Of a stretch of DNA of 54,820 nucleotides, positions 1-54,820 are shown piece after piece; positions within the stretch are counted from its first letter, which is position 1; every line of letters starts with the position of its first letter. The position numbers and the translations under genes are program-made. This stretch comes from an uncultured Clostridia bacterium (GTDB lineage Bacteria; Bacillota; Clostridia; UBA1381), in the NCBI GenBank assembly GCA_947585795.1, contig CANPXG010000009.1, positions 1 through 54,820 of the forward strand, in the 5' to 3' direction. The notes beneath the pieces were generated by a model. That model was not told the DNA's origin. It saw only the letters and a program-made list of their open reading frames with translations, and did not search any database.

Positions 1-79
1 TCTAAGTATTTCTTGCCCTTTATTTTACCATAAAAGTGTTTACTATGTCCTTACACAACCTGTTTACTATGTTACTATA

Positions 80-2656
80 CTATACACCCTTTGCCGGCAT
101 CCACGCGCTGCCCTCCGTCGTTCCGTTTATGGAGGTGTCGGAGTAACGCGCTTTACCGGTGAGGACGTACTTTTGACTGTCAGCCTTTTGGCACGTCAGG
201 GTCATTAAATTCCAATCAGGATTGCTGCTTGTTTGAAAATAGAATGTATTCTGCGCGTATGCGCCGTTCCATAACGGAACGTAGTTGTCGCTTTTTGCGT
301 AGGCGGAATACTCGTAATATACAGATTCCGCAAATTCGTCCTCGTTTGTGACGATATAGTCGATGTAACGGCTGCTCTCAACGCTCGGGCAGGTGAATAT
401 ACCCTTGTCCCGGCGGAACATACTTAGATCGTCTTTATTTACCCTCACTATTACCTGCATACTGTTTTCGTAGCTCGGGTAAACGTCCATGCTCGCGTAA
501 TCGCAGAATAACGTGCATGAATTATCCTTGCCGTACTTTCTCTTAACGTCGACCTCTTCCGCGCTTGAGGTATCTCTTGTCACAAAACGTATACGTGAGC
601 TTTTATAGCGCGGATTGGTTACATTTTGAGTAAACGTAACCGTGTCGCCGCGGTGCAGTGACAATATTTTTACCGGCTCCGGCCCCACGGGCTCGAGTAT
701 CCAGCGCGAGGAGGAGGTAAGCGTTTCGGGGTGGAGCGTAAAATCACGCCCTATGTAATCGCCGCAGTCCTTTAGTGCGAAGTATTTACCGGCGACAAGC
801 GTGTAAGTGCCGTCATCCTGTTTGGCAATCGAAAACATATCATCCATGCTCGGGTTGGCTCCGACATCACGCTGGTGGAGCCGCGACGGACCGGGATCTC
901 CCGCGCTGCGTGGGCGCAGAGTCAGAGCGCTGTTGGGCCAATCAGACATTTTTATAACGCCCAAATCGTCAAATTGCCCGCCCTGGGGATATAAATACGA
1001 GGGAGTTACGGTAAACTTCGTTCCCCAACCGTTTTTCAGAATAACGTCCTTCGGGTATGAAAAGGTGGGATCGTCAAGGTATATGTATTTACCGGTCGAT
1101 GCGCTTTTAATGTAAAAATCTCCTCTTATAATGTGAGAGCCGTCATCTTCCTCTTCTTCGGGATCTCTTATCGTGGTCATGGTGACCGACGCGTTGGGAT
1201 CCTCGTGAATGTTTACATCAACGTCGTAATAGTCGAGCACCGCCTGGATCTTTATCTGTCCCTTTTTGCCGTTTTTGTTGTTATCGGCAAAATTGATATA
1301 GTACAGATTTGATGTTATGAAATCGTTTGTGAGCTGTACCGACGCGGACGTGGTTCCGGGTTTAAGTCCGGTGAGAAGGGGCGCTGAGCGTCCCGTGTCG
1401 GGATCGACAATATTAAGTCCCGAAATATACGAGTAGGGGCTGTTTGTCGTTACAGTAATATAGTCGCCGCTGAATTTTATAGCCGTGCCCTTGCCGTTCG
1501 TGCTCGCGTTTTGAAGAATGATATCGTTCGCGTTTTTTAGGCGCGCTATATTCGTGTTGTCAACATAATCACCGTTTTCGTTTAAAAACTTAAGCGGATC
1601 CGACGGGACGAGAGATACCTCGAACGGTCTTAAAATAGGCGCAACCGAATGTACGGTGAGCTTGGTTTCTGTGCTTAGTAAAGCCTCATCATAATACAGC
1701 TTGACCGAAAATGAACTTGACGAGATCGAATTGGTGAAAATATTGGTCTTGCGTCTGTTCCACCGTTCCTCATTGCTTACAACATCGGTGCCGGCGCTTG
1801 TAACGGTGTGTGAATAATTGCCGGCTTCCGATTCCTTTGTCCATTCGATTTGATAGCCGCTGTAATCGTAATGTTCTAATGTGCTTGCGGATATTTCCGA
1901 AAGCGGTGAACCGTCAAAGGCATTATGAAAATACATTTTAGGCAAGGTCAGAGTATATTCGTCCCCACTCTTAATTACCTGTCCGCCGAGGTGTACTTTC
2001 ATATTGTTGAAAAAAGTTTTCATATCGACCTTGTCGCCGAGGATAACGTCCGACGCGGTAGCGTCCGCCATAAGCTGTGCGTCGCTGCCGTCCTCAGGGT
2101 GATATTCGGTATCGGAAAATTCAACCGTGACTTCCTTTTGTTCCTCGTCGTCAATAATAGAAATGTTTGCGCCCGATAGACCGACGATCGCCTCAGGCGT
2201 TTCGGGCACAAGGTTTACCGTGAGCGTTCTGTCATCGTCGCCTTTAAGGTTGTTCTTCGGTTTTATCGCTATAGTTTTTTCCGTTTCGCCCTCCGCGAAG
2301 TTAAGCGGAAGGTACGCGCTTTCAAGCGACGCCGAAAGTCCATCAAGCATTTCGCCGATTATTGACTTATGGTCGCGGGAGTTTTGTACGTCCTCGCCGC
2401 CGTCCTCGTACAGCTCAAGCTTATAATCCTTGCCGTACGTTGCCGTAATGTCGATCATGTCAAGTCGAAGCGTTGCTTCGGGCAAATAGTCACCGCCTCT
2501 TTGCACCTTAAAAATATACGGTGCTTCGGAGTTTTCGTCTATTTCCGCACCCGTGATCGACAGATTGAACGCGCCGCTGTTTTGCGCCGCTTCGCTCAGT
2601 TCAGCCTCCGGCAAATAAATAGGTTCCCCTTCGGCGAAAACCGGAAGCTGAACCAT
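80..2656 (-). CDS. Calx-beta domain surface protein, probably 5'-truncated
   Basis: Large protein of about 858 residues with a Calx-beta-like repeat near the N-terminus (about residues 28-170; motifs DITATYGKDY and ISIIDDEE), a fold found in extracellular adhesins and matrix proteins. The rest is beta-rich and unrecognised. The first residues (VQLPVFAEGEP) look like the end of a signal peptide with a cleavage site after VFA. Upstream in the same frame the translation reads WASFAAALAAP and then meets a TGA, with no start codon and no Shine-Dalgarno. The ATG at 2656 is therefore only the first available start, and the true 5' end seems to be missing. It lies 81 bp behind polC and its terminator, with no visible promoter of its own. 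It may be a non-expressed remnant of a secreted protein gene. The 3' end looks intact. Confidence 0.6.
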   Translation of the reverse strand: MVQLPVFAEGEPIYLPEAELSEAAQNSGAFNLSITGAEIDENSEAPYIFKVQRGGDYLPEATLRLDMIDITATYGKDYKLELYEDGGEDVQNSRDHKSIIGEMLDGLSASLESAYLPLNFAEGETEKTIAIKPKNNLKGDDDRTLTVNLVPETPEAIVGLSGANISIIDDEEQKEVTVEFSDTEYHPEDGSDAQLMADATASDVILGDKVDMKTFFNNMKVHLGGQVIKSGDEYTLTLPKMYFHNAFDGSPLSEISASTLEHYDYSGYQIEWTKESEAGNYSHTVTSAGTDVVSNEERWNRRKTNIFTNSISSSSFSVKLYYDEALLSTETKLTVHSVAPILRPFEVSLVPSDPLKFLNENGDYVDNTNIARLKNANDIILQNASTNGKGTAIKFSGDYITVTTNSPYSYISGLNIVDPDTGRSAPLLTGLKPGTTSASVQLTNDFITSNLYYINFADNNKNGKKGQIKIQAVLDYYDVDVNIHEDPNASVTMTTIRDPEEEEDDGSHIIRGDFYIKSASTGKYIYLDDPTFSYPKDVILKNGWGTKFTVTPSYLYPQGGQFDDLGVIKMSDWPNSALTLRPRSAGDPGPSRLHQRDVGANPSMDDMFSIAKQDDGTYTLVAGKYFALKDCGDYIGRDFTLHPETLTSSSRWILEPVGPEPVKILSLHRGDTVTFTQNVTNPRYKSSRIRFVTRDTSSAEEVDVKRKYGKDNSCTLFCDYASMDVYPSYENSMQVIVRVNKDDLSMFRRDKGIFTCPSVESSRYIDYIVTNEDEFAESVYYEYSAYAKSDNYVPLWNGAYAQNTFYFQTSSNPDWNLMTLTCQKADSQKYVLTGKARYSDTSINGTTEGSAWMPAKGV

Positions 2657-2706
2657 AGGAGCCGCAAGTGCGGCAGCAAAAGAAGCCCATTCGTGTCAAA
2701 CAAGCA

Positions 2707-2740
2707 ATAAAAAAAGACGGAAAACCGTCTTTTTTATCAG
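2707..2740 (-). terminator. Intrinsic terminator of polC
   Basis: AAAAGACGG and CCGTCTTTT form a tight hairpin over a short AAAA/TTTT loop, with T-runs on both sides. It overlaps the polC stop and would end transcription before the truncated surface-protein gene. Confidence 0.85.
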
Positions 2741-5700
2741 TCAAACAACGATACCTGGTCAGTATCGGGGAGCTCGTCAAAGCAGCCGTTTTCTTCGAGC
2801 ACGGCAAGCGGTACCTTGCCTATACCTGTGCGAAGTCTTAGATCCTCCACGTTGCGGAAATCTCCCTTTGCCCTCTCTGCCGTGATGCTCTTGGCATCGT
2901 TTGCGCTAAGTCCCGGCAGCGCGCTCAAGGGCGGCAGTATGCCCTCGTCGGTCTGTATGAAATCGACAGCGTCGGACTTGTACAGATCCACCGGGATAAA
3001 GTTTATTCCGCGCGCGTACATCTCAACGCATATCTCGAGCACGGGAATAAGGTTTTCCTCTTTCGGTGTTGCCGTGCCGTCTTTTTTCTTAAGGTTAATC
3101 AAGCGTATTTCTTCTTTCACCCTCTCCATTCCGCGCGCCATTACGGACGCGTCAAAGTCGTCTGCACGGACGGTAAAATACGCTATATAAAACGCTTCGG
3201 GATAATGCACCTTAAAGTACGCGATCCTGACGGCGGACATTACGTAAGCCACCGCGTGCGCCTTCGGGAACATGTATTTTATTTTTTTGCATGAGTCGAT
3301 GTACCAATCGGGCACGTTGTTGTCGCGCATCTCCTGTTCAAATTCCGCGGTAAGTCCTTTGCCTTTTCTTACCATTTCCATTATCTTGAACGCGTGTTCG
3401 TTTTCCAGTCCCATGGAAATGAGGTAAATCATAATATCGTCGCGGGCGCATATGGAGTGCGACAAGTCCGTTTTGCCTGACCGTATAAGCTCCTGCGCGT
3501 TGCCGAGCCACACGTCTGTGCCGTGTGACAGTCCCGAAATCCTGACAAGCTCCGAAAACGTGGTGGGTTTTGTGTCCTCAAGCATCTGACGCACAAATTT
3601 CGTACCAAACTCAGGTACTCCGTATGTTCCCAGCCGCGTTCCTATATCTTCGCCCGGCAGCAGCTTTAACGCCTTGTTTGACGTGAACAAACTCATCGTT
3701 TCGGGATCGTCCATAGGTATATCCTTCGCTTTCAGTCCCGTTATGTCCTCAAGCATTCGTATTACCGTGGGATCATCGTGACCGAGCTCGTCGAGCTTTA
3801 AAAGGTTTTGGTCGATTTTGTGGTAATCGAAGTGCGTCGTTATTATGTCAGAGTTTGGATCGTCGGCGGGGTGCTGTACGGGGCAGAACTCGTGTATATC
3901 GTTCTCAAGCGGCACGACGATTATGCCGCCGGGGTGCTGCCCCGAAGTGCGTTTTACGCCCTTACAGCCCATGGCAAGGCGCATCATTTCAGCGCCTCGC
4001 ATCGTAATGCCCTTTTCCTCACAGTATTTGCGCACATAACCGAACGCGGTTTTTTCCGCGACAGTGCCTATCGTGCCGGCTCTGAATACCTTTCCTGTGC
4101 CGAAATACGTTTCCGTGTACTTGTGTATCACCGGCTGGTACACGCCCGAAAAATTAAGGTCGATGTCGGGTTCTTTGTCGCCCTTGAAGCCCAAAAATGT
4201 TTCAAACGGTATGTCGTGACCGTCTTTTTTGTACTTCGTGCCGCATTTTGGGCATACTTTGTCAGGGAGGTCACAGCCAGATAAGCCTATTTCAGAGTTG
4301 ATAAACTCGACGTTTTTGCAATTTGGGCATATATAATGTCCTTGAAGTGAGTTTACCTCGGTTATGTCGGACAAAAACGCTACGAGCGATGAGCCGACAG
4401 AACCGCGTGAGCCGACAAGGTAGCCGTCCGCGAGTGAGTGGCGCACAAGTTCCTGTGCTATCTTGTACATTACGGAGAAGCCGTAGGTCGTTATTGAGTA
4501 AAGCTCCTTGTCAAGGCGTTTCTGTACTATTTCGGGAAGTGGATCGCCGTATATTTCCTTTGCGCGCCGCGTCGCGTCGTTTACTATATCCTCCTTTGCG
4601 CCCGGTATTACGGGCGGACACTTCTTTTCGGGTATGGGGCGAACGTCGTCTATCATGTCCGCGATGAGGTTTGTGTTGGTGACAACGACCTCGTATGCTT
4701 TCGGTTTTCCGAGGTAGTCAAATTCCTCAAGCATCTCTTCGGTGGTCCTGAAGTAAAGCGGAGCTTGGTTGTCCGCGTCAGCGAAGCCCTTGTAGTTCAT
4801 GAGTATTTTACGATAGTCCGCGCCTTCTTTATCCATAAAGTGAACGTCGCACGTGGCGCAGACGGGTTTTTTGCACTTGTCGCCAATCTCGACAACGCGT
4901 CGGTTTAAGTTCATTAGATCCTCGTCGGTATTGACGTATGGGTGGTGGCGGTCGTATTTCATGTACGCGTTGTTGCCGATGGGCTGTATTTCGAGGTAAT
5001 CGTAAAAATCGGCGATTTCGATGAGTTCGTCGTCGCTTTTGCCGTCGACGACGGCTCTAAAAAATTCGCCCGCCTCACACGCTGAGCCTAAAATAAGTCC
5101 CTCGCGTTTCTCTATGAGTAGGCTGCGCGGTATGCGCGGGGTACGGTAAAAATAGTTTAGGTGCGACTGTGAAACTATTTCGTATATGTGGCGCAGTCCC
5201 GTTTGGTTTTTCGCGAGTATGATTATGTGGTAGGCTCTGTTCTTTTTAGATGCTCCGCTAAGGTCAAACGACGCGTTCAGTGTGTCTAAACGCTCTGTCC
5301 CCTTTTCCTTTAATTCCGTGAGCATTTTTAAAAAGACATCAGCCGTGGCTTTCGCGTCATCAACGGCGCGGTGGTGGTTTTCGAGTATAACGCCGAGGTG
5401 CTTCGTGAGTGTGTCGAGCTTGAAATTGTGAAGGTCGGGGTACATGCACCGCGCGAGCATGAGCGTGTCGATGTAGGGAAAATCAAATTTTAAGTTGTTG
5501 TCCTTAGCCGCTTTTTTTATAAAGCCCGTGTCAAATTCCGCGTTGTGCGCCACAAGCGTGCAGTCCTTGCAAAATTCAAAGAATTTCGGCAGCAGGTCAC
5601 CTATTTTCGGTGCGTCCTTTACCATATCGTCGTTTATGCCGGTGAGGTTCACTATCTCCTCGGGGATAGGCTGATCGGGGTTCACGAACGTTGACCATCT

Positions 5701-6780
5701 GTCGGTGATTTCGCCGTTTACGACCTTTACAGCGCCTATCTCGGTTATGTTGTTTTTGTTTTTGTCAAGTCCCGTGGTTTCTATATCAAATACTACGAAC
5801 GCGGAATTCAAGTCACCTTTCGGGGTGCCGTAAACAATTTTTTGACTGTCGTCTATGAGGTATCCTTCCACGCCGTAAAGTATTTTTATTTTCTCGTTAA
5901 ATCCCGACGCTTTCATCGCGTCGGGGAACGACTGTACAACGCCGTGGTCGGTGACCGCGACAGCCTCGTGTCCCCAGTATATCGCCCTGTCTATAAGATC
6001 CTCCACGGAGTTTACCGCGTCCATAGCGGACATTTGTGTGTGCAAATGGAGCTCGACGCGCTTTTTCGGGGCGTTGTCGGGACGTATGGGCGGTTTGCCG
6101 ATATGGGCTATGTCGCTCAGCATAATAACCGTTTCGCCCGCGTACTCGTCATACTGAGCTTTGCCGCGCGCGACAATGTAAATACCACCGCTTTTTACGC
6201 CTTTTTTGAGCGTCGAATACAGCTTATCAAACGGCGCGTCGTCGTCTGTTTTTCTTATAAATAATTTTGCGGAGATGGAGTCACTGTTGTCGGTAACGGA
6301 CATTGAAACAAGATGAAATTCCTTACCCGTTTTTTTGGAGGTAACGGAACGTTCATCAACAAAAAACACTCTGCCGGAAATCGTTATTCTGCCGGAATTG
6401 TTATTGACAGAGCGTATTGATACTATTTTATCTTTTATCGGTCGTCCGTAAAGCATGTCCGACACGTCGGCTTTGCCCACGTATTCAGAGGTGACACCGT
6501 CCTCAATTGCTTGGTTTGTCTGCCCTTTTTCGAGCGTGTATATCATGACGTTTTTGTCGGACGGTGTGTCTTTGCGTGATGATGTGACAATTACTTCGGC
6601 AAGGTTGCACGCTTTCTTTACGCTGCTTTGAACGCGTGATGTGATGTATTCCGACGCGCCCGATGCGAGCATAAGCTTGATTTTGCGTCTGTTTTTTGAA
6701 ACGCTTATTTTTTCCACAATTATGTCCGATATTTCATCATCGCGTATCTGTGGGAAAAGTACGCCCAGCTTCGGTTTCAA
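2737..6780 (-). CDS. polC: DNA polymerase III alpha subunit, Gram-positive PolC type
   Basis: Replicative polymerase with built-in proofreading. Domain order in the 1,347-residue product: N-terminal and OB-fold region; PHP domain starting near residue 241 (VELHLHTQMSAMD), interrupted near residue 331 by a DEDDh exonuclease (FDIETTGLDKN; HNAEFDTGFIKKA); a cysteine-rich zinc module (CPNCKN and CPKCGTKY); palm motifs GSRGSVGSSLVAF and PDIDLNFSG; and a C-terminal helix-hairpin-helix region. Length is slightly below the usual 1,430. I place the start at the TTG at 6780 because AAGGAGG lies 8 bases upstream. A longer frame opening at 6870 would read into the palindrome-rich intergenic DNA and is unlikely. 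Confidence 0.95.
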   Translation of the reverse strand: MKPKLGVLFPQIRDDEISDIIVEKISVSKNRRKIKLMLASGASEYITSRVQSSVKKACNLAEVIVTSSRKDTPSDKNVMIYTLEKGQTNQAIEDGVTSEYVGKADVSDMLYGRPIKDKIVSIRSVNNNSGRITISGRVFFVDERSVTSKKTGKEFHLVSMSVTDNSDSISAKLFIRKTDDDAPFDKLYSTLKKGVKSGGIYIVARGKAQYDEYAGETVIMLSDIAHIGKPPIRPDNAPKKRVELHLHTQMSAMDAVNSVEDLIDRAIYWGHEAVAVTDHGVVQSFPDAMKASGFNEKIKILYGVEGYLIDDSQKIVYGTPKGDLNSAFVVFDIETTGLDKNKNNITEIGAVKVVNGEITDRWSTFVNPDQPIPEEIVNLTGINDDMVKDAPKIGDLLPKFFEFCKDCTLVAHNAEFDTGFIKKAAKDNNLKFDFPYIDTLMLARCMYPDLHNFKLDTLTKHLGVILENHHRAVDDAKATADVFLKMLTELKEKGTERLDTLNASFDLSGASKKNRAYHIIILAKNQTGLRHIYEIVSQSHLNYFYRTPRIPRSLLIEKREGLILGSACEAGEFFRAVVDGKSDDELIEIADFYDYLEIQPIGNNAYMKYDRHHPYVNTDEDLMNLNRRVVEIGDKCKKPVCATCDVHFMDKEGADYRKILMNYKGFADADNQAPLYFRTTEEMLEEFDYLGKPKAYEVVVTNTNLIADMIDDVRPIPEKKCPPVIPGAKEDIVNDATRRAKEIYGDPLPEIVQKRLDKELYSITTYGFSVMYKIAQELVRHSLADGYLVGSRGSVGSSLVAFLSDITEVNSLQGHYICPNCKNVEFINSEIGLSGCDLPDKVCPKCGTKYKKDGHDIPFETFLGFKGDKEPDIDLNFSGVYQPVIHKYTETYFGTGKVFRAGTIGTVAEKTAFGYVRKYCEEKGITMRGAEMMRLAMGCKGVKRTSGQHPGGIIVVPLENDIHEFCPVQHPADDPNSDIITTHFDYHKIDQNLLKLDELGHDDPTVIRMLEDITGLKAKDIPMDDPETMSLFTSNKALKLLPGEDIGTRLGTYGVPEFGTKFVRQMLEDTKPTTFSELVRISGLSHGTDVWLGNAQELIRSGKTDLSHSICARDDIMIYLISMGLENEHAFKIMEMVRKGKGLTAEFEQEMRDNNVPDWYIDSCKKIKYMFPKAHAVAYVMSAVRIAYFKVHYPEAFYIAYFTVRADDFDASVMARGMERVKEEIRLINLKKKDGTATPKEENLIPVLEICVEMYARGINFIPVDLYKSDAVDFIQTDEGILPPLSALPGLSANDAKSITAERAKGDFRNVEDLRLRTGIGKVPLAVLEENGCFDELPDTDQVSLFD

Positions 6781-7015
6781 AACGGGTTCCTCCTTTCTGT
6801 GATGTATTTTGCCCCGATTGGGTAAATTATGATTTATATGTGTAAACCCCTCCGTCGGCTTCGCCGACACCTCCCCTAGTAGGGGAGGCTTGCGATATGC
6901 GCCGCCCGCGGGCGGATAATATCCGCCCCTGCAAACACAAGATTTCGTGTGTACGGAACGGCTTTATGCCGTTTCGTATGGTTTGCTGACGACATGCGCG
7001 TCAGCAAACATCAAT

Positions 7016-7047
7016 GATAAAAAAGTTTCCTCGGGAACTTTTTTATC
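7016..7047 (-). terminator. Bidirectional terminator downstream of purL
   Basis: GATAAAAAAGTT and AACTTTTTTATC form a perfect 12-bp stem with an 8-base loop. The arms supply A- and T-runs in both directions, so it can end purL transcription. Confidence 0.75.
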
Positions 7048-7086
7048 TTCACAATTCTATATTGGCTGAAAGCGAAGCTTTCAGAC

Positions 7087-7106
7087 GGCGTGCGGACGCG
7101 CACGCC
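7087..7106. repeat. Dispersed 20-bp palindromic unit, copy 1
   Basis: GGCGTGCGGACGCGCACGCC, a 7-bp-arm hairpin. An identical copy sits at 21998-22017, also in an intergenic gap. Confidence 0.8.
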
Positions 7107-7127
7107 TATAAATCATAATTTATCCCA

Positions 7128-10100
7128 TCATCTAAAATATCCCACGCCAGCTTCAAAGAGTTTTTGGTTCTTATCGCCCGGGACGTTAAACGCGGTATTC
7201 GCGAGTGTGGTACGTTCGCTGTGTCCCATTTTGCCGAGCACGCGTCCGTCGGGGCTTGTTATGCCCTCAATTGCAGATACCGAGCCGTTCGGGTTCCACG
7301 CTATATCATACGTCGCCTTGCCGTCGAGGTTTACGTACTGCGTCGCGATTTGACCGTTTGCCGCCAATTCCGCTACCTGCTCCGGCGACGCGATAAAGCG
7401 TCCCTCGCCGTGCGATACGGCAATCGTATGAATGTCGCCCGTGTTCACGTTCGCGAACCACGGCGACTTGTTCGACGCGATCCTCGTCTGTACCATGCAC
7501 GAAACGTGTCTGCCTATCGTGTTAAACGTAAGCGTCGGCGAATTATCGTCGAGGTCGCGTATCTCGCCGTACGGCACAAGTCCGAGCTTTATAAGCGCCT
7601 GGAAGCCGTTGCAGATACCAAGCATAAGTCCGTCGCGGTTTTTGAGCATATTCATAACAGCGTCCTTCACAAGCGGATTGCGGAACGCCGTCGCGATAAA
7701 CTTACCGCTGCCCTCCGGCTCGTCGCCGCCCGAGAAGCCGCCCGGGATCATCACTATCTGCGAATTGTTGATACGCTTTTCCATCTCGCGCATCGAATAC
7801 TCTACATCGCTGCCGCTTAAATTCCTTATAACGAACACGTCGGCGACTCCGCCCGCGTCCTCGAAGCAGCGCGCTGTGTCGTACTCGCAGTTAGTTCCCG
7901 GAAATACGGGAATAAATATTCTCGGTTTCGCAAATTTCTCTGTCGCGACCGTGATACCGCGCTTGTCGTATGTGTACGTTTCAGGCTCTGACGTGAATTT
8001 GCACGCCTTTGTCGGGAATACCTTTTCAAGCGGATTCGTCCACGCGTCGATCGCCTCGTCAAGCGGGATTTTTACGCCGCAAACGTCGATTTGAGTCGCG
8101 TCGGTCGTTTCGCCGAGTTCAACGAGTTCGGGCATATTATTGTCTGTTGTAAGTAGCGACGTTATACCCTCAACCTCCAAAACAATCGAGCCTATCGGCG
8201 CACCCCAAATATCCTCCGCGCTTATATTTTCGTTAAACTTAAATCCTATTTTATTTCCGAACGCCATTTTTGAAATTGTTTCCGCAAGACCGAAGCCCTT
8301 TACGACGCTCGCGGAAAGAATTTTCGCGCCCGCTTTGATTCTCTTGCCCTTTATTTCAACCGTTTCCTGTGGTGTGTCGAGAAAACGTACCAAATCGTAC
8401 ATATTTTTCAGCTTGTCAAAATCGGGCATATCGTTTTCGTCGCGCTCGGCTTTGAGCATGATCACGGTCGAACCCGCCTTTTTAAACTCCTGCGACTTGA
8501 CCTTGTCCGCCTTCACCGGAGCAACCGCGAACGATGTAAGCGTCGGCGGCACGTCAAGGTCGTTAAACGATCCACTCATCGAGTCCTTGCCGCCTATCGC
8601 CGCGATACCAAGCTCAAGCTGCGCCCTGTACGCGCCCATTAACGCCGCGAACGGCTTACCCCAACGTTTGGGATCCGTTCCAAGACGCTCAAAGTACTCT
8701 TGGAATGTCAGATAAATCTTTTTATAGTCTGCGCCAAGTGCAACAGCCTTTGAAACAGACTCCACGACCGCGTATGCCGCGCCGTGGTACGGGCTCCACT
8801 TTGACAATGCAGGATTATAGCCGAATGTCATAACGGTAGCCGTGTTAGTCTTGCCGCCCTGAACCGGCACCTTGGCAGCCATGCCGTCGGACGGGGTAAA
8901 CTGGTACTTGCCGCCAAACGGCATAAGTACTGAATTTGCGCCGATAGTCGAGTCGAATCGCTCAGAAAGTCCCTTCTGCGAGCAGACGTTCAAATCCGAC
9001 AAAATATCAAGCCATTCCCTCTTTATGTCGGTAATTTTTTTATCTTTAAAGTATCCGTTTTCACTGTCGGGGAGCTCTACCTCCACGTCGGTGTTCTTCG
9101 TTGCGCCGTTTGTGTTAAGGAAGTCACGCGAGATGTCGCACACCGTTTTGCCGCGCCAGTTCATCACGAGCCTGTTTGCGCTCGTCACAACCGCTACCTC
9201 GGTCGCTTCTAAGTTTTCCTCGTGCGCGTATTCTATAAACTTCTCCGCGTCGGACTTTCTCACAACGACAGCCATTCTCTCCTGCGACTCGCTTATCGCA
9301 AGCTCCGTGCCGTCAAGTCCCTCATACTTTTTCGGCACTTTGTCGAGGTTTATGGTAAGACCGTCCGCAAGCTCGCCTATCGCCACGGACACGCCGCCCG
9401 CGCCGAAGTCGTTGCAGCGTTTTATAAGCGTCGTGACTTTCTCGTTTCTGAAAAGACGCTGGATTTTACGCTCTACCGGCGGATTACCCTTTTGTACCTC
9501 GCTGCCGCACGTCAAAACGCTCTGCTCCGTGTGAGCCTTTGACGAGCCTGTTGCGCCGCCTATGCCGTCGCGTCCCGTTCTGCCGCCTAAAAGTATGATA
9601 ACGTCGCCCTCAGACGGCACTTCGCGGATAACGTTTTTTTTCGGAGCAGCGCCTATTACCGCGCCTATCTCCATGCGCTTCGCGACGTAGCCCTCGTCGT
9701 AAATTTCCTGCACCTGTCCTGTCGCAAGACCTATCTGGTTGCCGTACGAGCTGTAGCCAGCAGCCGCGCCGCGCGTGATTTTGCGCTGCATGAGCTTGCC
9801 CTGAAGCGTATCCTTGAGCGAAGTGCGTGGGTCGCCGCTGCCTGTTACGCGCATCGCCTGGTAGACATACGAGCGACCCGACAGCGGGTCACGTATCGCA
9901 CCACCAAGGCACGTCGCCGCGCCGCCAAACGGTTCGATTTCGGTCGGGTGGTTGTGCGTTTCGTTCTTGAACATAATAAGCCAGTCCTCGTCAACACCGT
10001 CCACGTCAACGGGTACGACTATCGAGCAGGCGTTGATTTCCTCGGACTCGTCTATTTCCTTTAAAAGTCCGCGCTTTTTAAGCTGCTTTACTATAATCGT

Positions 10101-10928
10101 CGCCATGTTCATAAGGCAAATATCCCTGTCGGGCGCGTAAAGTTCAGCCTTTGCTTTTTTGTATTCCTCGTATGACTCGCGGATAATGTCCGCGTACTTG
10201 CCGTCGCCTATCGTGACGTTGTTTATGCGCGTTGAAAACGTGGTGTGACGGCAGTGGTCAGACCAGTATGTGTCGATCATGCGCAGCTCCGTAACTGTCG
10301 GGTCGCGGTGTTCGGTGTTTTTGAAATAGTTTTGGCAGAATTTCAAATCGTCCAAATCCATCGCAAATCCCATTTTAGTTAAAAATTCGTTCATAGCCGC
10401 CTCGTCCATGCCGATAAATCCGTCAACCACAGCTACATCGTCGGGTACGATATGCTCCATATCGAGCGACGCGGGCTTGTCCAAGCTCGCCTCACGCGCC
10501 TCGACGGGGTTTATCACGTACTTCTTTACGCGCTCAACGTCCCCGTCGGAAACATCGCCCTCAAGCACGTACACCTTCGCGCTGCGTACTCTTGGACGCT
10601 CCTTCTGCGTGAGAATTGAAATACATTCCTCCGCCGACGCGGCGCGCTGGTCGAACTGTCCCGGAAGGTACTCGACCGCGAACACCTTTCCGTTTTCAAT
10701 GGGAATTACCTCGTCATACGCGTCGTCCACGGGCGGCTCTGAAAAAATCAGCCCACGCGCCGCCGCGTACTCGTCGTCCGTTATGCCCTCGACGTCGTAG
10801 CGGTTTATAAGGCGTACGTTTGTAAGTCCCGTCATTTCAAGGTTTTCACGCAGATCCTCGAAAATTCCTCTTGCTTCTACGTCAAAACCGTCTTTTTTTT
10901 CAACATAAATCCTTCTTACGCGCTCCAT
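7128..10928 (-). CDS. purL: Phosphoribosylformylglycinamidine synthase, single-chain PurL
   Basis: Fourth step of de novo purine synthesis: FGAR + ATP + glutamine to FGAM. The 1,266-residue chain has the full-length single-chain architecture: N-terminal PurS-like part; AIRS-type synthetase halves (YWSDHCRHTTFSTRI; FKNETHNHPTEIEPFGGAAT; IGGKDSMSG); and a C-terminal class I glutamine amidotransferase (FPGTNCEYDTARCFEDAG, GGFSGGDEPEGSGKF, LGICNGFQALIKLG with the nucleophile Cys). The start is set by AAAGGAG six bases upstream. It stands alone, with no other pur gene next to it, which is common in Clostridia that use the large PurL in place of separate PurS/PurQ/PurL. Confidence 0.97.
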   Translation of the reverse strand: MERVRRIYVEKKDGFDVEARGIFEDLRENLEMTGLTNVRLINRYDVEGITDDEYAAARGLIFSEPPVDDAYDEVIPIENGKVFAVEYLPGQFDQRAASAEECISILTQKERPRVRSAKVYVLEGDVSDGDVERVKKYVINPVEAREASLDKPASLDMEHIVPDDVAVVDGFIGMDEAAMNEFLTKMGFAMDLDDLKFCQNYFKNTEHRDPTVTELRMIDTYWSDHCRHTTFSTRINNVTIGDGKYADIIRESYEEYKKAKAELYAPDRDICLMNMATIIVKQLKKRGLLKEIDESEEINACSIVVPVDVDGVDEDWLIMFKNETHNHPTEIEPFGGAATCLGGAIRDPLSGRSYVYQAMRVTGSGDPRTSLKDTLQGKLMQRKITRGAAAGYSSYGNQIGLATGQVQEIYDEGYVAKRMEIGAVIGAAPKKNVIREVPSEGDVIILLGGRTGRDGIGGATGSSKAHTEQSVLTCGSEVQKGNPPVERKIQRLFRNEKVTTLIKRCNDFGAGGVSVAIGELADGLTINLDKVPKKYEGLDGTELAISESQERMAVVVRKSDAEKFIEYAHEENLEATEVAVVTSANRLVMNWRGKTVCDISRDFLNTNGATKNTDVEVELPDSENGYFKDKKITDIKREWLDILSDLNVCSQKGLSERFDSTIGANSVLMPFGGKYQFTPSDGMAAKVPVQGGKTNTATVMTFGYNPALSKWSPYHGAAYAVVESVSKAVALGADYKKIYLTFQEYFERLGTDPKRWGKPFAALMGAYRAQLELGIAAIGGKDSMSGSFNDLDVPPTLTSFAVAPVKADKVKSQEFKKAGSTVIMLKAERDENDMPDFDKLKNMYDLVRFLDTPQETVEIKGKRIKAGAKILSASVVKGFGLAETISKMAFGNKIGFKFNENISAEDIWGAPIGSIVLEVEGITSLLTTDNNMPELVELGETTDATQIDVCGVKIPLDEAIDAWTNPLEKVFPTKACKFTSEPETYTYDKRGITVATEKFAKPRIFIPVFPGTNCEYDTARCFEDAGGVADVFVIRNLSGSDVEYSMREMEKRINNSQIVMIPGGFSGGDEPEGSGKFIATAFRNPLVKDAVMNMLKNRDGLMLGICNGFQALIKLGLVPYGEIRDLDDNSPTLTFNTIGRHVSCMVQTRIASNKSPWFANVNTGDIHTIAVSHGEGRFIASPEQVAELAANGQIATQYVNLDGKATYDIAWNPNGSVSAIEGITSPDGRVLGKMGHSERTTLANTAFNVPGDKNQKLFEAGVGYFR

Positions 10929-10971
10929 TTTATAACTCCTTTTTGCTCAAATTTAAACTAAATATGCATTT

Positions 10972-11000
10972 ATTTTAACATAAATTCTTTAAGTTCGCAA
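10972..11000 (-). promoter_or_regulatory. Promoter of purL
   Basis: On the minus strand: TTGCGA, 17-base spacer, TAAAAT. Leader of about 37 bases to the purL start; no riboswitch fits in it. Confidence 0.6.
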
Positions 11001-11054
11001 TATAATAACAAAATAAAACGTAAAAATTTGATTTTTTTGTAAAAGCCGCGTTAT

Positions 11055-11083
11055 TTGACTTTGGCTTCCGTAAGTGGTATAAT
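11055..11083 (+). promoter_or_regulatory. Promoter of thiED
   Basis: TTGACT, 17-base spacer, TATAAT. The predicted transcript starts about 22 bases before the thiE ATG, leaving no room for a TPP riboswitch. Confidence 0.85.
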
Positions 11084-11112
11084 TTTACGCGTAAGATTAC
11101 GGAGGAGAGATT

Positions 11113-11748
11113 ATGCGTTTTGACAGAAATTTACTGCGGCTTTACGCCGTCACCGACAGGACGTGGCTTGAGGGTAGGTCGCTTTTTGATGATGTTGAGG
11201 AGGCGCTTAGGGGCGGAGCGACGATGGTGCAGCTTCGTGAAAAGGGTGCGGCGTTTGATGAGGTCGTGAATACGGCTGTAAAAATGAAAGAGCTTTGCTC
11301 AAAGTATAATGTGCCGCTTATAATAAACGATAACGTGTATGCGGCGAAGGCGGCGGGTGCGGACGGAGTACATCTCGGTCAGGACGATATGCCGCCCGAT
11401 GAGGCGCGGAAAATACTCGGTGACGGTAAAATTATAGGAGTTACCGCAAAAACAGTCACGCAAGCGAAAAAAGCGCAAGACGACGGTGCGGATTATCTCG
11501 GGAGTGGCGCGGTGTTCGGCACGTCCACAAAGAGTAACGCGAAAAAATTGGAGATAGCGGAGTTGAAGGAGATAACAAAATCGGTGAGTATACCGGTTGC
11601 CGCAATCGGCGGCATAAACGCGGAAAACGTTTTAACGCTTAAAAATACCGGTATAGCGGGCGCGGCGGTCGTTTCGGGTATATTCGCTAAGCGGGATATA
11701 GAAAAAGCGGCAAGAGAATTGTACAAAAGGATAGGTGAAATAATATGA
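11113..11748 (+). CDS. thiE: Thiamine-phosphate synthase
   Basis: Joins HMP-diphosphate and thiazole-phosphate to give thiamine phosphate. The 211-residue TIM barrel has the family motifs [47 protein letters not shown] and IGGINAENV (phosphate binding). The RBS GGAGGAGA precedes the ATG. It overlaps thiD by four bases (ATGA), so the two are translationally coupled. No thiM or thiC is present in the window, which suggests salvage or a dispersed pathway. Confidence 0.95.
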
Positions 11749-12527
11749 AAGCAGCGCTTACTGTGGCAGGCTCGGACTCAAGCGGCGGCGCGGGCATACA
11801 GGCGGATATAAAAACCTTCGCCGCGCACGGAGTATACGGAATGAGCGTTATAACGTCCGTTACGTCGCAAAACACCACAGGCGTTTACAGCGTGTTCGAT
11901 ATGCCGAAAAGTGAAGTCACATCACAGCTTGACGCTGTATTTACGGATATATTCCCCGACAGCGTTAAGATAGGTATGGTGTCCTCGGCGGAAATTATAA
12001 AAAGTATCGCGGACGCGTTAAAAAAATACAGCGCCAAAAATATAGTTTTGGACACTGTTATGGTGTCGACAAGCGGTTCGCCGCTATTGAGAGAGGAATC
12101 CGTAAAGACGCTTACGGAAGTGTTGTTCCCGTTGGCGGATATAATTACTCCGAATCTTTATGAGGCAAAAATCCTAAGCAGTTTTGAAATCAAAAGCGCG
12201 GACGATATGGTAAGAGCCGCCAAAATGATCTACGATAATTACGGAACCGCAGTGCTGTTAAAGGGCGGTCACTTGGCAGGTGACGCAAGCGATCTACTGT
12301 ATGACGGAGAAGAGGAAACGTGGTTTTACGGTGAAAAAATAAACAACCCGAATACTCACGGTACGGGCTGCACTCTCTCAAGCGCTATCGCGGCTAACTT
12401 GGCATTGGGGCATGATATGAAGACGGCTGTCGGAAACGCCAAAAAATATGTTACGGGCGCGATACGCTCCGGTCTTGACATTGGCAAAGGCAGAGGTCCG
12501 CTTGATCATATGTGGAATTTAATTTAA
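11745..12527 (+). CDS. thiD: Hydroxymethylpyrimidine/phosphomethylpyrimidine kinase
   Basis: Phosphorylates HMP and HMP-P for thiamine synthesis. Ribokinase-family fold of 260 residues: N-terminal [24 protein letters not shown] near residue 45, KGGH in the middle, and the C-terminal anion hole/catalytic motif [20 protein letters not shown]. The start overlaps the thiE stop by four bases. Standard length for the family. The protein supplies the HMP-PP that ThiE uses. Confidence 0.95.
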
Positions 12528-12574
12528 AAAACGGCATGATTTTACACAGCCGTCTGTAATTGTATATTGTTTTT

Positions 12575-12609
12575 ACCTCCTTTAGGGCATACTAAAGCCG
12601 TAAGGAGGT
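12575..12609 (+). promoter_or_regulatory. Hairpin sequestering the RBS of the 70-residue ORF
   Basis: ACCTCCTT (12575-12582) is the perfect complement of AAGGAGGT (12602-12609), which is the Shine-Dalgarno of the next gene. The inner TTTAG/CTAAA can extend the structure, and T5 follows. The same element could act as an RBS lock or as a terminator. Confidence 0.55.
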
Positions 12610-12616
12610 TTTTATT

Positions 12617-12829
12617 ATGAAAAAGAAAAAGCATAGAGAACACGTGATTTTCCGCGACAGTATGTTTGACTTCGATGTGTCAAACGCCATATCGGCGCGT
12701 GAATGTACGGGACTTATACCGTGGGAGCCCGACAGCGAAAATCAGCTTGACGCTTACGACGAGATAATGGACTATTCGCCCGAAACTGCCAATATTTATA
12801 ATTACGACGGCTCCGAGGGCAAAAGATAG
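12617..12829 (+). CDS. Conserved-looking small hypothetical protein (70 aa)
   Basis: Not recognised. A short acidic protein with a basic start (MKKKKHREHVIF) and an aspartate/glutamate-rich body (FDFDVSNAIS, GLIPWEPDSENQLDAYDE), no membrane segment and no cysteine pairs. A perfect AAGGAGG eight bases before the ATG supports translation, yet this site is fully buried in the hairpin at 12575-12609, so expression is probably conditional. It follows thiD by 89 bp and may be co-transcribed with it. Its last 28 bp overlap the 3' end of the convergent PPTase gene. Confidence 0.6.
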   Translation: MKKKKHREHVIFRDSMFDFDVSNAISARECTGLIPWEPDSENQLDAYDEIMDYSPETANIYNYDGSEGKR

Positions 12830-13410
12830 CAGACGGATATTTTATATCCGTCCTTTTTGGGTAAGCATTTTTTTAATATATACCTTTCCCCCTCGTACAC
12901 GATCTCGTTTTCGATGACGGAAAAGTCTTTCATATTCATCGCGATCCCCTTGCCCACCGCCTTCGTAAAGCTTTCCTTTTTTGTCCAAATCTCAAAAAAG
13001 GCGCTCTCGCGGTCGGCTGAGGCTTCTATATATTCCGTTTCTTCCGCCGTGAAAAATCTTTTTGCGATACCCATGTCACATTTGCCTACGCGCTGTATGT
13101 CGATGCCCACAGGCGAAGAGTGGAGCGCGCATACGGCGTAATCGCCCGAATGTGACAAATTTACATAAATATCGGCGTGCTCCGTGAGATACGGCTTGCC
13201 GTTTTCGTCAGTGTCCCATTTTACCAAGCCGTTCTCACCCGTGATTTGATTTACGGCGTACCTTAAAAGCAGCTCCGCGCCTATCGACTGCGCCTTACGG
13301 CTTTCCTTACGGAGTCTTTTTACTTTTTTTATTCGTTTTTCGGACAGGTATTTGTACCATTTTTCGTCGGACGGATCTATGCCGCTTACGTTCATCAAGT
13401 AAATTTTCAT
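12802..13410 (-). CDS. 4'-phosphopantetheinyl transferase, Sfp type
   Basis: Transfers phosphopantetheine from CoA to carrier proteins. The 202-residue protein has the Sfp signature: VNLSHSGDYAVCAL, the Mg-binding GIDIQRVGK, and FFEIWTKKESFTKAVGKG. No carrier-protein, PKS or NRPS gene is nearby, so it may serve fatty-acid ACP or a distant cluster. The start overlaps the sirtuin gene stop by four bases. Its 3' end overlaps the convergent 70-residue ORF, and that ORF's terminator hairpin is encoded inside this gene. Confidence 0.88.
   Translation of the reverse strand: MKIYLMNVSGIDPSDEKWYKYLSEKRIKKVKRLRKESRKAQSIGAELLLRYAVNQITGENGLVKWDTDENGKPYLTEHADIYVNLSHSGDYAVCALHSSPVGIDIQRVGKCDMGIAKRFFTAEETEYIEASADRESAFFEIWTKKESFTKAVGKGIAMNMKDFSVIENEIVYEGERYILKKCLPKKDGYKISVCYLLPSEPS
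12832..12858 (+). terminator. Terminator of the thiED/70-aa ORF unit
   Basis: GACGGATAT and ATATCCGTC pair over a TTT loop, followed by CTTTTT. It lies inside the coding end of the convergent PPTase gene. Confidence 0.8.
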
Positions 13411-14117
13411 ATTTTCAAGCTTCCGAGAACGGAGCCTATAGGCTCGTTAATGACAAGGTCGGCGCGGCTGTCGGCGCTCGTCGCGTCCTTATTTATAATC
13501 ACGAGCTTACTGCCGCCGAAGTAATTTATAAAGCCTGCCGCCGGATATACGTTGAGTGACGTTCCGCTTATTATAAGCACGTCGGCTTTGCTGATATAGT
13601 TTACAGCCTTCCTTATCGCCGTGTCGTCAAGCATTTCCTCGTAAAGGACCACGTCGGGCTTTATTATGTTCCCGCAATCCGCGCAGCGCGGCACGCCCTT
13701 TGTGTTTTCTATATATTCAATGCCGTAAGGCTTTGAGCAGCCCATACAGTAGTTGCGAAGCGTCGAGCCGTGAAGCTCAATGACCTCCTTGCTGCCCGCC
13801 ATTTGATGGAGCCCGTCTATATTCTGTGTTATCACAGCCTTTAAAACTCCCTTTTCCTCAAGCTTGGCAAGCGCGATATGCGCCTTGTTCGGCTTCGCGT
13901 TTTTTACGATCATCTTGTCACGGTAGAACTTGTAAAACTCCTCCGTATGACTCATGAAAAAAGTGCGGCTTAAAATCGTTTCGGGCGGGTAGTCGTACTT
14001 TTGATTGTACAGTCCGTCCACGCTGCGAAAGTCGGGTATGCCGCTTTCCGTAGACACTCCCGCGCCTCCGAAAAATACGATATTGTCACTGCCGTCAATA
14101 ATCTCCTGAAGCGTCAT
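13407..14117 (-). CDS. NAD-dependent protein deacylase, sirtuin family
   Basis: Removes acyl groups from lysines using NAD. The 236 residues show the full sirtuin signature: NAD-binding GGAGVSTESGIPDFRS, the TQNIDGLHQMAG catalytic region, the catalytic histidine in ELHGS, a Zn site of two CxxC pairs (CMGC and CADC), and SGTSLNVYPAA. It is the CobB/SrtN type. Standard length. It sits between rsmE (12 bp gap) and the PPTase gene (4-bp overlap) in the operon that starts at rnhB. Confidence 0.92.
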   Translation of the reverse strand: MTLQEIIDGSDNIVFFGGAGVSTESGIPDFRSVDGLYNQKYDYPPETILSRTFFMSHTEEFYKFYRDKMIVKNAKPNKAHIALAKLEEKGVLKAVITQNIDGLHQMAGSKEVIELHGSTLRNYCMGCSKPYGIEYIENTKGVPRCADCGNIIKPDVVLYEEMLDDTAIRKAVNYISKADVLIISGTSLNVYPAAGFINYFGGSKLVIINKDATSADSRADLVINEPIGSVLGSLKI

Positions 14118-14129
14118 TTTGCATCCTCC

Positions 14130-14873
14130 TTAATTTATATCTCCTATTTCGTACATAGTCATGGCGAGCACAGCCTCGCCCGCCGTTTCGGTTCGTAAAA
14201 TACGTTTGCCGAGCGTTACCGTTTCTATGCCGCTGTTTCTTATAAGCTCCGCCTCCGCCGCGTCAAAGCCGCCCTCGGGACCTATGATAAATCCGACGGT
14301 TTTTACGTTATCCTTTGACAAAAGCGTTTCTTTGAGTGTTTTTTGCTCCTCGCACTCGTATGGGACGAAAAAGATGTCAAACTCTTTTGAACGTTCTATC
14401 ACTTCCCCAAGCGTAATTACATCGCCTATTTTCGGCACAATGCCGCGTCCAGACTGTTTCGCGGCGGCTTCTGAAATTTTTTGCCAGCGGTCTGTCTTCT
14501 TTCTTTCGTCCTTTTGACCGTCAAGCTTTACCACGCACCTTGACAGCTTCACGGGCACTATCTCGCTTATTCCGAGCTCTGTTGTTTTCTGTATTATGTA
14601 TTCCATTTTTGACGCTTTGGGGAGTCCCTGAAACAGAGTTACCTTTATCGGCGGCTCCGACGCACTTTGTTTTTTGCTTATAATTTCGCAGACGATGCGC
14701 TTTGCTTCGACTGTTTCTATGCGCGCCTCGTAGTCAATGCCGCGGCTGTCGCAGACGGTCAAGGTATCGCCCGCGCCAAGGCGAAGCACGCGGGAGATGT
14801 GCGTTACGTCGTCGGTATCGATTATGATTTTATTGTCGTTTATTTTGTCCGGTGTTACAAAAAATTTCGGCAT
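14130..14873 (-). CDS. rsmE: 16S rRNA m3U1498 methyltransferase
   Basis: SAM-dependent N3-methylation of U1498 in 16S rRNA. The 247-residue protein has an N-terminal PUA-like part (HISRVLRLGAGDTLTVCDS) and a SPOUT knot with the diagnostic GFIIGPEGGF and TLGKRILRTETA motifs. It starts one base inside the stop of the dipeptidase gene, so translation is coupled. Confidence 0.93.
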   Translation of the reverse strand: MPKFFVTPDKINDNKIIIDTDDVTHISRVLRLGAGDTLTVCDSRGIDYEARIETVEAKRIVCEIISKKQSASEPPIKVTLFQGLPKASKMEYIIQKTTELGISEIVPVKLSRCVVKLDGQKDERKKTDRWQKISEAAAKQSGRGIVPKIGDVITLGEVIERSKEFDIFFVPYECEEQKTLKETLLSKDNVKTVGFIIGPEGGFDAAEAELIRNSGIETVTLGKRILRTETAGEAVLAMTMYEIGDIN

Positions 14874-15757
14874 TATAAATTCTCCGTTACTCTTTCAAAA
14901 TTTTTATGGCTTATCTTTTCTATCACGTCATCGCTGTAGCCAAGGCTCGCAAGACGGTCAAAGACCTTATATGTGTCCTCTGCTCCGTTTATGCCGCTTG
15001 GCAAGCAGTCCACTCCGTCAAAGTCGGAGCCGATCCCGATATTGTCCTCGCCGCCAAGCTCCATAAAGCGGTCTATGTGGCGAACGATGTCGTCTATGCC
15101 GCAGTCGGTGTTTTGCGTAAGGAATTTTGGGTAAAAGTTTATCCCGACGCATCCGCCCGTATTTTTGATCACCTCAAACTGTCTGTCGGTGAGGTTGCGC
15201 GGGTGCGGGCATACGCGGTCGGAGCAGGAATGTGTGGCTATCAAAGGCATGTCGGTTATTTCGGCAATGTCGAAAAAGGATCTTCGGTTGAGGTGCGAAA
15301 CGTCTATAAGCATGCCTATTCTGTTCATTTCTCTGACGACGCGCTCGCCAAATTCCGTAAGCCCTTTGCTTTCGTCCTTTTCAAGTGCGCCGGCGGCAAT
15401 GTGGTTTGTGAAGTTCCACGTCAGCGCGGCGACGCGCGCGCCGAGCCGATAGTAGTTCCTAAGCGCCGCGAGTGAGTAGATCCCCTCCCCGCCCTCGATG
15501 CTCAATATCGTTTTTACGTTTTTCGGCGCTTCGCGCTTATGCGTAAGGTATGTGTCTATTAAGTCAAGCGTGCGCTTCGCGGCACAGGACTTGTATGTGG
15601 GGTGTATAAAGCACGCGAAAATCTGCGTGCAGCTTTTGTAGCGCGACAGGCGCTCAAAGTCGGTGTGGCAGTCGTTTGCCGAAAGACTTTTGCCGTCGTC
15701 GAGGGCGAGGCAGAGCGTGTCGCAGTGAGCGTCGAAAAGAGAGTAATTGTATTGCAT
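14873..15757 (-). CDS. Membrane dipeptidase, M19 family
   Basis: Zn-dependent dipeptidase of the renal dipeptidase type, 294 residues. Metal ligands are visible in FDAHCDT (HxD near the N-terminus), the bridging glutamate in SIEGGEG, the histidine in DVSHLN, and STHSCSDRVCPHPRNL with the conserved asparagine. IGIGSDFDGVD lies near the end. No signal peptide, so it probably acts in the cytoplasm on short peptides or D-amino acid dipeptides. The RBS GGAG lies seven bases before the ATG. Confidence 0.9.
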   Translation of the reverse strand: MQYNYSLFDAHCDTLCLALDDGKSLSANDCHTDFERLSRYKSCTQIFACFIHPTYKSCAAKRTLDLIDTYLTHKREAPKNVKTILSIEGGEGIYSLAALRNYYRLGARVAALTWNFTNHIAAGALEKDESKGLTEFGERVVREMNRIGMLIDVSHLNRRSFFDIAEITDMPLIATHSCSDRVCPHPRNLTDRQFEVIKNTGGCVGINFYPKFLTQNTDCGIDDIVRHIDRFMELGGEDNIGIGSDFDGVDCLPSGINGAEDTYKVFDRLASLGYSDDVIEKISHKNFERVTENL

Positions 15758-15772
15758 TAAAGCATCTCCGTT

Positions 15773-16129
15773 TCAAAAAGCGTTTTCAATATGATTTACG
15801 TTTGTGATTTGCGGCGTGCCGTTTGTTTCGCTGTACAGTACTTCAATAACGTCAAATCTTACGTCGGTATTTTCTACGTCCACGTAGCAGGTGGCGGCTT
15901 TTTGTATGCGCTGCTGCTTGCGGTGGTCAACGTATTCGCCGGGGTTGCCGAAGGAGTTTGTGAGCCTGGTCTTTACTTCCGCGAAAACCGTGCAGCCGTC
16001 TTTTTCGGCTATGATGTCCACCTCGGCAAATTTCAGCCTGAAATTGCGTTTCAGTATTGTGTAGCCGTTGTCCTCGAGGTAACGCGCGGCGGCGTTTTCA
16101 CCGAAGTCGCCTATTTCTTTCGTAGTCAT
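15773..16129 (-). CDS. yraN: YraN/UPF0102 family nuclease-like protein
   Basis: A 118-residue protein with the compact restriction-endonuclease-like core of UPF0102: [30 protein letters not shown] and [10 protein letters not shown] (the E-D-ExK arrangement). The biological role is unsettled; it is often found beside rnhB, as here. The start overlaps the rnhB stop by four bases. Confidence 0.9.
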
Positions 16130-16779
16130 ACGTTTCCTCCCAAGAGTTTTTTCAAGAATGTTTTTCTGTGTATCTCACACGGTCCGTACTTTAAGATCGC
16201 GTCGGTATGGGCTTTTGTGCCGTAGCCCTTGTGTTTTTCAAAGCCGTATTCGGGGTACTTTTCGGCTATTTTGGATATGAAGCGGTCACGGCTTACCTTG
16301 GCTAAAATCGACGCGGCGGCTATGGAAATGCTTTTTGAGTCGCCCTTTACGACCGTGGCGTGGGGTAAGGTCATTCCCGCTATTCTGTTGCCGTCTATGA
16401 GTACAAAGTCGGGTTTTACGTTAAGTCCGTTCACGGCACCGTTCATCGCTTCAAACGTCGCGTTTAAAATGTTTATTTCGTCGATGCGTTTTTCGTCCAC
16501 GCTGAAAATATTATATGCGACGGCTTTTTCCGTTATTTCGTCAAACAGCTCTTCGCGCCGTTTTTCGCTGAGTTTTTTGGAGTCGTCTATGCCTTTTATC
16601 ACGGTGCTTTCGGGTAAAATTACCGCGGCGGCGTATACCGGTCCCGCAAGCGGTCCGCGTCCGGCTTCGTCAACTCCGGCTATGTCGGTAAAGCCTTTTG
16701 AACGGTATGAATTTTCTATTTCGTAAAGCGCAAGTACGCGTTCTGTTTCTTCCTGTTCGCTAAGTTTCTTTCTCGGCAT
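16126..16779 (-). CDS. rnhB: Ribonuclease HII
   Basis: Cleaves RNA in RNA-DNA hybrids and misincorporated ribonucleotides. The 217 residues contain the signature [34 protein letters not shown], and the C-terminal acidic residues of the family ([15 protein letters not shown]). I choose the ATG at 16779 because TAGGAG is seven bases upstream. An in-frame ATG 42 bases earlier lacks an RBS. First gene of the operon that continues through yraN, dipeptidase, rsmE, sirtuin and PPTase. Confidence 0.95.
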
Positions 16780-16828
16780 TTTTCTTCTCCTATTTTTTAT
16801 ATTTACTCTATCTTTTTTCAATTATTTG

Positions 16829-16837
16829 TGGTATACT
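16829..16837 (+). promoter_or_regulatory. Extended -10 promoter of the DUF4364 gene
   Basis: TGGTATACT, an extended -10 (TGn-TATACT), 29 bases before the RBS-supported ATG. No good -35 is seen. Confidence 0.5.
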
Positions 16838-16866
16838 TATGTATAACGAATAACGGAGGTAATATT

Positions 16867-17412
16867 ATGCTGTACCAAAAAGAAATTGAGGATTCCGTGC
16901 TGATACAGTTCATCATACTGTATACGCTGAGTAAGGTAGACAGCGCAGTGCCGTACAACGAGCTGCTAAATCTCGTGCTCGACAACTGTAACATCAATTA
17001 CAATGATTTTCAGGTGGCGCTCGATAATCTCGTGCAGACAAGTCATGTGAGCGCGTACCTTGAGGGTAAGCACAGTCAGATGTACGAGATAACGCAAAAG
17101 GGCCTCAGCGTGGGTGAATTTTTTCGTTCAAATATACCCGTGTATATACGTGAGCCGATCGACAGCTCCGTGAAGGAGCTTTTTAGGGAGGAGCGCCGCA
17201 AAAATGCGGTTCAAAGCGCCATAACTCCCGTGCGGCGCGATGAATACAGTGCCGACTGCGCCTTGTACGATGACGATAACACGCAAATTTTAAGTCTTTC
17301 GCTCTACGCCGGTTCGCGTGAGGAGGCTGAAAAAACGGCGGTTTATTTTCGTGAACATTCAGAAGAGGTCTACTCGAAGATCCTCGAGGCGTTTAGCGGC
17401 AGTGAAGAATGA
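16867..17412 (+). CDS. DUF4364 family protein
   Basis: A 181-residue protein with the pattern of DUF4364, a family found almost only in Clostridia and probably carrying an N-terminal winged helix (residues 10-75: VLIQFIILYTLSKVD, YNELLNLVLDN, DFQVALDNLVQTSHV). A charged linker and a mixed alpha/beta tail follow. The winged-helix look suggests DNA binding, but the function is unknown. The start is fixed by CGGAGG seven bases upstream. The stop codon abuts the convergent luxS stop (TGATCA). Confidence 0.8.
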   Translation: MLYQKEIEDSVLIQFIILYTLSKVDSAVPYNELLNLVLDNCNINYNDFQVALDNLVQTSHVSAYLEGKHSQMYEITQKGLSVGEFFRSNIPVYIREPIDSSVKELFREERRKNAVQSAITPVRRDEYSADCALYDDDNTQILSLSLYAGSREEAEKTAVYFREHSEEVYSKILEAFSGSEE

Positions 17413-17889
17413 TCACTTGCTGTTCACGTAAGCGTAATCGTGTATGACAGTTGTGTCCTTAATTACGTCAAGGTATTTGCGGCACGCTGTTTTTGCGTTT
17501 TTAAGGTTTAAGGTTTTGTAATTGCCGCACTCGATCTCACTCGCGCCGAAAACCGTGCCCGTGTGGTCTATTGTTTTTTGGAGCGCGTCCTTTACGGTTT
17601 CAAGTACTTTCTCGCAGCTCACACTGCTTAGCGTGAGCAGGTAAAAGCCGGTTTGACAGCCCATAGGTCCGAAGTATACGACCTCGTTTTTTATATCAGA
17701 ATTTCTGACGAATGTCGCTACCATATGCTCTATCGTGTGCATGGTGACGTTGTCAAGCACATCGCCGCTGTTGGGCTTGCAAAAGCGCATATCGTATGTT
17801 ACGATATTTCCGTCGATTCTTGAAATGTATATACCTTTATCAAGCTTCCTGTGGTCTACGGTGAAGCTTTTAATTTTTTCCACTTTCAC
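17413..17889 (-). CDS. luxS: S-ribosylhomocysteine lyase
   Basis: Splits S-ribosylhomocysteine into homocysteine and DPD, the precursor of AI-2. The 158-residue enzyme shows the metal-binding HTIEH motif (with the second site near GPMGCQTGFYL, whose Cys is the catalytic residue) and the typical N-terminal FTVDHRKL. It overlaps mtnN by 20 bases, so SAH is processed by two coupled enzymes. Confidence 0.97.
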   Translation of the reverse strand: MKVEKIKSFTVDHRKLDKGIYISRIDGNIVTYDMRFCKPNSGDVLDNVTMHTIEHMVATFVRNSDIKNEVVYFGPMGCQTGFYLLTLSSVSCEKVLETVKDALQKTIDHTGTVFGASEIECGNYKTLNLKNAKTACRKYLDVIKDTTVIHDYAYVNSK

Positions 17890-18589
17890 GCACTTCCTTT
17901 ACATTGTTCAAAAAGTCAATAATAATCTTTATCGAATTCTCCGCGGCAAGCTTTGCGAAGGTCGGATAGTCGATAACGGAATCGTCGTTCGCGCCGTCTG
18001 AAATTGCCCGTAAAACTCCGAACGGTACGTTGTTCATAAGACATACGTGACCGATACTCGCGCCCTCCATTTCCGCCGCTACGGCGTTGAAGTCGGATAT
18101 TATCCTGTTTCTCTGTTCGTCGGACGAGATGAATTGGTCGCCCGAGGCGATTATGCCGCGTTTTACGTTTATTCCGTCAAGCTTTGACGCGGCTGAGGCG
18201 AGAGCGTCGGAAACATTTTTCGCACATTCCATGTAAACGGTGTTGATACCGGAAATAAATCCCTTGGGATCGCCTATCGGCGACGTGTCCATGTCATGCT
18301 CAACGACTGCGTCCGCGACGGCTATATCGCCTATTTTAAATTCCTTGCAAAGACCGCCCGCAACTCCGACATTTATGAGCATATCGGGCGAATATGTAAG
18401 TATCATGGTTTGGGCGCATACCGCAGCGTTGACCTTGCCCACTCCGGCGACCGCCACGACCGTGTCCGCGCCGTGTATTTTGCCGCAACAAAAGTCAATA
18501 CCGCTTATTTTGTCTGTTTTTGCGCAGTCCATAAGGCTTTTCAATGTCTGTACTTCAAGCTCCATAGCTCCTATAATTCCGATAAGCAT
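17870..18589 (-). CDS. mtnN: 5'-methylthioadenosine/S-adenosylhomocysteine nucleosidase
   Basis: Hydrolyses MTA and SAH to adenine plus the thioribosyl product used by LuxS. The 239 residues contain the PNP-superfamily signatures GAMELEVQTL, VGVAGGLC, VAAEMEGASIGHVC and the catalytic Asp in RAISDGAND. The RBS TAGGAGG is eight bases upstream. First gene of the mtnN-luxS operon. Confidence 0.96.
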   Translation of the reverse strand: MLIGIIGAMELEVQTLKSLMDCAKTDKISGIDFCCGKIHGADTVVAVAGVGKVNAAVCAQTMILTYSPDMLINVGVAGGLCKEFKIGDIAVADAVVEHDMDTSPIGDPKGFISGINTVYMECAKNVSDALASAASKLDGINVKRGIIASGDQFISSDEQRNRIISDFNAVAAEMEGASIGHVCLMNNVPFGVLRAISDGANDDSVIDYPTFAKLAAENSIKIIIDFLNNVKEVRESGKN

Positions 18590-18610
18590 GTAATCGCCTC
18601 CTATTCTTTA

Positions 18611-18639
18611 ATTATATACCAATAAAAGGTCAATGTCAA
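18611..18639 (-). promoter_or_regulatory. Promoter of mtnN-luxS
   Basis: Minus strand TTGACA, 17-base spacer, TATAAT: a perfect consensus. The leader is about 15 bases, so there is no SAH riboswitch. Confidence 0.88.
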
Positions 18640-18658
18640 TTTTATTTGGCGATAGTCT

Positions 18659-18687
18659 TTGACATTCGACAAAAAAAGTTGTATAAT
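18659..18687 (+). promoter_or_regulatory. Promoter of the epsilon-like exonuclease
   Basis: TTGACA, 17-base spacer, TATAAT, with the ATG about 20 bases further on. It is back to back with the mtnN promoter. Confidence 0.88.
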
Positions 18688-18708
18688 AAAAAGGTTAGGA
18701 GAGATAAT

Positions 18709-19332
18709 ATGGATTTTGTAGCGATAGATTTTGAAACAGCCACGTCCAATTACACAAGCGTATGCAGTCTTGGAATTTGCGTGGTAGAAAATAACGTGAT
18801 TACGGACAGGAAAGAAATTCTGATACGTCCCGTACCTTTTGAATTTAACGAGTTTAATATAAAAATACACGGCATAACGCCGGAAATGGTTGAAGATAAG
18901 CCGACATTTGATATGTATTGGGACAGTGTTAAGCCGTATCTCGAAAACAAAACGGTTATCGCGCATAACGCGGACTTCGATGTGGGGGCGCTTTGCGCCA
19001 CGTTGGAGTATTTTAAAATACCCTTCCCCACCTTTGACTATCTGTGCACGGTAAAGCTGTCGCAAAAGGCGTATCCCGAGCTTCCGAGCCACAAGCTCAA
19101 CAACCTGTGCGACGCGCTTGATATACATTTTCATCATCACAGGGCGTATGACGACGCTTACGCGTGCGCAAAGGTGCTGCTCAGGATTTTGGAGGATTAC
19201 TCGCTGCTTTCACTCGAGGACATAGAGGAGTGTTTTGAAATGGATATAGGGCATCTAACGCCCGACACGCACTTAAAGTGCCGTAAAAACAAAAAGAAAC
19301 ATCATAAAGAAGAAACAGCCGTCGGTAAATAA
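18709..19332 (+). CDS. DEDDh 3'-5' exonuclease, DNA polymerase III epsilon-like
   Basis: A 207-residue stand-alone exonuclease. The DEDDh catalytic set is visible: FVAIDFETAT (D, E), IAHNADFDVGAL (D), and HHHRAYDDAYACA (H, D). The last 35 residues are rich in lysine, which may help nucleic-acid binding. Because PolC carries its own proofreading domain, this is more likely a repair or RNA-trimming nuclease than the replicative epsilon. Start chosen at 18709 for TAGGAG seven bases upstream. Confidence 0.85.
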   Translation: MDFVAIDFETATSNYTSVCSLGICVVENNVITDRKEILIRPVPFEFNEFNIKIHGITPEMVEDKPTFDMYWDSVKPYLENKTVIAHNADFDVGALCATLEYFKIPFPTFDYLCTVKLSQKAYPELPSHKLNNLCDALDIHFHHHRAYDDAYACAKVLLRILEDYSLLSLEDIEECFEMDIGHLTPDTHLKCRKNKKKHHKEETAVGK

Positions 19333-19349
19333 TGAACGGCTGTTTTTTT
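19314..19349 (+). terminator. Terminator of the exonuclease gene
   Basis: AACAGCCGT and ACGGCTGTT pair, followed by T5-7. The stem begins inside the last codons of the gene. Confidence 0.88.
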
Positions 19350-20046
19350 AATCGCATAATTTCACGGGATCAAACGATATATAATCTCCCGATACCAATC
19401 TGTACTCTATACCGTCTATAACGCCCTCCACCGCGTTCTTTTGCGACGCGCTGTGCAGATGACCGTAAATACACTTTGTCACGGGGTATTTCTTCATCAT
19501 GTCCACAAATTCGTTACCCTCGAGCGCGGTCGACATGGGCGGATAGTGGGTGAAAACGTATATTTCTTTAAAATTCGACGCGGCTTTTAGCGACAGCTCC
19601 AGCCTCGCTGTTTCGCGGTCAAATATCTTCCTGTCCTCGTCCTTGAAGCTGTCCCAAGCGGGGTGTATCCAGCCGCGCGTGCCGCATATGGCAATATCTC
19701 CGTAAGCGAAAAAATTATTCTGCAGAAAATCTATATTTGAAAAACCGTGCTTCGCTGTAAATTCGCCAAGCTTGTTTTTCGTCGTCCACCAGTAATCGTG
19801 GTTACCCTTAACAAGTATTTTCCTACCGTTTAAGCCGTTAAGATATTCAAAGTCCTTAACGCTTTGCTCCAAATACGTCGCCCAAGAAAAGTCGCCCGGT
19901 ATCACGACAGTGTCGTCCTCCTTGATTTTTCCCTGCCAGTTCTCCCTAAGACGGTCAACGTAGTTTGTCCACGCGCTGCCGAATATGTCCATAGGCTTAT
20001 CTATACCAAGCGGTAAGTGTAAGTCGGCAATAGTAAATAACGCCAT
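19348..20046 (-). CDS. Calcineurin-like metallophosphoesterase
   Basis: A 232-residue phosphoesterase with all five metal-binding blocks: IADLHL, VIPGDFSWA, VKGNHDYWW, TRGWIHPAW/VFTHYPPMS and IYGHLHSAS. The GDxxW and GNHDYWW details match a clostridial cytoplasmic subfamily often annotated as serine/threonine phosphatase; the substrate is not known. No signal peptide. It is a monocistronic unit with its own promoter. Confidence 0.88.
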   Translation of the reverse strand: MALFTIADLHLPLGIDKPMDIFGSAWTNYVDRLRENWQGKIKEDDTVVIPGDFSWATYLEQSVKDFEYLNGLNGRKILVKGNHDYWWTTKNKLGEFTAKHGFSNIDFLQNNFFAYGDIAICGTRGWIHPAWDSFKDEDRKIFDRETARLELSLKAASNFKEIYVFTHYPPMSTALEGNEFVDMMKKYPVTKCIYGHLHSASQKNAVEGVIDGIEYRLVSGDYISFDPVKLCD

Positions 20047-20076
20047 TTTTATTCTCCTTATTTTTAGTGCAATCTA

Positions 20077-20105
20077 ATTATAATCCATATTGAGAAATAA
20101 ATCAA
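20077..20105 (-). promoter_or_regulatory. Promoter of the metallophosphoesterase
   Basis: Minus strand TTGATT, 17-base spacer, TATAAT. Confidence 0.75.
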
Positions 20106-20124
20106 GCGCATTATATATTTAAAA

Positions 20125-21912
20125 TTATACCCTGTATTTTTCCGCCTGCTTGTTAAACATCTCCGCGTATTTGCCGCCGAGCGCCATAAGGTCGGCGTGA
20201 CTGCCCTCTTCGATTATTTCGCCGTCCTCGAGCATGAATATCCTGTCCGCCATGCATGTCGTCGAAAGGCGGTGTGAGATGAATATCACAGTCTTTTTCT
20301 CCGACAGGTGAAGCATGGTTTCGTTGAGCTTATATTCACTTATCGGATCGAGCGCGGAAGAGGGCTCATCGAGTATTACGTAGTGACAGTCGCGGCTGAA
20401 AATTCTCGCTATCGCTATTTTTTGCTCCTCACCGCCGGAGAAGTTTACTCCGTCCTCGCTGAACTCGCGCGTCACCTGCGTGTCTATGCCGTTTTTGAGC
20501 GTCGCAAGCTTTTCGGAAAAACCGCTTTCATCGAGGCTTTTCACTATCCGTCCGCGCGCCTCGTCCTTTACAAAGCCCATTTCCACATTTTCGCCGACGG
20601 TGCCCGCGAAAACCTTGTAGTCCTGAAACACAGAGCCGAATTTGGCGCGGTATTTGTCGGTTTCGTATTCCTTTATGTTTTTGCCGTCAAGTAAAATTTC
20701 GCCCTCGGTCACGTCGTAGAGCCTGAGAAGAAGCTTCGCAAGCGTGCTCTTGCCCGCGCCGTTATAGCCTACTATCGCTATTTTTTCGTACGGTTTTAAT
20801 GTAATGTTTATGTTTTTCAGGCTGTATCGCTCTTCACCGTGGTACTTAAACGACACGTTTTTAAGCGTCAGCTCACCAATCTCGTCCTTGGGCGCATCTC
20901 CCGACTGCGTTTCTATTTTCGGACGGTACGCCAAAAATTCACGGAAGTTATCGACGTACATCGCCTGCTTCGACAGCTCAATACATTGGTCAACGGTCTG
21001 CTTCATTTCGCCCGTGAAGTGGTCGGTGGCAGATATAAGTCCCGCGAGGTCGCCAAAGCCCAACGCGCGCGTTATGATCGTCTGATAGCAGAGGTACATA
21101 TACATCGCAAATTCGAGCAGTCCGTCCGAAAAGAGATTGCCGAGTACCGAGTAGCGTATAAGCGTTTTTCCGTCCTTGTCCCACACGCCTTTTATGCGCT
21201 TCATCGTGCCGCGAAGGCGCTCGAACAAAGTCTTATGCATATCGGAAAGGCGTATTTCCTTCGCGTAGTCTGCAAGGTAGAACACGCGCGTCATGTAGTC
21301 GCGTTCGCGCTCTATAGGCTTTATTTCGAGGTCCATTTGATAGCGTTTTCTGATACGCAGGCGGCTCGAGATCACGCGGGCGGCTATCGCTATCAGCGCG
21401 AATATGAACAGCGTCTTGTCCGTCAGCGCCATAAATCCGCCCATGAACACGCCCTCCGACACGCGCGCGACTATTTTCGTCCACGTCGCATACATTTCCC
21501 AGAGCTTGTCGTCCGCCTGAGTAGCCGCCCAAACGAAGTCGGTGTAGAATTTCGGCGTTTCGTAGTATTCGAGATCCATGTTGTGCGCGTGCTCGAAGAT
21601 CACCTTCTGCATACCGGTGCTGACCTTTACCCGTGCCTGCGCTCCAAGGTATTCCGCAAAATACGCGCCGAGCGTGTTGCGCAGGACTATAACAGCGCTA
21701 ACGATGAGCATGAATATCAGCAGTTCTTTAAACGTTTTGCCGCCGGTCAAACCGTTTAGTATGTACTTGAGTGCGACAGGTCCCGCGAGTGTGTCCTGAA
21801 ACGACACGAATACGCAGAAAAGCGTGTTGCCGATAAGGTACGCGGGCGCGAAGCGGAAATAGAATTTCAGCATAAGAAAGTGATTTGATAGGGTATGTAG
21901 TATTTTCTTCAT
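20125..21912 (-). CDS. ABC exporter half-transporter (permease-ATPase), second of a pair
   Basis: The 595-residue half-transporter has an N-terminal membrane domain of about 320 residues and a C-terminal ATPase: Walker A VGYNGAGKSTLAKLL, signature FSGGEEQKIAIARIF, Walker B YVILDEPSSALDP, H-loop ISHRLST. Together with the upstream half at 22018-23799 it probably forms a heterodimeric exporter of drugs, lipids or peptides. Start chosen at 21912 (AGGAAAGGA upstream). It lies 105 bp after its partner, the gap holding palindromic repeats. Confidence 0.9.
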   Translation of the reverse strand: MKKILHTLSNHFLMLKFYFRFAPAYLIGNTLFCVFVSFQDTLAGPVALKYILNGLTGGKTFKELLIFMLIVSAVIVLRNTLGAYFAEYLGAQARVKVSTGMQKVIFEHAHNMDLEYYETPKFYTDFVWAATQADDKLWEMYATWTKIVARVSEGVFMGGFMALTDKTLFIFALIAIAARVISSRLRIRKRYQMDLEIKPIERERDYMTRVFYLADYAKEIRLSDMHKTLFERLRGTMKRIKGVWDKDGKTLIRYSVLGNLFSDGLLEFAMYMYLCYQTIITRALGFGDLAGLISATDHFTGEMKQTVDQCIELSKQAMYVDNFREFLAYRPKIETQSGDAPKDEIGELTLKNVSFKYHGEERYSLKNINITLKPYEKIAIVGYNGAGKSTLAKLLLRLYDVTEGEILLDGKNIKEYETDKYRAKFGSVFQDYKVFAGTVGENVEMGFVKDEARGRIVKSLDESGFSEKLATLKNGIDTQVTREFSEDGVNFSGGEEQKIAIARIFSRDCHYVILDEPSSALDPISEYKLNETMLHLSEKKTVIFISHRLSTTCMADRIFMLEDGEIIEEGSHADLMALGGKYAEMFNKQAEKYRV

Positions 21913-21942
21913 ATGATGTTCCTTTCCTGAACGGGCGAACAC

Positions 21943-22017
21943 AGTTCGCCCCTACGGCAACGGAACGACGGTTCGGCGTTCCGTTTTGTTATCCGGCGGC
22001 GTGCGGACGCGCACGCC
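21943..22017. repeat. Palindrome cluster between the two ABC genes, with copy 2 of the 20-bp unit
   Basis: GGGCGAAC/GTTCGCCC, CAACGGAAC/GTTCCGTTTTG and, at 21998-22017, a second exact copy of the GGCGTGC/GCACGCC palindrome seen at 7087-7106. It directly follows the stop of the upstream ABC gene and may stabilise or reduce read-through to the second half. Confidence 0.7.
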
Positions 22018-23799
22018 TTATTCGCGGTATTTTTCCGCCTGCATGGTAAACATTTCGGCGTATTTGCCGCCAAGTTCCATTAATTCCGTGTGAGTGCCCT
22101 CTTCCACGATTTCGCCCTGTTCGAGCAGATATATCTTGTCCGCCATGACAGCCGACGAGAGTCGGTGAGAAATGAAAATCACCGTTTTGTCCGCACAGGC
22201 GGTCATCATATTGTTAAACATTTCGTACTCACTTATCGGATCGAGCGCGGAGGATGGCTCGTCGAGTATCGCGATAGACGAATCTCTTGCGAATACGCGC
22301 GCCACCGCGATTTTCTGAAATTCACCGCCCGACATCAGCGCGCCGTTATCGTCAAATTCCTTCGTAAGATGCGTTTCCATGCCGTTCGGAAGTGTTTCTA
22401 TCTTGTCCCATAAACCGCTTTCCTTTACCGCAATTTTCGCCTTCTCACGGTCGGTTTCGTCCGCGGGCGGGTGAAGGAGCACGTTTTCCGTTACGGTCGT
22501 CGCGAATATCTTGAAATCCTGGAATATAGTGCCGAATTTGCGGCGGTATTCGGACAATTTGTAGTCCTTTATATTCACTCCGTCGAGCAGAATTTCACCG
22601 TCGCTGACGTCGTAAAGACGCATTAAAAGCTTTACAAGCGTGCTTTTTCCCGCGCCGTTATGTCCAACGAGCGCTATTTTTGTTTTCGGCGGTATGTCTA
22701 TCGAGATGTTTTTAAGTACCGGCTTTGACGCGCCGTGGTACGTGAACGACACGTTTTTGAGCGTCAGTCGGTTTGTGTCCGAAGCGGGTATCTTTCCGTT
22801 TTCGTTCTCCGTTATTTCCGGCTTGTATTCAAGAAATTCACGCAGGTTTTGAATATACACGCTGTTGTCCATCATGTCCGACAGGTGCCACGAAAAGCTT
22901 GATATGTACGACTGGAAGTTGGTCGCGGCGTTCATTACGGTTATCATGTCCGTGAGCGAGTAGGCGTTATCGACAAGATATCGGTACGCAATTATTCCGC
23001 GTGTGCCGAGGAACGCGCCGAGGCTCATTATAAGTCCGCGCACACAGCGCAGAATGGATATTTTGCCGTAATATTTTTTCGTTATGTCTATCCAGTCGCG
23101 CACGGATTCTTCGAAGTGACCGAGCAGTGGGAAAAAGATCTCACCGAGCCGCATTTCCTTCGCGTAATCCTGTAAATAAACGGTGCGCTTTACGTATTCG
23201 GTACGGCGCTGATGCGGCGTTGTTTCCTTTACGCACTCAAAGCGCAGTGCGGCGCGTTTTTTCTCGACAATCGTTGAAACTATTCCGACTCCTATCACGA
23301 CCGGAATTATTATCGGTTCCCACCGCGCGGTTATTACGACGCACACCGCCGCGCTTACTATCGTTGAAACGACAAACGCCATATTTTCTATTATTTGTTC
23401 CAGTCTTTTGATAAGCTCGGTGTTTGCGCGCGTGAATTTGTCGTAGAATTTCGGGTTCTCGTAGCACGCGAGGTCGCAGCTAATCGCCTGTTTATATATG
23501 AGCGTCAGAAAATATTCCTGAAACGTAACAAACATTTTCGGAAGGTATAGGTTGTTGAACCAGCTTTCAAACGCCAGTCCGCCGAGTGACACGGCAAGCA
23601 TGATAAGCAAAAGCCGTACCACACCCGCGAAATCCGCGCCCGTTTCGAGCATTTGCATGAGGTAGCGCATGAGGTATATCGAGTAAAACAGGCTTACTCC
23701 GCGCCATATGAAGAACTCGAGAAAACTCAGGATCGTCCCTATGGGCGACGCTTTGAACATATGGCGCAGCATATATATGTTGTTTTTGATTACAGACAT
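22018..23799 (-). CDS. ABC exporter half-transporter (permease-ATPase), first of a pair
   Basis: A 593-residue half-transporter with about six membrane segments in the first 320 residues and a full ATPase: Walker A VGHNGAGKSTLVKLL, signature MSGGEFQKIAVARVF, Walker B IAILDEPSSALDP, H-loop ISHRLSS. The two halves share the same layout but differ clearly, as in heterodimers such as BmrCD. Start chosen at 23799 because GGAGGGGA lies just before it. It is preceded by a leader RNA of about 200 bases with an intrinsic terminator, so expression is probably inducible. The substrate cannot be read from sequence. Confidence 0.9.
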   Translation of the reverse strand: MSVIKNNIYMLRHMFKASPIGTILSFLEFFIWRGVSLFYSIYLMRYLMQMLETGADFAGVVRLLLIMLAVSLGGLAFESWFNNLYLPKMFVTFQEYFLTLIYKQAISCDLACYENPKFYDKFTRANTELIKRLEQIIENMAFVVSTIVSAAVCVVITARWEPIIIPVVIGVGIVSTIVEKKRAALRFECVKETTPHQRRTEYVKRTVYLQDYAKEMRLGEIFFPLLGHFEESVRDWIDITKKYYGKISILRCVRGLIMSLGAFLGTRGIIAYRYLVDNAYSLTDMITVMNAATNFQSYISSFSWHLSDMMDNSVYIQNLREFLEYKPEITENENGKIPASDTNRLTLKNVSFTYHGASKPVLKNISIDIPPKTKIALVGHNGAGKSTLVKLLMRLYDVSDGEILLDGVNIKDYKLSEYRRKFGTIFQDFKIFATTVTENVLLHPPADETDREKAKIAVKESGLWDKIETLPNGMETHLTKEFDDNGALMSGGEFQKIAVARVFARDSSIAILDEPSSALDPISEYEMFNNMMTACADKTVIFISHRLSSAVMADKIYLLEQGEIVEEGTHTELMELGGKYAEMFTMQAEKYRE

Positions 23800-23837
23800 T
23801 TTGTCCCCTCCCTCCGATGTGAAGTACGCATAGACGC

Positions 23838-23872
23838 AAAAAATACGCTGCCCGCACGGAGTCAGCGTATTT
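23838..23872 (-). terminator. Intrinsic terminator inside the ABC-transporter leader (attenuator)
   Basis: On the minus strand AAATACGCTG and CAGCGTATTT pair in a 10-bp stem, the loop can extend it with CCG/CGG, and six Ts follow. It sits about 40 bases before the first ABC gene, inside its 5' leader. Confidence 0.8.
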
Positions 23873-23997
23873 AAAAACACATTACTCCGATGCTGCAACG
23901 CAACTTTTCAGAAAAAAACAAGAATGTGAAAAGAGAGAATGCATTTTTTACAGATTTAGCATCCTTGTTTTTCGGTATAATATTCAGTTGCGTTGCA
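23838..23997 (-). ncRNA. Structured 5' leader RNA of the ABC exporter operon
   Basis: In the RNA (minus strand) three nested helices can be drawn: P1, 12 bp, TGCAACGCAACT (23986-23997) with AGTTGCGTTGCA (23894-23905); P2, 9 bp, AAAAACAAG (23964-23972) with CTTGTTTTT (23914-23922); P3, 6 bp, GGATGC with GCATTC (23959-23964 and 23937-23942, one wobble; its outer base is shared with P2). Just 3' of P1, GCATCGGAG (23885-23893) can pair with CTCCGTGC in the loop of the terminator, a candidate antiterminator. The predicted start of transcription falls at the 5' base of P1. This layout matches a riboswitch or attenuator. No T-box motif or strong leader peptide is seen. The class is not recognised. 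Confidence 0.6.
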
Positions 23998-24002
23998 AGT
24001 AT

Positions 24003-24031
24003 ATTTTGCCATAATTGCGCCGTTTTGTCAA
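24003..24031 (-). promoter_or_regulatory. Promoter of the ABC exporter operon
   Basis: Minus strand TTGACA, 17-base spacer, CAAAAT. The predicted start is near 23996, the first base of the P1 helix. A second weaker candidate (TGGAAA, 17, TATACT) lies at 24052-24080. Confidence 0.55.
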
Positions 24032-24081
24032 GGAAATTTTTCTCTGTGACAAGTATAACACGCGGCGCGCCGCCTTTCCAT

Positions 24082-24106
24082 ACCAAATTTGGTTAGCCTA
24101 ACTAAA
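24082..24106. promoter_or_regulatory. DtxR/IdeR-like iron box (putative)
   Basis: The 19 bases at 24088-24106 read TTTGGTTAG-C-CTAACTAAA, a palindrome with one mismatched pair, agreeing with the DtxR/IdeR consensus TTAGGTTAGSCTAACCTAA at 16 of 19 positions. A perfect 12-bp palindrome ACCAAATTTGGT (24082-24093) overlaps it. It lies upstream of the ABC exporter promoters. The regulator itself is not in the window. Confidence 0.45.
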
Positions 24107-24189
24107 CTGTAGGTTAATATGCCGTTACATATATAAGACGTTTTTGAGGAGTAAAGTGTTGAATTTTTTGTGGTTGGGGTAAATTTGTC

Positions 24190-24218
24190 TTGACTTTACG
24201 AAATGCGTGTGATATAAT
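24190..24218 (+). promoter_or_regulatory. Promoter of tRNA-Leu
   Basis: TTGACT, 17-base spacer, TATAAT, 24 bases before the mature tRNA 5' end. Confidence 0.88.
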
Positions 24219-24241
24219 TTCACGTGTTGTAAACGTAGTAT

Positions 24242-24330
24242 GCCGATGTGGCGGAACTGGCAGACGCCCGGGACTTAAAATCCCGTGGGTAATTTTTCCC
24301 GTACCGGTTCGATCCCGGTCATCGGCACCA
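24242..24330 (+). tRNA. tRNA-Leu(UAA)
   Basis: Full 89-base cloverleaf with encoded CCA. The acceptor arms GCCGATG and CATCGGC pair perfectly, the anticodon loop is CTTAAAA between GGGA and TCCC (anticodon TAA), the long class II variable arm is present (TGGG/CCC), and the T-loop is GGTTCGATCC. The 3' 60 bases are the left attachment repeat of the integrative element, so the element rebuilds the gene on insertion. The original terminator has been pushed 3 kb away to 27295-27323. Confidence 0.96.
24271..24330 (+). repeat. attL core (60-bp direct repeat, copy 1)
   Basis: Identical over 60 bases to 27225-27284. Bases immediately outside differ on both sides, which defines the repeat boundaries. 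Confidence 0.93.
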
Positions 24331-24720
24331 CTCAAACGCCCGAAAAACTTACCTTACAATTGGGGCAGGTTGAGGGCTTGAGGGCATAGTTGTCCCTCTG
24401 TCAAGCTGCAGAGGGACTGTAAAGACGATTTCCGGCTACAATTGGGTATAGGAGTAGGGAATCGGTCACAGGGTATCGCTACTCCCGGAGCGCCAACTCC
24501 GGGCGTGGTATGCCCCACGCGTAGCAGTCCGGCCACGCACAGCGCGCGGCCCATACACCACCCGAAAGATTTTAAAGGGTTCATTCGTGTTGCCCCTGAC
24601 GGGCGCGCGCTGTGGATACCGCACAGTGATACGCGTCCGGTAGGATTTTATAGCATCGGCCCCTACCAACCCACCCTTTATTTTCCGGTAAAAAAGGGTG
24701 CACGAAAAAAAGGTAAAAAA
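24331..24720. other. Structured non-coding left arm of the element
   Basis: No coding potential. Stems visible: TCCCTCTG/CAGAGGGA (24393-24416), CCCGGAG/CTCCGGG (24484-24503), GCGTGG/CCACGC (24503-24520), a long-range 10-bp pair CACAGCGCGC (24538-24547) with GCGCGCTGTG (24605-24614), GGTAGG/CCTACC (24639-24667) and CACCCTTT/AAAGGGTG (24672-24700). TACAATTGGG occurs twice (24355-24364 and 24437-24446). The tRNA-Leu promoter would read into it because no terminator follows the tRNA. It may be a structured RNA, a packaging site, or integrase arm-site DNA. Confidence 0.5.
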
Positions 24721-24723
24721 TTG

Positions 24724-24752
24724 TTGATTTTTTGCCCGAAGCCGATTATAAT
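24724..24752 (+). promoter_or_regulatory. Promoter of the element's regulator gene
   Basis: TTGATT, 17-base spacer, TATAAT. Confidence 0.8.
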
Positions 24753-24780
24753 AAAACCAGCGACGGTTATATAACAGCTC

Positions 24781-24795
24781 CTATTTTCAAAATAG
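24781..24795. promoter_or_regulatory. Palindromic operator candidate
   Basis: CTATTTTCAAAATAG, perfect 7-bp arms around a central C, about 22 bases after the predicted transcript start of the regulator. A likely site for autoregulation by the Cro/CI-like protein. Confidence 0.5.
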
Positions 24796-24837
24796 CACAC
24801 AATTAACATTGATGTCAAGAGAAAGGAGCGATTTTTC

Positions 24838-25143
24838 ATGTTACAAAATAATGACAAGACAGAAGCGCAGCGTCAAGGCTTCGGGAATTACCTCAGAAGT
24901 TTACGCATTGAAGCAGGCTTGACATGCAAAGATTTCGCGGAGTTAGTGGGCTTTTCACGCCCCACCGTGTCGCAGTACGAAACGGCAAAAATCATACCGT
25001 CAAACCGTAATCTCGACCGCTTAATCGCTGCCATGCGTGACATAGGCGTTGAAGACTACAAGATAGACATACTACGCCAGCGCCACAGCGCGAGCCTGAA
25101 GGTGTCATCGGGGAAAGTCATAGGATCCGTTTTAAAAGGTTGA
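24838..25143 (+). CDS. Cro/CI-type helix-turn-helix regulator of the element
   Basis: A 101-residue protein with an HTH_3 domain at about residues 15-70 (YLRSLRIEAGLTCKDFAELV, FSRPTVSQYETAKIIPS) and a short basic tail with no oligomerisation or peptidase domain. It is therefore a small repressor of the Cro type rather than a cleavable CI. AAGGAG lies eight bases before the ATG; its own promoter and a palindrome suited to autoregulation are upstream. The stop codon overlaps the -35 of the following small-RNA promoter. Its likely role is to control integrase and the other element genes; no excisionase is evident, so it might also serve as one. Confidence 0.82.
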   Translation: MLQNNDKTEAQRQGFGNYLRSLRIEAGLTCKDFAELVGFSRPTVSQYETAKIIPSNRNLDRLIAAMRDIGVEDYKIDILRQRHSASLKVSSGKVIGSVLKG

Positions 25144-25168
25144 CATAAACCTCTCAACATGTTACAAT
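25140..25168 (+). promoter_or_regulatory. Promoter of a small RNA in the element
   Basis: TTGACA, 17-base spacer, TACAAT. The first T is the last base before the regulator's stop codon. Confidence 0.78.
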
Positions 25169-25174
25169 TAATGC

Positions 25175-25284
25175 ATGGTTATGCAACGCATAAACAGCTG
25201 TAAAACCGTAACTGTTACAAAATCCATTACTCACACTACTGCTACCACAGCAGGACTAAACAACGCCGATGGCGTTGTTTTTTT
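25175..25284 (+). ncRNA. Predicted small RNA, antisense to the integrase 3' end
   Basis: A consensus promoter and a strong terminator (25259-25284) bracket about 110 bases with no RBS-supported ORF. The last 29 bases are antisense to the end of the integrase gene. It could regulate integrase mRNA or act elsewhere. The class is not recognised. Confidence 0.5.
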
Positions 25285-26161
25285 GCGTTCTGACGGGCAA
25301 GAAGCCGTCTAAAAGCTCGGCGGCGCGGCGTAGGTCGTCACTATCAACGGTATCGTAAATGCGCAGCGTAATCGCAACGTCAGCGTGTCCAAGCCACGCC
25401 GAAACGACCTTCGCCGGCACGCCGCGCCTCAAGGCGAGATGAGCGAAGGTATGCCTAAAGACGTGAAAACCACCGCCATAAACACCGATACGAGAGGAGA
25501 AAAACCGCCAATTATCGAGCAAAGTCCTATACTTGATCGGCTGACCAAGCGTATTTGTAAACACACGGTCGCTACAGCGCGATCGATAACGGTCATGAAT
25601 GATACGCTCAAGCTCACCGTAAATCGGCAATGTCCGCCTACCGTGACGCGTTTTCACGCGCTGAAGCTGACCGCGATAGTCGGTATTCCTGATATGCAAC
25701 TGACGGGCAAAGAGATCCACATCAGACCAACACAGCCCGATGAGCTCGCCCACCCGAAGCCCTGTAAGCATGAGCGCTCGATAAACATCACAGTAATAGC
25801 TACCGTCTGCGCACATGATACGCTCTACCTCGTCGCGCCGGAACGGCTTAACCTCGGTCGCGTCCTCGGGTGGGAGCTCCAGTTCATCAAGCATGGCGAG
25901 CGAGCTCACGAGCCCCAGCTTCTTGGCTTTCTGTAGCGATTGCCGTACAAGCGTAAGCATATGCTTCACCGTCGACAGCTTCAAACCGTCCTCGACCATG
26001 CGATTGATCAATTCCTGTATGTCCTCTTGTCGCAGATCAGAAAGTTCAACCTCACAATCCACATGAGACGCATACGTTACGTAACTGTCAAACGTAGACG
26101 GCTTCACCATGATCTTTTTGTAGGTTACCAACCATTTTTTAACCCAGTCTGTTAAATTCAT
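25256..26161 (-). CDS. Tyrosine recombinase/integrase of the element
   Basis: A 301-residue integrase with an N-terminal SAM-like core-binding domain (residues 1-90) and a complete catalytic set: R136 (TGLRVGELIGL), H233-x-x-R236 (HVFRHTFAH), H259 (WLGHADVAIT) and nucleophile Y269 (LRIYDTVD). It lacks the long arm-binding N-terminus of lambda Int but has the size of short phage and ICE integrases. The perfect 60-bp repeats at tRNA-Leu are the expected product of its action. It has its own promoter and a GAGGTGA ribosome site. It is not adjacent to either att site, unlike most islands. Confidence 0.95.
   Translation of the reverse strand: MNLTDWVKKWLVTYKKIMVKPSTFDSYVTYASHVDCEVELSDLRQEDIQELINRMVEDGLKLSTVKHMLTLVRQSLQKAKKLGLVSSLAMLDELELPPEDATEVKPFRRDEVERIMCADGSYYCDVYRALMLTGLRVGELIGLCWSDVDLFARQLHIRNTDYRGQLQRVKTRHGRRTLPIYGELERIIHDRYRSRCSDRVFTNTLGQPIKYRTLLDNWRFFSSRIGVYGGGFHVFRHTFAHLALRRGVPAKVVSAWLGHADVAITLRIYDTVDSDDLRRAAELLDGFLPVRTQKNNAIGVV
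25259..25284 (+). terminator. Terminator of the regulator/small RNA
   Basis: AACAACGCC and GGCGTTGTT pair over GAT, followed by seven Ts. The stem also encodes the last codons of the convergent integrase. Confidence 0.9.
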
Positions 26162-26182
26162 ACAAAATCACCTCACACCGCA

Positions 26183-26211
26183 AGTATACGCCTCGCCTGA
26201 CGCAAAATCAA
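26183..26211 (-). promoter_or_regulatory. Promoter of the integrase
   Basis: Minus strand TTGATT, 17-base spacer, TATACT, about 21 bases before the ATG. A cluster of G-runs lies 20 bp upstream on the same strand. Confidence 0.75.
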
Positions 26212-26561
26212 GCCGCAGGTGCGCGGGTCGCCCCGTTCCCCCGTTCCCCCCTCGAGCTCCCCCCTACGAGCCCCCTCTCCCCGTTCGCGGCGGCGGGTCC
26301 CACGTTCCCGCCTGCCGCGTGATAGGATGATTACAAAATTCGAGGGGGGAATGGCGGGGGGTGGGGCTTCCGTTGTCGGGGCTTTGCCCCGCCCCGCCGC
26401 GGATTTCCGCGGCTCCTTGCCCGCGCTTCCCCGTCTCCTGCGCGCTTCCGCTTGCTCTTCAGAGGTTGCCCGCCCCCTCCCCGACTGGGCGGGCGGATTA
26501 ATGCGGGGCTCCGCCCCGCGCCCCGTTCGGCCCGCCGCCCTGCTACGCCTGGCGCGGGCGT
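26212..26561. other. GC-rich non-coding tract with G-run clusters and hairpins
   Basis: Much more GC-rich than the rest of the window and strongly strand-biased. On the minus strand six runs of four to six Gs fall within 52 bp (26231-26282), and on the plus strand runs of 6, 6 and 4 Gs fall at 26344-26366: strong G-quadruplex candidates. Short hairpins follow (GGGGC/GCCCC, CCGCGG pairs, GCCCGCC/GGCGGGC, GCGGGGC/GCCCCGC). The ORFs on both strands are low-complexity and lack ribosome sites. It may be an origin, a packaging site or a regulatory tract. Confidence 0.5.
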
Positions 26562-26601
26562 ACACCCGTAACGGGACATAAAATGTGCCCGTAACGGGTG
26601 T
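26562..26601. repeat. 40-bp imperfect dyad beside the iterons
   Basis: The outer arms ACACCCGT and ACGGGTGT are perfect. Inside, CCCGTAACGGG occurs twice and ACAT/ATGT closes the centre. It directly abuts the iteron array. Confidence 0.75.
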
Positions 26602-26672
26602 TTTAACGATTTTCGTCCTGTTTTTAACGATTTTCGTCCTGTTTTTAACGATTTTCGTCCTGTTTTTAACGG
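26601..26672. repeat. Iteron-like array, 21-bp period
   Basis: Three copies of TTTTAACGATTTTCGTCCTG (26601-26620, 26622-26641, 26643-26662) at 21-bp spacing, plus a partial copy TTTTAACGG, followed by AT-rich DNA. The two-helical-turn period and position next to a dyad resemble replication iterons or arrayed protein-binding sites. Confidence 0.8.
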
Positions 26673-26719
26673 ATTTTTTGTATCAATTGCTTCCCGCCGA
26701 TCGGAGATAGTCAAGGGTA

Positions 26720-26781
26720 ATAGAGCTAACCGTTTTTCACGCCGTCATGACGATAGAGCTAACCGTTTTTCACGCCGTCAT
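26720..26781. repeat. 33-bp tandem duplication of the gene 3' end
   Basis: 29 of 33 positions starting at 26720 and at 26753 are identical. The unit contains the codons DDGVKNG and the stop of the terminase-like gene, so a second out-of-use stop region trails the gene. Confidence 0.85.
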
Positions 26782-27151
26782 CAGGATCAGATTTGACATT
26801 ATCGATGATAACAACGTCCCGAACGCCCTCGGAAACGGGCGAATCGAGCCCATAATATCGCGCAAGCGCTTTGGCAGCTTGTAACGTAACGCCGTCGACC
26901 GACTCTCCGCGAATTATGCGCGTATAAAGCTCCAAAACCTCTTCTTTACTGGCGATTGCCATTTTATCAGCTCCTTTCACAGTGGATTTCAGGTCGGATT
27001 TTGTGCCGTAAATTAATTTATTATATACCGACATGAGCGCGTCAAACGCCCCACCCCGATACATCTCATCGGGCAAACATTTTTCCTGCAAAATTTTAAT
27101 TTCAGCGCGGATAACTTTCGCCACATCAGACTTTAACAATACCTCTTTCAT
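26759..27151 (-). CDS. Terminase small-subunit-like protein of the element (putative)
   Basis: A 130-residue protein. Residues 64-130 (MAIASKEEVLELYTRIIRGE, ...KALARYYGLDSP..., DVVIIDNV) resemble the N-terminal to middle part of short phage TerS proteins, in which a KEEVLE...RGE segment is followed by KAxELLGKRYGL and a VVIVDD tail. Residues 1-63 are helical and unrecognised. In PICI-type satellites TerS redirects packaging, which would fit here; this is inference from motif memory only. Two starts are possible: 27151 with GAGGAGG 11 bases upstream, and an internal in-frame ATG at 26962 with AAAGGAG at a better 8-base spacing, giving a 67-residue form. A chance similarity or an unrelated phage protein cannot be excluded. 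Confidence 0.5.
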   Translation of the reverse strand: MKEVLLKSDVAKVIRAEIKILQEKCLPDEMYRGGAFDALMSVYNKLIYGTKSDLKSTVKGADKMAIASKEEVLELYTRIIRGESVDGVTLQAAKALARYYGLDSPVSEGVRDVVIIDNVKSDPDDGVKNG

Positions 27152-27175
27152 TTTCGCAAAAACCTCCTCAAAAAA

Positions 27176-27184
27176 CGTGGATAA
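27176..27184 (-). promoter_or_regulatory. DnaA-box-like 9-mer near the right end
   Basis: Minus strand TTATCCACG, eight of nine to the DnaA consensus. A single site, so weak on its own. Confidence 0.3.
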
Positions 27185-27189
27185 CTATG

Positions 27190-27211
27190 CCTCAAAATGA
27201 CCTCAAAATGA
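27190..27211. repeat. Tandem 11-bp direct repeats next to attR
   Basis: CCTCAAAATGA twice without a gap, ending 13 bp before the attR core. Possible arm-type integrase sites. Confidence 0.6.
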
Positions 27212-27224
27212 TCGAAATCACATT

Positions 27225-27284
27225 GGACTTAAAATCCCGTGGGTAATTTTTCCCGTACCGGTTCGATCCCGGTCATCGGCACCA
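27225..27284 (+). repeat. attR core (60-bp direct repeat, copy 2)
   Basis: Exact copy of the 3' 60 bases of tRNA-Leu(UAA) including CCA. It lacks the 5' half, so it is not a functional tRNA gene. Confidence 0.93.
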
Positions 27285-27294
27285 TGAAAAATGG

Positions 27295-27323
27295 CTTGAA
27301 ACCTTATGTTTCAGGTCGTTTTT
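27295..27323 (+). terminator. Displaced original terminator of tRNA-Leu
   Basis: CTTGAAAC and GTTTCAGG pair (one wobble) over CTTAT, followed by TCGTTTTT, ten bases after the attR copy of CCA. This is where the tRNA terminator would have been before insertion. Confidence 0.65.
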
Positions 27324-27381
27324 AATTTTTATCAGATTTGACAATGGTCTGTTTCGCGAATTTTACCACCACTTTTGAATC

Positions 27382-27423
27382 AAAATACTCCGAACCGATT
27401 TTATACGATTCGGAGTATTTTTT
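27382..27423. terminator. Bidirectional terminator beside brnA
   Basis: AAAATACTCCGAA and TTCGGAGTATTTT, a perfect 13-bp stem, with T-runs on both strands. Confidence 0.85.
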
Positions 27424-27437
27424 GTTGCCATTTCGTG

Positions 27438-27647
27438 TTAAGCCCACGACACCTTTAACTGTTTTTTATTTTCGCAACAATCCGCGAGATATAAGTTAAT
27501 AAGCGTCTGATACGGAATACCTGATGATTCCGATTGAGATTTAAAATATTCAATCGTGTCCTCATCAATGTTAATCGTAATCTGCTTCTTTAGTTTTTTT
27601 GCATACGGATTCTTTTGTGCATTTTTAAAATCGTATTCTTCTCTCAT
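27438..27647 (-). CDS. brnA: BrnA-type antitoxin
   Basis: A 69-residue protein with a C-terminal ribbon-helix-helix: KLKKQITINIDEDTIEYFKS followed by SGIPYQTLINLYLADCC, the BrnA pattern. It neutralises BrnT and probably represses the operon. Start at 27647 because GAGGTGA lies seven bases upstream; it follows brnT by ten bases. The brnT-brnA order is the usual one. Confidence 0.85.
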   Translation of the reverse strand: MREEYDFKNAQKNPYAKKLKKQITINIDEDTIEYFKSQSESSGIPYQTLINLYLADCCENKKQLKVSWA

Positions 27648-27657
27648 ATTAATCACC

Positions 27658-27942
27658 TCATAGATAATATTGCTTTTCTTCGGATTTAGTCGCTTTTCTT
27701 GCGGATATGATCCGTATAACCGATTCTGATTTTCTGTAGCAATGACACACCACAAGCAGATTAGCCCTTTTGCTGAACCCAAGGATTATAAATCTTTCCT
27801 CCTCCTGTGAATGCTCGGGATCGTCTATTACTAATGCTTCCTCATCATAAAATACAGTTTTTGCTTCTTCAAAAGATATTTTATGTTTGGATTGGTTGAT
27901 TCGGTTTTTGTTTTCATCCCATTCAAATCTTATTGTTTCCAT
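27658..27942 (-). CDS. brnT: BrnT-type ribonuclease toxin
   Basis: A 94-residue toxin with the RelE-like BrnT signature: FEWDENKNRINQSKHKISFE, DPEHSQEEERFIILGFS, VVCHCYR and IRIISARKATKSEEKQYY. It should cleave RNA when released from BrnA. Its ATG lies only seven bases from the -10 box, so the mRNA may be leaderless. The pair sits just outside attR of the tRNA-Leu element, in the same accessory zone. Confidence 0.92.
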   Translation of the reverse strand: METIRFEWDENKNRINQSKHKISFEEAKTVFYDEEALVIDDPEHSQEEERFIILGFSKRANLLVVCHCYRKSESVIRIISARKATKSEEKQYYL

Positions 27943-27948
27943 AATTAT

Positions 27949-27977
27949 ATTATAATTACTTTATAATTATCTGTCAA
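27949..27977 (-). promoter_or_regulatory. Promoter/operator of brnTA
   Basis: Minus strand TTGACA, 17-base spacer, TATAAT. ATAATTA or its complement occurs several times across the promoter (for example ATAATTA-TAAAG-TAATTAT), suitable for BrnA binding. Only six bases separate the -10 from the ATG. Confidence 0.82.
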
Positions 27978-28008
27978 TGGTATTTTTAAATAGTTTTGTA
28001 ACCTATAA

Positions 28009-28044
28009 CAAAAAAATAAAGACCATGCATCACACATGATCTTT
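28009..28044 (-). terminator. Terminator of the DUF5107 gene
   Basis: Minus strand AAAGATCATG and CATGGTCTTT pair (one mismatch), followed by ATTTTTTT. Confidence 0.75.
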
Positions 28045-28089
28045 ACTATGGTTGGAATAATCAATTTGTTGATTTGCGATTTGACATTC

Positions 28090-31311
<3,222 letters not shown>

Positions 31312-31377
31312 TGTTCACTCCTCCATAATTTTAATTGAATTGTTGCCGTTTCGGGCGCGGCATTGATTATGGTACAT

Positions 31378-31406
31378 ATTATATACCTGCCGCACAAAAA
31401 AATCAA
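31378..31406 (-). promoter_or_regulatory. Promoter of the DUF5107 gene
   Basis: Minus strand TTGATT, 17-base spacer, TATAAT. Confidence 0.75.
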
Positions 31407-31519
31407 TAGACGATATTATTGCCGATATTCCGCTTTTCAAAAAAATTTTATTTTTTTAATCTTATTTTAATAATTTTGTTTTAAAATCTACCTGAAAATC
31501 AATAAAAAGGAGATCGAAT

Positions 31520-32269
31520 ATGGCAATAGAGGTATTTAACAGATACGAGTACAAGTATTTGCTCGATAAGGACACGTATGAAAAGGTAATTAAAATCATG
31601 GATGAGCATATGGAGCTTGACGAGCATAATCAAAACCACCGTACTTACACAATAGCAAATATATATTTTGACACACCCGATGATTATCTTATACGTCACT
31701 CGCTCGAAAAGCCGCAATATAAAGAAAAATTGCGGATGAGAGCGTACGGTGTCCCGGGTGAAGAATCAAAGGTATTTTTGGAAATTAAAAAGAAGTATCG
31801 CGGAATAGTGAATAAGCGCCGCACAACGCTCGGGCTCGAGGAGGCTTACGACCTCGTCGCCTCGGGAGAAATGCCTGACGTTAAGGATCATATGAACGAG
31901 CAGGTGCTGCATGAAATAGTGTACTTCCTGCACCGCTATAACCTCGAACCAAAGGTTTATCTCGCGTATAACCGCATAGCGTATTTTGAAAAGGACAATC
32001 CCGATTTAAGAATTTCGTTCGATACAAATATACGCTCGCGCCGCTATGACGTGCATCTTGAGGACGGCGACTACGGCGAAAAGCTTATAAACGATGAAAT
32101 ATACCTGATGGAAATAAAAACAGCGCGGGCAATACCTCTGTGGCTCACCCACGTGCTGACGGAGCTCGAAATACACAGGTGCAGCTTCTCAAAATACGGA
32201 ACGGAGTTTACTCATTTCGTTCATTCAAATCTGTACAATAATCAAATACCGGCGGAAAGAAGGGCTTAA
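31520..32269 (+). CDS. VTC-domain (polyphosphate polymerase-like) protein
   Basis: A 249-residue protein with the tunnel-forming VTC/triphosphate-tunnel fold: FNRYEYKYLLD, IANIYFDTPDD, KEKLRMRAYGVP, VFLEIKKKYRG, AYNRIAYF, RISFDTNIRSRR and YLMEIKTARAIP supply the expected basic and acidic tunnel residues. In yeast the VTC domain makes polyphosphate from ATP; the bacterial stand-alone version is common beside DUF4956 and CotH-like or Cthe_2159-like genes. Three bases separate it from the DUF4956 gene. RBS AAGGAG. Confidence 0.88.
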   Translation: MAIEVFNRYEYKYLLDKDTYEKVIKIMDEHMELDEHNQNHRTYTIANIYFDTPDDYLIRHSLEKPQYKEKLRMRAYGVPGEESKVFLEIKKKYRGIVNKRRTTLGLEEAYDLVASGEMPDVKDHMNEQVLHEIVYFLHRYNLEPKVYLAYNRIAYFEKDNPDLRISFDTNIRSRRYDVHLEDGDYGEKLINDEIYLMEIKTARAIPLWLTHVLTELEIHRCSFSKYGTEFTHFVHSNLYNNQIPAERRA

Positions 32270-32272
32270 ACG

Positions 32273-32959
32273 ATGGATAATTTATTTAATGAAATTCTTA
32301 CGAACGTATCGGCGGATATGACGGTAACATCCGCTGTTATCACAATACTTATAGCGGGAGTTATGGGGCTTGTTATAGCGTTTACATATTTTAAAACGCA
32401 GGAAGCCGAAACTTTTCAGCGAAGCATGGCGATCACGCTCCTTATGCTCCCCATGATTTTGTCGGTAATAATACTGTTTGTCGGCAGCAATATAGCCCGT
32501 GCTTTCAGCCTTGCGGGAACGCTCTCGATAATACGCTTCAGAAGTGCGCCGGGCGATCCGAAGGATATAGGCTTTATATTCTTTGACATAGCCGCCGGTC
32601 TTGCCTGCGGAGTGGGACTTTACGGCTACGGAGCAATATTTGTCGTAATACTTTGCGTTATCATAATACTTGCCGAAAATGTAAGGCTGTTCGAAAGAAA
32701 AACGGTGCAAAAGACGCTTAAAATCACTATCCCCGAGGATTTGAACTTCGAGGGAGCGTTTGACGATATACTGGAGAAATACACAAAAAAGTATTCGCTT
32801 GATAAAATAAGAACGACCGATTTGGGCTCTCTTATGGAGCTTAGCTATCATGTAACGATGGCTCCGAATCAGCCCGAGCGTGAATTTATAAACGAGCTGC
32901 GCTGCCGTAACGGCAATCTGAACATCATTCTGTCCGTTACGCACAACGCGCATGATTAA
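32273..32959 (+). CDS. DUF4956 membrane protein
   Basis: A 228-residue protein with about four membrane segments in the first 145 residues (SAVITILIAGVMGLVIAF; ITLLMLPMILSVIILF; the conserved AGTLSIIRFRSAPGDPKDIG loop; YGAIFVVILCVIIILA) and a cytoplasmic alpha/beta tail. The family nearly always accompanies a VTC-domain gene, as here, and probably anchors or exports its product. The function is not established. Confidence 0.88.
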   Translation: MDNLFNEILTNVSADMTVTSAVITILIAGVMGLVIAFTYFKTQEAETFQRSMAITLLMLPMILSVIILFVGSNIARAFSLAGTLSIIRFRSAPGDPKDIGFIFFDIAAGLACGVGLYGYGAIFVVILCVIIILAENVRLFERKTVQKTLKITIPEDLNFEGAFDDILEKYTKKYSLDKIRTTDLGSLMELSYHVTMAPNQPEREFINELRCRNGNLNIILSVTHNAHD

Positions 32960-32973
32960 AGGAGGCTGTAATT

Positions 32974-34581
32974 ATGAATGCCATTATAAGTAATTTTTTG
33001 GCGGCAATTTTAACACTCTCTGCTGCAGCGGGTTCGGCTATGACATCGATCCGCAGCGCACAAAACGGCGACGAGTGGAAAAACAACACGGGTGTGATTG
33101 ATCTCGATACAATGACCGTCACGGGCGGCGGTGTGGCTGTTGACGGAAATGTAATCAAAATCACGGACGGCGGCGATTTTAACGTTTCGGGCACGCTTTC
33201 GGACGGTATGATTTACGTAAATTCCAACGAAAAGGTGAAGCTGCGTCTGAGTGGGGCAAGTATAACAAACAGTTCCGGTCCCGCAGTATTTTTCGACAAT
33301 GCGGAAAAGGCGTTTATAACGATAACGGAAGGAACTGAAAATTACCTTTCCGACGGCAAGACGTACTCGACCGAGGACGCGGACGCAGCGCTGTTCTCAA
33401 ATGACGACCTTGAGATAAAGGGCGACGGTTCTTTGAATATTACGGCTAATTACAAGCACGGCATAGCGGGTGACGACGATGTGAGTATCGAAAACGGAAT
33501 AATTACCGTAAATTCTTACGAGCACGGCATCAAGGCAAACGACACTCTCTCCGTTACGGGCGGTAATATAACGGTTACGTCGGAAACGGGAAAAGGTATG
33601 AAATCCGATTTGGAGGTCGTAATCGACGACGGTACGTTAAACGTCACAAGCAAACAGAGCGAGGGTATCGAAAGTAAAGGTACTCTGACAATTAACGGCG
33701 GCGACGTGACGGTAAATGCTGCGGATGACGGCATAAATACCGGTAACGCGAGCAGCGACACGGCTCAAGAGGGTAATTTTGTTCCGCGTGACGAGGCAGG
33801 CAAAAATGCGGACGGTCAGCGCGGTATGCGCGGCAATATGTCAACACCTCCCGACGGAATGACACCCCCTGACGGCAATGTGCTGCAAAACGGTGAATTG
33901 ACACCCCCTGATGGCAATATACCGCAAAACGGTGAAATGACACCCCCTGACGGTGAAATGCCTCACGGCGGTCATATGATGAACGGAGATACCCCTATCA
34001 ACGGCAATATGCCGCAGGGCGGCGGACAACGCGGTATGATGATGGACGAAGAAACTGCGGCAGCTCACGCGATAACGATCAACGGCGGCAAGGTAAGCGT
34101 AAGCGCTGAGGGTGACGGAATTGATTCAAACGGCTCTCTTGTTATAAACGGCGGCACGGTTATAGTTGACGGTCCTTCAAGCAGCGGCAACGGTCCGCTT
34201 GACGCGGAGGCGGGTATCAGCATGAACGGCGGTACAGTTATAACGGCTTCGAGCGCCGGTATGCTTCAAATGCCGACAGCCGCTAAAGGGATAAATTCGC
34301 TACAAGTATTTTTTGACGGTACACAAAACAGTACTACGTCTGTTTCGGTAAAAGAAAAATCGACCGGAAAGGAGCTTGCGTCAATAACTCCGACGAAGAA
34401 TTTTCAAGCGTTTTTATTCGCTTCAAGCGAATTAAAAACCGGCACGGAGTATGTGGTCTACATTAACGGCGCGGAATATCAGACCTTTACTGCGTCGGAG
34501 GGCGTGTCCACGGTCGGCAGCGCGTCATTCGGCGGCTTCGGCGGTAAAGGTATGGGCGGCAGACGAGGCGGAAATGTCTGA
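32974..34581 (+). CDS. Secreted Cthe_2159-like carbohydrate-binding beta-helix protein
   Basis: A 535-residue secreted protein with a signal peptide (residues 1-25, FLAAILTLSAAAGSA). Repeated beta-strand turns (SITNSSGPAVFFDNAEKAF, DDVSIENGIITVNSYEHG, GTLTINGGDVTVNAADDGI, HAITINGGKVSVSAEGDGI) match the Cthe_2159 family of parallel beta-helix proteins; its founding member binds polygalacturonic acid. An inserted low-complexity Met/Pro/Gly/Asp segment (about residues 265-355) contains 13-residue repeats. The C-terminus is Gly-rich (GGFGGKGMGGRRGGN). Co-transcribed with the VTC and DUF4956 genes. Confidence 0.85.
   Translation: MNAIISNFLAAILTLSAAAGSAMTSIRSAQNGDEWKNNTGVIDLDTMTVTGGGVAVDGNVIKITDGGDFNVSGTLSDGMIYVNSNEKVKLRLSGASITNSSGPAVFFDNAEKAFITITEGTENYLSDGKTYSTEDADAALFSNDDLEIKGDGSLNITANYKHGIAGDDDVSIENGIITVNSYEHGIKANDTLSVTGGNITVTSETGKGMKSDLEVVIDDGTLNVTSKQSEGIESKGTLTINGGDVTVNAADDGINTGNASSDTAQEGNFVPRDEAGKNADGQRGMRGNMSTPPDGMTPPDGNVLQNGELTPPDGNIPQNGEMTPPDGEMPHGGHMMNGDTPINGNMPQGGGQRGMMMDEETAAAHAITINGGKVSVSAEGDGIDSNGSLVINGGTVIVDGPSSSGNGPLDAEAGISMNGGTVITASSAGMLQMPTAAKGINSLQVFFDGTQNSTTSVSVKEKSTGKELASITPTKNFQAFLFASSELKTGTEYVVYINGAEYQTFTASEGVSTVGSASFGGFGGKGMGGRRGGNV
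33859..33957 (+). repeat. 39-bp in-frame tandem repeats in the beta-helix gene
   Basis: Two full units (33859-33897 and 33898-33936) and a 21-bp partial unit encode MTPPDGNVLQNGE, LTPPDGNIPQNGE and MTPPDGE. Confidence 0.85.
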
Positions 34582-34587
34582 TCGGGA

Positions 34588-34616
34588 TTTACATTCACCG
34601 CTTAATGTGGTAAAAT
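34588..34616 (+). promoter_or_regulatory. Promoter of the two-component system
   Basis: TTTACA, 17-base spacer, TAAAAT, just after the beta-helix gene. Confidence 0.65.
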
Positions 34617-34651
34617 GTATACAGCTTAAATTAAATGTGAGGTGATCGGCT

Positions 34652-35323
34652 GTGCGGCTGTTGGTTGCGGAGAATGAAAAGGACTTAAACAGAGTTATAT
34701 CAAAACGTCTTGAGGCGGCAGGATATAACGTTGACAGATGCTTTGACGGTGAGGAGGCGCTTGACTTTATCGCCGCGGGCGAATTTGACGCTATTATTTT
34801 GGACATCATGATGCCAAAAATATCGGGAATTGAGGTTCTTAAAACGCTTCGCCGTAAAAATAACGCTACACCCGTGCTGCTCCTTACCGCGAAGGACAGT
34901 ATCGAGGACAGAGTAACAGGTCTTGACGCCGGCGCGGACGATTACCTTATAAAGCCGTTCGCCTTTGACGAGCTGCTGGCAAGAATAAGGGTTATGACAA
35001 GAAAAGCCGTCGGCGGCACAACAAATCAATTTGTACTAAGCGACCTCGTGATGGATACAAAAACGCATACGGTGACGCGCGGCGGTGAAGAAATATCACT
35101 GTCGGCGAAGGAGTACGATATTTTGGAATATATGATGATGAACAAGGGTACCGTGCTCAGCCGCGAAAAAATTGAAAATCACGCGTGGAATTTCGATTAC
35201 TGTGGCGGTACAAACGTGGTGGACGTGTATATAAGGTACCTACGAAAAAAGATAGACGACGCGCATGACGTTAAATTAATTCATACGGTGCGCGGCAGTG
35301 GGTACGTCTTAAAGGAGAACTGA
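34652..35323 (+). CDS. OmpR-family response regulator
   Basis: A 223-residue regulator: receiver domain (acidic pocket ENEKD, phospho-acceptor Asp in IILDIMMP, the T/K switch residues LLTAKDS and YLIKPFAF) and a winged-helix DNA-binding domain (LSAKEYDILEYMM; VVDVYIRYLRKKID; VRGSGYVLK). GTG start with GAGGTG upstream. It is followed four bases later by its kinase. Placement directly behind the VTC/DUF4956/Cthe_2159 genes suggests it controls them. Confidence 0.95.
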   Translation: MRLLVAENEKDLNRVISKRLEAAGYNVDRCFDGEEALDFIAAGEFDAIILDIMMPKISGIEVLKTLRRKNNATPVLLLTAKDSIEDRVTGLDAGADDYLIKPFAFDELLARIRVMTRKAVGGTTNQFVLSDLVMDTKTHTVTRGGEEISLSAKEYDILEYMMMNKGTVLSREKIENHAWNFDYCGGTNVVDVYIRYLRKKIDDAHDVKLIHTVRGSGYVLKEN

Positions 35324-35327
35324 TTTC

Positions 35328-36689
35328 GTGAAAAAACTGTCGATTAAGCTTAAGGTGACGATATGGTACACCGTGGTGATGATTATAATTTCAGCCGCCG
35401 CTTTGTTTGCCATGAATTCATTCAGCCGTAACATGATGGAAGCGAGTATGGAAAACGGTTTGAAACAGGCGGTAAACGAAATGGCGAAGCAAATTTCACG
35501 TCCCGAAGGCAGAATGCGTCCCGTGCGCGACTTTGAGCTCTACAGTCACGGCGTGTATATGATGGTGTATGACGACAAGAAAAAACTTATGCGCGGTATG
35601 GTGCCGTTCGGAATTTCTGACGAGTTTTCGTTTTCCGATAACGAGCTTCGCGTCACCTCACATGACGGTAATCAGTATTACGAGTATGACAGGCTCATTC
35701 ATTTTCAGGATATGCCCGACTGCTGGCTTAAGGGAATTGTGTCGGTTTCCGAGGAAATGAGCGCGGTGGACGCGTCAACGCGCAACAATATTATTTTGTC
35801 GGCGGTACTTATACTTATAGCGGCTGCGGGCGGGTACATCATTATCAGCCGCGCGTTTGTGCCGGTGGAAACTATACGTAAAACCGCGAAGGAGATAAGT
35901 GAAAGCCGCGATTTGTCACGCAGAATATCTATCGGTGAGGGCAATGATGAAATATACGCGCTCGCCTCCACGTTTGATGAGATGCTTGATAAAATCGAAA
36001 GCAGCTTCAACCAGGAAAAACAGTTTACGTCGGACGCGTCGCACGAGCTCAGAACACCGGTCGCGGTTATTTTGTCCGAATGTGAGTACTCGCAGGAGTG
36101 CGCGAAAACGGTGGATGAGTACAAGGAGTCGGTCGCGTCGATAAAGCGTCAGGCGGGCAGAATGTCGAAGCTCATATCGGAGCTCCTTACAATTTCGAGA
36201 ATGGATAAAAATACGATAAGTATCGAGCTTGAAGAAATTGATTTGAGTGAGCTGTTGTCGTTTGTGTGCGACGAGCAGGTCGAAATAAACGATAAAAATA
36301 TCGCGCTGACGCGGAATATTCAATCAAACGTGACGGCAACGTGTGACAGGCTTTTGATAACGCGTCTGTTTATAAATCTTATTTCAAACGCGTACCGATA
36401 TATCGGGGACGGTGACAAGATAAGCGTAAATCTCAGCGAGGCGGACGGAAACGTTATTTTCTCGGTCGAGGATAACGGTATAGGTATCGCGGAGAAGGAT
36501 CTGCCCAAGATATGGGAGCGTTTTTACCGCGCTGACAGCGCGAGAACGTCCGATGAGCATGACAGTATGGGACTTGGGCTGTCCATGGTAAAGTGGATCG
36601 CAAAGTGCCATAACGGCAGCGTGAGCGTGGAAAGTAAACCGGGTGAAGGCAGTATTTTCACGTTCGTTATGCCGAAAAATATTGAGTAA
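35328..36689 (+). CDS. Membrane sensor histidine kinase
   Basis: A 453-residue kinase: first membrane helix at residues 9-28 (VTIWYTVVMIIISAAALFAM), an extracytoplasmic sensor of about 115 residues, a second helix (IILSAVLILIAAAGGYIIIS), HAMP, HisKA with phospho-acceptor in FTSDASHELRTPVAVI, and HATPase with N box NLISNAYRYIG, G1 VEDNGIGIAE and G2 DSMGLGLSMVKWIA. GTG start. The extracytoplasmic sensor has no recognised fold. Partner of the upstream response regulator. Confidence 0.95.
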   Translation: MKKLSIKLKVTIWYTVVMIIISAAALFAMNSFSRNMMEASMENGLKQAVNEMAKQISRPEGRMRPVRDFELYSHGVYMMVYDDKKKLMRGMVPFGISDEFSFSDNELRVTSHDGNQYYEYDRLIHFQDMPDCWLKGIVSVSEEMSAVDASTRNNIILSAVLILIAAAGGYIIISRAFVPVETIRKTAKEISESRDLSRRISIGEGNDEIYALASTFDEMLDKIESSFNQEKQFTSDASHELRTPVAVILSECEYSQECAKTVDEYKESVASIKRQAGRMSKLISELLTISRMDKNTISIELEEIDLSELLSFVCDEQVEINDKNIALTRNIQSNVTATCDRLLITRLFINLISNAYRYIGDGDKISVNLSEADGNVIFSVEDNGIGIAEKDLPKIWERFYRADSARTSDEHDSMGLGLSMVKWIAKCHNGSVSVESKPGEGSIFTFVMPKNIE

Positions 36690-36700
36690 AAATACAGTTA

Positions 36701-36731
36701 AAAACGGCGACAGTAAATGTCGCCGTTTTTT
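36701..36731. terminator. Bidirectional terminator between the kinase and hydrolase genes
   Basis: AAAACGGCGACA and TGTCGCCGTTTT, a perfect 12-bp stem over GTAAA, with T-runs on both strands. Confidence 0.92.
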
Positions 36732-36732
36732 G

Positions 36733-37725
36733 TTATACATTTAAATTCGATTTAAAAAACGTTTCGAGCTTGTCGAACGGTATCGCGTTCTTTCCGCCGC
36801 CGTCGTAGAGGTCGGTGTGTACCGCGTCGGGTATGATCATAAGTTCCTTATTGTCGGCGTACTTGCTGCCGTTTATCATATTCGCGTACGCGTCGCGGCT
36901 GAAGTAGCATGAGTGCGCCTTTTCGCCGTGCATGATAAGTACCGCACTGCGGATCTCGTTCGAGTATCTAAGAATGGGCTGGTTTATAAACGACATGCAG
37001 CCTATGACGTTCCAGCCGCCGTTTGAGTTAAGCGATCGCGCATGATAGCCGCGCGGCGTTTTGTAGTAATTGTAGTAGTCCCTTACGAAGAACGGCGCGT
37101 CGTCGGGAAGCGGATCTGCAACACCGCCGCCGAGTGCGTAGCTGCCGTTTTTGTAATCGGTTATTCTCTGCGCATTAAGCGCCCTTTTCATCTCGTAACG
37201 CTTTTCTTCGCTGTCGTCCGCATCGAAGTAGCCCTTCGCGTTTACGCGCGTCATATCGTACATCGTGGACGCGACGGTCGCTTTAATACGCGTGTCGAGC
37301 GCGGCGGCGTTAAGAGCCATACCGCCCCAGCCGCAGATACCGATTATGCCTATTTTGTTGCTGTCAACATTGTCACGCGTGGACAGAAAATCGACAGCCG
37401 CCTGAAAATCCTCGGTGTTAATGTCGGGCGACGCCATGTAACGCGGCTCTCCCCCGCTTTCGCCCGTAAACGACGGGTCGAACGCTATCGTCAAAAATCC
37501 GCGCTCCGCCATTGTTTGGGCGTACAAGCCCGACGCTTGTTCCTTTACCGCGCCGAACGGTCCGCACACCGCGATTGCCGCCATTTTTCCCGCCGCGTCC
37601 TTCGGAGTGTACATATCTGCCGCGAGCGTTATTCCGTAGCGGTTGTGAAACGTCACCTTTTCGTGGTTTACCTTTTCGCTTTTCGGGAAGGTTTTATCCC
37701 ATTCGGTTGTGAGTTTAAGTTCCAT
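36733..37725 (-). CDS. Alpha/beta hydrolase with a Cys-type nucleophile elbow
   Basis: A 330-residue alpha/beta hydrolase of the dienelactone-hydrolase/YcjY-like group. Oxyanion region AVCGPFGAVKEQ; elbow IGICGWGGMAL, where a Cys holds the nucleophile position usually occupied by Ser; catalytic Asp and His in the C-terminal part (MIIPDAVHTDLYDGGG). It has a large helical cap (residues about 160-235). No signal peptide. The substrate is unknown; placement beside GH42 and GH28 fits a small ester or acyl-sugar. It is monocistronic. Confidence 0.82.
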   Translation of the reverse strand: MELKLTTEWDKTFPKSEKVNHEKVTFHNRYGITLAADMYTPKDAAGKMAAIAVCGPFGAVKEQASGLYAQTMAERGFLTIAFDPSFTGESGGEPRYMASPDINTEDFQAAVDFLSTRDNVDSNKIGIIGICGWGGMALNAAALDTRIKATVASTMYDMTRVNAKGYFDADDSEEKRYEMKRALNAQRITDYKNGSYALGGGVADPLPDDAPFFVRDYYNYYKTPRGYHARSLNSNGGWNVIGCMSFINQPILRYSNEIRSAVLIMHGEKAHSCYFSRDAYANMINGSKYADNKELMIIPDAVHTDLYDGGGKNAIPFDKLETFFKSNLNV

Positions 37726-37761
37726 TTTTACTGCCGCCCTTTCGCATTATTTCTTGATTTA

Positions 37762-37790
37762 ATTATATATCCGCGTATGTTAAATGTCAA
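37762..37790 (-). promoter_or_regulatory. Promoter of the alpha/beta hydrolase
   Basis: Minus strand TTGACA, 17-base spacer, TATAAT. Confidence 0.85.
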
Positions 37791-37848
37791 ATGCTTATAT
37801 TAAATAACATACTATAACCAAAAGGCATGACTGTTTGCGGTGTGTATG

Positions 37849-39882
37849 TTATATCTTCTTCAATACGACCGCGTCGTAAGCGCCGATCGTGATTTTATCC
37901 TTAAATGTTTTACCGCTAAGCATATCCGAAAACTCGGCTCTGCAATTCATATCAACGCTATTTTCGCCGTAATTTAAGAGAAATACACACTCCCCTCTTA
38001 CCGCCAGTTCGATCTCCTCGGGTATATCTATAAGCTCGTCCAAGTTCATCGGCGGGTGTATATCCACAAGCTCCGTAAACGCCTTCGCGCTGTCCTCGGC
38101 GAATGCCGCGCCGAAATAGAAAACCTTGCCCTTCCCCACTTGTTTTACGGATACTGCGGTTTTTCCGGCGTAGTAGTTGTTTTCAAAGGCTCCCGCTTCC
38201 TCGCCGTCCGTAATTTTAAGAATGTCGTTAAAGCAAGGTGCGCTTACGCGTTTTGTGCCGATATTTACGTACTGCTCCTTGTCATACGGCGAAAGGAAAG
38301 TAAATTCTTCCACCTTGGCTCCGCACATTTTCGCGGCAAAGCCGGGCATGGGTATCATTCTACATTTTCCGTTTAAGTCCTTGTAACCCGTGCGGCAGCC
38401 GAAAATCACCGTGCCGCCCGATTTTGCGTACTCCTCCAAAAGCTCGGCGCGTTTCTCGGTAAAAACAGTCGGGTGCGGGTACACGACAAGCTTGTACTTT
38501 AAAAGCTCGCTAAGCTCTGTATCGTCGTTAATATAAACCAAATTGTACGGTATGTGCTTCTTTTGCAGCGCCTTAAACCACCCGTCGTAGCTGATATTAT
38601 CGACGCTGCCGTGCCATACATCCTCCTCAGCGTCCCATTCGTTATCGTAGTCCTTTAAGAGCGCTGCCTCGGCTTTATATTCCTTGCCGCATACCGACTG
38701 TATGCGCTGAATATCATCATATGTGCGTTTAACCTCTTCGGTGCGTCTGTTGGGCTCGTTACAATAATCAAAAAGACCGTGCCAGTAAATTTCGTTGCCG
38801 AACGTGCATGTCCTCCAGCGGAAATAGCTTACAAAATCCGCGCCGTTCGCGATTGCCTGTATCGTCCATAAGCGTATCTGCCCGGGTTTTGGCGTGCTCT
38901 GTTCCATTCTGAAATTCCAGCCGGCAGGTCCCGCCTGCTGCTCCATAATACCGAATATGGGTGAAATGCTTCTCGCGCGCATTAGGTTATATGAACTGTT
39001 TCTGTCACGCATACCGTTTTGACGAGAAACGTCCAAATTCCTCTCATACGCGAAGTTGGGATAGTTGTCGTACGTTATAAAGTCAAGCACATTTTCGGCA
39101 AGATTATGATAGTCTATATGCGCAAACAGCCCGTTGGTCGTTATGGGCGCGCCGCTGTAACGGCGTATTATATCGGCTTGCATTTTGAAAAATCCCGTAA
39201 CGGTATCGGATATAAAGCGTTTTTCGAGAAGTCCGACGTGAGGATTGCCCATTCTTCCCGAATTGGTGCGGCGGGGCAGGTGTACCTCCTCCCAATCGGT
39301 ATACGTCTGATTCCAAAAAGCCGCGCCTATCGCGTCATTAAGCGCGTCAAGCGTTTTGAATTTATTTTTTAGGTATTCCCTGAAAGCAAGGTGGTCGCTT
39401 TGTGAGTAGTATCGGTCACACTCACAGTTTATCTCGTTGTCGAGCTGCCACGCCGTTATGTTCTTGTACTTGCTGTAGTGCTGTGCCAGCTTTTCCGTAA
39501 TACGCGACACAAAAAAGCGGTACTTTTCGGAATTGAGGTTGCAATGCCGCCTTAGTCCGTGGTATATAAGATTGCCGTCTATGTCGGCGTTTAATATTTC
39601 GGGATATTTCGTACTCATCCACACCGGCGGCGTTGCCGAAGGCGTGCAGAATATGACGTTAAGTCCTTCCTCGAGCGTCATGTCCATGAACTCGTCGAAA
39701 AAGTCAAACGTGAATGTTCCCTCTTTCGGTTCAAACATCGTCCACGCGAACTCCGCAATACGTACTGTTTCTATTCCGTGCTCCTTCATTCGCAGTAAAT
39801 CGTCGCGCCAAAGCGACTTGTCCCAGTGCTCCGGATAGTAGCATACGCCCAGCGTTATGCGCTCTGCATTCAATTTATTCAT
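37849..39882 (-). CDS. Beta-galactosidase, GH42 family
   Basis: A 677-residue GH42 enzyme in three domains: TIM barrel (LGVCYYPEHWDKSLW at the start; acid/base Glu in WQLDNEINCE; a Zn-type Cys cluster CECD; nucleophile Glu in FGIMEQQAGPAGW), trimerisation domain (YKLVVYPHPTVF...GGTVIFGC) and a C-terminal beta domain. No signal peptide, so it acts on imported galactosides, perhaps side chains of pectin. Length is normal. Divergent from the GH28 gene, with about 160 bp between them. Confidence 0.95.
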   Translation of the reverse strand: MNKLNAERITLGVCYYPEHWDKSLWRDDLLRMKEHGIETVRIAEFAWTMFEPKEGTFTFDFFDEFMDMTLEEGLNVIFCTPSATPPVWMSTKYPEILNADIDGNLIYHGLRRHCNLNSEKYRFFVSRITEKLAQHYSKYKNITAWQLDNEINCECDRYYSQSDHLAFREYLKNKFKTLDALNDAIGAAFWNQTYTDWEEVHLPRRTNSGRMGNPHVGLLEKRFISDTVTGFFKMQADIIRRYSGAPITTNGLFAHIDYHNLAENVLDFITYDNYPNFAYERNLDVSRQNGMRDRNSSYNLMRARSISPIFGIMEQQAGPAGWNFRMEQSTPKPGQIRLWTIQAIANGADFVSYFRWRTCTFGNEIYWHGLFDYCNEPNRRTEEVKRTYDDIQRIQSVCGKEYKAEAALLKDYDNEWDAEEDVWHGSVDNISYDGWFKALQKKHIPYNLVYINDDTELSELLKYKLVVYPHPTVFTEKRAELLEEYAKSGGTVIFGCRTGYKDLNGKCRMIPMPGFAAKMCGAKVEEFTFLSPYDKEQYVNIGTKRVSAPCFNDILKITDGEEAGAFENNYYAGKTAVSVKQVGKGKVFYFGAAFAEDSAKAFTELVDIHPPMNLDELIDIPEEIELAVRGECVFLLNYGENSVDMNCRAEFSDMLSGKTFKDKITIGAYDAVVLKKI

Positions 39883-39917
39883 AGCCCGATCTCCTTAACA
39901 GGTGGATTTTTACAAAC

Positions 39918-39946
39918 ATTTTAACATATAAATATAGCCAAGTCAA
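39918..39946 (-). promoter_or_regulatory. Promoter of the GH42 gene
   Basis: Minus strand TTGACT, 17-base spacer, TAAAAT. Confidence 0.75.
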
Positions 39947-39978
39947 GCCAATTGCATCAATTATACGAGTATTTTTGA

Positions 39979-40007
39979 TTGATTTATGCGTTATATTGTG
40001 TTATACT
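39979..40007 (+). promoter_or_regulatory. Promoter of the GH28 gene
   Basis: TTGATT, 17-base spacer, TATACT. Confidence 0.72.
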
Positions 40008-40045
40008 CACCGTAACGAGCTTAAATATTTCGGAGGGAAATTATT

Positions 40046-41251
40046 ATGAATCATAACATAGTCGATTACGGTGCATCTGCGGACGGTACGACCGTTTGTA
40101 CGGAGGCGATACAACGCGCAATAGATTTATGCGAAAACGGCGGCACAGTGTACGTGCCGAAAGGAACATTTATGACGGGAGCGCTGTTCCTTAAAAGCAA
40201 TATGACGCTTTACATAGAGTACGGCGCGCGTCTTTTGGGTAGCTGTGACCTTTCTGATTTCCCCATTATGACCTATCCTTTTGAGGGTAAAAATCAGCTT
40301 TGTTACGCAAGCCTTATAAATACTCACGGCGCGCCGTGTAAAAACATAACGATCGACGGCGGCGGCACGATAGACGGAAACGGCAGCGCCCTATTTGCCC
40401 TTGAAATGGCGGAGAACCGCGCAAAACGAGGCAGGACGATATGTATAAGAAACACAGACAATTTGACGGTACGGAACGTTAAAATACGTCAGTCGCCGTC
40501 ATGGTGTTTGCATCTCGTATACTGCAAAAACGTGCTGCTTGAAAGTATAGAAGTACATTCAAAATACGATGAAAACGGGCGAATATATGAAGGTATTTAT
40601 AACGGTGACGGAATTGATATTGATTCATGCGAAAATGTGCGCGTGCTTAACTCCCTCATCGCAAGTCAGGACGACTGCATAGCGGTTAAATCCGGTCGCG
40701 GCGAAGAAGGTCGGCGCGTTGGTATACCGTCGCGTGATATACTGATTGAAAATTGCGCGTTTAAAAGCGGGTTCGGAGTTGCCGTAGGCAGTGAAATGTC
40801 GGGCGGAGTGGAAAACGTATACGTGAAAAATTGTACCTTTGAGAATATGCACAGCATAGCGAGCATAAAGGCTGTGCGCGGGAGAGGCGCGTATATTAAA
40901 AATATTCATTACGAAAACTGCACGCTTGTAAACCGTAATCGGGATATTACCGACAGCCGTTGGTTTCGCGGCGCGCTGTACGCCGACGCATTTTACGGTG
41001 AAGACGAATTTGACGCTGACACGCCCGCGCCGATTTCTGATGGTACGCCCGTGGTGGACGGTATTTACATGAAAAATATCGACGTCTACACCGTTGCCGG
41101 TAACGCCGTGTATTTATGCGGGCTGCCGGAAATGCCGTACAAAAACGTGTTCCTTGAAAACGTAACCGCGCACGGAAAGTACGGAATGAAGGTTAAAAAT
41201 ATCGAAAATTTAAAGACGGTAAACGTGAAGGTGACGAGTGATTTTGAATAG
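40046..41251 (+). CDS. GH28 polygalacturonase-family hydrolase
   Basis: A 401-residue right-handed beta-helix enzyme. The opening VDYGASADGTTVCTEAIQRA and the catalytic block NGDGIDIDSC ... SQDDCIAVKSGRG contain the three catalytic aspartates of GH28; GVAVGSEMSGGV corresponds to the GHG region with a different local sequence, so exo-acting or rhamnogalacturonan specificity is possible. No signal peptide: intracellular processing of pectin oligomers is likely. RBS GGAGG. Confidence 0.9.
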   Translation: MNHNIVDYGASADGTTVCTEAIQRAIDLCENGGTVYVPKGTFMTGALFLKSNMTLYIEYGARLLGSCDLSDFPIMTYPFEGKNQLCYASLINTHGAPCKNITIDGGGTIDGNGSALFALEMAENRAKRGRTICIRNTDNLTVRNVKIRQSPSWCLHLVYCKNVLLESIEVHSKYDENGRIYEGIYNGDGIDIDSCENVRVLNSLIASQDDCIAVKSGRGEEGRRVGIPSRDILIENCAFKSGFGVAVGSEMSGGVENVYVKNCTFENMHSIASIKAVRGRGAYIKNIHYENCTLVNRNRDITDSRWFRGALYADAFYGEDEFDADTPAPISDGTPVVDGIYMKNIDVYTVAGNAVYLCGLPEMPYKNVFLENVTAHGKYGMKVKNIENLKTVNVKVTSDFE

Positions 41252-41266
41252 ATCATGAGAATTAAC

Positions 41267-41295
41267 AAAGCATCGCGGGAATTCCGCGATGCTTT
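41267..41295. terminator. Hairpin between convergent GH28 and coiled-coil genes
   Basis: AAAGCATCGCGG and CCGCGATGCTTT, a perfect 12-bp stem. The T-runs are short, so termination may be moderate. Confidence 0.7.
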
Positions 41296-41300
41296 ATCCG

Positions 41301-42122
41301 TTATGAAAGCATTAATATTATTTCAAGTACTATCACAATTGCGCTGAGCACGCTCAGCACTGTAACGCCGAGCACGCATTTTCTCTTTAACCGACCAAAC
41401 GCGGTTTCAAGGTCTAAAATGGAGTTCTTTGTGTTGTACTGTGTGTTTTTCAAGTCGAATATACTGTCGTTTAATTTTGAAACGGAAGTGACCGCCTGCT
41501 TGATCTCCGCAATGTCTGCCGCCGCGGAATCTATGGAAGCTTTTAAGTCGGAGTAGTTTCCTTGACGGTCTTTCGTGTTTTCCTCGGCGCGGCGCGCGCC
41601 GTCGTCCAGCTTGGACGATATACTTTCAAGCTTTGAAGAAAGAACGTCTATGTTATTGTAAATGTTTTCGATACGCGCATCGGTACCGTCAAGCTTGTCC
41701 GCCAGTGCGGCGGTTTCTTTCAGCTCGGGATGGATATTCTGCGATATGTTCTCGATAGCCGTCTTGACCTTTTCCGTTATCGTGTCATCGCCATCGTCGG
41801 TTTTATCGGCTGCTTCGTCGCCCGCGTCATCTTCCTTCTTTGTCTTTAACATATCCATTTTGCTTACGACGGTATCCTTGAGCGTTTTTGCGCCGCTGCC
41901 TATCTCGCCCGCCGTTTTCTTGAAACGGTCTATGACGTGCTGGAGATTTATTGTTTCATTCAAATTAATTCTCTGCGTGTTCTCCACAGGCTCGGCTTCC
42001 TCACCGTCATTTATTTTTATGTCGGCGTTTTTCAAAAACTCCTCGTACTCCTCGTCCGTGCCGCTGTAAAAAGCGTCCTGTCCGTCGTAGGATTCTATGT
42101 TCATATCCTTTTTCTTATACAT
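41301..42122 (-). CDS. Acidic coiled-coil protein with a C-terminal membrane anchor
   Basis: Not recognised. 273 residues: an acidic N-terminus (DEEYEEFLKNADIKINDGEE), a long helical, heptad-rich middle (ETAALADKLDGTDARIENIY, LSSKLESISSKLDDGARRAE) and a single C-terminal membrane helix (CVLGVTVLSVLSAIVIVLEI), giving a tail-anchored topology with the coiled coil in the cytoplasm. An ATG seven codons in (MNIESYD) is an alternative start. It lies 36 bp after the zinc-ribbon gene and is probably co-transcribed with it. Confidence 0.65.
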   Translation of the reverse strand: MYKKKDMNIESYDGQDAFYSGTDEEYEEFLKNADIKINDGEEAEPVENTQRINLNETINLQHVIDRFKKTAGEIGSGAKTLKDTVVSKMDMLKTKKEDDAGDEAADKTDDGDDTITEKVKTAIENISQNIHPELKETAALADKLDGTDARIENIYNNIDVLSSKLESISSKLDDGARRAEENTKDRQGNYSDLKASIDSAAADIAEIKQAVTSVSKLNDSIFDLKNTQYNTKNSILDLETAFGRLKRKCVLGVTVLSVLSAIVIVLEIILMLS

Positions 42123-42158
42123 ATGTTCACCCTTTTCAAAACGTTTTGCGGTTATTTG

Positions 42159-42608
42159 TTATTCGGCTTCCTCCGTTACCACGTCGATAACGTCCTCGCT
42201 CTCCTCTGCCGCAAACTCCTCGTCAGCGGTAAGCTTTTCACCGCACTTTGAGCAGAATACGTCGTCGCTGTGATTGTAAGCGCCGCATTTCGGGCATTTT
42301 ACCGTTTCCTTAAGCTCGGCAAGGTTTTCCTTAAGCTCGGCAAGCTCTGTCTGTAAAGCGTCGATCTTATCGCACTTTTCGGATATTGCGTCGGCAATGC
42401 TCGCGCCTTCTTCGCGTCCCTCGTACACTGCTTTACCTATTTCGGCGTATATGTCCTTTATTTTGTCCTCTGTTTCGTTTATGGCAAACTTCAGCTTTGT
42501 CTGATTTACAACGTTGTTAGTCTTGTCAATAACGGTTTTTGTCCACTTTTTCGCCTCATCCTTTGCTCTGTTTGCCTGTACTTTTATTTTGTCAAATACT
42601 TCTTCCAT
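42159..42608 (-). CDS. Coiled-coil protein with a C-terminal zinc ribbon
   Basis: A 149-residue protein: a basic, helical N-terminal half (residues 5-60), a coiled coil (CDKIDALQTELAELKENLAE) and a zinc ribbon CPKCGAYNHSDDVFCSKCGEK near residue 105-125, ending in an acidic tail. No membrane helix. Resembles the small zinc-ribbon proteins common in Clostridia; function unknown. First gene of a likely two-gene unit with the tail-anchored protein. Confidence 0.7.
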   Translation of the reverse strand: MEEVFDKIKVQANRAKDEAKKWTKTVIDKTNNVVNQTKLKFAINETEDKIKDIYAEIGKAVYEGREEGASIADAISEKCDKIDALQTELAELKENLAELKETVKCPKCGAYNHSDDVFCSKCGEKLTADEEFAAEESEDVIDVVTEEAE

Positions 42609-42656
42609 TGTTTTATGCTCCTTCCATCTTTTTATAAAACGAATTTAACTGCTATT

Positions 42657-42665
42657 ATTATACCA
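42657..42665 (-). promoter_or_regulatory. Extended -10 promoter of the zinc-ribbon gene
   Basis: Minus strand TGGTATAAT, an extended -10; the -35 is poor. Confidence 0.5.
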
Positions 42666-42762
42666 CATAATACGTTATTTGTATATGACATTTCTGTTAT
42701 TTTTTCATTTCAGGATAGTTTTATCAGACATTTTTTACGTATTTTTGTGCTTTGTAACGTGA

Positions 42763-42787
42763 AAAAGGAGCGCGCTGCGCCCCTTTT
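42763..42787 (-). terminator. Terminator of adhE
   Basis: Minus strand AAAAGGGGCGC and GCGCTCCTTTT pair (one G-U) over AGC, followed by Ts. Confidence 0.82.
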
Positions 42788-42801
42788 CGTTATTAAACGT
42801 A

Positions 42802-45381
42802 TCAGTTTTTGTACGCTTTTTTCATAATTTCCTCAATTTCCTTAACAAGCGGAAGCTTCGGGTTCGCTGTCGTGCACTGATCCTCAAACGCCTTATCCGC
42901 AATTTCGGAAAGTTTGTTCATGTACGTTTCCTCGTCAATTCCGCACTCGGCGAACGACAGAGGCTCGTTTACTTCTTTCATCAGTCCCACAACAGCGTCT
43001 ATAAGGCTCTTTACGCCCTCAGCGGTCGTTTTCGCGGGAAGTCCCAAAGCAGCCGCGATTTCGGCGTACTTCTCGTCCGCCACGAACTTGTTGTATTTCG
43101 GGAATGATACAAACTTGGACGGTGCTGACGCGTTATACGCGATAACGTGCGGCAAAAGCACCGCGTTTGCTCTTCCGTGCGGAATATGGTACTCTCCGCC
43201 TATCTTATGCGCGATAGAGTGGTTAAGTCCGAGGAAAGCGTTCGTGAACGCCATACCGGCTATACAGCTCGCGTTGTGCATCTTTTCTCTCGCTTCCGCG
43301 TCCTCCGCGCCGTTCTTGTAGGCTCTCGGAAGATATTTGAATACAAGCTGTATCGCTTTAATGGCAAGACCGTCAGTGTAGTCGGAAGCCATAACAGAAA
43401 CGTATGCCTCAATTGCGTGCGTCAGCACGTCAAGACCGGTATCGGCTGTCGCGCTCTTAGGCAGCGACATTACGAACTGCGGATCGATGATCGCAACGTT
43501 CGGCGTGAGTTCGTAGTCCGCAAGCGGGTACTTCATGTTGTTCTTTTTGTCGGAAATAACGGCGAAGCTCGTAACCTCAGAGCCCGTTCCCGACGTTGTC
43601 GGTATCGCGACAAGCTGAGCTTTGTTCCTCATCTTCGGGAACTTGAACGCGCGCTTTCTTATGTCAAGGAAACGCAGTCTGAGCGAGTTAAAGTCAACGT
43701 CCGGATGCTCGTAGAACAGCCACATGCCTTTAGCGGCGTCCATTGCGCTTCCGCCGCCCAGCGCGATTATTACGTCGGGCTTAAATTCGTCCATCATCTT
43801 CGCGCCGCTTTGTACCGTTTCGATCGACGGATCAGGTTCAACGTCCGAGAATATCTCGCAGTGAACGTGGTCGGGTCTTTTTCTCAGGTAGTAAAGTATC
43901 TTATCCACGTATCCCAATGATACCATGCCCGGATCGGTTACTATGAACGCTCTTGAAATGTTGGGCATCTTCTCCAAATACTGTATCGAGTTGTTTTCAA
44001 AATATATTTTATCGGGTACCTTGAACCACTGCATATTAACTCTCCTCTTCGCGACTCTTTTCTGATTTATCAGATTCATTGTCGTAACGTTGCCGCTTAC
44101 GCTGTTACCGCCGTAGCTGCCGCAGCCGAGCGTCAGGGACGGTATGTTTGAGTTGTAGATGTCGCCTATCGCTCCGTGTGACGACGGTGAGTTTACGATA
44201 AGGCGGCTCGCCTTCATTCTGTCGGCAAACTTGTCTATAACGTCTTTGTCCTTCGCGTGTATAACGGCGGAGTGTCCCATACCGTGGAACATTACCATTT
44301 CTTCCGCGCGGTCTATACCCTCGTCCGCGCCTTCAACGATAAAGTACGCGAGTACAGGGCTCAATTTCTCCCTTGAAAGCGGGTATTCGGGACCTACGCC
44401 GTCAAGCTTTGCGAGAAGTATTTTCGTGCCTTCGGGTACTTTTACGCCCGCGTTTTCGGCGATCCATGACGCGCTCTTTCCCACTATGTCGGGATTTACC
44501 GCGCCTTTTTCGCTGTTTATGCAATAGTCGCTTACTTTCTTTATTTCATCGTCCTTCAGGAAGTAGCAGCCGTACTTTTTCATAAGCTTTTCAAACTTAG
44601 AGGCTATTGACTTGTCAACGATCGCCGCCTGCTCCGACGCGCAAATCATACCGTTGTCAAAGGTCTTGGAAAGTATGAGGTCGTTTACCGCCTGCTCCAA
44701 GTCCGCGCTCTTGTGAATGTAGCACGGTACGTTACCGGGACCTACGCCCAGCGCCGGTTTACCGGTCGAGTAGGCCGCTTTAACCATGCCGCTGCCGCCG
44801 GTCGCGAGTACCGTGGCAACACCCGGGTGGTTCATGAGAGCGTTCGTCGCTTCTATCGACGGGTATTCGATCCACTGTATGCAATTTTCGGGCGCGCCCG
44901 CCGCAACAGCCGCATCGAGTACGACCTTAGCCGCCGCAACGCTGCACTTCTGAGCCGACGGGTGGAAGCCGAAGATTATCGGATTTCTCGACTTGATGCA
45001 GATAAGCGCCTTAAAGAGCGTCGTGGAAGTCGGGTTCGTAACCGGCGTTACGCCGCATACCACGCCTACCGGCTCCGCTATTACCTCATAGTCCTCAAGG
45101 TCGTTTTCCTCGATTATACCCACGGTTTTTTCGTTCTTTATCGAGTGATACACATACTCGGTAGCGAACATGTTTTTCGTTATCTTGTCCTCGTATACGC
45201 CTCTTCCTGTTTCCTCGACAGCCATTTTTGCAAGCTCCATGTGCTTGTCAAGTCCGGCAAGCGTCATCGCCTTAACGATAGCGTCGATTTTCTCCTGGTC
45301 AAAGCTCATAAACTCCTCGAGCGCCTTGCGCGCTTTCTTGACGTAACCGTCGATCATTTCGTTTACATTTACTTCCGCCAT
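42802..45381 (-). CDS. adhE: Bifunctional acetaldehyde-CoA/alcohol dehydrogenase
   Basis: Converts acetyl-CoA to ethanol in two NADH-dependent steps in anaerobic fermentation. The 859 residues hold an N-terminal ALDH domain (GVVCGVTPVTNPTSTTLFKA; catalytic Cys in DNGMICASEQ) and a C-terminal Fe-dependent ADH domain (ALGGGSAMDAAKGMW, TSGTGSEVTSFAV, HAIEAYVS, NHSIAHKIGGEYHIPHGRAN with iron-binding His). Start at 45381 set by AGGAGG. A promoter with an overlapping Rex-like operator lies upstream. It is a single-gene unit. Confidence 0.97.
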   Translation of the reverse strand: MAEVNVNEMIDGYVKKARKALEEFMSFDQEKIDAIVKAMTLAGLDKHMELAKMAVEETGRGVYEDKITKNMFATEYVYHSIKNEKTVGIIEENDLEDYEVIAEPVGVVCGVTPVTNPTSTTLFKALICIKSRNPIIFGFHPSAQKCSVAAAKVVLDAAVAAGAPENCIQWIEYPSIEATNALMNHPGVATVLATGGSGMVKAAYSTGKPALGVGPGNVPCYIHKSADLEQAVNDLILSKTFDNGMICASEQAAIVDKSIASKFEKLMKKYGCYFLKDDEIKKVSDYCINSEKGAVNPDIVGKSASWIAENAGVKVPEGTKILLAKLDGVGPEYPLSREKLSPVLAYFIVEGADEGIDRAEEMVMFHGMGHSAVIHAKDKDVIDKFADRMKASRLIVNSPSSHGAIGDIYNSNIPSLTLGCGSYGGNSVSGNVTTMNLINQKRVAKRRVNMQWFKVPDKIYFENNSIQYLEKMPNISRAFIVTDPGMVSLGYVDKILYYLRKRPDHVHCEIFSDVEPDPSIETVQSGAKMMDEFKPDVIIALGGGSAMDAAKGMWLFYEHPDVDFNSLRLRFLDIRKRAFKFPKMRNKAQLVAIPTTSGTGSEVTSFAVISDKKNNMKYPLADYELTPNVAIIDPQFVMSLPKSATADTGLDVLTHAIEAYVSVMASDYTDGLAIKAIQLVFKYLPRAYKNGAEDAEAREKMHNASCIAGMAFTNAFLGLNHSIAHKIGGEYHIPHGRANAVLLPHVIAYNASAPSKFVSFPKYNKFVADEKYAEIAAALGLPAKTTAEGVKSLIDAVVGLMKEVNEPLSFAECGIDEETYMNKLSEIADKAFEDQCTTANPKLPLVKEIEEIMKKAYKN

Positions 45382-45425
45382 AATATTACCTCCTGAATAT
45401 TGGTTAATTGTTTTTATATGCAATC

Positions 45426-45452
45426 GATAAAAAATATCGTTATTTTTTTATC
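45426..45452 (-). promoter_or_regulatory. Inverted repeat in the adhE leader
   Basis: GATAAAAAA and TTTTTTATC, 9-bp arms over nine bases, within the roughly 80-base untranslated leader. May stabilise the mRNA or hold back read-through. Confidence 0.45.
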
Positions 45453-45468
45453 AATCTTCCGATAATAC

Positions 45469-45497
45469 ATTATATTTGATTGTTAAAGTTTTGTCAA
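45469..45497 (-). promoter_or_regulatory. Promoter of adhE with Rex-like operator
   Basis: Minus strand TTGACA, 17-base spacer, TATAAT. Plus-strand bases 45480-45497 read TTGTTAA-AGTT-TTGTCAA, 12 of 14 to the clostridial Rex palindrome TTGTTAAnnnnTTAACAA, covering the -35 and spacer. Confidence 0.7.
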
Positions 45498-45594
45498 TAT
45501 GTTTTTGCCTTTAAATTTATTCTTTGTTAATACTATATAAAAAATACGCGTCAGCGCGCGGCATTTTCAGCTTTTAAAACAAAGACGGATTTAA

Positions 45595-45629
45595 TAAAAA
45601 ACGAGGGCGACACGTTAAGCGGCGCCCCC
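45595..45629 (-). terminator. Terminator of the der-trkH operon
   Basis: Minus strand GGGGGCG and CGCCCTC pair (one wobble) around a small inner stem, followed by GTTTTTT. Confidence 0.72.
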
Positions 45630-45638
45630 GTAATTTAA

Positions 45639-47081
45639 TCAGTTTCTTTTCCATATACGCGGTGAGAAGAGCAGGAGTATGGGATAGAGTTCCAGTCTGC
45701 CCGCCAGCATATCTATTGACATAACTATTTTTGACAGAACCGAAAAGCTGCTGTAATTGCCCATAGGTCCGACTGTCGAAAGTCCCGGTCCGATATTGTT
45801 CGTAACTGATATTACCGACGTCACCGTAGTTGCAAAATCCATATTGTCAAGACTGACAATAAGAATTGATATACCCATAAACAGCATGTATACCACGAAG
45901 TACGCAAGCACGCCGCGTACTACGGTGTCCTCGACGCTCTTACCGTCCGTCTTGACCGACAGCACGCTTCTCGGGCTTGCGGCTTTCCTTACGGCGTGGT
46001 ACGCGGTTTTAAGGAGTATAACGACGCGTATTACCTTCATACCGCCGCCCGTGGAACCGGCACAGCCGCCCATCAGCATCAGAAGCGTGAGTATGATTTG
46101 TGACAGCATAGGCCATTGCACAAAATCCGCTGTCGAGTAGCCCGTTGTGGTCACTATGGACGTTACCTGGAAGAACGAGTATCGAAGGGAATTTGCGACC
46201 GTGTGGTAGATCGGCATAATATTGATCATTATGATCACGGTGGCGGCTGCTATAACTCCCAAATACCATTTGATTTCGTCGTTGCCGCGCACTTGCGAAA
46301 ATTTACGGATTATGAACAGGTAGTATATGTTGAAGTTTATGCCGAACATCATCATAAATATTGCCACGATGTATTCAATATACGCGCTGTCATAATAGCC
46401 TATGGACGCGTTCTTAATACCGAAACCGCCGGTACCCGCCGTGCCGAAGGCGTGTACAATACTGTCAAAAAGCGGCATGCCGCCGATAAGTAAAAATATG
46501 GTTTCAAGCACGGTAAGCGCTATATATATCATGTACAGTATGCGTATCGAGAACTGCCATTTGCTCGTAAGCTTTCCCACTACCGGTCCCGGCATTTCCG
46601 CACGCATCATATAAGTCGTTCGCGTGTCCTTCGCGGAAAGTATCGCCATAGTGAACACGAGCACACCCATACCGCCGAGCCAATGCGTAAAGCTGCGCCA
46701 AAAGAGCAGACTGCGGTTCATCGTTTCCACGTCCGTGAGTATCGTCGAACCGGTCGTCGTAAATCCCGACACTGTTTCAAAGAAACAATCTATGAAACTC
46801 GGTATCGCGCCACTGATGTAAAACGGCAGCGCACCTACGAGTGATATTAAAATCCAGCCGAGCGCCACTATTACCATACCTTCTCTGACGTACAATCCCT
46901 TATCCTTCGGCGCTTTTAACGACACTACCGTTCCGATGACCACCGATATGATTATCGGTATCAGGTACGCTATGGCTATTCCCTCTTTATAGTATACCGA
47001 CAGGAACAGCGGCAGAAGCATTGTCGCCGCTATGACCGTTAAAATACGTCCCACCGAGTACGCTATCATTCTTAAATTCAT
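45639..47081 (-). CDS. trkH: Potassium uptake channel subunit, TrkH/KtrB family
   Basis: A 480-residue membrane protein with the four pore-loop repeats of the family (SGFTTTGSTIL; GTAGTGGFGIKNAS; TTTGYSTADF; VTNNIGPGLSTVGPMG) and the conserved GGCAGSTGGGMKVIR between them. It imports K+ together with the cytoplasmic RCK protein encoded 14 bp upstream. Length is typical of TrkH. Confidence 0.93.
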   Translation of the reverse strand: MNLRMIAYSVGRILTVIAATMLLPLFLSVYYKEGIAIAYLIPIIISVVIGTVVSLKAPKDKGLYVREGMVIVALGWILISLVGALPFYISGAIPSFIDCFFETVSGFTTTGSTILTDVETMNRSLLFWRSFTHWLGGMGVLVFTMAILSAKDTRTTYMMRAEMPGPVVGKLTSKWQFSIRILYMIYIALTVLETIFLLIGGMPLFDSIVHAFGTAGTGGFGIKNASIGYYDSAYIEYIVAIFMMMFGINFNIYYLFIIRKFSQVRGNDEIKWYLGVIAAATVIIMINIMPIYHTVANSLRYSFFQVTSIVTTTGYSTADFVQWPMLSQIILTLLMLMGGCAGSTGGGMKVIRVVILLKTAYHAVRKAASPRSVLSVKTDGKSVEDTVVRGVLAYFVVYMLFMGISILIVSLDNMDFATTVTSVISVTNNIGPGLSTVGPMGNYSSFSVLSKIVMSIDMLAGRLELYPILLLFSPRIWKRN

Positions 47082-47095
47082 AATACTATCCCTTC

Positions 47096-48448
47096 CTATG
47101 CAAGTATGTCGCTGAGAGTGGTAAGCGGCTTCGTCGTAACCACCACTACCGTGTCGCCGACAGCGATTTGGCTGCTGCCGTCGGGTACGAATACTTTGTT
47201 GTTCCTCATAATCGCCGCTATAAGGATATTCTTATCAATTTTTATCTGCGATAACGGCTTCGACGTAAGCTCAGACGCTTTATTTACTATAAATTCCATA
47301 GCCTCCGCCTTATTGTCAACTATTCGGTAAAGCGTCACTATTTCTGTGTCCTTCGCGGAATTCATGGCGCGCGCGTAACGGATTATCATATCCGCCGTTA
47401 TGTTTTTCGGGGTTACTATACTGTACACTCCCGAATTTTCCATAAGGTCGGAGAATGAGATACGGTTTACTTTTGTGACGATTTTGTCAACGTTTCTCGT
47501 CTTTGCGTACATGGATATTATCATGTTTTCCTCGTCGATACCTGTGAGCGCGACGAGCGCGTCAACTCTGTCAATACCTTCCTCGGCGAGCACGTTCCTG
47601 TCGGTACCGTCGCCGCACACAACGTCAGCCTTAGGCAGATATTCGGCAAGCTCCTGACAGCGATCCATGTTGCTCTCGATTATTTTTACCTGCATACCAC
47701 TCTCGATAAGAAGTCTTGCGAGGTAAAAGGATATGCGTCCGCCGCCTATAAGTATTACGGACTTGAGTTTCTTTTGTATCACGCCTATCTCACGCATAAA
47801 CTGCGTCAAATCACTGTGCGACGCGGTTATGTGAAGCTTATCTCCGGCTTCTATGACAAAGTCACCGTTAGGTATATACACGTTATTCGCGCGCTGAACG
47901 GCGCATATGAGCACCTTGATCTTATACTTTTTGTATATTTCGTATATCGCTTTACCGCAAAGCGCGTTATCGTCACCGACGTTGAACTCGATAAGCTCTA
48001 TGCGTCCTTTCGCAAACGTTTCCGTATTCATCGCCGCCGGGAAACGGAGTATTCTCGATATTTCGCTCGCGGTCGCGTATTCGGGGTTTACTATGAGGTC
48101 TATACCCAAAGCGCTTCTCATAAAGTCAAGCTGCTTAAAGTATATTCTGTTCCTCACCCTCGCAACGCAGCGCTCCGCACCGAGCTTCTTCGCCATTACG
48201 GTGGAAAGCGCGTTGTTCTCGTCGTTTTCGGTCACGGCAATAAATAAGTCCGCGCGTCTTACCTCCGCTTCGTTAAGCGTTTCGAGCGATGTGCCGTTTC
48301 CGTTTACGCATCTTACATCGTAGCTTTCCTCAACCTGCTCGCACACGGAAGGCTTAATGTCTATAAGAATGACGTTGCTGCCCTCGTTGTTAAAGTCCTC
48401 CACAAGCTTTCTTCCGATTTTTCCTCCGCCAACTACTACAACATTCAT
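47096..48448 (-). CDS. trkA: Trk potassium transport regulatory subunit, NAD-binding
   Basis: A 450-residue cytoplasmic gating subunit with two RCK units: first Rossmann GxGxxG in VVVGGGKIGRKLVEDF, then TrkA-C, a second Rossmann ILIGGGRISFYLARLL near residue 230, and a final TrkA-C. Full two-unit length, as in Enterobacteria and many Clostridia. Followed by trkH. Confidence 0.94.
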   Translation of the reverse strand: MNVVVVGGGKIGRKLVEDFNNEGSNVILIDIKPSVCEQVEESYDVRCVNGNGTSLETLNEAEVRRADLFIAVTENDENNALSTVMAKKLGAERCVARVRNRIYFKQLDFMRSALGIDLIVNPEYATASEISRILRFPAAMNTETFAKGRIELIEFNVGDDNALCGKAIYEIYKKYKIKVLICAVQRANNVYIPNGDFVIEAGDKLHITASHSDLTQFMREIGVIQKKLKSVILIGGGRISFYLARLLIESGMQVKIIESNMDRCQELAEYLPKADVVCGDGTDRNVLAEEGIDRVDALVALTGIDEENMIISMYAKTRNVDKIVTKVNRISFSDLMENSGVYSIVTPKNITADMIIRYARAMNSAKDTEIVTLYRIVDNKAEAMEFIVNKASELTSKPLSQIKIDKNILIAAIMRNNKVFVPDGSSQIAVGDTVVVVTTKPLTTLSDILA

Positions 48449-48485
48449 ATTAAATACTTACTCCTTCCAAAACGCTTGAACCGCG

Positions 48486-49475
48486 TCAAGCCTCTTCCCT
48501 TTTCTCGCGCGTCATAAGCCGAAGCACGGCTTCCTTCGCATTTTTACCGTTATATAATATGTTGTACGCCTCTTCGACGATAGGCATTTCAACACCGTAT
48601 TTCTTAGCCATTTCGTAAGCGGCTGTCGCCGTGTTCACGCCCTCGACCACCATGTGGACGCTTTCAAGCGTTTCTTCAAGGCTCTTTCCCTGTCCCAAAA
48701 GTATGCCGGCTCTGCGGTTACGCGAGTGCATACTCGTGCAGGTCACTATTAAATCGCCTATGCCCGAAAGTCCCATAAACGTCCTTTCATCCGCGCCCAT
48801 CGCTTTACCGAGCCTTGCTATCTCGGCAAGTCCGCGCGTTATAAGCGCCGCTTTCGTATTATCTCCGTAACCCAAGCCGTCGCTTATACCGGCACACAGT
48901 GCGATCACGTTTTTGAGCGCGCCGCCAAGCTCCACTCCTATCATGTCGGTTGAAGTGTATACGCGGAACATATCTCCCATGAAAACGTCCTGTATGAACT
49001 TAGCCGTTTCCTTATTCCCCGAAGCCACAACGTTTGTTGTCGGCAGCCCGCGCGACACCTCCTCCGCGTGCGACGGTCCACTCATCACGGATATATCCGC
49101 CTGCGGGATCTCCTGCTTATAAACCTCGGAAAGTCTTAAAAGCGTACCTTCTTCAAGTCCCTTGGATATATTTACTATCCTTTGCCCGTCTTTCACTATG
49201 GGCGCAAGCTGTTTCGCGGTGGTGCGCGTCGCGGGCGACGGAGCAGCCGTTATTACGAGCTCCGCGTCGTTTACACATTCGCCCATATCGTGAGTACAGT
49301 AAATATTTTCGGGAAATTTTACTTCGGGCAAAAATTCTTTGTTTTCACGGTCACGGTTGAGCCTGTCCGTTTCCTCCTGTATCCATGACCACAGGTAAAC
49401 GTTGTGCCCCCTCTTTGCAAGCATCACGGCTATTGCCGTTCCCCATCCTCCGGAGCCTATTACGGCGATTTTCAT
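48486..49475 (-). CDS. gpsA: Glycerol-3-phosphate dehydrogenase (NAD(P)+)
   Basis: Makes sn-glycerol-3-phosphate from DHAP for phospholipid synthesis. 329 residues: dinucleotide-binding IGSGGWGTAIAVMLA, AAPSPATRTT, MSGPSHAEEVSRGLPTT, catalytic Lys in GGALKNVIALCAGI, and GLSGIGDLIVTCTSMHSRNR. The ATG at 49475 is preferred over one two codons earlier because GGGAGG is then eight bases away. It sits eight bases or so after plsY, the acyltransferase using its product. Confidence 0.95.
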   Translation of the reverse strand: MKIAVIGSGGWGTAIAVMLAKRGHNVYLWSWIQEETDRLNRDRENKEFLPEVKFPENIYCTHDMGECVNDAELVITAAPSPATRTTAKQLAPIVKDGQRIVNISKGLEEGTLLRLSEVYKQEIPQADISVMSGPSHAEEVSRGLPTTNVVASGNKETAKFIQDVFMGDMFRVYTSTDMIGVELGGALKNVIALCAGISDGLGYGDNTKAALITRGLAEIARLGKAMGADERTFMGLSGIGDLIVTCTSMHSRNRRAGILLGQGKSLEETLESVHMVVEGVNTATAAYEMAKKYGVEMPIVEEAYNILYNGKNAKEAVLRLMTREKREEA

Positions 49476-49488
49476 ATGCATGACCTCC

Positions 49489-50193
49489 CTATTTATCGGT
49501 AAAGCTTAATTTATTTTCCGTTCCGTTTATCAGCCTTTTTATATTGGCGTGGTGGCGGAGTATGATCAGTGCGCCAAGCAGCACTGCGCATACAAAACAC
49601 ACCGTATTCACCGGTTCTTGCATCAGTATTCGCGTTCCCTCTATCAATATGTAAGATACACAGCCCAGTACCGATCCGAGCGAAACGTACCTTGTAATTG
49701 CCATGATCAGTATGGCGAACACCGCAACGATAAGTCCGACCTTCCAGTCAAGCGTCATCACAACACCCAGCGCCGTCGCAACGCCTTTGCCTCCCTTAAA
49801 GCCGAAGAATACCGGGAAACAGTGTCCGAGCATAACCATCAGTCCGGCTATGTACGGAAGCGCTTCGCACAGCGTATCATCAACGCCTGCTGTGTTTATC
49901 GCGTATGAACCGGGGTGAATCATTTCAAGCGTTGTGGAATCTGCAAATAGATAAAGCGCCGCGACATAGGCTAACACAACAGCCAAAACGCCTTTTGCAA
50001 TATCGCATATAAGCGTGATCACAGCAAATTTCTTGCCGTGCGTGCGGAGCATATTCGTCGCGCCCGCATTGCCGGAGCCGCTTTCACGTATGTCCTTGCC
50101 GCTTATCGCCTTTGAAATAAGTATAGAAAAATTAACCGAGCCGATCAAGTACGATACTATCGCAACGGCTGCAATACAAACAAACTTGGTCAT
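49489..50193 (-). CDS. plsY: Glycerol-3-phosphate acyltransferase PlsY
   Basis: Acylates G3P from acyl-phosphate. 234 residues with about five membrane helices and the family motifs GSGNAGATNMLRTHGKK and HCFPVFFGFKGGKGVAT. It is some 30 residues longer than usual owing to an insertion (residues about 75-108, around IHPGSYAINTAGVDD). Lies between der and gpsA in one operon, giving consecutive lipid-synthesis steps. Confidence 0.94.
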   Translation of the reverse strand: MTKFVCIAAVAIVSYLIGSVNFSILISKAISGKDIRESGSGNAGATNMLRTHGKKFAVITLICDIAKGVLAVVLAYVAALYLFADSTTLEMIHPGSYAINTAGVDDTLCEALPYIAGLMVMLGHCFPVFFGFKGGKGVATALGVVMTLDWKVGLIVAVFAILIMAITRYVSLGSVLGCVSYILIEGTRILMQEPVNTVCFVCAVLLGALIILRHHANIKRLINGTENKLSFTDK

Positions 50194-50208
50194 AACAATT
50201 CTCCCCGT

Positions 50209-51534
50209 TTACATCTTTTTTTCATTCTTTTCTCTTACTATAAACCTTATCGGCGTGCCTTCAAAGCCAAACGCTTCCCTGACCTGATTTTCTATAAAAC
50301 GCAGGTAAGAGTAGTGGAACAAATCGCGCGAGTTCGCGAACAGCACGAACGTCGGCGGGGCGGTGGACGCTTGAGTGCCATAATAGACCTTGAGCCTTCT
50401 GCCCTTGTCCGACGGCGGCTGCTGCTTCGCTATCGCCTCATTCAGCACGTCGTTCAGCATACCTGTTTTAATTCTTCTCTTATGCTGCTCGTTCACGCTT
50501 TTTATCATATCAAGGAGTTTATCGACTCTCTGTCCCGTTTTTGCGCTTATAAATATAATTTCGGCGTAGGACATAAACGCAAATTTTTCTCTTACGTTCA
50601 TGGAAAAGTTTTTCATCGTTTTGTCGTCCTTGTCCACAATGTCCCACTTATTTACGGCAAAGATACACGCTCTGCCCTGCTCGTGAGCGTAGCCCGCGAT
50701 CTTCGTGTCCTGCTCGGTAATTCCCTCGCTCGCGTCGATCATTATAACGCACACGTCGCTGCGGTCTACCGCCGCGAGTGAGCGTACAACGCTGTAGCGT
50801 TCAACAGCCTCGTCAATTTTGCCGCGCTTCCTCATGCCAGCCGTGTCTATAAACAGGAACTTGTCCCCGTCCTTTTCGTAATGAGAGTCGATAGCGTCGC
50901 GCGTCGTTCCCGCCACGTCGCTCACTATAACTCTGTTCTCACCCAAAATCTTGTTAATAAGTGACGATTTGCCCGCGTTCGGCTTGCCTATTACCGCAAC
51001 TCTTATCTCGTCCTCGTCCTCAGACGTGTCCGCGCCCTGCGGGAACCTTTTCGTCACCTCGTCGAGCAAGTCGCCCACACCCAAGCCGTGCGTCGAGGAA
51101 ACGGCTATCGGATCGCCGAGTCCCAAGTTGTAAAACTCGTAAAATTCAAACGGCACGTCGCCTATGTTGTCAACTTTATTTACCGCGAGAACTATTTCCT
51201 TCCTTGCCTTTAAAAGCATTTGCGCGACGTCCCTGTCGTTGGCGGTAACGCCATCCTTTACGTTTACCATAAGAACCACAACGTCCGCCATTTCTATGGC
51301 AAGCTGTGCCTGACGGCGCATCTGTACAAGTATTTCGTCCTTCGATGTCGGCTCGATACCGCCCGTGTCAATAAGGGTGAAATGTTTGTCAAGCCACACC
51401 GCATCGGAAAAGATCCTGTCGCGCGTCACGCCCGGCGTGTCCTCGACAATACTTATCCGTTTGCCCGTTATTTTATTAAACAGTGTTGACTTTCCCACAT
51501 TCGGTCTGCCGACTATAGCCACTATCGGTTTCAT
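50209..51534 (-). CDS. der: Ribosome-assembly GTPase Der (EngA)
   Basis: 441 residues with two tandem GTPase domains (G1 IVGRPNVGKSTLFNKI and VIGKPNAGKSSLINKI; G3 DTGGIEP and DTAGMRK; G4 NKVD and NKWD) followed by a KH-like domain. Needed for 50S assembly. The start is three bases after the DUF512 stop. Confidence 0.97.
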   Translation of the reverse strand: MKPIVAIVGRPNVGKSTLFNKITGKRISIVEDTPGVTRDRIFSDAVWLDKHFTLIDTGGIEPTSKDEILVQMRRQAQLAIEMADVVVLMVNVKDGVTANDRDVAQMLLKARKEIVLAVNKVDNIGDVPFEFYEFYNLGLGDPIAVSSTHGLGVGDLLDEVTKRFPQGADTSEDEDEIRVAVIGKPNAGKSSLINKILGENRVIVSDVAGTTRDAIDSHYEKDGDKFLFIDTAGMRKRGKIDEAVERYSVVRSLAAVDRSDVCVIMIDASEGITEQDTKIAGYAHEQGRACIFAVNKWDIVDKDDKTMKNFSMNVREKFAFMSYAEIIFISAKTGQRVDKLLDMIKSVNEQHKRRIKTGMLNDVLNEAIAKQQPPSDKGRRLKVYYGTQASTAPPTFVLFANSRDLFHYSYLRFIENQVREAFGFEGTPIRFIVREKNEKKM

Positions 51535-51537
51535 ATT

Positions 51538-52860
51538 TTAAAACTCCAATTCCTCTCCGAGTATTTTCTCCACAAATTCGTATCCGTCATTCGTTACGGA
51601 AATAACCTTCACATTGAGCGCTTTTTCAACGTCACCGACGGTCGTGTCGTCAAGGAATATGCCATCGTTATCGCGAAGCATACTGTCCGGTATAAAAAGC
51701 GTGTCAGCGGTTATTTTGCCTTCAAGAGCGCTTATTATGTCACAGCCGCAGACAAGTCCGGAAACGGTTACGCCGCCTCCGAAAAAGTTATTTTTTATCG
51801 GGTACACGTCTATTTTTACGCCCTCGCACCGTTGCTCAATTACTTTTGCGAGTCCTCTTATAAATTCGTACGCGATCTCACCCGTAGCCACCGCAACGTG
51901 TCTTTCACGTTTTTTCGGCTTTAAAAGACGCATCGCGCCGTCAAATTCCTCCTTCATACTCGCGATAAGTCCCACGCCGTTCTCAAGCTGCGGAAAGCCC
52001 TCATAGCAATCGGCGCTCGGTACGGGAATACCCGCGTTTACGTAGAACTCGTCCGAAAGATACACAAGACGCGTGCCGTATTTTTCAAGAAATTCCTTCT
52101 GTATATTTTCCACGAAGCGAACCGTTTCAGCGCTTGTTTCCTTTGTGAACGGCTTTATTGAGTAAAGTCCGTCACGGTATCGCGTAAGTCCTACGGGTAC
52201 GACGGAAATGCTGCTCACGTTCGGATAAAGCTCGCCAAGGTCTGTAAGCGTGCGTCTTAAATGCTCGCCGTCGTTAATTTCGGGGCACAAGACTATTTGA
52301 CAATTCATGTAAATATCGTTTTTCGCGAAGCGCTTCATTATGTCAAGGCACTTGCCCGCGAAGCGGTTATTAAGCATCATGCATCGAAGCTTTGGCTCGG
52401 TCGCGTGCACGCTCACATTTATCGGTGATACGCGCATTTTTATAAGGCTTTCTATTTCCTCGTCGGAAAGGTTGGTCAGCGTCACATAATTGCCCTGCAA
52501 AAATGACAGACGCGTGTCGTCGTCCTTAAAGTAGACCGTTTCGCGCATACCCTTCGGGAGCTGGTCGATAAAGCAGAAAATACACTTGTTTGTGCAGCTT
52601 TGCGCCTCGTCGATAAGTCCCTCGGAGAACTCAACGCCTATGTCCTCATAGTCGTTTTCAACCGTTATAAACTCGGTCGTGCCGTCCTTTTTCAATACCT
52701 CGAGCGTGACCTCGCACTCCGTGGTAAGATAGCGGTACTCGAGAATATCGTGAAACGCATGTCCGTTCACGCTTACGAGCACGTCGCCCTCGCGAAGTCC
52801 CGCTTCGTCGGCAACGCTGCCCGGTTCGACGTATTTAATTGTCGTGTCTGCCTTTCTCAT
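51538..52860 (-). CDS. DUF512/PDZ radical SAM protein
   Basis: 440 residues: an N-terminal PDZ-like domain (residues 10-75, VEPGSVADEAGLREGDVLVS), a radical SAM cysteine motif CTNKCIFCFIDQLPKG, and the C-terminal DUF512 region (PIKNNFFGGGVTVSGLVCG). The Cx3CxxC spacing implies a 4Fe-4S/SAM enzyme; the substrate is unknown. The conserved neighbourhood with der suggests a link to ribosome or tRNA metabolism, which is inference. First gene of the operon to trkH. Confidence 0.88.
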   Translation of the reverse strand: MRKADTTIKYVEPGSVADEAGLREGDVLVSVNGHAFHDILEYRYLTTECEVTLEVLKKDGTTEFITVENDYEDIGVEFSEGLIDEAQSCTNKCIFCFIDQLPKGMRETVYFKDDDTRLSFLQGNYVTLTNLSDEEIESLIKMRVSPINVSVHATEPKLRCMMLNNRFAGKCLDIMKRFAKNDIYMNCQIVLCPEINDGEHLRRTLTDLGELYPNVSSISVVPVGLTRYRDGLYSIKPFTKETSAETVRFVENIQKEFLEKYGTRLVYLSDEFYVNAGIPVPSADCYEGFPQLENGVGLIASMKEEFDGAMRLLKPKKRERHVAVATGEIAYEFIRGLAKVIEQRCEGVKIDVYPIKNNFFGGGVTVSGLVCGCDIISALEGKITADTLFIPDSMLRDNDGIFLDDTTVGDVEKALNVKVISVTNDGYEFVEKILGEELEF

Positions 52861-52892
52861 ACTATCCCCCGAAGCGTTATTTTCCGTTGAAT

Positions 52893-52921
52893 ATTATCTC
52901 ACAAAGTGCTAAAATAATCAA
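52893..52921 (-). promoter_or_regulatory. Promoter of the DUF512-der-plsY-gpsA-trkAH operon
   Basis: Minus strand TTGATT, 17-base spacer, GATAAT, about 33 bases before the start codon. Confidence 0.68.
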
Positions 52922-53012
52922 GCATTTTGCGCTAATTTGTCCCTTAATTTATGTTAAATTACGTTAAAATGCGTTAAAATGCACGCCAAATGAGCGCTTT
53001 TTTACGCAAAAA

Positions 53013-53047
53013 CGGCGCTTATTTCCCCTTAAGCGCCGCCTTTTTTT
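53013..53047. terminator. Bidirectional terminator
   Basis: CGGCGCTTA and TAAGCGCCG form a 9-bp stem; T7 follows on the plus strand and T5 on the minus strand. It ends the minus-strand gene at 53140. Confidence 0.85.
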
Positions 53048-53049
53048 GC

Positions 53050-53103
53050 GTAGTTTTACCGTATTTTTACCGTAGTTTTAGCGTAATTTTACCGTAAATT
53101 ATC
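53050..53103. repeat. Degenerate 11-bp tandem repeat
   Basis: Five units of the form GTAnTTTTAsC at exact 11-bp spacing (53050, 53061, 53072, 53083, 53094). A similar 10-bp repeat CGTTAAAATG is seen near 52963-52982. Non-coding. Confidence 0.75.
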
Positions 53104-53139
53104 ACTAAAAAACCTTATTTTTACCCCTAAAATCATCTT

Positions 53140-53574
53140 TTAGAGAAAGGTTCGTATGTTCATTGCAAGGTCCTCTTCGAGGTTTATAAGACGCTTCGCA
53201 ATGTCCTTAGAATTTTCATCCGCCGCCTCGTACTTGTTCAAATATTTGTTGAGCGTCTTTACGCCCATGTTGCAGCCGTCGGTAATGAGGTCGGCGACGG
53301 TTTGGTCGCTGTCGTTCGCCATCAGCATGGCGTTTGTCTTTATCCAAGACATTCCCTTTGCCATAGGATTCGGCTCTTTGCCATCGTCACGGTAACGGGC
53401 GAGCGACGTTTCTATTTCGGAGCGAAGCTCCTCGTGCTTCTCCTTGCAGTCGGAGAGATTTTTCTTTAATTCGCCGTCCTTTACGTAGTCCATGGTTTCG
53501 TTTATCGAGGCTACGCCCATTTTTACGCCCGCGTCACATTCGCGCAGGAGCTTTATTGTGTCTTGTTCTATCAT
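53140..53574 (-). CDS. Small helical hypothetical protein (144 aa)
   Basis: Almost entirely alpha-helical by composition, with four amphipathic stretches (TIKLLRECDAGVKMGVASIN, LKKNLSDCKEKHEELRSEIE, ATYPICAL-free segments around WIKTNAMLMANDSDQTVADL, and GVKTLNKYLNKYEAAD). A four-helix bundle of the ferritin-like/DUF2383 sort is possible, but I see no metal-ligand pattern. No signal peptide or membrane helix. RBS AAAGGGTG. Monocistronic. Confidence 0.7.
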   Translation of the reverse strand: MIEQDTIKLLRECDAGVKMGVASINETMDYVKDGELKKNLSDCKEKHEELRSEIETSLARYRDDGKEPNPMAKGMSWIKTNAMLMANDSDQTVADLITDGCNMGVKTLNKYLNKYEAADENSKDIAKRLINLEEDLAMNIRTFL

Positions 53575-53646
53575 TTTTGTTCACCCTTTCGCAAGTTTTA
53601 CGATTAGAGTGCGCAAAATTTCGGAAAATATTCGTAAAAGAAAAAA

Positions 53647-53719
53647 CCCTTGCTTTCCGTAAATTCTCGGGGCGATTTTGGAGCATTTGTCGCTCTGTAA
53701 CCGCCTTTGAAAGCAAGGG
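53647..53719. repeat. 11-bp inverted repeat with a 51-base loop
   Basis: CCCTTGCTTTC at 53647-53657 and GAAAGCAAGGG at 53709-53719. TGGAGCATTTG occurs as a direct repeat at 53679-53689 and 53757-53767. No gene. It lies at the border between the helical-protein gene and the arsenic genes. Confidence 0.65.
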
Positions 53720-53835
53720 CTATGTATTTGTATTCAGTTGTAATCATACGCTCAAATGGAGCATTTGGGGAAGAAAAAAGCGCCCAAGTTTTACGCTTGA
53801 ACGCTTGAAAGTGATTATTCGATGAGTAAATGTAA

Positions 53836-54210
53836 TCAGTACCCCAGCTTATTGAGCAACTTCTCCACATCAGCGGCTTTCAGAACCTTACCCATAGATA
53901 CCACCTGTTCATTGACGACAATGGCGGGCATACTCATAACACCATAGGCCATGACCTTTTCCATGTCGGTGATATACTCGACTTCCAAATCCAGCCCCAT
54001 GTTCCCCACGGCCTGTTTTGCATTTTCATACTGCTCATGGCAGGACTTGCAGCCGGCCCCCAGCACCTTGACACAGCAGATACCGTCCACGGCTTTCCCG
54101 CAGCACTCATTTGCCCCCTTGAGCTCCGTTGCTTCACTGACAGGCGCAGCGCCGCCACAGCAACAAGCGGGAGCCTTTGTTTCTTCTTTCTTTTTTCCAA
54201 ACAGTGACAT
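53836..54210 (-). CDS. Thioredoxin-like redox protein with Cys-rich N-terminus (arsenic cluster)
   Basis: 124 residues: a Cys-rich head (APACCCGGAAP, NECCGKAVDGICC) and a thioredoxin-fold domain with active site GAGCKSCHEQYE, cis-Pro region GVMSMPAIVVNEQVV and a final helix. This is the small redox-active disulfide protein family that often accompanies acr3/ars genes. The Cys head may bind thiophilic metalloids. Start at 54210 by GGAGG nine bases upstream; an earlier ATG would add five residues. It lies 43 bases after the permease gene. Confidence 0.82.
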   Translation of the reverse strand: MSLFGKKKEETKAPACCCGGAAPVSEATELKGANECCGKAVDGICCVKVLGAGCKSCHEQYENAKQAVGNMGLDLEVEYITDMEKVMAYGVMSMPAIVVNEQVVSMGKVLKAADVEKLLNKLGY

Positions 54211-54253
54211 GATAAACACCTCCATTTTTTATTTGACGCTTTCAAAGCTTTTT

Positions 54254-54820
54254 TTAAGATTTTGTATTTGACGAAAACCAGCCCTTTGTTCCGTTGGCTA
54301 TCTTCACCAGAAACAACATGACCGGGACTTCTGTTAAAACACCAACCGTTGTAGCGAGGGCTGCGGGGGACGTTGTTCCGAATAGAGCGATAGCCACCGC
54401 CACCGCCAATTCAAAGAAGTTGGATGCTCCGATCATTCCCGCAGGAGCAGCTATGTTGTGCGGCAACTTCAAAACCTTACAGGCAGTATAGGCGATTGCA
54501 AAAATCAAGAAAGTCTGCAATACCAGTGGAACGGCGATTAAAACAATATGCAACGGATTTTCCAAAATGACATTGCCTTGAAAAGCGAAAATCAAAACCA
54601 ATGTCAGCAGTAAGCCGATTGTTGTTACACCGTCGAATTTGTGTACAAACACATTTTTAAAATATTCCTTGCCCTTTTTCCCTATGACGATAGTTCTGGT
54701 AGCCATACCTCCCAGCAGCGGTATCACGACGAACAGCACCACGGAAAGGATCAGCGTATCCCACGGCACAGATACGTTGGAAACGCCCAGCAGGAATTTT
54801 ACAATAGGGACAAATGCCGC
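54254..54820 (-). CDS. ACR3-family arsenite efflux permease, C-terminal part (cut by window edge)
   Basis: The frame stays open to the last base; 188 residues are visible, starting within AAFVPIVKFLLGVSNVS. Five or so membrane helices (TLILSVVLFVVIPLLGGMAT, TIGLLLTLVLIFAFQGNVI, IVLIAVPLVLQTFLIFAIAY, ATTVGVLTEVPVMLFLVKIA) and the GMIGASNFFELAVAVAIALFG block typical of ACR3. It exports arsenite. The 5' half lies outside the window. Confidence 0.9.
   Translation of the reverse strand, partial: AAFVPIVKFLLGVSNVSVPWDTLILSVVLFVVIPLLGGMATRTIVIGKKGKEYFKNVFVHKFDGVTTIGLLLTLVLIFAFQGNVILENPLHIVLIAVPLVLQTFLIFAIAYTACKVLKLPHNIAAPAGMIGASNFFELAVAVAIALFGTTSPAALATTVGVLTEVPVMLFLVKIANGTKGWFSSNTKS

Follow-up and report, generated by a model that had tools for sequence, protein, structure and literature searches.

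What kind of mobile unit is the ~3-kb insertion in a tRNA-Leu gene of this uncultured Clostridia bacterium, and on what vehicle could so small an element travel? The window referred to below is the whole 54,820-nt stretch of DNA that was analysed.

Insertion site, core genes and relatives

The unit of 2954 bp (region 24271–27284) is bounded by exact 60-bp direct repeats made of the 3′ end of tRNA-Leu(UAA), with copies at 24271–24330 and 27225–27284 at a spacing of 2954. An exact repeat of 60 bp is not attributable to chance. In two congeneric genomes, G004 and G005, tRNA-Leu(UAA) sites are empty and the same tRNA is joined straight to the right flank of the window; the insertion is therefore precise. 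The intact tyrosine integrase, the direct att repeats at a tRNA target and the empty site in relatives are those of a site-specific integrative element, and they support the window unit being a real, precisely inserted one. Its convincing genes are the integrase, a helix-turn-helix (HTH) regulator and ORF A/TerS-B alone, three to four genes in all. The boundaries and core features are as follows.

24242–24330, plus strand: tRNA-Leu(UAA), intact target gene, the last 60 nt of which are attL (ARAGORN; Rfam RF00005)
24271–24330, plus strand: attL core, 60 bp, exact direct repeat; empty site in G004 and G005
24383–24395, unstranded: candidate integrase arm site (inverse of GGAYAACTATGCC), inverted repeat I12
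24724–24752, plus strand: sigma-70-like promoter TTGATT-17-TATAAT ahead of the HTH gene; similar sequence in G004 and G007
24838–25143, plus strand: Cro/CI-type HTH regulator, 101 aa (HTH_31, E 1.1e-12)
25256–26161, minus strand: tyrosine integrase, 301 aa (Pfam Phage_integrase, E 5e-22; PHROG integrase, E 1e-55)
27109–27191, unstranded: candidate right arm sites, GGATAACT at 27109–27116 and GGATAACTATGCC at 27179–27191
27225–27284, plus strand: attR core, 60 bp, exact direct repeat; in G004 and G005 the tRNA joins the right flank directly

Four relatives were found via the integrase, one sharing a genome with the window element, together with one further fragment. The family is thus known from six members (the window element, C23, G007, G004, G009 and G003), in metagenome-assembled genomes (MAGs) of gut Clostridia and targeting tRNA-Leu, and its complete members span 2.95–3.44 kb. 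C23, from the host's own genome, measures 2988 bp with a 59-bp exact repeat, G007 3366 bp with a 57-bp exact repeat, and G004 ~3437 bp with a 58-bp repeat that is 91% identical; the G009 and G003 members are interrupted by contig ends, the latter with a tRNA-Leu fragment adjoining ORF A–TerS-B. The elements insert at the 3′ ends of tRNA-Leu genes and leave the target tRNA intact. Common to the family are the integrase (55–63% identical to relatives), the HTH regulator (63–69% identical in G004 and G007; pN/pS 0.19–0.35) and a conserved structured non-coding tract. The layout of two relatives (3.37 and 3.44 kb) matches that of the window element, and C23 has every shared part except the packaging genes. 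Copies resembling GGATAACT lie near the opposite end in G007 and G004, with GGATAAA there in C23.

The perfect tRNA-Leu(UAA) repeat around a 2.95-kb element, the full tyrosine integrase and the Cro-type regulator of the preliminary description all stand on this evidence, and the assembly search it had proposed, for the same integrase with tRNA-Leu repeats, recovered relatives of the same size. Its two worries are countered as well: empty tRNA-Leu sites are present in G004 and G005, and origin as the decayed remnant of a much larger prophage is ruled out by relatives of equally compact layout. PLSDB, INPHARED and IMG/VR held no convincing relatives of the element; IMG/VR scans recovered relatives of neither the integrase nor TerS-B, and INPHARED phages gave no DNA match.

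The packaging module and a resident gene-transfer-agent-like cluster

The gene described earlier as a single TerS-like small gene retains its terminase homology by profile comparison; in relatives, it is two cistrons. Its parts in the window are as follows.

26759–27151, minus strand: TerS-like ORF, 130 aa, ORF A and TerS-B in one frame (Terminase_2, E 0.11 alone)
26960–27151, minus strand: ORF A, ~58–64 aa, MKEVxLKSDxxKVI..YRGGAxxAL, no assigned fold; a separate upstream cistron in G003, G004 and G007
26759–26962, minus strand: TerS-B, terminase small subunit core lacking the DNA-binding half, with its own start and Shine-Dalgarno sequence

In the window both parts fall in one frame, and the second start (ATG 26962) retains its own ribosome-binding site. 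The two-cistron module occurs in four of the six members, with the A–B gene order kept in all four, and pN/pS for ORF A is 0.26–0.41. C23, a clean member of 2988 bp, has no TerS-B and no ORF A homologue that could be detected, so the family does not carry TerS universally; a 70-aa ORF of C23 considered as an ORF A homologue lost its support once it was removed from the profile. An AlphaFold model of the window's TerS-like ORF, built with no alignment, had a pLDDT of 44 and was set aside.

The match of the TerS-like ORF, weak alone, becomes firm with relatives included, and a profile of TerS-B plus the own genome's cluster TerS (see below) reaches the C-terminus of the TerS in PDB 3zqp (E 0.02). 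Judged by these profiles, TerS-B is genuinely homologous to terminase small subunits but lacks the DNA-binding half. The proteins it matches best, the TerS of a ~12-kb head-tail-lysis cluster present in 15 of the 16 genomes of the genus, are truncated to the same extent. This cluster encodes TerS, TerL (PBSX family), an SPP1-type portal, scaffold, major capsid, tail, holin and amidase; it is under purifying selection, and has neither integrase nor replication genes. Conserved, selected and equipped with a TerS that has no DNA-binding domain, it is by gene content a gene-transfer-agent (GTA)-like locus, and thus a new candidate GTA in gut Clostridia, independent of how the element is read.

A GTA of gut Clostridia offers a model for this possible helper: its TerS reportedly has no obvious DNA-binding domain, and it is reported to package fragments of 4.6–8.9 kb (PMC12946183). 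Like the resident cluster, FpGTA I and GTA-like operons place such a TerS beside TerL, portal, scaffold and capsid genes, are near-ubiquitous in a genus and have no replication genes (PMC12946183). FpGTA is probably podovirus-like, whereas the resident cluster is siphovirus-like, with a short tape measure and with holin and amidase in one locus.

When the four TerS-B proteins of the elements were used as a profile, cluster TerS proteins gave one contiguous match, mostly of 30–36 bits (E about 1e-8 to 1e-10); the longer prophage TerS proteins matched in two separated pieces at 19–31 bits. The helper is not fixed by these scores, because one prophage TerS, at 31.0 bits, is level with the weaker cluster TerS proteins, and the cluster TerS of the own genome reaches just 23.0 bits. 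TerS-B could instead use a PBSX/SPP1-type prophage TerL, and the element would then be the satellite of an ordinary phage, temperate or virulent. The own genome does have another TerL of this type (prophage, G000:C110), 59% identical and accompanied by a longer, loop-bearing TerS, and the TerS-carrying satellites characterised so far, the phage-inducible chromosomal islands (PICIs), rely on phage helpers. We nevertheless consider this unlikely, as TerS-B and cluster TerS have both lost the N-terminal half together with the inner loop, whereas the longer prophage TerS proteins keep these parts. Co-occurrence of element and TerL is uninformative, since related TerL genes occur in almost all genomes of the genus.

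Cluster and prophage TerS homologues in the same genome, with which the TerS-B core would likely mix although it has no DNA-binding half, also bear on a different role. TerS-B could be a dominant-negative packaging inhibitor, serving not for transfer but to shield the cell from phage or from lysis driven by the GTA, within a selfish or immobile integrase islet. The clean att sites and the insertions, across species, into Leu(UAA) as well as Leu(CAA) genes point instead to recent or ongoing mobility, and make this role highly improbable.

Non-coding tracts and a shared hairpin

Of the two long structured non-coding tracts described initially, the left one is conserved and the GC-rich right one is not.

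24331–24720, plus strand: conserved, predicted structured non-coding tract adjoining attL; 77–80% identity in C23, G004 and G007
24636–24672, plus strand: hairpin with near-invariant loop GATTTTATAGCRTCGGCYC (covariation, 12 sequences)
26173–26600, unstranded: GC-rich non-coding tract, sequence not conserved; relatives show no nucleotide match in the interval from integrase to TerS
26601–26677, unstranded: 21-bp tandem repeat, 3.6 copies, window only, no counterpart in relatives
26720–26785, unstranded: 33-bp direct repeat, 2 copies (repeat search)

The origin-like DNA proposed at the iterons finds no support in conservation, as the repeats at 26601–26677 are not conserved in relatives. In the left tract, 16 predicted pairs are preserved through two-sided change, and Rfam returned no match or known RNA family there. 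All five outer pairs of the hairpin covary, with a covariation score reached by none of 500 shuffles. The hairpin motif, absent from Rfam, is common to the window element and other Clostridial mobile elements and may represent a new family of structured nucleic acids in such elements; a search of 397 other genomes spread across the phylum did not recover its core pattern. Viral-contig matches to the pattern (L049–L051) lay within coding sequence and were discarded as chance.

Possibly, the attL-side tract acts as an origin of transfer (oriT) and/or single-strand origin (sso), so that a conjugative relaxase would mobilise the element and TerS-B would be incidental or defensive. The motif adjoins a MobV relaxase in L068 (Mob_Pre, E 3e-33) and is also present in L067, a replicon that has a rolling-circle-type Rep. 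Its loop contains TAGCRT, resembling the CS-6 box TAGCGT of the sso (PMC4598088), and lies within a predicted stem-loop series, the sso of an integrative and conjugative element having three stem-loops (PMC4595007). IME/CIME-like islets are likewise small, tRNA-targeted through their integrase and dependent on other elements; our element, however, has no relaxase match or identified oriT and carries a TerS. Moreover, no known oriT or sso was matched, PLSDB held no relative, and the motif also occurs in two provirus records, L065 (with tail and lysis genes) and L066. We regard mobilisation by a relaxase as distinctly unlikely.

Packaging as a possible route of transfer

The likeliest account, to which we give nearly an even chance, is that these minimal site-specific integrative elements live as packaging satellites of the motor of the GTA-like cluster, or of a related prophage. 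The TerS relationship suggests that the tRNA-Leu elements may spread by riding in the resident GTA-like particle. In the proposed cycle, relief of the HTH repressor would let Int excise a ~3-kb circle, and TerS-B would assemble with TerL and portal of the GTA-like cluster or of a related PBSX-type prophage. ORF A, from the same operon, may supply or assist selective loading of element DNA, perhaps at the structured tract that adjoins attL. Packaged element DNA would be delivered to a neighbour and reintegrate at tRNA-Leu. The narrower proposal that the element is a GTA satellite, whose GTA-type TerS and ORF A convert non-selective packaging to self-packaging, is possible but doubtful; if true, this parasite of a GTA would offer a direct route to study how a non-selective packaging motor turns selective. 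Because TerS is missing from C23, and the TerS type most like TerS-B comes from the GTA-like cluster and not an ordinary phage, the element is at most a putative phage satellite.

Gram-positive PICIs, including SaPIs, share with it an integrase, an HTH regulator, a TerS homologue and att repeats. SaPI-type islands are several times larger and carry replication and capsid-redirecting genes. Our element, in contrast, has three to four genes and a TerS without the DNA-binding half; the pri/rep module of PICIs, with an origin beside regulatory genes, has no counterpart in it, as no such gene is among the convincing ones and the tandem repeats are not conserved.

Nor was any capsid-remodelling gene or replication gene seen in the element. 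The PICMIs of Vibrionaceae are likewise very small, with few core genes, no capsid-remodelling genes and integrase-driven insertion at a fixed chromosomal site (PMC10803314). PICMIs lie beside fis in Vibrionaceae and have core genes for excision and replication, whereas the present element is ~3 kb, targets tRNA-Leu in Clostridia MAGs, carries TerS-B in four of six members and has a putative helper. PICMI115, described as the smallest satellite whose activity has been characterised, has about one eighth the size of a ~49-kb phage and inserts beside fis, and no terS homologue was found in it (PMC10803314). If packaged, the ~3-kb tRNA-Leu elements with a packaging gene would be smaller than PICMI115, and would show satellites to be capable of evolving against domesticated viruses.

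A precise integrative element in tRNA-Leu(UAA) and its relatives

The genome to which the window (contig C9) belongs comprises 2.54 Mb in 130 contigs. The element and its target are laid out as follows.

24242–24330: tRNA-Leu(UAA), target gene of the element
24271–24330 and 27225–27284: att direct repeat (attL and attR), last 60 nt of tRNA-Leu(UAA), exact, spacing 2954
24838–25143, + strand: HTH regulator, inside the element
25256–26161, − strand: tyrosine integrase, inside the element
26759–27151, − strand: TerS-like ORF, inside the element

The perfect 60-bp repeat of the tRNA 3' end reported in the preliminary description was borne out, and the insertion restores the tRNA whole at attL. The element's non-coding DNA includes a tract on the left side, one GC-rich tract and a tandem repeat of 21 bp. 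An empty tRNA-Leu site in related genomes, sought as a test, is present in two congeneric genomes (G004 and G005), where the sequence that follows attR in the window directly adjoins tRNA-Leu(UAA) (91–92 bp at 78–80% identity, beginning 2–3 bases past the tRNA). The insertion is precise. In genome G001, ~1.3 kb of the left flank matches the window at 71%, with different DNA after the tRNA. Right outside attR lies a BrnT/BrnA-type toxin–antitoxin pair (27438–27942; Pfam E 1e-30 and 1e-8).

The search for the same integrase with flanking tRNA-Leu repeats, proposed in the preliminary description, was run by integrase on 61 genomes and set four close relatives (57–63%) clear of the general integrase background (≤38%).

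C23 (own genome): tRNA-Leu(CAA), 59-bp exact repeat, 2988-bp unit
G007 (uncultured Clostridia MAG): tRNA-Leu(CAA), 57-bp exact repeat, 3366 bp
G004 (uncultured Clostridia MAG): tRNA-Leu(CAA), att copies 91% identical, ~3437 bp
G009: copy interrupted by contig end
G003, contig C104: further fragment, comprising part of a tRNA-Leu together with ORF A and TerS-B

The family order is tRNA/attL, non-coding tract, HTH, integrase, GC-rich tract, ORF A/TerS-B (the terminase-small-subunit homologue and the module upstream of it) and attR, with the HTH and integrase genes convergent. The window element and C23, both in the own genome, occupy different leucine tRNAs, and those of G004 and G007 both lie behind the same tRNA array. 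For element genes, pN/pS between members is 0.19–0.47 (synonymous sites are in part saturated), as would be expected of proteins under selection. The element is integrative, with precise ends, a conserved layout and selected genes.

Neighboring elements at tRNA-Leu(CAA) (loci L135, L032 and L095) suggest an insertion hotspot. The element in L135 (G003, contig C91, ~1.0–7.3 kb) is of another kind, roughly 6 kb long, and carries an integrase gene along with excisionase-like and FtsK-like ones; in L032 (G004, contig C1), a ParA-like gene past 10958, after the attR copy, suggests a second element adjoining that of G004.

TerS-B and the resident GTA-like cluster

Taken alone, the TerS-like ORF of the window matched terminase families weakly. 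In G003, G004 and G007 its place is taken by two cistrons that overlap or adjoin: ORF A (58–63 aa), with no recognized fold, and TerS-B (91–118 aa), which has its own Shine–Dalgarno. As no stop separates the two in the window, a 130-aa fusion is possible there; the internal start ATG 26962 retains an AAAGGAG site. A profile built from the four TerS-B sequences alone was run against ORFs of the fetched loci. It matched the TerS of a resident gene-transfer-agent (GTA)-like cluster in one contiguous piece, mostly at 30–36 bits (E ~1e-8 to 1e-10; weaker in the own genome, 23 bits, and G015, 19 bits), whereas the match to longer prophage TerS (107–198 aa) was split in two by an inner loop (19–31 bits). 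This difference indicates that neither TerS-B nor the cluster TerS has the inner loop or the N-terminal, DNA-binding half. The two cluster TerS tested aligned with the TerS PHROG in its second half only (149–241 of 261). The element encodes a TerS homologue of truncated type. In C23, neither ORF A nor TerS-B was detected by these profile tests.

In the ~12-kb cluster (own genome: contig C15, ~25.2–38.6 kb, L090/L034; other copies L091–L094), the TerS gene precedes those for a PBSX-family TerL, SPP1-type portal, DUF4355 scaffold, major capsid protein, major tail protein, a short tape measure (519–584 aa), Dit, holin and amidase; neither an integrase nor a replication gene was recognized in it. 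Of the 16 genomes in the genus, 15 have the TerL at 62–83% identity, and sister genera have it at 58–65%; some of these copies, the 62% one of G003 among them, may be prophages. All five loci compared share left neighbors that we take, from reading the sequences, to be an IreB-like 83-aa protein, an M16 peptidase and an S24-type repressor. The repressor gene adjoins the cluster in at least 11 loci, and the right flank differs between loci. In cluster genes pN is 0.09–0.31 and pS runs from 0.58 to near saturation, which points to purifying selection. By its sequence features the cluster resembles a gene transfer agent and is a genus-wide candidate for one in gut Clostridia. GTA-like packaging of 4.6–8.9-kb fragments was reported in 2026 for Ruminococcaceae, Oscillospiraceae and Christensenellaceae of the gut, where the TerS has no obvious DNA-binding domain (PMC12946183); the cluster shares this TerS trait.

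A possible packaging satellite

In the mechanism we propose, Int would excise the element, the HTH protein would repress, TerS-B would give access to the resident packaging motor, and ORF A and/or the structured tract would confer packaging selectivity. A helper, if there is one, may be the GTA-like cluster or a related prophage. We therefore give a little less than half of our belief to a packaging satellite helped by the cluster or a close PBSX-type relative, and split the remainder. Help from an ordinary phage, movement by conjugative mobilization and action by interference each carry a separate weight. The main difficulty for the packaging-satellite reading is C23, which has no TerS: either C23 depends on TerS from another member that shares its cell, or TerS is mere cargo. 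The element would behave like a minimal satellite, yet it falls outside both PICI and PICMI by their membership tests; a GTA satellite, if real, would be a new category.

The left non-coding tract and its hairpin

The tract at 24331–24720 is 77–80% identical in the C23, G004 and G007 members, and no reading frame is conserved among these and the window. Sixteen pairs of its predicted stems are maintained by two-sided change over the alignment, which holds only four sequences and has an unfavorable overall covariation term. At its end lies one further feature.

24636–24672: hairpin with near-invariant loop GATTTTATAGCRTCGGCYC

This hairpin was found in 12 places (other loci L006, L007, L030–L032, L041 and L065–L069), among them several kinds of Clostridial mobile element. 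Five are members of the family and two are solitary copies (contig C37 of the own genome, and G015). L065 and L066 are provirus records, L067 is a replicon or island carrying a G2P-type Rep and ParA/ParB-like genes, L068 is an island that encodes an integrase and MobV, and in L069 (Clostridium sp. C8-1-8) the hairpin adjoins a tyrosine recombinase. Each of the five outer pairs covaries; 0 of 500 shuffles reached the score, and sliding controls were far lower. The hairpin is absent from Rfam, and its core was not found in 397 other genomes across the phylum. The loop TAGCRT and adjacent stem-loops resemble single-strand origins; we treat such an origin as a lead only, on a par with a regulatory RNA or a packaging or recombination site. 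L066 and L069, the two loci with the hairpin beside a tyrosine recombinase, also encode related 920–976-aa proteins of phrog_8308 (L066:8836–11598 and L069:14375–17305).
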